Source: Polytrichum commune (lineage: Eukaryota; Streptophyta; Polytrichopsida; Polytrichales; Polytrichaceae). Taken from it: a stretch of DNA of 64,000 bases. A program made the translations under genes and the position numbers. Each line of letters opens with the position of its first letter. The stretch's first letter is position 1. The notes below the pieces were generated by a model that was not told the origin of the DNA, did no database searches, and saw only the letters and a program-made list of their open reading frames with translations. Positions 1 through 64,000 of this stretch are shown piece after piece. Where the stretch lies: NCBI GenBank assembly GCA_950295325.1, contig OX485804.1, positions 20,706,001 to 20,770,000 of the forward strand, given 5' to 3'.

Positions 1-2
1 AA

Positions 3-763
3 AATTATTACTGCAGAAAGTCATTTCATTCAACAATTCTGCAAGGAATAGTCGGACCAGATTGTATGTTTTGGGATTATGAGTTTGGGTGGGCAAGAAG
101 TCTTCACGACTAGAGCGTATTTCAAGTTACGAGAATCGGACGTAGATGTATAGAAGGTAAATTTTAGCCGTACAAACTTATAGGGGATGCGGCATATCCG
201 GTTCGGCCATGGATGTATTGTCCTTTTAAGGACGGGAAAATAACATTATTCGGGAAGGAGGCTAATTGGAATTTCATTCAATCTTTAACTAGGATGTGTA
301 TAGAGAGGGCATTTGGGATATTGAAAGGTATGTGAAGGGTGATAATGAAGTGATGCGAAGTGTCTTTGCGGAATATGCCGGATATTGTAGCCACTTGTAT
401 AGTGTTGCACAATTTTTACATTGTGAACAAAGAATGCATAGAAAAAGATTGGATAGTGGAGGCAGAAAATAAATTGACTAGAAGGATTGGTGAGGGAGAA
501 ATACGAGAAAGTAGTGAATTACGGGGCGAAAGGGCTGGAATTGCTGAAGTGAAGAGGAGGATGTTAGCCATTGAAGATGCTCCAATTGCAGATGAAGTAA
601 ATGATGAAGAAAAAAAAATTTATTAAAAAAAAACGAGAAGGCAAATGACCTTCTGCGGGAAGTCACAGTTATGCATAAATTGATGGCAGAAAGTTTGTGG
701 CAATACAAATTCAGGCAGAAATCAACTATAGTAGACAGTGATAGTGATAGTAATAGTAGTTAG
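3..763 (+). pseudogene. Harbinger transposase (DDE_Tnp_4), 5'-partial, decayed
   Basis: One reading frame from position 3 to about 610 gives the back half of a PIF/Harbinger transposase. The blocks seen in order are RKSFHS (about 15-32), GWARSLHD with the second catalytic Asp at 108-110, YKLIGDAAYPVRPW (171-212), RMCIERAFGILKG with the catalytic Glu at 303-305, and LRNMPDIVATCIVLHN (366-413). The first Asp should lie just before the window. In-frame stops occur at 111-113, 165-167, 333-335 and 351-353. A frameshift in the A-rich stretch at about 611-640 moves the acidic C-terminus (DSDSDSNSS) into another frame, ending with TAG at 761-763. The family cuts and pastes DNA at TTA/TAA sites together with its MYB-like partner. 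This copy cannot make enzyme. Confidence 0.85.
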
Positions 764-2006
764 AATTTTTTTAGGAGGGCAGCAAAATTTATGTCCATGT
801 TCTTCAAAATATTTGTGTATTCCTGGAATGAAGAAAGAAGAGCCCCTGAATTACCAACAATCTGTTCTAGCAAAAGTTCTATCTTCTCTTGAGTTTTCTT
901 CTTCTTGTCTTGTATGGAAGTTATTGTTGACTTTGGTCTTGTAGCAGTTGTTGTCTGAGATGGAGGAGTAGATGAAATGAAATCTTCAAGAGTTGTTTCT
1001 GTAGCACTTGCTGGAATCTGGTTGCGTACACTTGCAGTGTTGCCATGTCATTCATCCATTTCAGTGAACGACCTGCATTTTTTATTTCTGTCTACACCTG
1101 AAATTTCATTAGTCATTTTATCAATTATGTAATCAGTTAGAATGGATTTGTATTTTTTCTTACAGGACAACCAAGACTTGTTGAACCCTTTGATTGCAGC
1201 TACCAGCCGAATTTGCAGTTTGAACCATGCGTTAACACCTGTAAAAATGCAATTAAATATGTCAAAAAAAAATATCAAATTGAAATGTGAAAACTAGGTA
1301 AGTAAGTGATGTATATGAACGAAGTAATCGAAAGTAATGTCGAATTAATTGGATTGGAGTAGTGGTAGGTGAGTGAGGGACGTAAGGCTTTGATCGAAAG
1401 TGAGCCGGATTTTATTCCCCTTGCGCGCGAGGCACCCGTAAATCGCGGAATCCCGAATGTCAAGGCCTTCTACTGCCCATCATACGGCATCATACAAAAT
1501 ATTCAAGGTTTTCAAGGTTTTAGTTTTTGCTCAAATAAATTATACTTCTTTGAAAATTTACCTTATTTGTTTGCCGATTGTGCAAACTCTTCTTTCATTT
1601 CTCCTCGAATAGCAATGAGCTGATGAACCTCAAAGTCCTTCCACTTCACTCTTCCCGTTTCCTCTTCATCTGATTCTCCAACTTCTATAACATCCGCTTT
1701 CGTCACCTTCTTTGATCTTTCTTTTGTTGTGCGTCCCCTCTTCTTTCCAACCATTCCTTTTTTTCATACTTCTTCCTTGTCTTCAAAAATTCCAACTTCA
1801 ATAGTGGAAAAAAGAAGATGAGGAGGAGGAGGAGGAGGAAATGCACTCAAAGAAGATAGAAGCAAACTAGATCTCTGTAGCATTTCTGAAATTGAATAAT
1901 GAGGTCTGAAAATTGGAGCTGCCATTTCTTGCATCCACTCAGAAATTTGTGACCACTCTCCTTGTGACTCTCTTTGTGATCCCCCATCACCGCCATAACC
2001 TTCCAT
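760..2006 (-). pseudogene. Harbinger MYB/SANT-like accessory protein, two exons, three nonsense codons
   Basis: In PIF/Harbinger elements this protein carries a trihelix-like DNA-binding domain that helps the transposase bind and enter the nucleus. Exon 1 is 2006-1562: an N-terminus rich in Gly and Pro (PPPPPP), a basic stretch KKRGRTTKERSKK, then WKDFEVHQLIAIRGEM, the start of the SANT-like fold. The intron is inferred at 1561-1239 (GT...TTTTACAG). Exon 2 (1238-760) continues NAWFKLQIRLVAAIKGFNKS, SWLSCKKKYKSIL, the EMDE block and a Lys/Gln-rich C-terminus ending with TAA at 762-760. Stops at 1766-1764, 1565-1563 and 1050-1048 each fit one C-to-T or G-to-A change from CGA, CAA and TGG. Its stop codon overlaps that of the convergent transposase. 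Confidence 0.75.
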
Positions 2007-2493
2007 TTTCTACCTCAAAAATATCACACACTACTAGTTGAAGTACACCAAAACAGTGATGAAACGAACAAATACAAACGATTCATTTCTTGCAAAAAAA
2101 ATGGGCCTTTTCTACTATGCTTTCAATCATAACAAAAATATGTATTTATAATATTACAACCTTCTAACTGTAGCTAAAGAAAATCATTAATTAATTCGAA
2201 AAAAAAATCATTAAAAATAATAATAAATCATTAAAACGGCATTTTTCTGACATGGGCCCTTGCTGTTTTTCCCAGACCACCTCTTTTGCTTGTCCCAACG
2301 AAAAATCCGTTGGACCATGGCAGTGGATAGAGTAGGCTTAAAAAAAAAAATTGTGGACCTCAACTTCCGTGGTCACTCTGCCATTTTTTCCTTGGTGTAA
2401 ACCCAAGTCGTCCCGGGATGACTTCAACGTCCAATCACATCGCTTAGACGGCCGTGGGACGACTTCATGGTCCATAGTGTAAACCGCCCCTAA

Positions 2494-3482
2494 GAAACTC
2501 AACAAAGCATCATTAATGACTAAAAGCATATACTCCAGAGAAACACATGACGAATCCATGAAACATTACACGGATTATCGTAGGCAATGGTTGGATTATC
2601 ATAATGAGGTTGAGCCCACATAGGGTCAAGACATATTATTTAAGCCATAGATGTGTAGGCTAGATGCTTGAACTGTAGATGGAGTCAAGGTGACAAGTGG
2701 GCATTGAGGGAATCAATTCTTGCCACAATATTTCCAAGAGTCTGGAGCCCTAGTGGATTTTATTTTTAAAAGTTGAACTCAAATCAATTGTTGTGTAATG
2801 TTATAAGGTTTTGTTCATGACACAACATGTTGTAAAGTTTATGGCTCCCTATATTGGTCTCAAATGTTTGGTTAGAGCTTGGAGGTGGATGATAGGTCGC
2901 TTCCACGGCTCATCATCCACTCTCATCTCAATGGGCTCCACATATTGGTCACACTCTCAAAAACTACGAACCCACCTGGTTTTGTGAGCCAGCTTGCCTC
3001 GGCACTCTCTATATGTAGGTCGAGCAATGTCACATGGGCAACATATTTTAGAAAAACATCCCAAGCAGTGGTTCCCTTCCTTGCCCACCTCTCTCCCCAT
3101 TTCTCTTTCCTCACCCACCCGATGTTTAGAACATGGATTATTTCTTCTCTCCATGTATACAAAGGGAACAAATTTGGAGAGTGTTTCTAGCCCCATTCAA
3201 CTGGCAATAATGATATAATTTGTAGACTTCAAGTTGATAGAAGGGATTGGCTCCTCTTGTCACCGTGCTAGGAAGTTTCAAGATGTTGTGAGGTTCAGCT
3301 ATTGCAATAAACTACACAACTTCGTCAAGCTAGAAGGTTGGACTATCCTGCAGATCATCCAGAGACCAAAGTTTCAGCTATGACATCGATAGTAGGCTTG
3401 ACTAATGAATGAACAAATGATAAACAAAAAACGCTAAAAGTGTACAGATCTCAGCATGGACAACAGAATCCAGGAAGTAGGA
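2494..3482. other. Unassigned, no gene seen
   Basis: Ordinary intergenic sequence between the Harbinger end and a Stowaway-type terminus. Short open stretches around 2879-3218 on both strands show no recognisable domain, so I do not call them. Confidence 0.5.
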
Positions 3483-3505
3483 CAATCATTTTGGGACGGA
3501 GGGAG
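3483..3505. mobile_element. Stowaway-type MITE terminus (right end only)
   Basis: The sequence ends TTTTGGGACGGAGGGAG followed by TA. This is the hallmark terminus of Stowaway (Tc1/mariner) MITEs, CTCCCTCCGTCCC read from the other strand, with its TA target dinucleotide. I find no matching left end in the preceding 300 bases, so it is a truncated remnant. Confidence 0.6.
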
Positions 3506-3824
3506 TATATCTCTAAGTTAGTGGTCTCTATTTTAAGTCAAAACAATCAGCCTAGTGGTCATGGTACAACTGCGTACATAAATGTCTTGCCTTTGGACCA
3601 TGATGAACTTTGATCATTAGATATGAAGCAAGAGTTTAAGGCATATGTCAAGAAAGTAGTAGTTGGTGATGAAAGCTTGACCAAGAGAATGGAACTAAGA
3701 AGATGTCTACACAATGCCCTAGATAAACTGAGAGAGTTGCAATATGAGTGATCCTAGGGCCATATATGTCCCTGATTAAGATTAGGCTAACAGTTAGGAG
3801 AGGTGTTCCTTTTCAGAAAAATTA

Positions 3825-5198
3825 ACTACACTAAATATTGTAGTTAGTGTCATATGGATTTGATGCCATTCTGGTAACTTTTCTAATGACAAATTTTGTG
3901 AATAAGTTTTCAAATACTATCAATTCAACTTACAACTTTGTAAAGAAATACGTCCAAAATCTAGTGTATTTTGCATCCCAACAATTCTTGCTGCAACCCT
4001 TGCTAGGGCCCCTTAGCTATCTTGGTCATTTCTCAATTTTAGCAAGGGTCATGAGCGCTAACCCTTCGCATTCCACCCATGCGAATGGTTAGTTCCCCAT
4101 ACCTCGGACCTCTTTAGCTCATAGGTGGCCAGGGTATCAACTCTCCTACACTTGCATTCAAAGTCTCCCTTTATTTGGTAACCAATGGTTAGATGTGGAC
4201 TTCCATCCATGAAAGTCCAACCTTAAGTTGATCATCGCGTTGCCAGAGCAACACTACAACAACCCGAACCATACTAGGCAACTTTGCCCCCACGTTGGGT
4301 GAATGCCCGTGGAGGCCATGCCATTCGGCCTCAGGTGGGTTCGGTCGGCCACGCCCCCTCACCCATATAAGCCTTTAGGACTTTGGACAGGGCCCCTACC
4401 CACCGTCAAGAAACCTTTTGTCTCTCTCCCAAGGGTTTGAGCCAAGTAGACATTTTCTCTTAGCCACTGGGGCTAGAAACCCCCAACATCTTTAGACCAT
4501 CATAACTTCTTCCTGTGATCTTTGATGTATCAAGCAACTACTTTATTGACATCTACTCTTTGCGAAAATGTTGATGGACCCCTCACTTGGTTCATTCAGG
4601 AAAGTATTGAGGAAGTTATGGTTGTTCAAACCTTGGAAGTCATGGGCGCCACTCCTAGGTCACTTCTATCCCAGGGCGTTGTCCCTAGGCACCACCCCAC
4701 TCAAATTGCCATATCTCCTAACCCACACCTCCGATTGAGGTGTTCTTGAGCATTCTAGAATCCCAACGCCATAAGCTACTCACAGCCATGGCCTTACCCT
4801 CGTGACTCCTAGTCTCCGTGGGTGAGAGGCGTTCCCAACGCCCAGGGCCCTCACCCACACTAGGATCACTTGGGCCCTCTCATCAATGGCATCACAAGTC
4901 CCGGGTGTCACTCCATGCCCCCCCCCTTGTGCCCATAGTGTTTCGGGCACTCCTCATGGAGAGGTGTGCAACAATTCCATAATATAATAGTGTCATGGAT
5001 GATAGAAATTTGGATGAAAAATCACTTAGTAAGTGACAATAATTGCGACATTGTAAATCTATAATGCCCAAGTTTATTTTCACAAAGGAATGACAATTAA
5101 TGTTAGGTTTACATTTTGTCTTGGTGGCACCACACAGGTTGTTTACAATTGAGCAAGACAATTAGAATAGGTGACACTAAACACAATATTGAGTGTAG
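3825..5198. mobile_element. M1-family MITE, interrupted by about 1 kb
   Basis: The left end starts ACTACACTAAATATTG at 3825 and runs into sequence like that right of 13103. The right part from about 4985 (TGTCATGGATGATAG) to about 5198 (ending GAGTGTAG) matches 13260-13471 in the same orientation. The middle, roughly 3990-4970, has no counterpart in the other M1 copies. It is GC-richer, with several CCCTCACCC and GGGCC stretches, and looks like an insertion whose ends I could not fix. Confidence 0.55.
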
Positions 5199-5199
5199 A

Positions 5200-6229
5200 C
5201 CACCCAAAGGGTGGCCTCCAAACAATGTGCTAGGTTTAGTTTAGTCCATGCCCAGTGAACGAAAGCTTAGATTTCTTACATTTTGCACATAAAAGTTTTC
5301 CATTCTCCCAATTGAGGATTGTTGGTGCAGACTAAACACCTAGGTTACCATGACACCGCAGCCAGCATTGTGTGCTTTGGTGTGTTAAACACGAATGAAA
5401 TGCAAAAAGTAGCTTGTTGCATAAACCTACCACTTCGCAAGGCTGTTGTAAATCGGTGCACCCCAATTTTGCCCCAGACTTGAGAACACTCTAAGCTTCA
5501 TATCATCACGCTTGTGGCAACCAAAGTGCACATGATATTAAGGAGTTCTATAGTGTTAACATAAATGCGTGATAAAAAAGAATTGGTGAAGCATGTGACA
5601 TTATAAAATAACACAAAGTCGACGTTGCAATAATTACAATGATGACAATGTGATGCATGCGAGCATGTGCTTTGAATTTTTTGGTGTATTATTTTAATGT
5701 CAAAACCCATGATATATGGAAGGAAAACGTGACAATAAGGAGTAAGATTTTATTTAAGAACATTTGCTCCCTAGGGTTTCAGGATATAAGAGAAGGGGTG
5801 ACATTAAGGATGTTGATATGACCTACTTTTGCATGGATGCAGAAATGATCAAATTGTCAGTTCTGTTGGAAGCCTTCAAACTTGGGCAGACAACACCTGT
5901 TTTCATATCAAGAGGTCGATTCGAATCGATCCATGGAAAGTTTCTGAAATCCAGTCCCTAAGTTCCTCAATGTTGGTAACCCAGGATCGCCATGCGAATT
6001 CTAATACTTCAAGTAGACACAAGATGATAATAGATGACCATAGAATCACCGTTCGCTGCTGACCCACTCCACATCTGACGTTACTCCTGAGTTACAGGTG
6101 CCCCACATTTCTATCGATGTTTCACAAAGTAAGTTCTACTACATTGTAATCAACTGCTGACGAACATGTATATGTTACAAATCCATATGACAGCCCTGAA
6201 ATTTTGTGTGCACCTCTATATTGAGGACT
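5200..6229. other. Unassigned region downstream of gene 1
   Basis: No gene or element recognised. Similarity between the two transporter loci fades at about 6230 on this side. Confidence 0.4.
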
Positions 6230-6328
6230 GGAAGATGTGAGTGGTGAGAGAACACCTGAAGAAGATGGTAGAGTCGTTGCACGGATGGATTTCAGCACAT
6301 CTCAATTCATGTGCTTGTTTACAAGAGT

Positions 6329-6535
6329 GGTGATTCTTCACCTGAACTACCTTGACCTTTGTAATTACAAGACCTGGCAAACAATGCCCTTAAGTATACG
6401 ATGATTCCTCATCTGAGCTACCTTGACCTTTGTAATTACAATACCTGGCAAACAATGCCCTCAAGTATACGATGATTCTTCATCTGAGCTACCTTGACCT
6501 TTGTAATTACAATACCTGGCAACAATGTCCTCGTC
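6329..6535 (-). repeat. 71-bp tandem repeat, three copies, in gene 1 3' UTR
   Basis: Units start at 6329, 6400 and 6471; the first two are exactly 71 bp and the third is cut at about 6535. All contain CCTTGACCTTTGTAATTAC. The array lies in the region transcribed downstream of gene 1. In gene 2 the corresponding 3' region (about 55690-55820) has two more diverged units, for example GTAATTACAAAAGTGAAGCT. The array therefore arose before or soon after the gene duplication and gained a unit here. Confidence 0.85.
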
Positions 6536-6727
6536 GCGGCCTGCCTCCGACTGACCTCAATTTTTGAGGTTCAAATTCGGAGTTGGTTAAGTACACCTCT
6601 ATTTGGCTACAATCTACAGTCTAGCCGAACCTGGCACGGAGCCCACCTCATTATATTACATAATCTGCCCAGCCAGGAGACCCACGGAGACAGCAAAATT
6701 TGTTGGAATGAAATTCCAGTTCTCAAA

Positions 6728-9334
6728 TCAGAGTCCCAAGTAGCCCTTGAATCCCATAGCAGCAGGAATAGCAGCCGAGGGCTGTACAGGTTGAATAAGA
6801 TTCATAATGTTTGTCGAGACAGCAACCACTCCAGTAAATGTTGCTAAAACGATCATCACCACTGCTACATACTTGTCTTTCTTGGAACCCAAGAGGGGCT
6901 TGTCCCTGGATTACAACAATTCGGTACACGTGAGATCGGAGACTCGAAGATAATGCATACTACATTATACTTCCATTAAACTACTCTAATCTTGCTATCC
7001 AGAAAATTAGTCTAAACCTCCAACCCTCCATCAAGTTGCAATTAGGGTTTATCTCGGGAGTTGCAATTCAAATTCAGCCTAAACAAACTTCTCAAAATTT
7101 GTGGAATGGAACTTACTTGAGCAAGATGAGGGCCGGGAAGATGAATCCGAGGCACATTGTGGCCGTTGCACCGGTGAATTGGAACGCCACCCAGATGTTG
7201 GGGACCAATGTGGAGCCAACGAACACGCCGCATGTCAAAAGGCAGGTGAGGAGCAAGAAGCGAAGAGTATCGTGAGCAAGAGGGGCGGCATTCGGGAACA
7301 GGAAAGAGTCGAGATTGAGGCGGAGCGAAAAGTTCAAGAGAGGGAACACCAGCATGATGTGCACTGCGTAGCTGATGCGCACTATCATGCAGATTGTGTG
7401 CGAGAAAGGAACCCCGAGGTCGGTGTCGAAGTTGGACAAGATGTCGTCACTGATGGCATCTCCAAACAGAAGGTAGCCGAAGGTGGCCGTGCAGAGGTAG
7501 ATGGCTCCACAGACACTCATTGACCATCGCACTACACGTTGCATCTTCTCCTCGGATGAGAACTCGATGCTCCCTTGAAGCTCATTTGCAATCGGATGCA
7601 CTGTCATCAAGAAACGCAACATCCATAATCCATCAGTAAAGCTTCAAACTCTGAACGACATGTTGGTCATGTTATTCGGAAACAGACTCCTGATAGCTCC
7701 TATCATGGTGAGGTAATTAGATTGGAATACTCAAGGGCAATGATGCAAGCGAAACGGAAAACGGGGAGACGAGTAGGAACTTACCATTGTGATGGCAAAT
7801 GTAGGCAGTCATCATCACGGGAATGGCAGTGAAAAGACCCCCAATCGACTTTAGGTCGTACACTTTCGGCGTAAGCCTGGGCCAGTTGATTTCTCCAGCG
7901 ACCAATTTCCACAATGTCACGGCCACGACAATCACCACAAACACCACCGCTAGAGCGACTGCCAAGGCAGAGGTCCATTTCAACGAATCTGGCATTCAAC
8001 AAGGACAGAAATGTATTAGATCCTGCGTCGCAAGAGCATTGCAATGAAGGAATATTCGGCTTCTACTGCTCAGACTACCAAGGCCAAATTCTCTGGCAGA
8101 ATCGGTAGGAAGGACAATTTCACAGTTAAGCATCCATACCGAGATGTCGTAACGAGACGAGGGGAAGCAGGATAACGGCAGTGATGGTGAAGAGGACGAA
8201 TAAGCGTTCATTCCACCAAGTCGGTCCTCCTGCCAATTCTTCCAGGACACCAGTAAAATGCTGCCCTGCTCCGGAGGTTGATCCTGACAGCACGTCACCT
8301 GGCACCAACAAAGGAAGGTTTCTCTCATTTTAGTACACACACTCAAACAAGATGTTGTGAATCGAGAGTAGACGAAGAAACGGACATGCAGAGACAGTTC
8401 ATTCTGGAGGCGCATTTTCCTCATCTACCACAGAAATCAAGCCTAGAGTTGAGGACTACTTGCGTGAAAGACTCCTATAAAAGAATTCAATGCATTCGGA
8501 TGGAGCGAAGGCAAGGGATGACTAAATATTTGTAATTCTATAACCGGGAAAAGGAGTCTGCAACATCTGCTTCGAACCTACAATTTCCTCCCTGCGCGCC
8601 AATTCCCTTAATTCCATAAATGCATAAATTCATGAAAGCTTGTATACACCTTGCAAACCACAACATGCTCAGCTTTTCGTGTGGTCCTACCGACTGCTAG
8701 AAGCGGGGACGAGATGCTACTACTGAATCATTCTCCCAATGATCAGCGCAAGGACATACGAGCTAATAAAGCAGACACAATTGGTACATTTAGAGAACGA
8801 AACTCTCCAGGCAGGCAGTCCCGCACTACGTGCAAGCCTGTCGATCATTCTCCTAACCGCAGCGTAAAGCTAGAGAGAACTCAGAAATTGACAAAGTGGC
8901 AGAGAGTGAGTACCTATGATGATGAGGTACACGATGAGGATTCCGAAATTGGCGACGATGATGCAGAGCTGCACCGAAGCGCGGCCGACCTCGCCATACG
9001 CGGAGCCCATCAAATCACTGTAAGACTTCGCTCCCGACGGCCTTGAGTAGCGCAACAGAACTCGGATGGAACTCTCGCTCAGAATCCCCACAACTATGAT
9101 GAGGAGGATGCCCAAGGGCAAGCCCAACACCTTCATGGTGGCAGGGAGTGCCATGATGCCAGCCCCAACGATGGTGGTGGACAGGTTGAACACTCCACTC
9201 GTCATCGTGGCCTCCTGGTAATCATCGTAAACCTCCTCCACAAGGTCTTGTGTCTTACTGGGCAGAAGAGGCGTCCGCTCGGTTTGGACGTAAACCATAT
9301 CCTTCGTCCCTGCTTTCTTCTGTGACATCGCCAT
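6728..9334 (-). CDS. AVT6-like: AVT6-like vacuolar amino acid transporter (gene 1)
   Basis: Membrane carrier of the amino acid/auxin permease family (Aa_trans, SLC38-like). Plant AVT6 proteins export amino acids from the vacuole. Exons: 9334-8914, 8298-8140, 7988-7785, 7600-7117 and 6905-6728, all with GT-AG introns (615, 151, 184 and 211 bp), giving 481 codons plus TGA. The start is the first ATG; a second ATG lies two codons on. A soluble N-terminus (TERTPLLPSKTQDLVEE) precedes the family block VFNLSTTIVGAGIMALPATM at about residues 48-67, then about eleven membrane segments, with GDVLSG at about 141 and NFDTDLGVP in exon 4. Compared with gene 2, the DLxSFWxLFTVIP stretch in exon 3 reads DLKSIGGLFTAIP, so this copy has changed usually conserved positions. 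No disabling lesion is seen. Family membership is sure; substrate and membrane are inferred. Confidence 0.92.
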
Positions 9335-9770
9335 TTTTACTCTAACAGTAGAGAATGCAGAGTTGGATGCAAATCCAGACAGAAATTCGTCGGAGATAGC
9401 CTACGTTTAGCCCATGGAGTTCGAAATCGTAGCCTGACAATTCTGCTAATATCAATCCGGTAACCCCTCTACAACGGTGGGGGTCGATTATCCTGTAAGA
9501 TGTTTTGGCCAAGGATCTTCTTCCGCAACCTTCAAAGTCACTGACTCCAGCGCCGAATAAGCACAATTTGAAAGTTGTGTGGACTCAAAGACACGAATTC
9601 TCCAAAATGCACTGGCGAATGTCGTGGTGGAACTTGAAGGTGGGAGTATGAAACAACCGATCGAACAAGACTGCAATGGTGTACTAATTGAAGCAGGGGA
9701 AGCAAAGTTCCTCTTCTTCCACGGACTCCAGACTTCCCAAACAAGGAGATGGAGGCACCCTTATATGCTT
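9335..9770 (-). promoter_or_regulatory. Likely 5' UTR and core promoter of gene 1
   Basis: Read on the minus strand, CATATAAGGG at 9767-9758 is a plausible TATA box about 425 bp before the ATG at 9334. The implied leader starts near 9735 and has no recognisable coding content. A stronger TATATAAAG also faces this way at about 11774-11762 and could mark a distal start with a spliced leader. Transcript ends would be needed to choose between them. Confidence 0.35.
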
Positions 9771-12077
9771 ACCGTGAAAGCTACTATTACAGTACAGGAC
9801 TGTAGTTCACGAACGAAGGAAATCACTTTTCCAACTGGATCCGGACACCACGCCGAGAAAGGTCTCCGATGTAAATTCTGATATCTACCAACTGAGCTGG
9901 ACAGTTTATTACAGGAATCTTGAGGATCCTTTAGTAACATTCTCACCCTGGGGCCTGCCATCATACTGCAGGATATGAGATCGAGGCAGAAATTAAGGGA
10001 AATTTACTTTTCCTGTACAAAATCAGCATGACTGTAGTGTTCCAGAATGGCCCACCGCATGAGTGCCACTTTCTTGCCACACGCATAACGTCGGAGCAGG
10101 AATTACTCAAAACTAATTCCTTAAAGACCTCCACCAATTGACCACCACTGCAGACGAGATTTGGGAAGTGTAAGCACTTAGGTTGCAGACAATGCTCGGC
10201 ATCAAGGTGCAATCAAAGGAGACAAATCAGACCGCCCATTTCAACTCCGGTTAATTCTCACCTCTGTAATTGTAAGTAATGTGAAACTTGACTTGGTTGT
10301 AAGTACTTGCATGGTGTTAAGATACCGGAGTTCAAAAGTATTTATCGGGGTTGCTGTTGATAAGTGTTGAGGCAGGCCGGTCATCCGAAGTGCAAAGCTT
10401 TCGTCCTTTACAGAGAATTGGTCATCGGTGTGGAGACGGAACAAGGTTAGGACGGCCAAGAGGGACTTGTCTTCCAAGGCATTGGGATCGGAGAGCTTCA
10501 ATTCCAGAGCGCAACAAAAAAGCTATGTAGTTTGCAACATAAATGCAAGGTATGCTTTCTCTTTATGCAACAGAAACTTTATTGCAGTGATTCACATTGT
10601 GCACGTAGAGCTCGAATGATAGTCACAGGAATTTGTTCATAGACAAAATAACATCAGTGGTATGTATAATTACTGAATGAAAGTTGTAATGTTCAAATTG
10701 AGTAGAGAAGGGAGTATTTATGTCCTCTGTTTTAGTTGGAGCACAATTAGGTGGTCGTGGAATTTTCAGCTTAAAAGTACTTGATCCACAATGCAATTCT
10801 TGCGAATTCCGAATGGTTCAGGGCGAAATTTATCGACTGTCCTTAAACCGTGACGAATGATTTCTGCTTTCACTCGGCACTGGACTTATGCAATCGGCCC
10901 GAGATAAAGACTCCTTTGATAGAGATTGTCAACTCTTTGAGACGTAAATTTGAAGATGTCACGTATCGATCGAGTCGGAGGGTTAATTTGATTCTGACAC
11001 TTGGTTTCTTGTGCTTGTTTGGTGCATAGCGAGAATAGGTGGACATTGTGAAGCTCTTAGATTGTTCCCTTGATGTTGCGGCTTAATCCCACCCGCATTT
11101 CCAATGCAGGCCGACTTAGTGAGATGCAGAGTAGGACACCTGACAATCAGACGCTCTCGGCTGACCCTTCAAATTTCCTCAAACCATCCATCCCCTTTGT
11201 GCTTCTGGTCCGATCGAGAGGGACTACAGTGTTATTTCGCATGAAAACCATCCTGAGCAGCCCACGCTAGGGAAGTTGAAACAAACAAACCGAGTAACAT
11301 CTGAATAGTGCAGCAGACTGAAGGACCAGATTCACAACAAGATGATTCGCAACAACAAACTCCCCAAGCTATATTATACGCAATCCAAACAGTCTAACTT
11401 ACAGCCACTAACTCCCTTGTGGCTCCCCGTAAACAGCTGCAATTCCAGCCTAAGCAGCTGTACCGTCTGACCTGAAAACACTACCCTATAAAACAACAGT
11501 CCCGGTGAAACCAAATTAACAAATTCAGAAGGAAGTTGTAAATAAATCTCGGCCCGTACTTCAAGAAACTGCAATTACAGCCACAAGAGTCCTTGTGGCT
11601 GCTCTCCGCGGGGGCCTCCATCTTTCTCACAAAGCATCTCGATTCTCCAGCCGACCAAGACAAGCCAAACTGGGCCGTAGCCACTGTCAGTGTACCAGCT
11701 CGCAGCCTCCATGCAGGAACATGGAACAGGAAATGTGGGGGACCTCAGCTACCAATTCTCTGGCTTTATATACTCATATGCTCATCAGCAATGCTACAAG
11801 CTAAATTGCCATCTTTGTACATTAATACTCCCCGCCCACGCTCGCTGCGAGAGGGACCCATCGGCAGGCGTCGATCCGCCGCCTCGCAGACAAACGTCCG
11901 ATGCAGCAGAGAAGGGAGAAGGCGCGGACGAGTACAAGGTGACGCATTGACAGCAGGCTTGGCTTTAGGGAGAGTTTTCCATGCAGGCCACTCACCCACC
12001 AGATTCCAGTGTGATTAAGGACAAACCCGCCCAAATGTAGAGGGAATATGGAGGGGTAGGGTTTGCATGCATGTGCC
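9771..12077. other. Unique upstream region of gene 1
   Basis: This sequence has no repeat partner in the window and lacks the TE signatures seen elsewhere. A perfect hairpin, AGCCACAAG/CTTGTGGCT, lies at 11579-11600, with a weaker version (AGCCACT...TTGTGGCT) about 170 bp earlier. A minus-strand reading frame at 10501-10241 (KLSDPNALEDKSLLAV...) is smooth but unrecognised. No gene is called. Confidence 0.4.
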
Positions 12078-12087
12078 ACTACACTAA

Positions 12088-12572
12088 GAGCATTGTCACC
12101 CATCCTAGACTAAACTGAAAATCGGATGTAGAGTAGTTCAGTTCAGTTTGGAATTGCCCCATCCATCTGCAAAACGGGTGAATTGTACTACTCTGCATCT
12201 TATTTTCAGTGAATGTTCTGCAAAACTTAGTTGTTTTGCAGTGGACAAGTTGCCCTAAACTGCAACGATGGGAGTATAAGACAAGCGAATCAATTTACCT
12301 GGAGGAAAAAAATGGGGACACTACATCGCAATTTTCAATTAGAATTGATGGCCCTAAATATCATATTTAGTGTAGTTTACATATGAAATGGTTGAGTTTG
12401 AGAAGTAACCAGCTGAAGCTCCTCAATTGTCGGAAAATTACCCTGAAGAAAATTACCTTGAAAATGCAGCGATGGGTGGGGCACCTGAACAACTTGCGAC
12501 CTGAACTAAACTGAAAACTGATGAATAGCATCAAAGCATCAGTTCAAGGCGCCATCATGGGTGGTGATGCCC
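12088..12572. mobile_element. MITE D (Harbinger-like), inside M1
   Basis: Flanked by TAA at 12085-12087 and 12573-12575. The termini GAGCATTGTCACCCATC and GGGTGGTGATGCCC are imperfect inverted repeats, with nearby CTAAACTGAAAAT and CTGAAAACTGATG continuing the symmetry. It carries no gene. An M1-type terminus (CCCTAAATATCATATTTAG) lies inside it at about 12351-12378, so it took up or was hit by M1 sequence earlier. Confidence 0.6.
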
Positions 12573-12575
12573 TAA

Positions 12576-13099
12576 GGGCCATATTTCACCTGGAGGCTAG
12601 GCCGATTCCCCTTGAGGCCGATTGCATGAAATTCGGCCCCCTTTGAGTTGGAGGCCGGCCTCAACTACACATTATAATAAGATTATAATGGGGGCTAATT
12701 TTCTCATATGTAAAGGCCTTAGGACCAAGAAGCTAGGCCGATTTAATAAATCTAGCATAATCCAACAGATCTAGCATAGAGCTTTTCATATTTCCACATA
12801 ATCCAATGAAATTGGTTCGCTGAAAAAATCACACTTTATTAAAAACAAGTTTTTTTTATTGAAATTTGACAGTGGCCCTAAGGCCAAGAATTGGCCCTTC
12901 ATTTTGGGTGCACCCAATTCAACGAGCTCAGGCCATGTCAGACTATGCATTTTTTATTAAAAACTTCATACCACCAAATCGGCCCGGCCTCTAGGTGTAA
13001 AGGGGTTAGGGCCAATTTCAACCTTTTGACCAATCACAAGTGAAGATTACAAGCCTCATACACAACGAATTGACCCGGCCTCTAGGTATAAAGCAACCC
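12576..13099. mobile_element. MITE family F1, copy A
   Basis: 524-bp element flanked by TAA on both sides. It matches copies B (26756-27291) and C (31632-32170) in reverse orientation, including the internal ACATTATAATAAG and the TIR-proximal GAGGCCGG motifs. Its termini are more worn than those of B and C (GGGCCATATTTCACC; AAGCAACCC). No coding sequence. Confidence 0.85.
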
Positions 13100-13471
13100 T
13101 AAATATGATATTTAGTGTCATGTGGTATTTTATGTCACAATGGTATTTTTCCAGATGACACTTCTTATGAATGATTGAGCAAATATTGTCATGGATGATG
13201 GATGGGTTCCTCCGTTGGCCAAACCCCTACCTACTCTTGTTAGCAATTTGTAATGAAATATTGTCATGGATGATTGCAATTTGGATGGAAAATCACTTGG
13301 TTAGTGACAGTAATTGCAACACTGTAAATCTATAATCCCCACAAACATTTACAAGGGATGACAAGTAATGTTGGATTAAAGTTTAGTGTTGGTGACAATG
13401 CACCACGGTTTACAATTAGTATTGAGCAAGAAATTAGAATTGGTGACACTAAATATCATACTTAGTGTAGC

Positions 13472-13803
13472 TACTCCCATTTTCCCAAATCTTGGTCCAT
13501 CTACTAACCTCCTTTTCCCAGATATCAAGGATGGAGTTCTAGACCAACATTGGTTTTCTTAAGTGTTTAATCAATTTCAATCCTTCGGTGACCGGCACTT
13601 ATAAGTTAAAGATTCTTTAGTGGGTGCATGGAAATATGGTGGCCCGTGTCCACAACTCTCCACGGCCCTCCACATTCTAGCGGACCGTCAGAATGTGGTT
13701 GGATGACGGCTTGTGCTTAACTACATGTGAACACCTTTGACCTATTATTATCTAGAATCTAGTGGGCAAGCGGCCATTTGGAAACTCATCTTTACATATC
13801 TAA
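13472..13803. other. Unassigned
   Basis: Nothing recognised between the M1 end and the next MITE. Confidence 0.4.
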
Positions 13804-14483
13804 GTCCATTTCACACACGAGACTAGGACATGTGACCATTGCACTTCAAGCACTCTCATTGGTAGAATATGCAGAGTTGGTCCAAGTTCACTTCACACTA
13901 CGCTTGAAGGACCAACTAAGTAGGTGAAATCAAGATAGATGTAAAGTCTACATGGATATTTACATGGCATCACATGGATCATGTTTCATAGTCACTTGGA
14001 TTATTTTCAAAAACCACCTCTTGGAGGTAGGCCTAACACATAACCAGGAGACCATGGCACTCTGAAATCTTGCAAATGCTAATTTATTCTATTTTATTAT
14101 GTGTGAAGACCCTGCATGAATAGAAACTCATTGAGATAGCATTTGGTTGAGACCCCCGGTCACATATGACTTCACACCACACTTGAGGGCATGTGACCAC
14201 ACTACATGATTTTGAAAGTGTCTTGGGACGGATTTTGGACACTTCTTTTGGTGGAGGTCTAAGGGTCCAAGGAAATTATCATGGGTGGAAACTGTACATG
14301 GATTCCTACATGGCAGACTATAAATATTGATTCATGGTTTGTTGAATTTTGCATTAGGCCCATCTCTTAGAGGTAGGCCTAAAGCAAATTCTAGACAAAC
14401 CGTGTTAATGGTACAACCTTTGGATGAGAATCAAGGGCCCTCACAATTACATGGTCACATCCCTTGTCTCATGTGTGAAGTGG
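13804..14483. mobile_element. MITE family F2, copy 1, with internal duplication
   Basis: Begins CCATTTCACACACGAGACTA and ends CTCATGTGTGAAGTGG, as in the cleaner copies at 33792-34291 and 62104-62591. It is about 190 bp longer because the block containing GGATTCCTACATGGCA...GAGGTAGGCCTAA occurs a second time at about 14290-14400. No gene. Confidence 0.7.
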
Positions 14484-14498
14484 TCATGAGTCCAGTCT

Positions 14499-14766
14499 TT
14501 GGCCATGCAATTTCAATGCACATGGCACCCACACTCAATCATTTCCGCATCCCGTGGCATGCAAACAAGAATGTTGGGTAGGTTTACGAGTGTGTAAAGA
14601 TTTCTAGGAAAAAAGGTTGATGAAAGGGGCTGTGAAGATTATGGTAATCTAAGTTACACTAAGTTCATGAGTATTTAGACAAGTATTTAATTAGTTAGGG
14701 ACACACTGCTACTCTTAATTATGCATCAAGTTATTTATTTATCAAGCTTTCTCTTAATCAACTTAG
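14499..14766. repeat. About 270-bp repeat, detached unit
   Basis: Matches the tandem units at 15561-16240, with shared blocks GGCATGCAAACA, ATGTTGGGTAGGTTTA, GAAGATTATGGTAATCTA, ATTATGCATCAA and TTATCAAGC. Confidence 0.75.
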
Positions 14767-15560
14767 CATTACTAAGCTCTAGGCTGATGGGGTCGGGCAT
14801 TTGCCGGGCATTATGCTCTTTTTATTACCATTGCCCTACAAAGTGAATATTACCTAGTGTAAGTATTGTTGGTACATAATGTCAAAGAACCAACATGAAG
14901 CAAATCATGTGTATCTCATATCAGATCTACAATGGGTATATTAGTTAAACAAGAAAACGGTAGAACCGTGAGGCTCTGTCCTTTATTATGGAAGATTATA
15001 ATTGTAGTTGTCCACTTTGCTCATGCCAATTCATGGCTATTCACTATACCAAACCTTTCTTGGATTTTGTGCACCTTCTTCTCAAATATAGGTCAAGGAT
15101 TGAAGCTACTCATTTATCATCCAATTTTTTTTAAATAAATAATCAAGAACTACCGAAATAACTATAGTTAACTGGATTTCTTTCAATGCATTTTAGGGAG
15201 CACTTATACATATATATACTATAGTTAACATCCACATTACATAAAGTGGACCAAAAATAACAAGAACAAGTAACGTCCAAGTGCGAACACAAAGTGGTTA
15301 GGAAATTTGCTCTTGAAACGAAGAAGTTGATGCATAGTCTTTGTCCTATAGACAGAGCCAACAAATGATGAGCAATGGTGGATATGTTCATTGTCCACAT
15401 CTTCCCTAGGTTGGGGCCTCGCAGTCTACCAACCTACTAGCTAGGTCTACCAAAAATGCAGTGGGTGAATGTAGGATGGGAATAAGTGAAGGTTTTAGAC
15501 CTACCCTTGCCATTTAGAAAGGATGCATTAGGAAATAGGTTGTGCAATGTTATGAATCAA
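14767..15560. other. Spacer between repeat units
   Basis: No gene or recognisable element. Confidence 0.4.
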
Positions 15561-16240
15561 TTGGCAATGGAATTTCAGCACACAAGACACATGCATATAA
15601 TCAAGTTTGCATATAATCCCTTGGCATGCAAACACGGATGTTGGGTAGGTTTATTACCATGTGCAATTTTTTCTTATAGTGCACAAGTTGACAAAAAGGA
15701 TTTTGGAGATTGTGGTAATCTACTTACACTAAGTCCATTAGTATTTAAGGCAAGTCATTATCTAGGGACATACTAACCTAAATTATGCATCAATGAAATC
15801 ATTTATCAAGCCTTCTTGTATCCACTTAGTTGCCAACAATGTAATTCCAATACACATGACACATGCATTCAATCAAGTCAACATCCCGTGACATGCAAAC
15901 ATGGTTGTTGGGTCGGTTTATATTATCACCGTGTATAAATTTCGTGTAGTACAAATGGAAAAGGTTGACAAGAAGGTTTGTGAAGATTATTATAATCTTC
16001 ATACCTACAGTCAACAAGTATCTAGACAAGTATTTATTTAGTGACATGTTGGCCTACTTTTTGCCTCGATTGATTAATCTATCAAGCCTTCTTTGAATAC
16101 ATTAGTTGGCCATGTACTTCTAGTATATATGGCATGTGCGTTTAACCACGTTCAAATGCCGTGACATGCAATTATGGATGTTGGGTGAGTTTAAGATCAT
16201 TGTGATTTCTTAGAGTGCAAATTATGTCATTGTCAACATA
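15561..16240. repeat. About 270-bp tandem repeat, two full units and one partial
   Basis: Units begin TTGGCAATGG at 15561, TTGCCAACAATG at 15830 and TTGGCCATG at 16106. Spacing is 269 and 276 bp, and the last unit is cut at about 16240 where C-rich LINE sequence starts. The units are clearly diverged, so the array is old. Confidence 0.8.
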
Positions 16241-16477
16241 ACAACAACAAAAATACATGCACCTAACCCCCATTCCAAACCCAATAAAGTCCTCTACAAA
16301 CATATCCACCTCAAATGCATACTACACATCCTCGTACTACTAAGTTTTTTTTCCACGTCACACAAATATCCAATAACCACCAAGATCCCCAACAACAACA
16401 TCAAAATCCCTAAAGCATGGCACATAGCTCAACCCCCCTCCCTCTCATCAATCATCCCCCTACCCTTCCCACCCTCC

Positions 16478-17199
16478 CAATCCTACTACACATATGGCTC
16501 ATTCACACCAATAGATGAAGAAGGAATAGGCAGTATTGCAAGAGCCGGAGTTTTCAATGGACCACTACAAGTCAATAGCATTGTTTGCTTACCCAAATAC
16601 CCCGATATTCTCATAGCATAATTATACTCACTCCTAATCACCGCGGAACACACCAAAACGCTCCCAACGGATACATATTCACAAATAGCCTCAACAACAT
16701 ATACCTTCTCCTCGACCACATAAGAAACCCATCCTCCCAAATAAGCTCCTCATAACCCAAATAGTAAATGTGTTAAAAGCCTCCCACCACAATATCACCA
16801 TCCGCAAAGTCAAAGCCCACACAAACATCATTGGAAGTGACGAGGCTAATAAATTGGCCAAACAAGGAGTAGAACAATGCCGCACTGTAGAAACCCCTTT
16901 CCACCTCATCGGTCATCAGACACCGTATTGGCCATCTATCCCCCCAATGTCGATCCACACAACATGATGGCACAATCTACAATATGAATAACTACATAGA
17001 AAAAGAATACATAAGCGCACTTATCTCCCATGCAAAAAAATACAATACCCTATGTAGACAAATGGCTCACCAACACAAACTTACACATGGAGTGGTCAAT
17101 TCTATTATGGGATGCCCCATGGATTACCAATGCACAAATAACACAAACCCTAAATTTTAGATATGGCAAATACTTAGGGAACTACCAGGAAAAAAAAAC

Positions 17200-17231
<32 letters not shown>

Positions 17232-17985
17232 TCCCCAACATATAACCTATGCACATCCCACCAAACTGACACATGCCTCCACCTACTATCATGTTGCATT
17301 AATAAACACATAAACAATCTAAGGATAAACCAACATAATAAAGTGATACACACACTAGCAAACGCACTACTAGCCCACCACAAAACCTAATGTTTTACCC
17401 TAATCAACACCAGTAACGTTAAAGATTGCACATCTAACAACACCATTCCCTCATGGCTACTTCCATGCACATTCTATCTATCAAGATGGAAATGCCCATC
17501 TCGACTTAAACCCGATAATATATGCATCTTAGGAGCCCAACCTACAGATAAACCACCCTTCACACCCAGCCCAAACCTCAAAGTACAAATATTTGAATTC
17601 ACTTACTACAATGATAGATTCCCTGCATAAGCCACCAACCGAAAACTTGATAAATACATCATTCTCCACCCACTCCTATCCCAACTAAGGTGGTTATACT
17701 ATCACCCATCGTTACCATGGCATGAATAAAGGGGCACTATACAAACAACAAATAATAAACTCCTCCTAGACCTACAAATCCCCAACTCCAAAATTTATAA
17801 ACGAATGGAATCCTTCTCACAAATTGCTATAAGGTACCCAATACACATAATCCTATACAAAAGGAAATTAGAAAAGAAACAAACCCTATTCCCACGTCAC
17901 TAAACACACTTATTAACACCAAAACCCGAAACTAACATAGAACACACAACCCTATCACTAATCATATAGTCTGCCTATGAAAATA
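16478..17985 (+). pseudogene. Non-LTR retrotransposon 3' part: RNase H, zinc motif, PD-(D/E)xK-like (LINE A)
   Basis: Plus-strand frames, broken by stops and shifts, give in order: an RNase H domain (YGSFTPIDEEGIGSIARAGV at about 16483-16542, then KVKAHTNIIGSDEANKLAKQG at about 16806-16868); a Cys/His stretch TDTCLHLLSCC (about 17263-17295); INQHNKVIHTLAN; and a block RLKPDNICILG (about 17502-17534) followed by FEFTYYNDRFP (about 17591-17623). The last two blocks recur in LINE B as RPDILCVKG and FIEFTYYCNDRF and look like a PD-(D/E)xK nuclease core. Reverse transcriptase is absent, as expected for a 5'-truncated LINE. A (CA)n tract at 17203-17231 interrupts it. It is a fossil with many stops. 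Confidence 0.7.
17203..17231. repeat. (CA)n microsatellite
   Basis: About 14 CA units within LINE A, shifting the reading frame. Confidence 0.95.
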
Positions 17986-18820
17986 GGGACTAAGCCACTC
18001 CCACTCCCATGCTCACACGGACATGAGTGGGAGGCAGTGAACGGACATTCCATGTCAAGGTAAAAGACATTGACGTTCCTTTTTTTTCTCTTCAATTTAA
18101 GTTTTTGTGGAGGTTATTGTGGTGTTTACTAAATTCAAAGGTAAATTTCAAGCAAGTGCTTCTAGTGGATAAAATTTAAAAGTCTTGACACCAGTTTTTG
18201 CATGGGAAAATATGTATTCAACTGCAACTAGACTTTTTAAGAAGTGCAAAATTTGTCCGTGGATGATATTCAGATATATGAAAAGTCTATGTGCTTCATC
18301 AACCCCAACATTTGACAAGAGACATGCGAAGAAGTCAACAACTAGGTTAGTTTAACCAACATTTCCCATTAAATTTTGCATGCAAACACCTATCGAGAGG
18401 ATGGAGAGAGGAGATTTGCAAGCTCACATGTCACCATGGATACAACATGCGAACCTTATTGCACTGGACACCATTTAATTCATCATATGAAGAAGCTCAC
18501 GTTAAGTGTTTTGAAACCGATTTGAGAGAGTTGCGGCATGGGATTCTAGTTAGTTTATTTTGGAGATTTTTTGCACTGATCCAACAATTGGCATGTACGT
18601 AAAATTGAGTATGAACCCAGGATGAATTTGAGCCAACGCAGCTAGCATCTATTATCGATCAATTGTTTCTTGAAATGCGCTGGATATTCCCTCTCTTTCA
18701 AAAACTTCTGAAAATTTCTGAAATTTCTGAAATCTGGTTCGGACAGTTGCCTGAAATTTAGATTATGGATCTGCAATTTCATGAAAACGAACTGGATCGG
18801 CTATAATTAGAGACTGTTTC
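17986..18820. other. Unassigned, probably LINE A 3' UTR then intergenic
   Basis: The first about 60 bases hold an imperfect inverted repeat (CACTCCCACTCCCATG / CATGAGTGGGAG). Nothing else is recognised. Confidence 0.4.
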
Positions 18821-18879
18821 TCTCCAGTCATTGGACTCGATCGAAGTATCCCACAACCAAGTACTAAGCTTCCTGTGCA

Positions 18880-20230
18880 AGCTGTGCTCAAAAACTTACA
18901 GCCACATTTATCAGATAAGCAGCATCTATTCCAAGAATATATTCTCCTCGAAATTTATCAACTCCTCATCCCGATCAGTGGTTATGAGTATGCTAAGAAG
19001 GCCACCACTTGATTGACTTAGAGGCAAGAGCGTTGTGGACCAAATCGATCGAAAGTATGGGAATTGATCCACTGTTGCACTCACAAGTTAATAGCCACGC
19101 TTACCAGATCACTCTCAACCAAAATTTGATGCTTGGAATCTAAGTTATTCCCTGAAATGCATTCTTCCCAAGCTTATCAACTCCTCCTCCGTAACAGTGT
19201 TACAACGCAGTTTTGGAGGCTAAGGCATTTTTGGGGAAGGGTAAGAGCTAAAAATCTTGATGGGTAAATTTCAGTTTTGGAAATTGAAGGTACTGGATAA
19301 TCTACTTAAAGTCTTCAATCTTCAATTACCACGCACTGCCATGTTGACATTCCCAGCCAATATTCTACAACATAGATTCACAAATAGGATGTTTATATCC
19401 TTTTTCCACTCTTCCAAAAGATTGCAAGTACCTAACAACCCGAAGATCATCGGAGTATCTAAAAACTTCCACTCGCAAGACGCAGTGTTCTTTGTGATCA
19501 CGTTTTGTTCTCCACTCTTTGGTTTTTTATTATAGTTTAAGGGGGTTCTAACAAGATTCTTAAGATAAATGTGTGATGCTATCTACAACTACTTGTGGTC
19601 AGGCATGGAGCAATTCACACAGTAGGGTTAGCTAGAGAGAATGTTGTCTTAAGAAGAAATTTGGCGGGCTTGAACTTGAATTGGATGCCACTAAGTCCAA
19701 CCTCTTGATTAAATGGATTACAAAGGCCATTAAACCCAATTGGGTCATAGGCTTACTTCCAAGACATCCACGGTGTTCAGTACATTTAGAACATTAAATA
19801 CCATATCTATTATTTCATGGGATGAGACGCGATCTAATTTCACCTTACCCAAATGGATGTGGAAGATTGGACCACTCTTGCCTCTAGAATCATTGACCAA
19901 TGGAGGCATCACTCACAAGTTTATAGCCACATTCACCACATCATTCTCAACCAAAATTGATGCGTGGAATCTATTGGAATGCACTCTCCCAAGCTTATCG
20001 AATCCTCCCCAATGGTGATACGGTGCAGTATTGGAGGCTAAGGTGATTTATTTGGGTATTAGAGGTAAGAATCTTGATGGTAAAAGTAAACTTTGGAAAT
20101 TGAAGCTCTTTGGACGATGTACTTAGAATCTTGAATCTTCAACTACTATGCACTTCCACCTTGACATTGCGGGCCAATATTCTACAACATAGATACACAA
20201 ATAGGAAGTTTATGTCCTTTTTCTCGCTCT
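18880..20230 (+). mobile_element. L1-like LINE debris with repeated 3' segments
   Basis: At 19560-19752 a plus-strand frame reads YNYLWSG and then KKKFGGLELELDATKSNLLI and KWITKAIKPNWVI. This resembles the region after the reverse transcriptase in plant L1 LINEs (FLWxG...GGLGL..L..FN.ALL.KW). The following piece (19890-20227, NGDTVQYWRLR) repeats, diverged, at 19061-19402 and again partly at 18880-19010, each containing TCAACTCCTC-like and GAGGCTAAGG blocks. These look like three overlapping fragments of one LINE family. Confidence 0.55.
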
Positions 20231-20556
20231 TTATCGAGACTTGAGCCATGGCCTGGCACAATACGATCATCCTCAAACATTCACAACTAGCTTAAGTTAT
20301 GATAGGCACGCGTTATGGGCATTGGGCATACATAGTATGACTCAACTAATGAGTCGTGTTCATGGGCCCTACAATGGATTTGAGAATAAAACCTCCGGAT
20401 GCCGGAATCTGTGTGCTTCAAATTGAATTTGAAGTCATGGTAGCCTAACACAACTCATCAACCAAGTGATGTTATGTAGCCACAAGTGACATGCTAATAA
20501 TGACATAGTAGCTCTTAGCTACAACGGCTTACGGAAGCTAGGGACGATGCTAATCT
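20231..20556. other. Unassigned
   Basis: Nothing recognised before the hairpin. Confidence 0.35.
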
Positions 20557-20587
20557 ACCCCCTAATGAGTTGTACTCATTAGGGGGT
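20557..20587. repeat. Perfect 14-bp stem hairpin
   Basis: ACCCCCTAATGAGT, loop TGT, then its exact reverse complement ending at 20587. It sits 8 bp before the first F5 MITE. Confidence 0.95.
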
Positions 20588-20594
20588 CATGGGC

Positions 20595-20974
20595 TAGGGT
20601 AGAGGCGCCCATAACCGATCATTGAAGAGATTTTGTGCTAGATATGGAAAAGTATAAGGCGGTGCAAATTTTTCATGTGTAGGAAGATAGAACTTTAGGA
20701 GGATTGCAAAAACAATATTTATATTCCTTAAATATAAATTATTGTGAATTATTTAAGTCAACAATTGGCCCGAACATATTACCAATGTCTAGAGTTTGCC
20801 ATAACCACTCATTTTAACTACTCATTCCTCCTCACTTTGACACTCAAAATCAAGACATGAGTCATGGCACTATTGGTTATGGCTTCATCAAAATTCAATC
20901 CTAGCTTGATCGAAATTCCAGTTCCCTATAAATTGCCGACGGGAACCTGATCGGGAAAAGACGCCTCTGCTATA
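20595..20974. mobile_element. MITE family F5, copy 1
   Basis: Termini TAGGGTAGAGGCGCCC and GACGCCTCTGCTATA are inverted repeats that continue inward with CCGATCA / TGATCGG. No gene. It is followed 44 bp later by a second copy in the same orientation. Confidence 0.75.
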
Positions 20975-21018
20975 AAGCTCATCATGATAGGGGTCTCTTA
21001 ATGTCCGTCACTAGGGAC

Positions 21019-21405
21019 TAGAGTAGAGGCGCCCAAAACTGATCACTTAAGAGATTCTATGACTAATTTGGAAAAGTATAAGGCAGTGCAAATCTTTCCC
21101 ATGTAGGTACCAGGAAGATAGAAATCATGAGGATTGTTATTTTTCGGTAATTTTATTCTTTAGATTATGAATTTTTGAAGCCAAAAGTTGGCCAAACATA
21201 ACACCAATGTCTAGAGTTTGCCATAATCACTCATTCCCCCTCACTTTAGCACTCAAAAGTAGGACATGTGTTATGGCACTATTGGTTGTGACCTGATCAA
21301 AATTAAGTCCGAGCTTGATTGAAAGACAGTCCCTCCATGAACAAAATTTTGATACCCTATACATTGCCGATGGGGCCATGATCAGGAACAAGCGCCTCTA
21401 CTATA
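21019..21405. mobile_element. MITE family F5, copy 2
   Basis: Termini TAGAGTAGAGGCGCCC and GCGCCTCTACTATA. The body matches copy 1, including ACCAATGTCTAGAGTTTGCC and GGCACTATTGGTT. Same orientation as copy 1. Confidence 0.75.
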
Positions 21406-21578
21406 TGTAAGTTAGACAATGCACACTAACCACATGAGTGTTAAGCACACTATTCCTTATACTTATTAATGTATACATCATTAACCTCCACACGTGCATT
21501 CCAATGAACTTGGAACTTTCATTACCCCCCTCCCTTGTTTTGATGATGAGGACAAACATTCAATCACACTATAAATGA

Positions 21579-21579
<1 letters not shown>

Positions 21580-21638
<59 letters not shown>
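21580..21638. repeat. (AC)n(AT)n compound microsatellite
   Basis: About 16 AC units followed by 14 AT units. Confidence 0.97.
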
Positions 21639-21639
<1 letters not shown>

Positions 21640-22042
21640 GCTAGAATACATCTATGTGAGAAATTACATTCCTAAAGTTAGTATGTATATGTGTATTCCA
21701 TAGGTGATGGAAGTTCCTTGATTGGATGTTGAATGTCTTTGACAATGAGCTTGAATGCTAATTTTGAAACATTTTTGGTTTGGCTAGAGATGACTAATCC
21801 CTGCAATGGACTACACCCCATATTAAGCCCTCGATGATTTCTTAAGACTTACTAGAAGTAAACATAGAGTAGGCTTCATGTGTTAAGACTCAAGTGACTC
21901 ACTTCATGTGGAAATAATTTCTCGGAATGCTAAAGCCCACGGAGTAGACTCCACGTGCTAAGACTCAAGTGAATTGAAACTCCCATATTATCGACTACAA
22001 AACTCATTTGTTACGGGTTTTATTCAGCTCATTGCATCCAAC

Positions 22043-23070
22043 AACAACTACCTAGTTGTCCCTTATATGCACAAATCGAGTTGAGACTCAATCTATGTTG
22101 AAACAATTGATGCACAAATACAAATATCACCTATGCAATACAAATATACACACTAAATTGTGTATCAACCAAGTTGCTCAATTTTGTTGAGTAATTCATA
22201 TGTTGTTGATTGTAGAGTGTTGCACCTACTAAGATGGTGAACCCATGTATCTATTTCATTGAAGTGGCAAATGTGACATGCCTATGGTTGTTGCTCTTGT
22301 CATATAACAATTTTTTTTCTTGCATTGCCTATCTATTGGGCGTATTTGAGTTTCATGGTTTGTGAAATTTGTATGTTTGTGTATTATGGGATGGTCTAAG
22401 AGTGGTTGGAAAGGGTTTCATTATGTGGGTGTTCAAGGATAACGTTGCAAAGCAAGTTGACATGGTTCTCTTTTTAACTATAGCAAGGTGTGAGCTTCCA
22501 TCTCAAATTTAACATGATTACAATCTAATTCTAGGGTAATTGGTCACCAGGCGGGGGGGGGGGGGTATTGCATAGTTGTACCAGGTCCCACAAAACAAGA
22601 AGATCAAATTGATAAAAATATGAGGTTTGTATTGGAAATCAACTTGAGGTAAGGAACTATTCAAATAAGATTCAAAGAGTGGTGTATGCATTGGTGTACT
22701 AGACATGTCTTCCCCGTGTCTTATCTAAGCACCTACTATTTGGATGTAAAATGAATCAAGATTCTCCCAAAACAAACACTCCTCATTATTGTTATAAAGG
22801 ATCATTACAAGAACTAATTGTTTATAAGAAAAAAACGTGGTTTCAATATCCAAATGTCACTTCTCACAAGAAAGTTTAAGAAAAATTGCAAGTGAGCTTT
22901 TATAGATGAGATTCATGTAATCTATAATATGACTTGGACTCATAGGGTGACGTAAACCTAAGGTCTAAACCCTGAAACACACTAGCCCCAAACTAAGTGG
23001 CTATCGTTTTCCGTGGGATTTTTTTAATATATAACTTTTTGTGCATATAAGGGACAACTAGGTAGTTGTT
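22043..23070. repeat. Inverted repeat pair, 31-bp identical arms about 1 kb apart
   Basis: AACAACTACCTAGTTGTCCC and the next 11 bases (22043-22073) recur as an exact reverse complement at 23040-23070. Downstream of both arms lies a similar direct sequence (GTTGAGA...ATGTTGAAA). The interval could be an element or an inverted small segment. No gene is visible in it. Confidence 0.7.
22553..22565. repeat. poly-G tract (13)
   Basis: Uninterrupted G run inside the inverted-repeat interval. Confidence 0.95.
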
Positions 23071-24114
23071 AATGTTGAGATTGAATTGATGTTGAAAAAA
23101 TTTATGCCTAGAGAGCCACCAAAGCACAATCCTCCCCTAATCAATACGACAAGCAACCCAACACTACAATACGGTAACAAAACACAAAAGCTGCAAATGT
23201 TGTTGATAGGCCTAGCCAATAGTCTTAATTGGCAAGGGATAACAACTTGGACCCGCCAACCAAACCCCCAAGTGGAAATTTGCCAACAATATGCTTACTT
23301 AACATCCATCACTCTTCTACTGGAAATGCATACCCACTAGCCCCACACACCGATCATGCCCACTAGATCCAACGGACCCATGTCTCTCACAATGAGGAAA
23401 TAAGCCTTGTCCCTTATCCATACTCATTAACCCACCTCGGGTTCAACTTTAGATTCAATTATGTGGCTTTGATCAAGAGTAAAGCGTCCCTTATTCACGC
23501 CAACCTACGATTGATCAAACGTCATCTCACACTTTATGTTTGCGATCTCCAAATTTTCCGATCATTTGAAAACACTTATGAATTAAAGAGGAGTCGTGGA
23601 GTGCCCAAAGATCCCATCCATGAAAATGCGGAGGAGTCTAGACTCTAATTGGTTGCCATCTTGGATTGTGAGGTGGCAATTCTCATCTATTTTCACCAAT
23701 CAAAATGCTTTTGACATAAAATAGACAAGTATGAATGGGAGGCCAATGAGCATAAAACTCAAGGGTATTCGAGGAGATAAGGAAGAGAAGGGGAAGTCCC
23801 CCTTTGAGTCTTGATGTACCTTCCAAGCAAGCCGAATGTGGCCTTTCCTTACCTTCAAAGGGCAAATTGTCTCCTACCCTAAGCCTCGAACTTGATTGGA
23901 TCCCACTAAGCTTATCACAATACAATTCCCTTCGGGAGAGGTTCGACTTATAAGGAGCACCATGCCCCTATAGTGTGATGTTCATCATTATGGTCCTTTC
24001 CACAACAACTTGACAACAAGAAAATTGATGACCTTCAAACAAAACGTCACCAAAGCCAAGGATCTTGAGAAAGCTCCGCTTGTGACCCATCTTCATATCC
24101 TTGAGGTTTTTGAC
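23071..24114. other. Unassigned
   Basis: No gene or repeat partner recognised. Confidence 0.4.
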
Positions 24115-24424
24115 ACTACACAAAATATGATATTTAGTGTTTGATACACTAAATATGAACACATATACTAAATATCAATAACCCTATGAAAGAAAGTAAC
24201 CTAAACTATAAACTCAAACACTAATTATCAACTATGGTAATATGTGGAAGTTACATGTTTGAATTTAGTGTTAGTAAGGATATGAAAAAAAAGGATATAA
24301 TAAGGGAGGTGGCAGTAGGGAAGGTAGTGGCACATTTATGTTTCACATTAATTATCAAAGAATTGAAAATTAGTGTTGAGCGTGGTAGGGTGGTAACAAC
24401 ACTAAATATAGTATTTTGTGTAGT
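24115..24424. mobile_element. M1-family MITE, short variant
   Basis: Left end ACTACACAAAATATGATATT, right end AATATAGTATTTTGTGTAGT; the body differs from the longer copies. The terminal 25 bases are nearly self-complementary, as in all members. Confidence 0.75.
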
Positions 24425-26755
24425 TGATGTCTTATCCATCCTTACATGTTTGGGCAACCACAAAGTGGTCGATGCATGGTCAAAGGACCAAATCATCAAG
24501 TGTCAAACCTATGTTGGAGATATTCCTTCCACAAGATGTTTAAGTTAATTTACGATGCATCTTTTGACCGTTGGGATTGAGCAAAGGATTTAATTTGTAG
24601 ATTCTACACCGTTGAAAAACAATGTGAATTTAAGTGCCTAAAATGCAAACCAAGTTCTAGGGATGCTTCAGTCATGGTGTTTCTTGTAACTTTTTTCCTT
24701 TACAACTTCTTACCTACGCATGAATACATACTTTCTCTACCACCATTGAAAATTTAGATGAGATTTTATGCTTATAGTGTATTTATTTTCAATTTTATAT
24801 TTTTACATGCAAATTATAACATAACAGATACAAAGATGGTTCAATCATGTTGAGATTTTGGTTATAGCTTGAAAATATGTTTGCCCACTTATGTAGCATT
24901 ATGCTTTAGGATTATGCTCCTTTAGTGAAAAAAATGATCACTCATATGCTTTGCTTTGACTTTTTGGAAATAGGCCCATGCATTCTCGAAGCAATCTTGT
25001 TGTGGTGTTGAAGGCCAAGGTAAATGTGTCTTAAATGGTTAGTTTTTGTTGTTTGTCATGATTCTCACCTTGGATTTAAGAGGTAGGGTGCTTGCAACTT
25101 AGATTTGTAAATGTGACAAGAGGTTTTAGCCACAATTATATATATATATCATTCGTCTCGTGGCTATTAATTTTTCAAAGTCAAAATTGTTGGAGCCATA
25201 AAAAAATTTCTAGACCTCGCCATTCTTGAGGATTTCAAGCATTGACTACTAACCCAATAATGGTTAATAATTCTTGAACATGTAGTCCAATGTCTTCTCA
25301 ACACTTGTCTTTTGGTATCCATTCTCATATTCACAACTAACTACAAAACCACTAAAAAAATAAATGACGAATTAAGATAAGTGATTGAATTAGGCACATT
25401 GATCCTAGAGGTCCAAGTTTGGGTTTTATCTTTTGATTTTTGTTAAGGTCATAGTGTAAGGAGCACGGGGAGGTCACTGGCGAAAATCATAGAAACAACA
25501 TGCAATAAAAATAGGGTCTAATATATTTATTGTAGGTAAATTTTGCAAAAAAACGTACATATAATACAGGGGGTTTAAAAATAATGAAACATGTTTACAT
25601 GTAAAATACCATCACATATAATGGCCTCTTTAATCTAGTCAGTACATGTAAGATAACATGGAAACGATTATTAGGGGTAGCGGGTCTAGGGTAGGGTTTG
25701 TGTTGAAAATGCTTGGATGGATGACTTCGCACGCTGGTTTGCTTGAATGTTTACTAAACCAACGGTTCCAATGTGGAGTTAATGATATCTACCCACTTGT
25801 TGGGAGGGAAAAATTCGGCGCTTTCTTTGACTTTATTTCACAGTCTAAAACAATGCTTCAGTTGCATGCCTTTGCCTTAGGTTTATTGTTTTGATTTAGT
25901 TCATGTGAGTTTACCATTGTGGCTGAACTTCACAATTCATGGTTGTAAGAAGAGAAATGTCCTTCATGAAAAAAATGGTCGCTTACAAAACCAAAAAAAA
26001 TGGGGTGTACAAAATAAAATGCGTTTTAAGAAAAAAATTGGACAACATTTGGGCTCCGAGAAGAAAAAAATTGGGATAAAGTCAAAAAAATGGTAACTTG
26101 GAATATAAGAGAAAAAAATGTAGTATAAATAAAATAGGATATTTTTAAATGATTCCAGCATAAAAATTATAATGATTGATAGGGTGTATTAAAATACAAG
26201 CATTTACCTTTATTTTGAAAATATCATACCTTATAATCTTTTTTGCAAGGTAAATAGCCCCCCGATAAATAGGTCCTGAGCGCACATGTATGCATTAATT
26301 AAAGAGGGAGTGACGTCCCCGTGTTAAGGAGTCCCCCTTGGTGGTTGTACATTATTATATCTTGCAATCGACTTGTCAATTTGTAACCCCCAAAAAATAT
26401 TTTATATATATACATATATATATATATAAACCAAAATTGAACAAAGAAAACATTTATTGGGAGTTTCATTAAATTATTTTTTTAAAAGGTGGCAGGTGGC
26501 CCCGAAATGAAAGGACCACACACGTACACATTTCTTCTTCGTTTTTAGCACAAATTGAAACACATGCACACAATTCAATAGTAGACATTGCTTTATTTAT
26601 GCACAACAAGTCTTTTACACATGAAAAGCTCCAAAACCTCTTCTGCACTAATATCCCTCAAACCCCTCATTGGAATGTTACATGCGTACGTGTGAGGTGG
26701 TTGTAGAGGCTAGGTTGTCACCATTGCTAAAGGGATTGATCGCACCAGCCACTTA
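24425..26755. other. AT-rich intergenic region
   Basis: No gene recognised. 25960-26100 is purine-rich with A tracts, and a TA-rich tract lies at about 26403-26429. Confidence 0.4.
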
Positions 26756-27291
26756 AGGCCGCTTTACACCTAGAGGCCGGGCCAATTCGTTGTGTAAGAG
26801 GCTTGAAATCCTCACTTGTGATTGGCCAAAAGGCTGAAATCGGCCCCAACCCTTTACACCTAGAGGCCTGGCCAATTTGGTGGTATGATTTTTTAATCAA
26901 AAAATGTATGGTCTGACACAGCCCGAGCTCGTTGAATTGGGTGCACCCAAAATGGAGGGCCAATTCTTGGCCTAAGGACCAATGTCACATTTCAATCAAT
27001 CAATAAATAAGTAACTTTTTAAATAAAATTTGATTTTTTAGTGAACTATATTCATTAGATTATGTGGAAATATGAACGGTTCTATGTTAGATTATGTTAG
27101 ATCCGTTGGATTATGCTAGATTTATTGAATTGGCCTAGCTTCTTGGCCCTATTACATATGGAAAAATTGACCCCCATTATAATCTTATTATAATGTGTAG
27201 TTGAGACCGGCCTCCAAACCCAAAAGGGGTTGAAATTTCATGCAATCAACCTCAAGGGGAATTGGCCCAGCCTCTAGATGTAAAGCGGCCC
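26756..27291. mobile_element. MITE family F1, copy B
   Basis: 536 bp, flanked by TTA at 26753-26755 and 27292-27294. Termini AGGCCGCTTTACACCTAGAG and TAAAGCGGCCC. Same orientation as copy C. The open frames on both strands are MITE sequence, not genes. Confidence 0.9.
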
Positions 27292-27399
27292 TTACGGCAC
27301 CATCCGTCAGCATATCCAACTGCAATAGTGTGAAAAGTGAGGGGCCAACATCTATTTTTGAACACAATCCCCAACAATTCCACAATCGCATGTGTTGCC

Positions 27400-28942
27400 T
27401 TGCCCCATGTAGACGGAGTCGGACCTTGGATTGCTACATCCAGAAGAAGAAACGCTGACCATGTGGATTGCTAAATCCAGAAGAGAAACTTCGGTCTCCG
27501 TTAGGAGGCTGTCGTAAATGAAGTTTATGTTCGTTCCACCCCTAGACCTATGTCCACTGGACAAAGGAATAGAGGTATAGAACTACTTCCCCCTTTCGAG
27601 AGTAGACACTGTAGTCACAAGTAACCAATAACAGATAGAACCAGTACCCAATAAGGATTGGTTAGTCTTGGATTTGTTTGGTGCAAGGTTTTAACTCTTG
27701 GTGTTTTAGATTCTGGTGAGTGTGTTTGCTTAAGTATTGGGAGTGTGATGTTTATGTCACCTAGCAGTCCGTCTTTCGCGTGGCAGGGGGAATTGTGCCC
27801 GTTGCCGATATATACTAATGTGGTTTTAATTATTATATTATATTATTTCTTTGTTGACTAGGGGGGTCTTGTAATTGAGGTAGAGGTTGATTATTTTCTA
27901 ATCTTCTTTTGTGGAGGAGGATGGACATGGCATATTGTATGGCAATGGTATTTATGTTTTTAAAGGTGTTTCGAATGGCTGACATAGGTAGTTTGAATTT
28001 GTCTCCAAGTATTTTCATTGATGGGGTGTGTGTTGCAGCTCTAGCGCCTGCCGTAATAACGATGATCGGGTCAATTTTCCAGCCTCTAGCGGCTATATTT
28101 TCTATTAAGGGTCTATATTTGTTTGCTTTAGCTTCGAGTGTTTCCGGTGAGAATCTATCGTTACAGTAATATGTGAATTCAATGAATTGTATGATAAGAT
28201 TTTGGTCAATATTTGTGGGTGGTTCGTTTTGGTATGGCAACCCTTTAACGCAGAGGATGTCGGGTCTAAATCGGGCGTTACAATGGCATCTTTGGGTTCC
28301 ACATGTACATGGTAATAGCCAGTTAGGGATGGTGTTTTCTTGGGGGTTGTTATTGAATGTACCAACATTCATGAGAGTGTAACATCTGGATTTTTCGGAC
28401 GATATTAGCATTTTTCTTATTTCCCATACAACTTTGTTATGTCTTTTAACGTGAAGTGAGTGTATATGTTGTTGTCTACATGTAAGTAGTACGTGTAGCC
28501 ACGTGTCTGGTTCATATGAGTTGCAGATAGGACAAGTAATGGTAGGGTATCTTTGCCTGCCAAAGAAGAGTTGTTTTCTGGCGTGGCCCATGTAAGTTCC
28601 CGTACGAAATTTGATGAGGCAGGATTTTTGTTTGTTTGTAATATTAGGGTTGTTCTAGAATTCATTGGAGAGTTCTTTGTCGATGTTTTCACTTCCTGTC
28701 CATTTATAGATATTAGGGTGTGTGTGGCCATAGGTTCTGGGTTTTTTATTCTATCGTATTTTATAATTTGTTTTTTTAGGAATCTAACGGGGCCTTTGTC
28801 TAGTGTGTCTATCATGGAGGGCCATTCGTCTTTTTGATAGTAGTATGGTATAGCGTGGGCATGTTCGAATGGATGTGTAGCGTTTTCGTGAGGTAGGCCT
28901 AGGCCTTCTTTTGCTAGTTTATCCGCTTGTTCGTTACCTTGC
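27400..28942 (-). mobile_element. LINE B, 5'-truncated non-LTR retrotransposon
   Basis: Minus-strand LINE that begins abruptly inside the RNase H domain at about 28940 and runs through zinc and nuclease-like domains to a 3' UTR ending near 27400. A 3' piece recurs at about 57490-57660 (shared CCACTGGACAA, CCCCTTTC, GACACT-like blocks), supporting the 3' UTR call. 5' truncation is typical of target-primed reverse transcription. Confidence 0.7.
27833..28940 (-). pseudogene. LINE B C-terminal polyprotein: RNase H tail, CCHC zinc motif, PD-(D/E)xK-like nuclease
   Basis: The frame starts GNEQADKLAKEG (about 28932-28895), the last RNase H motif with its catalytic Asp. It continues past WPSMIDTLDKGPVRFLKKQI, then shifts frame near 28590-28640 into a clean 252-residue stretch ending at 27833. 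That stretch has C-x2-C-x9-H-x4-C (CPIC...H...C), a second cluster C-x-C-x4-C-x-C (CTCGTQRCHC), then RPDILCVKG, and 27 residues later FIEFTYYCNDRF. The RPD...E spacing suggests a PD-(D/E)xK fold with Thr where Lys is usual. In non-LTR elements such a nuclease nicks the target DNA. The long intact frame suggests fairly recent insertion. Reverse transcriptase is missing; I could not assign the clade. Confidence 0.7.
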
Positions 28943-30659
28943 TAAATCCACATCAATTGCTCCACCAACTCTTTCAATAAACATGCCCTTTGCGATGCCC
29001 TACACAACATCCTCGCGCAACCAAGCCTCTTCCATATCCGCATCCTTGGAATCTTCATCCAAACCACAATTATCATGAAGCACACAATCGACCTCCCTCT
29101 CTTCCTCACAATGCTTATGAGTGATTTGTTGAGACTTGAACATCTCATGTTTGTCGTTCTTGAAACCGTATCAAAGAAGACATTGGAGACATCTTCCATG
29201 TCTATGTCATGCATGTTTCTAGTTGGGTTTTTGCTATCACTTAAACTAACCCAAGGAAAACAACCTAGGGTACAAGGTCCCAAGGAAGATTGAGCTAGTG
29301 TTTGTAAGGATTTGTGTTCATGTTCCACCTTTACTAGGTCATTGCCCTTCTTGAGCTTACTGATTCTTCATCTTAGGCTTCTCAACTAACTCCCTTTGGT
29401 TTTCAAAGGCTATCGCCCCTCCCATGCAATTGTTCTTCACTCCCTTTCATAGGTTGAGTGAATTGATTCGAGTACTTATTGCCAACAACATGTCTCATGG
29501 ATTTTGTGGCTTCGAGCAACACTTCCTATGTGTTTTCTTTCTCTCATGCCTTCCATCAAACCTAATTTATTCAAGTAGACTTTCTCTTGGCTCCCCCAAA
29601 TCTTAATCCTCATCCATCTGACTCACTTGCTACTTCCTCTCCAACTATTGTTCCTATGACATCTTCCTCTGTCACATCATTACTTAACACTTCATCTTCA
29701 CACACACTTGTCTTCCTCTTCTTCATTCAATCTTTCTACTCCTTGGCCTATCGCTCAAGGTTTCCTCACTTACTTTCATTCTTAATTCGGCCTTCCACTT
29801 TAATTTCAATCTAATTACGCTCAAGCTATCTTCCTCATGATCATTCTCTCAATCACACCCTCATCCAACTTACATTCTTTCTCAACAATCCTCTTCTCAA
29901 AAGGCTATTGCCAAATCTTTATCAACTGCATTAACTTTGGCTCTTCTAGCCTTCAACCAACTTATTCGTTCTCTTGATACATTGATTCCTCAAACATGGC
30001 CATCAATCAATATGTCACTTATACAAGATAATTGCCCATCACACCCATTCACTGCGATTATTAGAGTTGTCAATAAGTTTTAGAGTTTGAATAGGTAGAT
30101 TTTGTCTACCTAATTCTCATGTCCTCAAGCACATCACTTGGGACTAGCCTAACATTTATGCACCCAAGCTCTCTCTCTCAAAGTTTTAGTGAAACAAAAA
30201 CCCTATTGCTTCTACACCGAGACTATGCCAGATTTCAACACATGCAAATGGTTTGCTTCTTCATTGGTCAACCTTCTCCTTATTGAGTCATGAAGAAGGA
30301 GAAGGTGGTTACAAGCAATAACCAACTTATCACGGCAACAACCTTTTGATCCTACTATGGATGAAATTCTAACTACCAAACACTAGATGAAAGCCACCAA
30401 AAGCTGAAAATTGCCCATTTCAGCTGGGCTATGGCCAAAAAAACAGATTATGGGGTTCATCGTGATCTTCTATATGGATGCATATCTCCTAACATCCATC
30501 TCCGTGGATCTTATGGGAATAACCCACGTTGGATTAAGATAGAATTGATCACTCTTACAGATGTGAAACAAAATGCCCAAGAAGAGTAACACCCAAGTGC
30601 TTCTTCATACGAAAACAAGCCCATTGATGAGCCATGTAACATGGGCCACTATTGGTACA
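28943..30659. other. Pyrimidine-rich region, unassigned
   Basis: Composition changes sharply at the LINE B truncation point. The plus strand is C/T-rich with Ser/Leu/Thr-rich open stretches (29587-29960) that could be decayed retrotransposon gag, but no motif is convincing. Confidence 0.35.
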
Positions 30660-30877
30660 TGTTGGACTAGAAGTAAGATAACAATAGTCTAGAATGAGTT
30701 TAAAGTAAAAGCATAGAGTTTATTATAATTGAACTTGCTTTTACTTCAGTTAAACTTAAGGCAACCGAGCATGGTGAGGAGGTATATAAAGGGCTCTTTC
30801 GCAAGAGTAAGATCTTTTTATCTTACCTCGTGGTTGGGTGGTTCATGCCAAAGAAACTTCCAACAAGGAATTAGAGT
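30660..30877 (+). mobile_element. Copia-like LTR with primer-binding site, truncated element
   Basis: Starts TGTTGGAC (30660) and ends TTCCAACA (30865), giving the TG...CA inverted ends of an LTR, 206 bp. TATATAAA at 30783-30790 is a well-placed TATA box, followed by a GTAAGAT/ATCTTAC hairpin at about 30808-30828 near the expected poly(A) region. Directly after it, GGAATTAGAG resembles the methionine-tRNA primer site GGTATCAGAG (8 of 10). Internal genes are absent: Rep-like sequence begins within about 15 bp. The 5-bp flanks (GTACA and AGGAA) do not match, so it is not a clean solo LTR. Confidence 0.5.
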
Positions 30878-30885
30878 TTTGTTAC

Positions 30886-31458
30886 AAGCTATTTGCAATA
30901 TGCTACTATGGGAAAAACTCACACCGTTGTTCAAACCCACCTTGCCGAACTTTGTGTACTCCAATTTCCCCTCTTTCATGTCATTTGCGGAGACATTGTA
31001 ATGCACGAACTCAAAATGCTTCTCCCCATTGTCCTTCGTGCAATAGCCAATCATAACTTTGAAGGCATGCAAACCCTCATTTCTCAACCTCTTCCATGAA
31101 CCTACATGACCAGTTGGAGGACTTGCATCCCATCCCAAACAAACCTTAATTTTTTGCTCAAGACCAAAAGACTACTAAAATTGCCTTTCACAATCAGTTC
31201 AGAATGCTTGTGGGCCAATGCACCACCCCATTCCATGGAGCACAATCCCGACATACATTCCTCCTCGATGAATTTACTCAAATTGACAAAGAGTCCAATG
31301 TCAATATCAAATCCATCCATGGCAATTGCCATGGACACCTTGAAGTACTTCAACAATGAACGGGTTTGCTCTTGATCTTGCGAGCATGCAAGTGCACGCA
31401 TGCGAGGAGCCATGGCATATATGTGGGACTTGTATGAATTGGACAAATCATACAACAT
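30886..31458 (-). pseudogene. Rep/HUH-endonuclease-like gene remnant
   Basis: Minus-strand gene fragment. From its N-terminal side it shows MDGFDIDIGLFV, CSMEWGGALAHKHSELIVKG and, in the next frame, a stretch with SPPTGHV, MIGYCTKDNGEKHFEFVHYN and EGKLEYTKFGKVGLNN. His-Lys-His (31212-31204) sits where Rep proteins keep the metal-binding HUH pair, and Tyr-Cys-Thr-Lys (31045-31034) fits the YxxK catalytic motif. Such enzymes nick one DNA strand to start rolling-circle replication in plasmids, CRESS viruses and HUH transposons. The frame breaks within a run of six T at 31150-31155 (plus strand). The end next to 30886 abuts the LTR. A helicase domain is not visible. HUH assignment rests on two motifs and general resemblance, so it is tentative; replitron-type transposon is my preferred reading. 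Confidence 0.5.
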
Positions 31459-31631
31459 GCACTAGAATGGAGGCATGCACCAAAATGCTCTCCTATCATG
31501 CAAAATGAAAACCCCCTAGCAATTGGCGTAATTGCCAATGTTTTTAACACCGAAAACCACCACAATAAACTGACATCGCGTCAAGGCACTTGCCCATAAG
31601 TTTAGACAAATGTTTCCTACACACCAAGTTA

Positions 31632-32170
31632 GGGCCGCTTTATATCTAGAGGCCGGGCGAATTCGTTGTGCAAGAGGCTTGAAATCCTCACTTGTGATTG
31701 GCCAAAAGGCTGAAATCGGCCCCAACCCCTTTACACCTAGAGGCCGGGCCGATTTGGTGGTATGATTATTTTAATCACAAAATGCATGATATGACACAAC
31801 CCGAGCTCGTTGAATTGGGTGCACCCAAAATGGAGGGCCAATTCTTGGCCTCAGAGCCAATGTCACATTTCAATAGAAAAACTTCTTTTAATAAAATATG
31901 ATTTTTTTAGCAAACTAGATCCATTGGATTATGTGGAAATATGAACGGCTCTATGCTAGATTATGCTAGATCCGTTGGATTATGCTAGATTTATTGAATC
32001 AACCTAGCTTCTTGACCCTAAGGCCTTTACATATGGGAAAATTGCCCCCCATTATAATCTTGTTATAATGTGTAGTTGAGGGCGGCCTCCAACCCAAAAG
32101 GGGCTGAAATTTCATGCAATCGGCCCCAAGGGGAATTGGCCCGGCCTCTAGGTGTAATGTAAAGCGGCCC
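31632..32170. mobile_element. MITE family F1, copy C
   Basis: 539 bp, flanked by TTA at 31629-31631 and 32171-32173. Termini GGGCCGCTTTATATCTAGAG and GTAAAGCGGCCC. It lies about 170 bp upstream (minus-strand sense) of the Rep-like fragment and may have broken that gene. Confidence 0.92.
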
Positions 32171-32173
32171 TTA

Positions 32174-33791
32174 ATTGCCCATCACCCAAGTTGGGAACCT
32201 ATGAATGCAAGCCAAGTGGCACCTATGAATGCACCTCAAACTCTAAAAAATGAAACTCCCTTCCCCGCTGGCCAATCCATGGTTTTACTTTTTAATTTAT
32301 GCCAGGTTGGCGCCCCTAGCGAATGTACTTTAACAAGTCCCACATATCCACCAAATAACATGTAAAGGATGGCCTACATATATGCTACAAGCTCACGCCT
32401 AGTTGATTTGAATGTGGATAAATTACAATTGATATTGCTATTAAAACAATGTAAATTGGTGTTACATATCCATAACAACATTCAACCCTATGGTTGAGCT
32501 TCAGTTTTATATTAAGCATTCGACAAGGGCCTCCATTGTCTTACCTTCATGGAAAGAAATTGACGTTGGTACAGTGACGAACAAAATTGAGAACTCAATT
32601 GAGAACTTCAATTTCGGCAAGCAATCTCTGGCGATTGAAATTTGATATCATTGAAGTAATCAAGCAAAGTATGTGTACAAAGTAGTCTTCTTCATGTCTG
32701 TAAAAAAATAAATTTAAAACAAAAATATCTACATTGTTTGTAATGGCTTGTCGAAGTTGGCTTCTTCAACAAAGTACTCAGTTTCGTTCATCATTGTACG
32801 AATAGCCTGAATATTATGGATGGTTTTGGTATTTTTAGTATATATTGTTATTGTAGATAATAATTTCAGTGAATAATATCGGGATGAACAATGATTCATG
32901 TGTATAGTGTTGGGAATAAAAGTCCACCAAATTTCCAAATTCAACTTAAATGTATGAACATTAGCCAAATACCGCTACAATATTCAGGGGGAGGGGCACA
33001 TAATATAATTGTTTTCTTCCAAGGTTAATGGAACTAACTCATCTGACCAAATATTGTCATGCCGTGTGGGCATTGGTCCATTCTATATACATAGACATAT
33101 TTGTCAGTACTCGCACCTTGAACCCACTAAAACCATGCAAAGGTGCCATGCTTTTGTGTTTGAAGGGGGATTTGTATTAATTTTGAATAGAGCTTATCTA
33201 GGGTAGCAATGTAATGCTAGGTGTTTGACGTGTGGTTTTTTCTTACGTGCTTCCCCTTTTTTTAGTGAGCATATGCCTAGTACCTTGCCACAAAAAAAAC
33301 TATTTTTTTTGCAAAATACCTCAAAGTGCTTCTTCTACATCATGTTCGTTTTGCACAAACTAACTTTTCACATTGTTGATCAACTTCTCATTCCAAAAGA
33401 CACCAAAATCTCTTCTAACTCTTGCTTATTTGGATGCGGTGACCGTTTAAAATTCAACTACTCTTCGTTTCAATTTTTGATATTTTATTTCTCATCTCTT
33501 GGACTTAAGAAATGAAAGTGAACTCTTTGAGTTTGCCTTCTCAAGATCTCTCATTTGCGACCTTACCTAAAACAAAGAAGTGAAGTAGTGGAAACATTTT
33601 GAGTGGTCAAGCTTTGAGCATTGTTAGTGGACCCATCAATTGATGAATGAATTCTCCCCGGGATTCATTAGATGGATGTATCATATGTATTCGGCACATG
33701 CTTGACAAGTAAGTTCGTTTAACTAATGACATACGTAGGGTTAAAACATGGATTGGTTCAAACAAAATTTGCGGCACATATCTAACAATTA
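32174..33791. other. Unassigned
   Basis: No gene or repeat partner recognised. Confidence 0.4.
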
Positions 33792-34291
33792 GGGCCACTT
33801 CACACACTAGCCAAGAGCCGTGACCATGAATTTGTGAGAGCCCAAAAGAAAGTGTCCAAAGGCCGTCCCAACACACCTCCAAAATCATGTAGTGTGGTCA
33901 TGGGCCTTCAAGTGTAGTGTGAAGTCATATTTGACCAGGCCCTCAAACAAATGCTATATAAAATGAATTTCTATTCGTGCGGATCGTCTCAAATGATAAA
34001 ATAGAATAAACCAACGGTTGTGAGCCTTCTTAGTGTTGTGGTCTCCCAATTTTGTGTTAGGCCTACCTCCAAGAGGTGATTTTTGAAAAAAGCCCAAGTG
34101 ACCATGAAACATGATCCATTTGATGACATGTAGGAATCCATGTAGACTTTACATCCATCTTGCATTCACATACTCATTTGGTCCCTCAAGCGTAATGGGA
34201 AGCAAACTTGGACCGGCTCCGCCTTTTCCACCAATGAAAATGCTTGAAGTGTAATGGTCACGGGCTCTCCAACTCGCCCATGAAGTGGCCC
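33792..34291. mobile_element. MITE family F2, copy 2
   Basis: 500 bp flanked by TTA (33789-33791 and 34292-34294). Termini GGGCCACTTCACACACTAG and CATGAAGTGGCCC. Inverse orientation to 62104-62591, with GGCCTACCTCCAAGAGGTG as a shared internal block. Confidence 0.9.
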
Positions 34292-34294
34292 TTA

Positions 34295-35840
34295 GACCCT
34301 TGTCCAATCAATGGTATTCTCGGATTAATGGCCAATTGCCAGTGACAACAAATAGTACTCATGCTAGGTATACTCAAAATGTGGGGCAAGTCCAAAATAA
34401 AAAGGACATAGTGCTTGAAATTTTTCTTGGCTCCACGGTGCATTGGCCTACAATTGAGTAATAGAGATTTACACCTTGGAGGGTAAGTCATGGGAGTGGA
34501 GTTAAAAGGGAGTTGAAATAGGTGCCATGGATACTTGGAGCTTCAGGTTTAAATACATGCATGGCAAAATGTGACATGATTATTCTACCATGTGTAGGTC
34601 CTAATCAAACACTAGCCCTGTATATATATAAAAAATATACTTAATTACAATGACGTATATCTACGTATATAAAAAATACGTGCCATGATGAGATTGGAGT
34701 ACGCACTCAAATTATGAAGACCATTCTAGGTTGAGTAGTTGATACAGTCTCTAAGACTTGTTTGTTCACTTAAAGCGAATTACGGATCTTCTCTTTGACC
34801 TATGATTCTAAGACTTGTAACCATAATATGTATGAATCATGATTGATATTCAAATGAAACAATTTATGATCTCGTCCAACGCCCAAAGTGTATGTGGAGT
34901 TGGAAGTGTCCACTGAAGGCCCACCTACTTCAAATAAGGTAAATGACCCATTCTCAACCATTCCCCCATTTTCGTGGCATAGGTTGGTCCATTCATGTGC
35001 AACTTGACACAAATTATAAGTCGATTTTGACATTATAAGGTTAGAATTAGGGTCACCACTTGATAAGTTGACACCTCATCGTTGGGTAGCATGGTATGAG
35101 GTGTAGACTGAAAGCATGCTTATATACCACAATTATCAATCATGAGAATCACACATTATCAATTTTGTAAACAACCATTGGTTGGAAACATGGTAACTTA
35201 TATGACAAGAATAAGAAAAGCAACATCTTCGATCCAAAAATTCATGATATTGTAGATTTCGAGGAACTATTTTTTGCAAGATATCGTAACTTAATTCAGA
35301 GCCATAACAATGTTTTGTGGGACTGGTAATATTCCATATAATAAATTTGAAAATTACCCACATTCATCATACCCATACTTTAGATATACTAAACTATTTA
35401 ACTGGCTGAGAATGGATCGTTTACCTTACACCACTCCCAATTCCAACCAATGCTCCTCTACCAATTAAACCCGGCTTTTGAACAAATGGGAACTTCACAT
35501 GGATGAAAAATGATATCGAATGGCTATGGAGATGATAAAGAATGATAGAAACGGTGGATGAGAAAGGGCAACAAATGGATACAAAAATGAAAAAGGATGA
35601 TAAAGGATGATGAATGGATGTGGAGTTGATAAAGGGCGATGAAACTTTTGGATGGAAAAGAACTTCATCCACCGGGTACAAAGTGCATGTGTTCATCTTC
35701 CCAACGTGAATCTTGAGGGTACAAATATTGCACTTGGTTTTGGGCCCGTAGAGTTGTTGGAGATTCGGAGCATCACTTGTGGAACTTTTGTGGATTTGAT
35801 GCGGGCCTAATGGTAATGGTGGGAACCCTATAGAATGAGA
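34295..35840. other. Unassigned; GATGA-rich stretch at 35505-35640
   Basis: No gene recognised. 35505-35640 is purine-rich with repeated GATGATAAAG-type words. Confidence 0.4.
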
Positions 35841-36599
35841 GCGGCTTCACATGGAGTCTCAAGTCCTAAGTTCCCAAGTCACTTGAGGTCCATATGTGCA
35901 ATCTCAACCTTTGCCAGGACGGAGGTTGGGACTTCACATGTGGTTTCAAGTCCCAGGTCTAAAGTGTGCAATGGATGCCTACATGGCAACATTTTTTGAA
36001 GGTGAGGCTTGGGAATTGTGTTGAGTGTTGGGTTGGGCAAAAAAAAACTACACTAAATATGATATTAAGTGTCACTATTTCTAATTGTCTTGCTCAATAC
36101 TAATTGTAAACCATAATGCGGTGTCACCAACACTAAACATTAACCCAAAATTAATTGTCATCCCTTCTGAATATTGTAGGGATTATAGATTTACAGTGTT
36201 GCAATTGTTATCGCTTACCTAGTGATATTTCATCCAAATTTCAATCATCCATGACAATTTTTCATCACAAGTTGTTGACAAGAGGACGTAGGGTTTAGGC
36301 TGATGGATGAACTCATCCGTCATCCATTACATTATTTGTTAACTTATTCATATGAAATGTCATCCAAAAATTTACCATTGTGACATAAAACATCATATGC
36401 CATTAAATATCATATCTAGCGTAGTTTCGAAAAAAGTCTTGCAAGTTTCTTTGCATAAAACAATCAAGATCTGACTTTAATGAATGTAAACCATATTTTG
36501 ATGGTTTCTTGAGACTCAGAAGTTGGGACTTGCTAACTTGAGTGGGACTTGGGACTTGGGATCTCATGTGTGGGTATATGAAGGGCCCAAATGCTACGA
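35841..36599. mobile_element. MITE family E, copy 2, containing an M1 insertion
   Basis: The two outer parts (35841-36046 and 36426-36599) match the reverse complement of 57812-58144, with shared CTTTTTGAAGGTGAG-like and TTTCTTGAGACTC blocks and direct GGGACTTGGGACTTGGGA repeats near the end. Between them sits the M1 copy at 36047-36425, inserted in an A tract that is uninterrupted in the other copy. Confidence 0.7.
36047..36425. mobile_element. M1-family MITE, cleanest copy
   Basis: 379 bp. Left end ACTACACTAAATATGATATT, right end AATATCATATCTAGCGTAGT. A-rich sequence borders both sides, but I cannot define an exact target duplication. No gene. Confidence 0.8.
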
Positions 36600-36826
36600 A
36601 AATATAAATACCGTAGCCCTTATGGAACTTGGGGACCAACTTAAAGAGGGGGCCACCCTGGTCACTAACGGTTCCTCAAATAGGTCTTGATGTCCTTGCC
36701 CACCCCACTTGAGATGGTTGCCTACTCAACCAAAAAAAGGTTGGCCATGAATTCCATATCATATACATCACTCTTCAAGATAGATAGATAAATAGATATG
36801 TTCACTTCGACTTAGCATACAAGCAA

Positions 36827-37530
36827 TTGATAGGAATTTCATTGTCAAAGTGGCACCCGTTAGTGAAGCCATTAATTAACTTGGAAGCAAGAAAATGAAT
36901 AGAAATTTTCATTAGTAGTCAGGTTATCGTTTTTGTCACTTTTACCATTTGAAAAGGCCTTTGTCGTTTTTAAATTGACTTAAAATCATAGGTTGATTCA
37001 CTTGTCGTTTGTGAATTACCTTTGCATGATTTTTTGAGTATACCAATACTTGAAAAATTTCTACTAATTCATTTTATAATATTATACCTATAGTAATAGT
37101 TAATTCAAATAATTCAAACTAGTCAAGAACTTAGGGTTTAGTTGAAGGTTTATGGCCCATAATTAAGTGTTAAAGATTTTAGGGCTTAGGGCCCTCAATT
37201 AAGGGTTTAAGGATTGGGGTTTTCATTGCTCTTAGTTAGTTGAGTGTGTATGAACACATGGAAAAGGAGAAGGCATTATTTACATTTTTATAAAATGAAT
37301 TAGTAGAAATTTCCACAAATATTCATACACATTCAAAAGGATCAGTCAATTCACAAATGAAAGTGAATTAGCCTAAGAGATTAAGTTCAATTCAGAAATG
37401 ACAAAGGCCATTTCAAATGGTAAGTTACAAAAGTTATAACCTCATTATGAATGAGAGATTTACATCATATTTTTTACTTCCATGTCAATTACTTGCTTTA
37501 TTGACAAATGAAATTTCATTCAATTGCCTA
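36827..37530. mobile_element. Fold-back element, old copy
   Basis: Arms roughly 36827-37085 and 37285-37530. An exact inner match is AATTTCTACTAATTCATTTT (about 37055-37078) against its reverse complement at about 37290-37312. The outer arms resemble the fold-back at 60875-62100 (AAGCAATTGAT...GGAATTTCATT; TTAATTAACTTGGAAG). Confidence 0.6.
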
Positions 37531-37551
37531 TTTTATAAGTGGAAAGTGAAG

Positions 37552-37555
<4 letters not shown>

Positions 37556-37585
<30 letters not shown>
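37556..37585. repeat. (TA)n microsatellite
   Basis: About 15 TA units just outside the old fold-back arm. Confidence 0.95.
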
Positions 37586-37587
<2 letters not shown>

Positions 37588-37787
37588 CTTAACATGAGGT
37601 GCATTCAATATTTCTTTTTGGACAAGCAACCTTCAAAAATATTTTTGTTGTGCAACTTGATAGATTAGATGTACAACCAGAGAAAATAATACCTCGCTTT
37701 TATGTATACTATGTACACGAATGCCTCAAACAAGACCCCTTCTTACACACATGGTAGTTTATTTGTGGTGTGAAGAGTCCACCCTTC

Positions 37788-37803
37788 GGGGGGGGGGGGG
37801 GGG
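37788..37803. repeat. poly-G tract (16)
   Basis: Uninterrupted G run. Confidence 0.95.
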
Positions 37804-37879
37804 TTAGTCCCAAGTCGTGAGTATATGAGAATAAACACAAAGTTACCCAAGTTTCTTTGATGCTTAAATTATCATGCAC

Positions 37880-38800
37880 AAAGTGTGATGTCGAGCTATT
37901 AAAAACTGGCTTTGTAGATTGTCCTACTAGGATGGTTGGGCCTAGCTAGTGTTGCATAGGTAGATCTAGGATTTAGGATAGCATGTCCCATGCACATGTC
38001 CAATTTTAAATCCTAAAATTCTCTCAAAGTTTGAGAGATGAAAAAAGAGATCCCAAAAATTTCACCCAAGTTTTAAAATAAGCTCTGGGCATAGTGAGTT
38101 AACAAGCTCTTAATAGAAAAATTTCTCCGAGGAAGATGAAACCATGGTTTTGTCCCTCTTTGAGAAACTTTACGAATAACTCTAATGAATGTCATTTTAA
38201 GCGTTTGCTTTATGCTAAGGAGTCGAATTCGTTTCCATGGTGTGCATCCCAATATGATAATTGCAACGGTAAGAACCTTATTCAAGAAAGTATGAGCCAA
38301 CATACCTATAACTTCTAGGCGTCCTAGCTTATGTTCATTCACGTACAGACACGAAACAAGTGTGGGGGTGAAGAGGCACCTTCGGCAAATGGTACCATTT
38401 AGAAACTAGGGCTAAAGAGTAATGTTCTATCCAAGTTATCCTTAAAGTCTCCCAAAGAGGGACCACACTTGGAATTTGGTGTATCTTTTAGAGATCCTTC
38501 TTTCTTCTTCTTCCTTTGTTTTTTGTTTGCTTGTTTGTTGTTGTTGTTGTTGCATTAAAGAGCTCATTAGCTCGTCTTGTGTTAAAGCTTAGTTTTGAAA
38601 GTTGGGAGAAACTCCTTGGACTTCTTTTTTCAACCCAAATTTATAAAAGAGTTTTAGCACATAAAGTAGGGTATGCTTTCTGGGTCCACCATCTTAAACC
38701 CAAGATTGGCTTATCCAAAGGCTAGCTTGGCCGAATCATCCTACTATGAGAAGCTAGAAAGCCGTTTTTCAGTAGCCCAGTGCCACTCTTTTAGCATGTG
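37880..38800. repeat. Dispersed repeat R8, inverted pair; further copy at 45345-45590
   Basis: 38558-38790 matches 45345-45590 directly (TTAGCTCGTC, TTTTGAAAGTTGGG, GGCTAGCTTGGCC, ATCCTA). About 37880-37960 carries its end in inverse orientation (CCTACTAGGATGGTTGGGCC), so the stretch may be bounded by inverted ends. No gene. Confidence 0.55.
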
Positions 38801-39717
38801 GATAACATGGGTGACTTTAGAAAACACTTTCAAACTCAACTTTTAATCAACTCACCCAAAGTTTCATCTACACACTTTACATTAAATCCTATCGTGTTAT
38901 GTAGTTTGACATGCATAGTTCATGAAGAGGGGATTAATGAGTATGCACCCCAAGAATAGACATCACTCTCCTCCATGTGGGCCAAGGTGGCAATACTCTC
39001 CTCAAGTAGGATGGGTTAGTGTCACCTCTTGTTATTCGAAGTCTAAAAGGAGGTCCATGGTTTAGGTTGTACAAATTCAATATTAAAATCCCTTAGAAAT
39101 CCCTAGAGTGTCTTTACTTCACGGATACACTCACACTCACACTCACTTGGAACCCCACTTATCACGATCAAGATTCCCTTTAAACACATGCAGGTCGTTG
39201 TAAGGATAGAGTGTAAGGATAACTCTATTTGGGTTGTTTGTAAAATGATTAAAGCAATCACCTCGTGCTTGGAGGTGCATGTTGTCTTTGGTCTCTTTGC
39301 CGGAAACTCTCCGGTTCCAACAAATACTCTAGATATAGACATGTCAAGCCCACCAAAGTCCTTGTGATTCCTTTGTGCGTCCCAAGAAGTTCCCAAGCTC
39401 AATCTACATATTCCCAAAAGAAACCGAGAAAACTTGATACCGAATTCCAATGAGGTCGAGATTAGGACGTTGAACTCTTTGAACATGTGTTTAATTATAA
39501 GCACTAATAAGGAAAAGACAAGCTATACAAGTGTAGAACATCATATGAAACTCATGGTATGTTGACCTCTATCTGACCTTATAAGAAGAAAAATTCTAAT
39601 ACATGAACTCTAGACATGAAGTTTTTAAAACAACTAAAATTATAGTTGTTCAAAGGGGGTTCGAAGATCGGAGGATATTGATGGTTGAGTTTATGGAGGA
39701 GCTAAAACTCTCCCCTC
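38801..39717. other. Unassigned
   Basis: No gene or repeat partner recognised. Confidence 0.4.
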
Positions 39718-39719
39718 TA

Positions 39720-40746
39720 CAGTCTAACCTTGATAATGTCACCCTTGTTAATAGAACACCTTGATATTGTCACCTAAAAGTTTGAAACAGATTTTCATAG
39801 TGTAAAACTCCCTCGTTATTATCCCTATCACCCTTGATAATGTCATTATTTTTTTTTCAAAATCCGTAGTGTAAATGTGATAATATCAAGTATGGATGGA
39901 TTGTATGGGTGGGCATGGGTTCGATATTATTGTTTATGGGTGAGCATGGGCTAAAGCAAAGCATATTGGGGGTCATTGAATGAGCTCTCATTCAATGCTT
40001 TCAGCATAGTGGGATGCCTTGTGTAATTTCAAATTTGGTACGTGTTTCGGAGTCCAAATGCTCAATTCTACATACTCGCAGTTGTCTGTAAGTTGAGGCC
40101 AAAGGTGGAAGTTCACAAACACACAGATCTTTGCCATGGCCAATGCAACTCCAACTCCATCTGCATCTCCACTTTCTCCATGCAGATAATAACACTTTAT
40201 TCCATGTCGAGTTTTGAAATTTTGCAACCACCCATGAGAAAGCTTGAACTCGGTATCAGATATGCCAAATGAATCCCTCAATTCCTTAGCCTTTTGCATA
40301 ATGACATCATCAGTTACTACTCCCCTCCGTGCTCTGACCTGTCCAAACCATAAAACCAAAGCTTTTTCAAGCTAAGGCCATTTTCCAACTCGAGCGCGTC
40401 GTACATTGCCTTCACGCACACATGTATCCATGTTCATCCACTTCTCTTTTGAACGAAGAATCTTGGAAATAGTGGTCCGATCCACAAGCTTGAATTTATG
40501 TTGATCCACCATATAATGTGCAAGGTCTTGTTGTTATTCACAATTTTGAATTAGATTTTACATTCAAAAACATTGAAGTCTCGTATTTGTTATTTAAAAA
40601 AAAATTGTAATTATATTTTGATTTTCTACATATTTCTTGATAATATCACATTATGCACAAAATGTGACATTATCAAGTATGTCACACCTTGTTTATATCA
40701 CACTTTTTGGTGAAATGGAGGGTGTGACATTATCAAGGTTAGGGTG
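39720..40746. mobile_element. pogo-type (Tc1/mariner) transposon, internally deleted
   Basis: 1027 bp flanked by TA (39718-39719, 40747-40748). The left terminus CAGTCTAACCTTGATAATGT and the right terminus TTATCAAGGTTAGGGTG are inverted repeats. CAGT at the tip and a TA target are typical of pogo. The core motif CTTGATAATGTCAC and close variants recur near both ends (39752, 39829, 39877, 40640, 40660, 40716), probably transposase-binding sites. Only the DNA-binding half of a transposase is inside. Confidence 0.85.
39988..40556 (-). pseudogene. pogo/Tigger-like transposase N-terminus (CENP-B-type HTH), no DDE domain
   Basis: Minus-strand frame from about 40556: QQDLAHYMVDQHKF and LVDRTTISKILRSKEKW form a CENP-B-like N-terminal helix-turn-helix. 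LVLWFGQVRARRGVVTDD, DVIMQKAKELRDSFG and LSHGWLQNFKTRHGIK form the second one (Tc5/CENP-B type). These bind the terminal repeats. Stops at 40536-40534 (TAA, from CAA) and 40374-40372 (TAG, from CAG) are both C-to-T. After GESGDADGVGVALA no family sequence is clear, and the catalytic DDE region is missing. The family transposase has about twice this coding length plus the catalytic domain. Confidence 0.75.
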
Positions 40747-40748
40747 TA

Positions 40749-41371
40749 TATGTTGCATATTTGAATAAAAAAAAGTTTAAAAAGAGGAAGATACTTATAA
40801 TTCAATGATAATGATAATGCTTGGGTGACAAACTTCCTAAAACTTTCCTTGAAAGTTCAATCCATTGGATTTATTTGTGGAGTGGGAAGTGTCCACAATC
40901 TAGGCCCACATACAATAGGTTATTGTTTTGTCCAATTCGTATCTTGGAAACATCACCTCAGTAGTAGGTAGTAACACAAGGTAGCAGTGCCTTACAATTC
41001 CACCTTCCTTTTTGTGACACCACTTTTTCATCCTGAAGTTGTCAACAAGTGAGTGCAACAATGCCATTTAGCAAGTCATTGTCGAAAGCAATTAATCATA
41101 TGCAACATCAATTACAAAATAACAACACTTTGGCCATTCATAGTAGTGGCATACCATTATTAAGCCGTGTGCTTTCATTCGTGTGGGCCATGAGAATATA
41201 ACCCTGGGATGCCCAACCTAGTGCAAGAACACTTTAAGAAAAACACCAACTTTGGCCAATCATAATGGCTAATTGGGGAACTTTTGCTCAACGAGGCGGT
41301 GTAAGAAGTGATCCATGAAAGGGGGACAACATCTTCATTGAATAGAAGACCTCATAACCAATGGGGAGATT
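40749..41371. other. Unassigned
   Basis: No gene recognised. Confidence 0.35.
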
Positions 41372-41560
41372 TCAGGCATAATCGGTTGAGATCCTAGTGT
41401 TTCCAAGACCAACCGGTTACATGATGACATCTTTCACTTTTTCTTTATTAAATTGAAGATTGTTTATGTAAATTTCTCTAAACGATCGGTAACTTTCCTA
41501 AGTCTTGAATTTGGACCCATCATTTCTCAACCTTGATTGGTTTGTCTGGAACTAGCGATC
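41372..41560 (+). repeat. CCGGTT-rich dispersed repeat R7, copy 1
   Basis: Contains ATCCTAGTGTTTCCAAGACC, AACCGGTTACATGATGACAT, then TAACTTTCCTAAGTCTTGAA, shared with five other places (43322, 47755, 49458, 50258, 51740). Confidence 0.65.
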
Positions 41561-43321
41561 GGTTCCCCTGATTCATTGACCCACAATAAGGTTGATTTTG
41601 TGGTGATTCTCACATTGATAGTAATCCCATCTCAATGGACCACCCTAGTGGAGAGTAAAAAGCTCATTTCTTTGATAAAACTCTGCAAATATATATAGAT
41701 TGCATATATTTTTATTTTTATTTTTCAAAAACAATTTGTAGGCTCTAGATAGACTCACTAATCTATGGAATTTAATCGAAAGATTTTCCAAGCCATCTCA
41801 CATGCATGTAATAACAAAGTTTCTTAGAGTGTTGCTTCTTAGGCTCAACTACCTTGGATCATATACTTCCAATTAGCCCCAACAACATGTCCGTATTGTC
41901 AACCGTAATTGTTCTATAATGTTCTATAAAGTTCAAACAACCAATTTGACATTTGTCGGTAGAGTATAAGATATACATTAAATGAATATAACATTGCATA
42001 ATTCCACATCTATAAGTGACGCTAAATACAACATTTAGTGTAGTATTGTGGCCTGGTAATATCTTGACATACCACAATATTTTTGATCAATGTAACTACT
42101 GACCCATGTGTGTTATGAGGACAAAATGTCCTATGTTAAAAACTAGAGGTATTTAATATTAAATGACACTCCAATAGAAATTATCAATGTTGCTTTACTT
42201 TGACATATATGTGGTATGCTAAACTCTTTATGGCCCACAATTGTGTCAATACTAACATCAAGAGTATATTGCAATTATTTGTAAATTTATTTCTTTTGTT
42301 GCTTATAGAATGAGACTATTTACATGGGGCTACGATGTTGATAATGTTATCCAAGATGTAACCATGTGGAAATACAATGTACCAAGTAGTCATGTAGTAA
42401 GGGAGTGCATTATATTCTTTATACGCTATCTCCATAATATATGACTTTTGATGAGTGGGGATAAGTTAGTATATATAATATTGAAGTAGAATACAAGTTA
42501 GCATATAAGATATATGAGATCATGAATTCAACCAAGGCTTCCAATGAGAGGCACACTATGGAACAATGAATGTTTTTGGTTACAAACGTACCGTAAAGGG
42601 GCTCGCTCATCTATCTTTACTTGTGCTAGGATGTAGTTTTCACGTGGGATACAAGTGGGTCTTGGCGAATGTGAGCATGACACATGGCAAATTTGAGGAG
42701 AAAATAATTATTTCTTGATGGAAAAGAGAGTCCTTTACAGTAGTGTACAAATATGTCTGCATACTTTAAAAACCACAAAAAGCTCGCGGTAGCAAGAAAA
42801 TATGAAGGCAGTTTCCTCATTCATAGAGAGAAACATTTTTCTTCTTTTACAATAAACTGTGAAATTGCTCAAAACCCTCGAGCGCCATGACATCGAAAGA
42901 AAAGGATTGAATCCATACAAACAAATATCAGGTTATAGAAATGAGTTGTAAAGTTGTTAACTTGATTCTAAAGTCCGCTTTACATGAGGAGTCAAGGCCA
43001 ATTTGGGGCTCTAACATGCATTAATCCTCGTACGTGTTTGGTCTAATCCATTAAATCAACCCCGAGACCGTTACATTATGTCAGAGTCAAAGGCAATCCC
43101 CAACATTCATATTCTAATGAGATGAAATCATATTCTAATGTGGCTAAAACTAAATATGACACGACCCGAGGGAAGAGAATTTGCTTCTTTGGGGTTGTGT
43201 CAAAACTCCCTCCTTTCTTGGCTCCAAGTCAATATTTTGTGTAAATCGGCTTTAGATGTTTAAGGCCTAAAGTGAACCTCACATACAACTGACGAGTTCA
43301 GTGTTCGGGGAGATATTTGGA
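41561..43321. other. Unassigned; isolated M1 terminus at 42017-42036
   Basis: Apart from GCTAAATACAACATTTAGTG (an M1 end without a partner) nothing is recognised. Confidence 0.4.
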
Positions 43322-43850
43322 CATAATCAGTGAAGATCTTAGTGCCTCCACGTCCAACCGGTTACATGTTGACATCTTCTCGTCTGAGATGACCCTAACC
43401 TACCGGGTGATAGTGGTGAGATACCGGTTTGCGAATGGAGTGGTTGGCGGTTTGATCCCTGCTGTGAAATCTTCTCTCTACTTGGCGGCAAATAAATAAA
43501 TAAATAAAGTAGCTTGATAGGTAGAAAGGCAAGAGCCCACCCACCACGAGGTAGGCAATACACGCCACCTTGCATCAAGACGATTCTTAAGCAAGGTAAG
43601 GCCAACAAACGCAAATTCACATCAGATTGCCCGACATTGGCTGGTTATTGATTGATTGATTGACCAATTGATTGATTGATATCTTCCGGTTTTTCCTTAT
43701 TGATTTGAGGTATATTCTACAGAATCCTCTAAAACGATGGGCAAATTTTCCCAGAGTCTTGAACTTGCACCGGTTATTTCTCAAAACTCAATTAGCGAGC
43801 TGAAGCAAGGGACCGAATATGTCTTGTCCTTTGAATGGCTGTGGCCAGGT
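43322..43850 (+). repeat. R7 repeat, copy 2, split by a SINE
   Basis: 43322-43379 (CCAACCGGTTACATGTTGAC) and 43680-43850 (CTTCCGGTTTTTCCTTATTG, AGAGTCTTGAACTTGCACCG) are contiguous in copies 5 and 6 but separated here by about 300 bp. Confidence 0.75.
43380..43680 (+). mobile_element. tRNA-derived SINE with target-site duplication
   Basis: The insertion interrupts R7 between ACATCTTC (43372-43379) and ATATCTTC (43679-43686), a 7-of-8 target duplication. Near its 5' end TAGTGGTGAGA (43411) and GGTTTGATCCC (43449) fit pol III A and B boxes about 38 bp apart. It has an internal (AAAT)n run (about 43488-43507) and ends in an ATTG-rich tail (about 43647-43680). It looks like a plant tRNA-type SINE. 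Confidence 0.7.
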
Positions 43851-45180
43851 CATGTATAAGTTAGGGTACAGCCGGTTTGTTGTGAAGCTTATTACTACAT
43901 GTGGGTGATGGGTGATGGTTGGTGATGAGCCAATGCTTTTGGGATGTGGCAATCATGTGCGGGCAAGTGTGAGGTGCAACCGAAGCTTCACAACAACCTC
44001 CTTAACTTAACTTATATTGTTCAAGTGAGGAGGAGGAGGAGGCCAACCCAATGGATCTCACTTTGTCTTGGACTAAGCTTAACTTGGCCTATTATTCAGC
44101 CCGGCCACGCGTGAATGGTCCACGACGCCCGAGAATGGCAAATCTTCAAAGCCGGCCCTCTTTTTTAAGATTGATCATACGACATTTTGTCCCATTGTTG
44201 AATCTTGTATGTAGTTGCGAATGCCGTGGCCATATTAGGACCGGCGACTGAGCCTGCATCAGTGGGTTAGTCTCCATCTTGGTAGGAGTTCTTGTTTTGT
44301 ATGCACTGGCGAAATTGAAGTGTGTTCCACCCAATGAGGTTGTTGTGAGGAGGAGGACAAGTCCTTATTGGTAGCAGTAGATTTTGGAAAGAGATGCACT
44401 TTCCCTATCAAGAGGGGATGACTCCTACTGCCTAGGACTAGTGACTCGCCATAGGGTGGGCATGGCACGGATAGACTATAGTTTCTAGCGTAACTTGGAA
44501 GAAGGATGGTTGGAGGAGGAGGTACAGTAACTCGTGTGGAAGCCATGCACGTTTGAGAGGACCGATTTCGAAACAACAATCAGTGGGCCCAAGTGAAAGA
44601 ATCTCGGTCTTGCCATATGTCTAACCTTGGGGGAGCTTGGTTCCAAAGTCGGTCCCTCTCTTTATTGGGTGTAAATGTGCGTTTTCAACTTGGATATAGG
44701 AAGATGGTTTTGCAAGGGTTTAAATCTCCTTTTTCAATCAGAGTTGAACATGGACATTCTTGACCAAAACGTGAGGAACCGTCTTTGAAACCAAGCTTCT
44801 AAAAGTTAAGCATAGGTAAAAGGCCAAATTTCTTTAACCTTTGGGCCCACTGTTCTTTGTTCGGAAACTGATGTTTTCAAACGTGTGTGGGCCTCCCTTT
44901 CACAAGTCTTGGAATGGGCATCGGCAACTTCGCCATGTAAAGATATGTGGCCTTGTACATGTCTTGGGGGCAAGGGGGGGGGGGGCATTGGAGCTTTGTG
45001 ACGTCATCACAACATATTCATGAGACTTTGGCAACATGTCTTCCATTGGTGAAAGAATATACAAATCTACCACAATGGTAGATTCATATATTTTTGAGTA
45101 GTGCATGACAATTTTTCATCAACGTGGGAGATGTTGCCCAAGTCTTATATGCTTGTATTATATTTTTATAACATTTCCAT
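43851..45180. other. Unassigned; poly-G tract at 44975-44986
   Basis: No gene recognised. Open stretches at 44051-44579 have no identifiable domain. Confidence 0.4.
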
Positions 45181-45344
45181 TAGGTGGGTGAAAGAACATT
45201 GAACTTATGGCAAACTCAATCGATTGGCAAGCCACCCTACAAGGTTAGGAGGAAGCTCTCGAAGTTGGTCAACTTAGTAGAGTTATATGTAAAGGGGCAA
45301 AACTGTAGGTTCGATCCTTCTTTGAGAACATTGTCTATTAATAA

Positions 45345-45590
45345 ATTGTTAGCTCGTCATGTATTGAAGCTAATTTTGAAAGTTGGGTGAAACTTTTGGG
45401 ACCTCGTTTTTCCACCTCCAAAAACTTTAAGGAAAAACTTAGGTTCAAAAATAGGGTATGTTCATGGAACCCGTTGTCTTAAACCTCATATTAGCATGTG
45501 CAAGGCTAGCTTGGCCCACCCATCCTAGTAGAACAAGCTATAAAATTGGTTTTTAATAGCTTGACACCACCCTTTGGGTAGGGTAGTTTC
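45345..45590. repeat. Dispersed repeat R8, second location
   Basis: Direct match to 38558-38790; see that entry. A B-box-like GGTTCGATCC lies just upstream at about 45308, so a SINE-type origin is possible but unproven. Confidence 0.5.
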
Positions 45591-46080
45591 AACATTTATA
45601 AAACTCATGTGACTTTGTGTTAAATGTCATAAACTTAGGGTTGGGGACCAAACCCATGGTTTCATCTGCTTTACTTTTACGGATAACTCTAGTATCCTCA
45701 ATAGTTTTTGATGATATGTGGTGTAGGAAGTTTGTGATTGCTCATATGAACAATTTGATCGTTGTTTGGATGGACAAAGGCCATATGATAGGCTCCATCA
45801 CTTGATATCCAAGGGAGGAGTGGAAGGGACTCCGGTTTTGGGACTCCTCCACCCAGATTGTGATTGTTACTTTCCTCTCAACATTTATTTTTTCAATTTG
45901 TTGCAGAAAATGTAAAATTGAATCAAACCAAATAGTCTACACTTGAAGATTGATATATGAAGTTTGTTTGACTCAAAAAATGACATCAAATACCCAAATT
46001 AGGTTTAGGTACGATGAAAATCGGCCTCAACCTAATATGAAAATTTTGTTCTACCTAGAACGCCTTCATTCACAAATGGA

Positions 46081-46255
46081 TGATTTTTGCATATAGACCA
46101 TGAAGCTCTAGCCGTATTGTGGGCATTTCAACTCCATAGACATTTTTGGATGTTGGATCGAATTGGGGATCGCCTCATCATGGTAACATTGACGGATCAT
46201 CAAGATTTTCATTTTAAGTCCTCAGAATGCAACAAACTCACATCAAGGTGTTGTT
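46081..46255 (+). pseudogene. Possible Ty3/gypsy RNase H fragment
   Basis: The frame reads HIDHEALAVLWAFQLHRHFW and, 14 residues on, TDHQ. Ty3/gypsy RNase H has (K/R)EALAxxxALxxxRHYL followed by TDHQ. No reverse transcriptase, integrase or LTR is found nearby, so this is a short fossil at best. Confidence 0.4.
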
Positions 46256-47754
46256 TCATAGATGTTAAATTTATAAGAAATCAAAGTGACAATTCCTTTT
46301 CCTTTTTTATGGAGCAAATTGCATGTAAATTTTCGTGATTGTGTTCATTATTAAACTTAGAATAGTGTCTATGTTTTCAGCACGCAGTCGAATCTCATCG
46401 GCATATGTGTCATTTTTGTATGCATCCTTAGCTACAAACACAAAGCTGTGCCATGCACGATGATTAAGATTGAAGCTGAGTGACCGTGACAATATTATAT
46501 ATAAGGCCCAGATACCTTATTTCTCCAAGACCCATGCCAAGTTGGCCAGAAAATAACATACTTGAGCATATGGGATGTGTGCTTTTGAAGTAGTAATGTC
46601 AGAGATATTTTCTGAAGTACAATGATTCAGGTGCTGCCATCTCATGTATATATATATATGAATTTTTAGCAGTGCTGGAAGACTCACTTTCATCACATAA
46701 GTAACTAATGCCCCCTCCCCACCCGACTTTACCAAATAACCAAAGTCTTTCCTAAAAACCGGGTAAAGCTCCCTTGGTTATAGGGGAGGCGTTCGGTTAT
46801 CCCAATTCACCCATAAGAACTTGTTCCAGAGATTGTCGAGCAGGTTTTAGTTAAGTAGCTTTCACACATGTTCATTGTTCTATCTACCAAGCCATGAGTG
46901 TTGGATAGTTTTTGTCCCATCTCCAAATGCCTTATTACTCATCTATCTTACCATCGGTTTTTGTTAATGAAGTCCCTTGTGCCCTCATAGCTAAGACTAA
47001 AAGCAACCAATCACAAGGGCAGGAGGTGACACTTTTAAAGGTCCTACATCCTTGCATCATGTCTAGGTACCGATGGGAGAATTGGTGCTTGAGGCTTAAA
47101 ACCTCCACTTTTAAACCATGCCACATCATTTGCCAACTAGGCTCAACACTAGATATTGTCGATGGTGTGAAGGTTTTGTTTTTAGAACCAACTTTTAGGC
47201 TTAGCTAAAGTCATGTGGGGAGGGGGGCATAAGTAACTAACATTACTATGCAATTGGATGATGGTCTCTTCCCAAAGCATGAGGTTGCACCTAAAAGTTT
47301 TTGACTACTTGTTGAAAACTTTATAGTACACAACTTAAGTGCTCCCTATAAACATGAATCCCGGAATTAAAGGATAATTATGTTTGTCTGAAACATGGTC
47401 CTATGGAACGCAACCACGGGGCTGAGTAATGTTATGACATTTTCAGCTCATTTCTGAGCAACTATCATGCCACCGCTAGGGGTGGAGGACCTATGTATTT
47501 AATTAATAAATCAATATACATGTACTTCCGATAACCATAACTAAAATAAGGGGAGGTCTAATCCTAAACCCCATTTTTTGCTTAGATGCTTCATCGTAGG
47601 TTTGCTAATGCAACATAAGGTTCGTTGTGTAGAAGTTGGAGAACATGAAAAAACAAACCGAATAACACCAACATAACCTTATGGTACTTTGCAAGTTGCA
47701 CAAACTTAGGAGAATCATGTATGTATGGTGCAATGAATGGGGAGAAGCGACTGC
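46256..47754. other. Unassigned
   Basis: No gene or repeat partner recognised apart from short AT tracts. Confidence 0.4.
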
Positions 47755-47895
47755 TAGTTACAGATGAACCGGTTGAAATTCAAAATTTAGGAAAATTACC
47801 GACCATTTACATAAATTATATTTCAAACTAATAATGAAAAACCAAAAGATGACAACTTGTGACCGGATTTCAACCGATTAAGGCATGCGGTTCCT
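47755..47895 (-). repeat. R7 repeat, copy 3
   Basis: Inverse orientation; GATGAACCGGTTGAAATTCA and the following GGAAAATTACC blocks match the family. Confidence 0.6.
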
Positions 47896-48412
47896 TTTTC
47901 AAGTTTTCCAACTTCTACCAATTAGATGTACACAACAAAAATTGTGTTGCATGAGCGAATTGATGATGAAACGTGAAAAGACCGGATTGAGAATTGGAAC
48001 CGCCCCTTCTTTTAGTTATGCTCATTAGTAGTGCATGTTTGTTGATTTCTTAATTGGACACGTAAGTCCTCCCAATTGCGTTCACTATTAAGTGTAGAGT
48101 GGTTGAATAATATTTGAAAACATACTGTCCAATCTCTTTGAAAATTGTTTCTTTATGAAGTTTGCTCTTGGATCCTCACCGAACCACACACCAACCAAAT
48201 CTAGGGGTCCGGTGTCATGTAAAGAGTTATGCTAAGGGAAAACACCGGGCTCCTAGCTGCAACTATATCAAATTAAGGACAAGAAAAATCCAACTCAAAA
48301 ACTTGAAAAACTTGATGAAAACATGAGAGTGTGGAAAACTGTTCAAAGGAGAGAGAAGACTTCCTCTTCCCCATCTTTATATATCCATTCACATTTTAGA
48401 CATCCATACTCC

Positions 48413-48625
48413 TAACTTAAGACAACTCACCTTTTCTTTAGCAACTTCCTATAGATAACTCTCAACTATCTAACTCTTAACTACTAACTTAAGATAACTC
48501 ACTATCTTCTAAGCAACTTTCTACAGATAACTACCAATCAACTAACTTTTAATTATTAACTTAAGACAACTCTCTATTTTCTAAGAAACTTTCAATGAAT
48601 AACTATCGACTATCTAACTTTACAC
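48413..48625. repeat. 72-bp tandem repeat, three units
   Basis: Units begin TAACTTAAGA or close at 48413, 48485 and 48557, exactly 72 bp apart, each followed by TAACTC.CT, CAACTT and a TATCTAACT-like end. Confidence 0.85.
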
Positions 48626-48816
48626 AATCCACTATCTCAAGACAACTAGGTTATCACTCATAACCTTCCTTTATACTATCTATTCTATGAAATCAAACAA
48701 TTATTTATTTATTTATTTATATTTTTTTGTAAAAGTTTGCTTCACGACACCGGTTAAGCAAAGTGACCGCATCACACCCGCACACCTTTATGCCCACAAA
48801 TCTCCCCAGACACCAG

Positions 48817-49381
48817 GGGCCACTTCACACATGAGCGAAGAGCCGTGACCTTGTAATGGCGAGGACACTTGACTCTCATCCAAAGGCCGTACAATGGGTA
48901 TTGGGAAAGCCGTTTTATGTAGTCACGGGCCCTCAAGCATAGTGTGAAGTGAGAATGGACCATGTTGCGGGACCATTGCATATTTTGTTGGCTAAAAAAG
49001 AGGGGAGGATTTGGTTTAATATAATATATCTCAAACTCTATCAACTTAAGAGAATTACTCGGTGGTGTTTGTATGTCCCGGAATTTGCCTTGCAATCTGT
49101 CATGCTGGAATTTTCAAAAAAAAGTCACGGTCTCCCGGAATTTGCGTCAAGCCCACCTCTTGGAGGTGGTCTTGACACAAATTCCGGTAGACCATGCACC
49201 CTTATCCACAAACCTGCCATGTAAGACTCCATGTAGACTTTTCATCCACGAATTTTTCTGTGGGCCTTTAGGCCTTCACCTCCTAGTGTGAAGTGAACTT
49301 AGACAGTCTACACCTTTTCAACCAATGAGAGCTCTTACATTGCCATGGTCATGAGCCTTCAGCCTTGTGTGTGAAGTGGCC
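48817..49381. mobile_element. MITE family F2, copy 3, degenerate
   Basis: Termini GGGCCACTTCACACATGAGC and TGTGTGAAGTGGCC. The internal CCACCTCTTGGAGGTGG forms a near-palindrome. The flanks no longer show TTA on both sides. The arms are rearranged relative to other copies. Confidence 0.7.
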
Positions 49382-49457
49382 TTGATATGGTATAGTTGAA
49401 TGATCTTGAAGATGGAAGATGGAATTTGGAATCTTGGAGCTGGAGACCTATGATTGG

Positions 49458-49670
49458 GGAGAACCGACGGTTGGTTACAGATGAACCGGTTGAGTTTGAG
49501 AAAGAACCGGTTGAAGTTCAAGACTACATGAAAATTACCAATCAAAATAGAGGAATGTATAGAATATACCCCAATTTAATAAAGGAAAACTGGAGGATGT
49601 CAACAGCATGTAACCAGTTGGACTTGCAAGCACTAGGATCTCAACCGATTATGCCCAAAAACCTCCCCCA
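49458..49670 (-). repeat. R7 repeat, copy 4
   Basis: Inverse orientation; GATGAACCGGTTGAGTTTGA, GAAGTTCAAGACTACATGAA and CAACAGCATGTAACCAGTTG match the family. The longest copy. Confidence 0.65.
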
Positions 49671-50257
49671 TCACTGCTGGAGAGTCGAGACCTGAAGGGA
49701 GATGCATGGTTGGCTGCTATGGGGAAAGTCTGACAGTTTCAAAGTCCATGGGCCCAGCAAGAGCAACTCCTCCACAGATTTGGTCCTTTTCGCTTTCCCC
49801 GGCTGGTCTGTCACCGTGCCAACTTGACTCCCTTGCTTGTTGGAGAATTTGTATATATATGTAGCTTATATAACTGTTAAATGCTGTGTAGTTGGACTAC
49901 TGTCAGTGTGTGTGTGTGTGTGTCGGAGATATTTTCGCTGAATTATTCATGTGTGCATCATTTGCAGGTGTTGCAAGTGACCCGCAGATATATTCTTACC
50001 ATGAGAGTGTGTATTGGAGGGATTTCAATGGCACCTCTTGGAGTGGGAAATTGCCTCAGGCCTCGATCACACCGAACTTTCTGTCCGGTTCTAGCCATGA
50101 AATTGCTGGGGATAATTTTGAGAAATAGATGTTGGCCCACCACTTTTCACACTCTTATAGTCGGAGATGTTGATGGATGGTGCCAGAAATGACCGGTGTG
50201 ATCAACCCTCAGTGTCTGGGGAGCGGAGCGTTTGGGATAGACTCGCCCCTTGAAATC
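49671..50257. other. Unassigned; (GT)n at 49905-49922
   Basis: A smooth frame of about 50 residues after a possible splice acceptor (TTTGCAG, 49963-49969) has no recognised family. No gene is called. Confidence 0.35.
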
Positions 50258-50420
50258 TAGTATTTCCAAGTCCATTCGGTTACATGTTGACATGTTTTGG
50301 GGTTTTCGGTATTGATTTAGGATATCTTCTGTAGATTCCTTTCACGATGATTGGTAGTTTTCTTTAAGTTGTGAACTTCAAATTCAACCAGTTCCTCCTT
50401 GTATATTGAATTGCCTTCCA
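50258..50420 (+). repeat. R7 repeat, copy 5
   Basis: CTAGTATTTCCAAGTCCATT, CGGTTACATGTTGACATGTT and TTGTGAACTTCAAATTCAAC match the family without the SINE, giving an empty site. Confidence 0.65.
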
Positions 50421-51739
50421 AGTTAGCCCGTGTAACTTATTATGTGGGTCATTTTTCACCACATCATTCGGTAAGGTAGAGGGTGCTAATTCTAACCCCT
50501 TCCTAAAAGCACCCCTCTATGATTGTCTCTTAATCTCGTAATCGGAGCACGCTTTGAACTATCTGAATGTCTCCGACATAAAGCAAAGACGGATTTATTT
50601 GGGTGAAAAGTGGAGTATGAGGCTTTTTTTTTTGGAAATTGTGGGGTTGGATTTGGGTGAAAGTGGGATTTGAGCCTCAGGGTTGGTTTGAGCATCCTCT
50701 ACTTTAGCTATCAAAATCTCGTGGTGGATACTTCGTGAAACTTTGTAAGAATAGCTCGGAATCTTACCCATAGTTTCTGACCTATTTATATACAATATGA
50801 AGTTAAAGTGGGTTTACACTAGGATGCAAGACCAAAGGAGCTCCAAGATGGCAATCTTATTGGTCGAGAGCAAAGTTTTAGATCCAAGGACTTTACACAA
50901 GAGTGTGGGTCCAAAGCATGAAGAGATGAAGCATCGGTAATATGATATGGCTTTTCCACCAAATCTTGTTGGTCCCAACTCAAGAAAACACTCATCATAG
51001 TTTAATTGAGAAATCAATTTTGGAGTCCAAACTTAGTGTCCATTCTCAATGGAAGCTTGTGGCATGTAACTCGTGAAAGCAAAATGAACTATTACGGAAC
51101 ACTTTTCAATAAACTCATAGTGGCCACTTATTATTATAAGCCTTGCATTACGGTGGCACCCAAGGCCACCAGAAACCACTTGGCTATTGCCAAGTGGTTT
51201 CGAGTACTTTGTCCAACCAACAAGGGTAATTGTCACCAAAAATACTTTAATGACTTGTCAAATTCGACCATCTAGTAAGTGAGATTTAGACATAGTATTT
51301 CATAACATGCGTCCATTTTACAAAAGTTGATAGAGCATGTGAACCAAGGACATGGCCCCACCGAACATAGTTATGGAACTCAAGAATGTTATGCTACATG
51401 TGTGTCACCTTTGAAATAATGTGCCAGGGTAATGCCAATCCCTATTGCGAATTGCTATGCAAGTCATATGTGGCAAAAAAGTAGACAAGAAAATTAGAAA
51501 GAAAAAGAAAAGGATCTCTGACCAATCTAAGCTAATCATTTTTTCAGCTCCAACCTTGGATGGATGCATAATATAATAGTAACCGGGTTAATAGGTGTTG
51601 ACATAATATTACACAACGTTCAACTCCCGTTGTGTGGGCCCTCAGAAGACAACAATGGGATGCTTGAAAAGCTGTGCATGAAGACTTAGATTCAGACTGG
51701 ACTCCGACATTCCATTCTTATATTTTGAGGGCCCATGTC
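50421..51739. other. Unassigned; perfect hairpin at 51174-51199
   Basis: AACCACTTGGC / GCCAAGTGGTT with a TATT loop. No gene recognised. Confidence 0.45.
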
Positions 51740-51885
51740 GCTTAATAATGTTATGATATCTTTCGGTTTTTCTTTGTCAATTTGAGGCGTAGTCCATGAA
51801 TCCCTCTAGAATAATAGGTAATTTTCCTGAAGTCTTGAACTTCAACCTTGTTCATGTGTAACTAGCAGCCGGTATTTCCCCGTGC
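51740..51885 (+). repeat. R7 repeat, copy 6
   Basis: GTTATGATATCTTTCGGTTT, CCCTCTAGAATAATAGGTAA and CTGAAGTCTTGAACTTCAAC match the family. The ATCTTTCGG junction is the uninterrupted SINE site. Confidence 0.65.
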
Positions 51886-53024
51886 ATTCGACGATAGCCG
51901 TATTGGACGGTGTCAGACTTTACTTATTACATCCTCGGAGAGCTTTTCGGTGAAGTGGGATCCACTTGCCCGGAAGCTGAGCGAGAAGACTGCAAGTGTT
52001 GGAAGCTGGGGCGATTCTGTGCGAGTGACTGTTCAATGGTTTGACTCGGTTAATTAAAAGCCACCTTGTGTTCATTGTGGCCGGCATATAATGGGGGCGC
52101 CTCCCTTTCCTGGTTCTTGGAGAGAAGAATTGGAAGAGTGTCTGGTCATGTGGAGGTTGCACGCCGGGAGGAATTAAGTTAGTTGCTTGCACGCCATCGC
52201 CTGCCTGCCTGCCTGCCTTCTTCTATTTGCAGACATCTTGAGCCCACCTCCAAGGTTACCGGAGTTGCTGGAGGTGTGACTTCCTGCCACAGTCTCAGAT
52301 TCATGCTCAGATTTTAACCCTTCTTGTTGCCTAATCTTCAAGTTCAGTCCGCCACCCCAACTCCTGTTTTCCTCCAATTTCAAGCAGGCGTTCGACTATG
52401 TCCTTGAGTTGCACTCAGCTCTGCATTTGCAAGTGTTCACACCGTGGGTCACTTTGAAGGCCAAACTCAAATCTGAGTGCATTTCCTCTTCCTCTTCTCT
52501 GGCTTGTGTTTGTTTATACTTGTGTGCTTGACAAGTTACCTCTTAGAAACTTAAGCTTCTTGCTTAACCTCCAAGCGGGGGAAGCGTTTATCTGTAGCGT
52601 CTTTCTTCCCTCTTGGCAAGAAACCCCATCTCGCTTCGATTCTCTCACTGCAGCAACCCCCCATACCAGATTGTGCCACAACCATCTCCAAAACCTTACC
52701 TTTGTCACTAGCAGAAGAAGAAGAAGAAGAAGAAGAAGAAGAAGAAGATTTGGTCCTCTAACAAAACCCAAAACTGGTACGCACCTCTCGTCTTCCTGCT
52801 GACAGCCACTGGCAATTCAAGATCTATCCCAACATTTGCAACATCACCATCTCATAACAGGCTCAGAGTGTTTGTTTAGGAGGGTTGAGCTTCATGGGCT
52901 GAAGGTTGCAATCAGTTTTTGGACTTGAATTGCCACTTTTTGTTTTTAGAAGAATTTTGCTCTGTGTTCATCCCCGGGGGTCCTTGCCAATCTGAAAACC
53001 CAACCGGAAGGCCGAGAAAAGAAT
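51886..53024 (+). promoter_or_regulatory. Upstream region and likely 5' UTR of gene 2
   Basis: Low in transposon signatures. An (AGA)n tract of about 12 units lies at 52713-52748, 277 bp before the ATG, on the sense strand; a GCCTGCCT run lies at about 52199-52217. No convincing TATA box. The two transporter genes share little sequence here, so their promoters differ. Confidence 0.4.
52713..52748 (+). repeat. (AGA)n trinucleotide repeat in likely 5' leader of gene 2
   Basis: About 12 perfect AGA/GAA units; gene 1 has no equivalent. Confidence 0.95.
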
Positions 53025-55500
53025 ATGGCAGCAACATCATCCAAGAGAGCTGGGGTTAAGGAAGTCTACGCCCACACCGAGAGGACACCTCTTCTGCCCA
53101 GTAAGACACAAGACCTTGTGGAGGAGGTTTACGATGATTACCACGAGGCGTCGGTGCCCAGCGGCGTGTTCAATCTGTCGACCACCATCGTTGGGGCCGG
53201 CATCATGGCACTCCCTGCCACCATGAAGGTGTTGGGCTTGCCCTTGGGCATCCTCCTCATCATAGTTGTTGGGATTCTGAGTGAGAGTTCCATTCGAGTT
53301 CTGTTGCGCTACTCACGGCCGTCGGGAGCGAAGTCTTACAGTGACTTGATGGGCTCCGCATATGGCGAGGTCGGCCGCGCTATGGTGCAGCTTTGCATCA
53401 TTGTCAACAACCTCGGCATCCTCATCGTGTACCTTATCATCATAGGTACTCACTCTCTTTCTAAAGCCCCTGACTTTTACAATTTAGGGTTGAGTTTTGT
53501 GTGATACGAAATGTAGGAAGGTCCGCACCTAATTTGAACCAGCTTCTGCACGTATTTTCTTTGCCTGGTTCAGCTTTGCAAGGTGGTGGTAGAATCAAGG
53601 AAATGGGCTTGCAGGAGGGAAATTGTAGCTTCGAAACAAATGTTGCAGACGCCTTTCCGGTTTTAGAAATCTAAATGTTTAGTTACACTTTGCCTTCGCT
53701 CCATCCATCCATCCCAGTGCATTCAAGAGAAGGAGTCTGTCCAACAAATAGTTCTCACCTCTAGGCTTGATTTCTGTGGTATGGAGAAACTGCGCCTTTA
53801 TAATAAACTGCCTGTGCGTATCCCTTCTTTTCGGCTACTCTCCATTCGCAACAGTTCAATCAAGATGTCTGGGTTGAGTAGAGTACTAAATGCGAGAAAC
53901 CTTCCTTTGTTGGTGTCAGGTGACGTCTTGTCAGGATCAACCTCCGGAGCAGGGCAGCATTTTACTGGTGTCCTGGAAGAATGGGCAGGCGGACCCGCTT
54001 GGTGGAACGAGCGATTATTTGTGCTCTTCACTATCACTTCCGTTATCCTGCTTCCCCTCGTCTCATTACGACATCTCGGTATGTATGCTTAACTGTGATA
54101 GTCTCCTTCCTACCGATTCTGCCTGAGAATTTAGCCGTGGTGGTCTGAGCAGTAGAAGCTAAATTATCCTTCATAGCAATGCTCTTGTGATGCAGGATAT
54201 AATACGTTTCTGTTCTTGTTGAATGCCAGATTCATTGAAATGGACCTCCGCATTGTCAGTCGCTCTAGCGGTGGTGTTTGTGGTGATTGTCGTGGCTGTG
54301 ACATTGTGGAAACTGGTGGCTGGACAAATCAATTGGCCAAGGCTGATGCCGGATGTCAGCGACTTAGCCTCATTTTGGCGTCTTTTCACTGTCATTCCTA
54401 TTATGATGACTGCCTATATTTGCCATCACAATGGTAAGTACTTCTCTCCGTGTGTCCTAGTTTTCTTCCCCTTGCCTTATACACGCCATAAACTAAGAGG
54501 ACACCCAATTCTCCTCACCATGATGGCCACTTAGCACTGCACTCAGAACTGCAATGTGACCCACCCGTGTCCAAAAGCTCAGATCCTGTTCATGCTTTGC
54601 TGATGGTGTGTGGTGGTTGGATTTCTTGGCGACAGTGCACCCTATCGCGAATGAGCTCGAGGGAAATGCAGAATCAGCCGAGGAGAAGATGCAACGTGTG
54701 GTGCGATGGTCAATGACTCTCTGTGGGATTATCTACCTCTGCACTGCCACATTCGGTTACCTTCTGTTTGGGGATTCAATCAGTGACGATATCTTGTCCA
54801 ACTTTGACACTGACCTCGGGGTGCCATTCTCGCATACAATCTGTATCATTGTCCGCATCAGCTATGCAGTGCACATTATGTTGGTGTTCCCTCTCTTGAA
54901 CTTTTCACTTCGTCTCAACCTCGACTCTTTCCTGTTCCCAAATGCTGCCCCTATTGCACACGATACGATGCGGTTCTCGACCCTCACCTGCCTGTTGACA
55001 AGCTGTGTGTTCATTGGGTCAGCATTGGTTCCCAACATCTGGGTTGCATTCCAGTTCACCGGTGCAACGGCCACAGTGTGCCTTGGATTCATCTTCCCAG
55101 CCCTCATCTTGCTCAAGTAAGTTCTATCCAATCTTAAGACTCTGCCTTCTATTATTGAAGAATGTATTGCAATACCTGAGGGGGAATGGTTGGGTCTACA
55201 GGCTACTTTTTGTAGATAACAAGATTGGATCAGCTAAATGAAGAAGACTGTAGGAATTTTCTATATTCCTGTATGAATTTCCTGGTCTAATGTAGATTTT
55301 ATGCTTTGTTGGTTTCCAGGGACAAGCCCCTATTGGCTTCCAAGACGGACAAGTATGTGGCAGTGGTGATGATCATTCTGGCAATTTTTACTAGCGTGGT
55401 TGCTGTCTCGACAAACATATTCAATCTTATTCAACCTGTTGAACCCTCAGCAACCACTCCTGCTGCTTCCGGTTTCACAGGTTATTATTTAGGACTCTAG
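53025..55500 (+). CDS. AVT6-like: AVT6-like vacuolar amino acid transporter (gene 2)
   Basis: Paralogue of gene 1 and the better match to the family. Exons: 53025-53445, 53920-54078, 54230-54433, 54636-55116 and 55320-55500, with GT-AG introns of 474, 151, 202 and 203 bp; 481 codons and TAG. Intron phases equal those of gene 1, and intron 2 is the same length and nearly the same sequence. The protein has a soluble N-terminus (about 1-44), the VFNLSTTIVGAGIMALPATM block in the first membrane segment, GDVLSG at about 141, DLASFWRLFTVIP before the sixth segment, FGYLLFGDSISDD and NFDTDLGVP between segments seven and eight, and RLNLDSFLFP after the eighth. AVT6 carriers move amino acids out of the vacuole. 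Substrate is not deducible here. No lesion seen. Confidence 0.95.
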
Positions 55501-55845
55501 ATTGTGAGTTGAATCAATTAGTCACTCAGATAATTGGCCTTCCAATGAATCTGCTGTATTGGCAGATTGTGTAATTTTAACGAGGCTGGCTCAGTGGCAG
55601 ATTGGGCTAGACTGTACCCCAAAGCAGAACTGTACATAATTAACTCCAAGCACGAACCTCTCAATTGGAGGTCTATTGGAGTTTGACTACATCAAGGACG
55701 CTGTAATTACAAAAGTGAAGCTAGTTCAGTAGAATCATGTACTCTAGGGCATTGTTGCAAGAATTTGTAACTCTAATAGTGGAGGTAGTGGAGACCAAAA
55801 ATCATCATGCTCTTGTAAACATGCACATGTCATGAGATGTGCAAA
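55501..55845 (+). other. Gene 2 3' UTR, homologous to that of gene 1
   Basis: GCAGATTGTGTAATTTTAAC, GGCTAGACTGTA and CTCTTGTAAACATGCACATG have counterparts downstream of gene 1. Two diverged units of the 71-bp repeat lie at about 55690-55820. Confidence 0.7.
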
Positions 55846-56107
55846 CATCTCATTAAAGTTCAAAATTTGGAATTGCAGATGCAGACAGCGATGTCTGATC
55901 ACTTTTAGTCTGACGCTGGTGAACATCGATCTTTGTGATTGTGAGAAAATGGGCTTGCTGATGAATTGTGTTCTTTGGCTCCGTCAGCTTGGCGCTTTGC
56001 TCTTGGAAGTCTTAGAACATTTGTGAGCTGAATTTGCCACCTTCGTTAGCCAGTCGAGTCAAGGGTCACCTGACTTTTTCCAAATTGTATGTGTAGATTT
56101 ATCAATC

Positions 56108-56683
56108 ACTACACCATTTATGGTATTTAGTGTCATATGCATAGTAGTCTCACCCCATTTTGAGGTATATGTTAGTTACACTAATGATCTACAAATTCAT
56201 CATTAGTGTCACCTCATGACACTTAGCGTTCAAGTGCGCACACTGATCAATATCTTGGCATGAGTGTGTTCAATAGTATTATGAGGTGTATGCTTATGTT
56301 ACACAGTGGTCTGCACGTTGACTAAAAGTGTATACATATGAATGATACTTGCCCTTGCTATGCTCAAGAATATCTTCCTCTTGCATATTAATATGTAAAC
56401 ACATGACACTTGCCTTTAGTGTGCTTAATAATATCTTTCTGCCCTTTGTATACTAAAAAGCAAAAGTATTATTTCAAGTATCCCAATGTGCTAAACTAAA
56501 TGCCATTATCTAAGTGTAAATAGATATTTTCACTTTAAAATGTACATTTGACAAATTTGCACTTATGTTGATGAGTAGATATCATGTTGACGATTAGCGG
56601 ATGTGACACTTTGAGACCTCTAGGCATCTAGTTTAGATTGTTGCCCAATAGCGTGTGACACTAAATACCGTTAACGGTGTAAT
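56108..56683. mobile_element. M1-family MITE, long variant
   Basis: Left end ACTACACCATTTATGGTATT; right end ACTAAATACCGTTAACGGTG then TAAT. It starts about 260 bp beyond the homologous 3' UTR of gene 2. No gene. Confidence 0.65.
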
Positions 56684-57489
56684 GGTAAAAATCCAATTAC
56701 AAAACCTAAACTTAATTTGATTGTAGTTTTATCGTTGACTTGTAGGCATTCTTGGTTTTACGGGACTTTAGATATGAAAGTGAACCCAAATTTATGAAGC
56801 TACCTTGTATTCTCATGTTGGTGGGCAACATACAAGTATTGTAGTTTTCCAGCAACTTGGGCATAAAATATATAAATAAAGTGTGCCTAAACTTTTGGGA
56901 AATTATCAACATGGTTTGCTTAACTTTTAAAACAAAGATCAGATTAATGCCAAAATCACAGAAGCTTGAGTCACATGTGTTGTAATTGAATAAATTAACT
57001 TTTAGGTGTCAATAGGTCTAAACATACATACATTACAAAGTCTTTTGTGAGTCTTTTGTCTCGCCATTCTAACACTTCTAACCCACACAATCTTTCACAA
57101 ATGCAACACATCTCTCACACATAACAAACCGTGCCACATAAGAGTTTAGGGTCACTAATGGGATCTTCGGAAGCGAAGGTAAGAGTTTAGGGTAAATCAA
57201 CCACCTTAGATGATATTAGCAACAACCATTTAGAAATTGTAAGAGAAACTTGGATGAATTGATTTTTTGAGTTGCCTAACTGTTTTGATCACTTTAATTA
57301 ATTATATGGCAAAGACCCTCCCAAGTCGCTATGAAACTACGGTATGATTTGTTGATGAGAAGGTGATTTGGTTGAAATTTTGGGAGCATGTTAGTATGCG
57401 CTTAAATGCCTCGTGCATTGAAAGACATGTGGTTCATGAGTAACTGCAGGAAAAAAGTGAATTGGGTCACATGTAGTTATAACAATTGT
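56684..57489. other. Unassigned
   Basis: No gene or repeat partner recognised. Confidence 0.4.
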
Positions 57490-57660
57490 TTGTAAGGTTT
57501 GATTCTAGATAGATAGAAACTCCAACCCCTTTCAAGCAAGAGGCCGGCGTGAATAAAGTGTCCGTTCGTAATGCCAATGACCCGATGCCCACTGGACAAG
57601 GGGACATTGGGACAAATACTACTCTCCCCTTTCAAGGATGAACACTATAATGACACACTA
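57490..57660 (-). mobile_element. LINE B 3'-end fragment
   Basis: Resembles 27400-27620: GTTCGT, CCCACTGGACAAGG, ACTACTCTCCCCTTTCAAGG and GAACACTATAATGACAC-like blocks occur in the same order. A very short 5'-truncated copy. Confidence 0.5.
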
Positions 57661-57811
57661 TACAAGTTCTATGGTTTGATTCTAGTGTAAGATGATGTGA
57701 ATTCTCTATCCAGTAGTGCAGCTTTTGGAGCACCCAAATGCAACAAATACTCTTGACTTGTATATCATAAAGGGTCAATGATCACCCACACCATGAATCT
57801 GCAAGCTCTTG

Positions 57812-58144
57812 GGGCCTATTCACATTGGGTCCCAAGTCCCAAGTCCCAACTTTTGAGTCTCAAGAAATCATTAAAGTATGGTTTGTGTTCATCAAAATTG
57901 GATCTGGACTTATGTTGAGAGTTGGGTCTATTTTTTTTGTCCCATCCAAGGATCAACACAACTCCCAAGACTCACCTTCAAAAAGTGCAGCCACGTAAGC
58001 ATCCATGTCATACTTGGGATTTCAGGACTTGGGATCCCATGTGAAGTGGTAAGTCCTAGCTCCCATGCTCTCAATGGTTGAGATTGCACAAATTGACCTT
58101 AAGTGACTTGGGACTTAGGACTTGGGACCCGTGTGAACTAGCCC
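57812..58144. mobile_element. MITE family E, copy 1
   Basis: 333 bp; termini GGGCCTATTCACATTGGGTC and GGGACCCGTGTGAACTAGCCC, with TTG on the left and TTA on the right as a probable 3-bp target. Inside each end are short direct repeats of CCCAAGT. It lacks the M1 insertion seen in copy 2. Confidence 0.8.
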
Positions 58145-58716
58145 TTAGAGAGCCTAAGTTTGTGTGACCATCTAGTCCAAGTGTTTAATCACACATGAAA
58201 AATAATGCATGTCATTTGATGTGACGGCACTAAAGTAGATGTGCTTAAATCCAACATAGCAATAACCTTGACACTTGTATTGAAGTGGTGCATGGTAAGG
58301 TGTGGATCTAAAAACAAAGACCAAAAGGAAGCACATTTCAAAGAGATCGGATCATGTGCTCAAAATATGCTAGCTAATTAAGGTTTAATAGTCAACATGA
58401 TGTTTTTGGAGGAGGGGGACCTATTTGACCATTTAACGAACATGGAATCTTCAGTTTGATAATGAGTAAGATATTCATGTGAGCTTAATTTTTTTTGAGA
58501 CAAATGGCTGCATGCACAATTTGAATTGGCTTATCATCTTGCATGGATTGTGTGTTCCATATCCTACAAGATGTGGGTGCAAAGAGAAAACTAACACACA
58601 TCTACCTTTACCTCCCCCCCACACAAATCCCAAGCCCCCTCCTACAGCCCCCCACTGCCCAAGGGAAAAAAAAAAAAAAAAACTCCTCTCTCGTCTTCAA
58701 ATGGGGGTTTTGTCGA
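58145..58716. other. Unassigned; poly-A tract at 58664-58681
   Basis: C-rich stretch then 18 A; no gene recognised. Confidence 0.4.
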
Positions 58717-58870
58717 GATATTTCATATTGAGTGCACTCATCCATCAAGGACCAAATTCCAATATACATCTTCATTGTCACTCAAGCAACTAGCAATTGA
58801 CTAGGAGCTCATGGAAAAAATGAAACCATAAATAGTTAAATACTTACTTAACTTGGAAGTAAAATATTTT
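58717..58870. mobile_element. Fold-back arm fragment
   Basis: CATATTGAGTGCACTCATCC, AATTCCAATATACATCTTCA and ACTTAACTTGGAAG follow the order of the left arm at 61027-61160. The partner arm is absent. Confidence 0.55.
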
Positions 58871-58990
58871 AATTTAACATATTTTTAATAAATATAATCA
58901 TGATTTTTTCACAGGCGTATTTTCACACAAAGTTCATACATATCTTTAAATAGAAACTATGAAATTAAGTGCACTTCATAAGCAAGTCTA

Positions 58991-60874
58991 GATTTTACTT
59001 ATAGTTTTGAACTTACTTGTAAGTGTTTAAAAAATTTGAGACCACTTACTAATTTCATGTTAGTCTACTGATATCTACAGAAACTAGGTCGAACAACACC
59101 CATCTTATATGCACACTTTGCAAGTCAAAACCTCAATTAAATACTCTTTTGTTCACCCACTTGATTTTGTATCCTCTATGTATGGATTACTTTTAGTAAC
59201 CCCCTCCTGAGATGTAATGTAAGTAATCTCCCTAGGGAATGATAAATTATGGATGTAATAACTAAGCTTCCTTGGTAGTAATATCATTTTAGATGTAATT
59301 TGGAGTTGGGAATGGAGCATGATTTGATAGATTTTACAAGATGAATATATAGTGTAAAATGGATGAAGGCAAGATAGAGAAATTGGGGCAAACTCGGAGT
59401 ACACGTAGCGGCCTGCATCCCAATTCTTTTTGCATCGGAGACAAAGATGCATTTCAATAGTTGCGCTTTTTTGGTGTTTGTCGATTTTGACATTCAGTGA
59501 CCGGCCTGTGACCAATGATTGCATTTTGTCCAAAAATGAATAAAATTTGTTGTTACATGCATCCAGTGTGCAAATACTAGTATTGATTAGGATCTAAGTA
59601 AATTTGGACAAGAATTTTGTCCATACATAATACTGCAAATGAGAGGAGCACATGCAGCGTTGGTGTATGCACATTGCACAACAAGTTCTTTAGGGGGACC
59701 AAACTAGAAGCTTATGACAACAACCTTAGTCATACACACATTTTGAGAAGCAATGTGGTGAAAACGCTTCCCAAGGCGTGTACTTTTCACAAACAACACA
59801 ATGTACATGCAACATAAAGGTGTTTCACAACAAGAGATGTGGTCTACATTCAATCAACCCATAAAGGTCTAAAAGACTCCATGGATGAGCTTTGTACACA
59901 ATGTCAAATTATGTATTTGAGCTTGAATATTCAATAACAATAAGGTATTCATGCAATTTAAAATTTGTACTGATGAATGAGTTATTTAGATATGTGCACT
60001 TTACCCACAATTAACTAACAATGAAAGCACATGGCTAAAATACTTGTTTTGGCGCATGAAGAGGCCTTGATAGGACCACACATGAGTTAAAAGTTGAGAA
60101 CTTTTTTTTTCTTTTTTTTTTCTTTTTTTGAGACAGAAGGCCGACATGCCAACGCCAAAGCACAGGAGGCAGTTGACCACCTAGCAAGATTTCCGTCAAG
60201 TAGAGAGGAGATTTCACAGTCGGGAAAAAGTTGACAACTTGATCGAGTGCTCTTTTATCGTATACTAGGGTAGACAACCTTTATTCAATTACTTTATTTA
60301 TTAGGAGACCTGAACTTGAGTGGTGGTTTGACATGGGTCCAAGAAGGCATATATATAACCAAAAAGACATGTGGCTAGAAAAACATTGGATTGTGTGCTC
60401 AAACATGATAACCATTCTAGGCTCAACAATCAACATAATGGGGAGGATCTCTATGACCATTCAATGGGGATGAGATTGCCACTTTACATATTAACAAGAA
60501 ACTTTTATGAACTCTAAAAAGTATGAGAAAAGTGGGTAGTACAACCCTGATTTGGAATGCTTGCTCATCATCTCATTCTAGGCTCCAACCATAACAAGGC
60601 GCACCACGAAGGACTAAATAGAAAGGAAAACATGAGGCGACATTATTGATTAGAATTGCAAACCATTAATAAGATGTGATGATGACATCTAAGATATGCT
60701 AAGTCACGATTATAAACCCAAGTAAAGCTTAAATCAAAAGCTTATTACCTATTCAAAGGAGTGTCAAGGACTATGAAAAAAGGTGATGTGTGACACAATT
60801 TAATACACCTTATCGTAGTTGAACCCAGTAATCGCATGTTTCAAATCCTAGGAGAAGTGGGCGGCGGACATTAC
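58991..60874. other. AT-rich intergenic region
   Basis: No gene or repeat partner recognised; long T tracts at 60101-60128. Confidence 0.4.
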
Positions 60875-62100
60875 GTTCCCCCCCACGAACTTTTCGGGGG
60901 AGGAATATTCGGGTAGGGGCAGCCACTCGTCAATTTTTTTGGACCCGACCGAAAACTGTTGCTTGCCCGCTCGACTTCGAAAAAATTATTGTCCTTGCAT
61001 TCTTGAAGGCCACTTATCCACAAATCCCATATTGAGTGCACTTCATTTTCAAGGTCCCAAATCCAATATATATGTTCACTTCCATTGAGTAAATAAGCAA
61101 TTGATCGGATTTCATTTTCAAAGTGAAGCCGCCAATAAAGCATGTAATTAACTTGGAAGATAAAAATATTACGAAATCCTCATTAGCACTGAGGTTATAA
61201 TTTTTGAGACTTACAATTGAAAGGAACTTTGTCATTCTAAAATGAAAATAAATTCATGACTTATTTTAATATGTTTTAATATTTTAGTTAATACCTTCTA
61301 CTTTCATAAACTATTCATATGCATTTAAATGAATTAAGTGTGATTGAATTTAACTAAGTCTAATTAATTCTGATTAATTCTAATTATTCCTAATTATTCC
61401 TAATTAAATTATAAAATATGCTTTCCATATTAATTAATCCTAACAAATTGTAAATTATACTTACTGGAGTTAATTCCATTAAATCAAGATTAATTCCAGT
61501 AAGTAAATTTTATAATTAATTAGGCATAATTATTCTGGTTAGCATGCTTTCTGATTTAATTGGGCTTAATTAGAATTAATTAGACTTAGTTGCATTCAAT
61601 CACACTTAACTAATTTAAATGCGTATGAATACTTTATGAAAGTAGAAGGTATTAACTAAAATACTGTAAAATATTTAAACATATTAAAATAAGTAATTTA
61701 TTTATTTTCATTTTAGAATGACAAAGTTCCTTTCAATTGTAAGTCACAAAAAGTATAACCTCAGTGCTAATGAGGATTTCATAATTTTTTAAACTTCCAA
61801 GTTAATTACATGCTTTATTGGCGGCTTCACTTTGAAAATGAAATCCGATCAATTGCTTATTTACTCAATGGAAGTGAACATATATATTGGATTTGGGACC
61901 TTGAAAATGAAGTGCACTCAATATGGGATTTGTGGATAAGTGGCCTTCAAGAATGCAAGGACAATAATTTTTTCGAAGTCGGGCGGGCGGGCAACAGTTT
62001 TCGGTCGGGTCCAGAAAATTTGACGGGCGGCTGCCCTTGCCCGAATATTCCTCCCCCGAAAAGTTTGTGTGTGTGGGGGGGGGGGGGGGGGGGGGGGAAC
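60875..62100. mobile_element. Fold-back element with about 600-bp arms
   Basis: The left arm from GTTCCCCCCC (60875) and the right arm to GGGGGAAC (62100) are inverted copies meeting at about 61482, where TTACTGGAGTTAAT faces ATTAATTCCAGTAA. The arms are so alike that both translate to nearly the same 85-residue frame (starting MLYWRLHFENE) on opposite strands, which is a by-product and not a gene. The centre is rich in TTAATT words. No transposase. The right end holds 23 G where the left has 7 C. Flanks read TTAC on the left and TTAG on the right. Confidence 0.85.
62075..62097. repeat. poly-G tract (23)
   Basis: Uninterrupted G run at the right tip of the fold-back, preceded by (GT)n. Confidence 0.97.
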
Positions 62101-62103
62101 TTA

Positions 62104-62591
62104 GGGCCACTTCACACACGGGACTAAGAGCCCGTGACCATTACACTCCAAGCACTCTCATTGGTGGGAAGGACGGAGCCGGTCCAAGTTTGCTTCACAC
62201 TACGCTTGAGGGACTAACGGAGTATGTGAATGCAAGATGGATGTAAAGTCTACATGGATTCCTACATGGCACCGAATGGATCATGTTTCACAGTCACTTG
62301 GACTATTTTCAAAAGCCACCTCTTGGAGGTAGGCCTAACACAAAACCGGGAGACCATGGCACTCCTAACGCTCACAACCGTTGGTTTATTCTATTTTATC
62401 ATGTGTGAGGACCCGCATGAATAGAAATAGCATTTGGTTGAGGACCCGGTACATATGACTCCACACTACACTTGAGGGTCCATGACCACACTACGTGATT
62501 TTGAAGGTGTGTTGGGATGGCTTTTGGATGCTTTCTTTTGAGCTCTCACAATCTCATGGTCACGGCCCTTGGCTCGTGTGTGAAGTGGCCC
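62104..62591. mobile_element. MITE family F2, copy 4, cleanest
   Basis: 488 bp between TTA at 62101-62103 and 62592-62594. Termini GGGCCACTTCACACACGGGA and TCGTGTGTGAAGTGGCCC. Its left TTA touches the fold-back tip. Confidence 0.92.
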
Positions 62592-62702
62592 TTAACGTCT
62601 GCCGACGTGGGCTAGTTAGAAAAAGTAACCATTTAAGACCCATCTATCTTAAGCTACACATGCATTGGATATTGAGAGAAATAAGACTATGATGGAGAAG
62701 GC

Positions 62703-63021
62703 CTAAGGTAGAGGGGCCCTTTCCCGCTCGGGTCCTTAAACCGCTCACTAGACCTATCCAAACAAGAGGTACATTATAGCTTCCAACCTCAAATTTCTAT
62801 GTAATCATGGTGTACATTTTTGGGGTGAGTGGTTTTGGGTACCCCTATGAGTTCTCCTTCCAAAATTCATAACTAATTCAATATTAATCCAAAATTAATT
62901 ATTCCAATTGGTCCAATTTCCAATGTACTTTGCACATCTTCCAAGATTGATTCCCCCTTAATAACTCCCCAATGAACATGCCAATCTGAAATTCGAGCGG
63001 GAAAGGGCCCCTCTACCTTAG
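62703..63021. mobile_element. MITE F6 with perfect 28-bp terminal inverted repeats
   Basis: 319 bp. The first 28 bases, starting CTAAGGTAGAGGGGCCC, are the exact reverse complement of the last 28. The AT-rich body has no gene. No clear target duplication outside the repeats. Perfect TIRs suggest recent activity. Confidence 0.85.
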
Positions 63022-64000
63022 ATCCAATTATGCCAAACTTGTCAACAAAGAGTCTTTTGAAAGCTCCATTTTTTCATAAGCAACCAATACCATCGATCTC
63101 CTTTGTACTTCTGTACTAAGGCAAAAAGGGTGGCCAATTACGTTTCTATATTTCCTCATGCCACTAAGGTGTAGCTTTTGGTTTGGGGTGTTGGATATAG
63201 CACCCTCCCTACCTTACTGCACTAATAGGCGTGTATATATTTAGTGTGTGTCGCTAGAAACAAACATGTGCATGTCATCCAAGGACTGGTTTGTCGACCT
63301 TCAAGCAATTGTAAAGCAACTAAGTTATAATGTGGCACCCACACTGATTTGTATTGCAAAGTTAGAGTGATGCATATCAATAGCCATTTCAATTTAGGTG
63401 GGTCATAGGACTCTATCTTGGTTTGGTTCCTTAGGGGTGACAGTAAAAGAAGTTGTTCCCCTAAGGTTTGTTGTTGATCTTTCCCAATCTATATAAGCTC
63501 ACTAAACTAATATTGGGTCTTTGTTCCCAGTTTAGGTTCACCGGGCTTCCCTTCCCTGGTTCGTCTTCCCCTTTGGTAGGTGTTGTGAACATTTACATGG
63601 TTTACCTTGACTTTCATTTGATGATAGTTATACCATGGGGAGTGTGGTAAGAACATGCCCCGAATAGATGGATTAATCTATGCTAAGTCCCACATAACTT
63701 GATCGAGGTTTTAAATTCTAATTCCAAGGTTAGAACATATTTTGAGATAATTTCCAGGGCGTTTTAGAATGTTTCATCTTCCTCCATGCTATTATTTCCA
63801 TGGTTGTCATGAAACTTCACCCCTATTCACAAGGACTGATAAGTTACTTCTCCTTTTATGATCTAGGGTTCATTGCACGTTGTGTGATATAAATATAAGG
63901 GTACTTTATCCATTACATTACACAACTCCTTGGCTCTATTCCGTGGGACCAAGTATCACATGAGCATAATTCTCCTTTAATTCCGGGATTCCCCATACAT
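63022..64000. other. Unassigned
   Basis: No gene or repeat partner recognised up to the window end. Confidence 0.4.

Follow-up and report, generated by a model that had tools for sequence, protein, structure and literature searches.

A dead replitron copy, split by nested insertions, in the nuclear genome of a plant, most likely a moss

In our study, an HUH-endonuclease remnant lying in a 64,000-nucleotide stretch of plant DNA (hereafter the window) has been identified as what is left of an autonomous replitron, old and dead, in the nuclear DNA of a plant, most likely a moss, and we put the probability of this identification at about 0.95. It is called a replitron because its nuclease domain matches the Pfam family Replitron_HUH (PF21859), a sibling copy in the same genome (L016) also carries the Replitron_C domain, and the ends of the element are common to the siblings. 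A sequence-only reading of this DNA had preferred a replitron-like HUH transposon without a helicase, and this preference is borne out by the same evidence. The element is of a known, though only recently described, kind of transposon, of which it is a good example, and not a new kind.

The ends of the element were mapped by comparison of 26 sibling copies. The remnant had been placed at 30886..31458, but the element extends far beyond this interval, its 5' end lying near 32348 and its 3' end near 26455 on the minus strand. Its parts and the later inserts are as follows.

26455..32348, minus strand: whole replitron copy including later inserts, about 5.9 kb, with edges exact to a few bases at best (5' end from the sibling alignment, 3' end from a model with the window excluded)
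32249..32350, minus strand: G-rich 5' subterminal block with the outer edge GATATGTGGGAC (model and alignments)
31629..32173, minus strand: MITE in the 5' untranslated region with TAA on both sides (flanks read by eye); copies at 26753-27294 (88%) and 12583-13102 (86%)
31411..31413, minus strand: likely start codon (MAPRMR...), in a column that the 27 aligned copies conserve
31144..31413, minus strand: first frame piece of the HUH domain, with HxH at 31204-31212; L016 residues 4-69 match 31341-31144
30893..31162, minus strand: second frame piece of the HUH domain, with GYCTKD; L016 residues 64-153
30635..30886, minus strand: solo-LTR-like insert of 252 bp, TGTAACA...TGTTACA, with TG...CA ends and the flanks TAGCT and TGGCT
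30452..30629, minus strand: start of the C-terminal part in two frames; L016 residues 156-173 and 172-214, E=1.5e-14
29209..30451, no strand assigned: insert of about 1.24 kb with no assigned type, flanked by the matches to L016 residues 214 and 216
28942..29208, minus strand: further C-terminal part; L016 residues 216-237 against 29208-29143, and an alignment of 24 copies
27479..28938, minus strand: LINE-like insert between two GGATTTAGCAA copies (an 11-bp repeat at 28939-28949 and 27468-27478)
26753..27294, minus strand: second MITE of the same family near the 3' end, from its likeness to the 31629-32173 copy
26453..26732, minus strand: 3' part with the end of the reading frame, an AATAAA-type signal and the terminal CTCCCAATA (model built without the window)

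The two peptides on which the sequence-only reading was built are present on the minus strand, in two overlapping frames. EWGGALAHKH has its histidine codons at 31210-31212 and 31204-31206, and GYCTKD has its tyrosine codon at 31043-31045 and its lysine codon at 31034-31036. The frames meet at the A-run 31150-31155, which had been taken as the only break in the core, but the gene is broken at other points also. On separate examination of the two pieces in Pfam, the second frame (117 aa, 30818-31171) was found to match Replitron_HUH with E=2.7e-10 and 41.1 bits, the curated cut-off being 28.5 bits, whereas the piece with HxH matched no Pfam family, either whole or as a 28-aa part. When both frames were bridged with X at the break, the match extended over profile positions 6-127 of 128 with 51.3 bits (E=1.9e-13). 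None of the ten controls (the piece in reverse and nine shuffles made by computer) matched Replitron_HUH; a hand-scrambled decoy which retained real peptide stretches scored 17.8 bits, below the cut-off, and computed shuffles were used instead. Moreover, the degenerate pattern GYCxKDxGxxHF has a single occurrence in the window, and none of 100 shuffles contains it.

The HxH and YxxK motifs occupy columns which are scored by the Replitron_HUH family. Replacement by alanine in the bridged sequence lowered the PF21859 score by 2.4 bits at the first histidine, 5.5 bits at the second, 7.2 bits at both together, 6.1 bits at the tyrosine and 4.3 bits at the lysine, and the changes at a control tyrosine, histidine and lysine were +0.6, -0.1 and -1.2 bits. 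Loss of these positions in homologues had been named as the observation that would speak against a Rep-type nuclease, and the outcome favours the reading: in the alignment of the window copy with 26 siblings (27 copies, the query L016 being counted) the two histidines are kept in 22/27 and 23/27, the tyrosine in 22/26 and the lysine in 20/27, usually in the forms GGALTHKHFQ and GYCMKDNGEEHFE. When the 262 columns are ranked by plain conservation, however, these four residues take places 61, 34, 38 and 103, so that they are not conspicuous in the decayed copies, some of which are out of frame there.

Downstream of the nuclease domain, five segments of L016 (residues 4-69, 64-153, 156-173, 172-214 and 216-237) align to the window in order, the last with E=0.008 on its own but in order with the preceding matches. 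The C-terminal pieces resemble replitron sequences. They align with L016 residues 156-237, of which residues 174-227 are PF21860 (Replitron_C, E=1.6e-8); the 30-aa and 32-aa window pieces have no Pfam match when taken alone, and the window is absent from the 32 places found by a PF21860 profile search of the genome. In agreement with the sequence-only reading, no helicase was found: no helicase family was matched in Pfam by the ORFs of the element that were scanned, not every small ORF being included.

Both ends of the copy are located by comparison with its siblings. A model of eight other copies, with the window excluded, found 32249-32311 at the 5' side (E=5e-4), and the extension 32312-32350 (to about 32348) rests on alignment and on a model including the window. 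At the 3' side, a model of nine other copies, again excluding the window, found 26732-26453 with E=1.6e-20 as its sole match in the window. By subtraction of the inserts, the window copy is about 1.8 kb long, and in one sibling, L033, the two ends lie about 1.7 kb apart. At a constant offset, AATA is found in 8 of the 11 5' ends that were mapped and in 10 of the 16 such 3' ends, often as CAATA, weaker end matches being omitted at 3 of 14 loci for the 5' end and at 4 of 20 loci for the 3' end; its background is 0.6% per position, and the end models contain AATA columns, which helps the fit. The window copy has GATA at its 5' end and AATA at its 3' end, and no inverted terminal repeat was seen by eye. 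AATA may belong to the element as a terminal repeat, arise by duplication of the target or reflect a preference in target choice.

The window covers positions 20706001-20770000 of contig C2 in an assembly of 407.8 Mb and 64 contigs, and seven contigs of 42-78 Mb together make up about 406 Mb of it. Seven chromosomes may agree with Polytrichaceae. On a separate contig of 146,561 bp (C8), apparently the plastid genome, psaA and psaB are both intact. The PsaA of C8 scores 1724 bits against 8htu, 1704 against 6l35, 1698 against 9lut and 1651 against the next chain, and with PsaB the order is unchanged. The entry 6l35 figures in a paper whose title concerns photosystem I of Physcomitrella (PMC7884438), and 8htu would be from this moss too. 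With moss chains giving the highest scores for both proteins, a host among the seed plants was set aside, although the library searched probably contains few chains of non-seed plants. A PF21859 profile search of the genome gave 74 places at E<=0.001, 71 of which pass the cut-off, two of them only together with neighbours, and both PF21859 and PF21860 were found in 0 of 14 control genomes. With the 573-base window DNA as the query, at least 41 places including itself were found, a lower bound with 40 of 113 DNA candidates scored; the other 40 places are 70-78% identical, one of them over only 101 bases. The 3' end of the window copy finds only itself and one other place when used as the genome query, and it is therefore no guide to copy number. 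The sibling set was composed of the 20 best of the 74 PF21859 places and six places chosen by DNA likeness, four of these six being also among the 74. In the 20 best-scoring copies no single open frame over the whole protein was found (introns were not modelled), and neither an intact copy nor movement was seen; the longest frame listed among them is the 289 aa of L016, which matches Replitron_HUH at E=2e-15 and Replitron_C at E=1.6e-8. Codon positions 1, 2 and 3 differ by 0.314, 0.281 and 0.503 over all pairs and by 0.273, 0.221 and 0.473 for the window copy; the count was made on alignments to L016 guided by the protein, a procedure biased towards codon-like matches. The higher variability of third positions would be the mark of past selection on the protein.

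The single break in the core had led to the suggestion that the remnant is not ancient, and this part of the sequence-only reading is not supported. The copy is diverged from every other place found, its frame is broken several times and five insertions are nested in it, all of which speaks against a young age. The insertions are two MITEs, the solo-LTR-like insert, the insert of about 1.24 kb and the LINE-like stretch, which together split the element. The siblings L015, L022 and L031 align on either side of 30634-30891 with about 258 bp missing. The 1.24-kb insert has no other copy within the window. The LINE-like insert is so named on the likeness of its peptides to LINE peptides, and neither of its two ORFs matched a Pfam family. 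The MITE family has a third copy in the window at 12583-13102, and all three copies have TAA edges, two of them being inside the replitron.

Elsewhere in the window, a transmembrane amino acid transporter gene (Pfam Aa_trans) is present twice in opposite orientation, at 6400-9400 on the minus strand and at 52950-55806 on the plus strand, the DNA identity of the two copies being about 76-90%. At 39991-40371 on the minus strand lies a remnant containing a Tc5-type transposase DNA-binding domain (E=1.1e-14), and in the segment 16001-18000 the GC skew reaches -0.43, a strong local value not matched in the remaining window. Rfam and tRNA scans of the window found nothing.

The sequence-only reading had also offered an endogenised Rep, derived from a single-stranded DNA virus or plasmid, and Rep proteins do carry HxH and YxxK. 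The domain is returned by Pfam as Replitron_HUH only and matches no viral Rep family, the best E-value in PHROGs is 0.19, and phage records gave four matches at chance level (E 0.6-0.8). Two scans of viral contigs, reaching close relatives or one motif only, found no relative there. The dispersed siblings with common ends also argue against such an origin, which we consider very improbable. A Helitron fragment that has lost its helicase appears even less probable. Helitrons are HUH transposons of plants, as a review indicates, but neither a Helitron nor a helicase family is among the Pfam matches of the element ORFs scanned, and the ends of L033 are too close together for a helicase to be added.

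Another alternative is a host gene which was domesticated from a replitron and has decayed at this locus. The signs of past selection on the protein and the open frames of 168-289 aa retained in some siblings would agree with it, but transposon ends lie on both sides, the siblings are many and dispersed, and the 20 best-scoring copies contain no whole-protein single frame, introns not being modelled. Domestication is given hardly any weight, about as little as a viral or plasmid Rep, and a decayed replitron is the reading adopted here.

Database scans gave some further matches. A scan for relatives with back-translated peptides gave 2 pattern matches in viral contigs and 38 in genome contigs, none of which was confirmed, and a sequence search of the PDB returned one match, to a flagellar hook protein at E=0.27, which was rejected. 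The motif pattern scan gave 0 occurrences in viral contigs and one in genome contigs, on L001 (JAIXOF010000056.1), a contig of 5 kb deposited as part of a Cyanobium MAG. This contig encodes a replitron on its minus strand at about 1600-2500; one piece of 105 aa gives a PF21859 match at E=1.1e-18, and two pieces downstream resemble the C-terminal part of L016 (E=0.001 and 5e-9). Its interrupted frames suggest that it is a eukaryotic, perhaps algal, contaminant.

By analogy with the HUH class, in which one strand is nicked and the tyrosine becomes covalently joined to it, a possible mechanism can be outlined. The live element would be about 1.7-1.8 kb long and would encode one protein, in which the replitron C-terminal domain comes after the HUH nuclease domain and no helicase is included. 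The HxH histidines would hold a metal ion, and the tyrosine of GYCxKD would attack one strand at the end of the element and stay joined to it. The element would then move as single-stranded or replicating DNA to a new site, perhaps one holding AATA. Since no helicase was found in the ORFs scanned, the host would have to supply the factors for strand opening. It may further be speculated, though we rate it as rather unlikely, that the replitrons of mosses are a lineage of their own, with a nuclease that recognises the G-rich subterminal block and inserts at AATA, leaving AATA at both ends. If true, this would be a single-strand transposon of land plants that lacks a helicase and prefers particular sites, and its nicking site could be read from its ends.

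In comparison with the Reps of CRESS-DNA viruses and plasmids, the window domain has the same HUH motif plan but no match to such families. Helitrons are also eukaryotic transposons with an HUH nuclease, and in them a helicase is fused to the HUH domain. The window element differs from these in having neither a helicase nor a Helitron family match in the ORFs scanned, and in its ends. The original paper on replitrons is reportedly that of Craig (PNAS 2023), as the review has it. Likeness to replitrons is judged here by the Pfam models and the description in the review. According to the review, replitrons have already been reported from mosses, and they have direct terminal repeats of 5-11 bp without inverted repeats, target duplications of 2-8 bp and lengths of 0.9-4 kb. 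A moss replitron in this genome confirms the reported distribution and does not extend it. The window element shares with replitrons an HUH domain over nearly the whole profile with HxH and YxxK, the C-terminal domain (in the siblings), the lack of a helicase in the ORFs scanned, possibly a short direct repeat at the ends and, most likely, a non-seed plant host. Its length also lies within the range given in the review (L033 about 1.7 kb; the window copy about 1.8 kb after subtraction). On the other hand, the window copy is dead and split by inserts, and the putative end repeat of AATA to CAATA (4-5 bp) is at or below the 5-11 bp stated there. Our literature search, over a limited collection, found no report of moss replitron ends. 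This study has revealed a large and deeply diverged replitron set in one non-seed plant genome, and the mapped ends of the family are the prerequisite for testing the nicked sequence and the insertion site.
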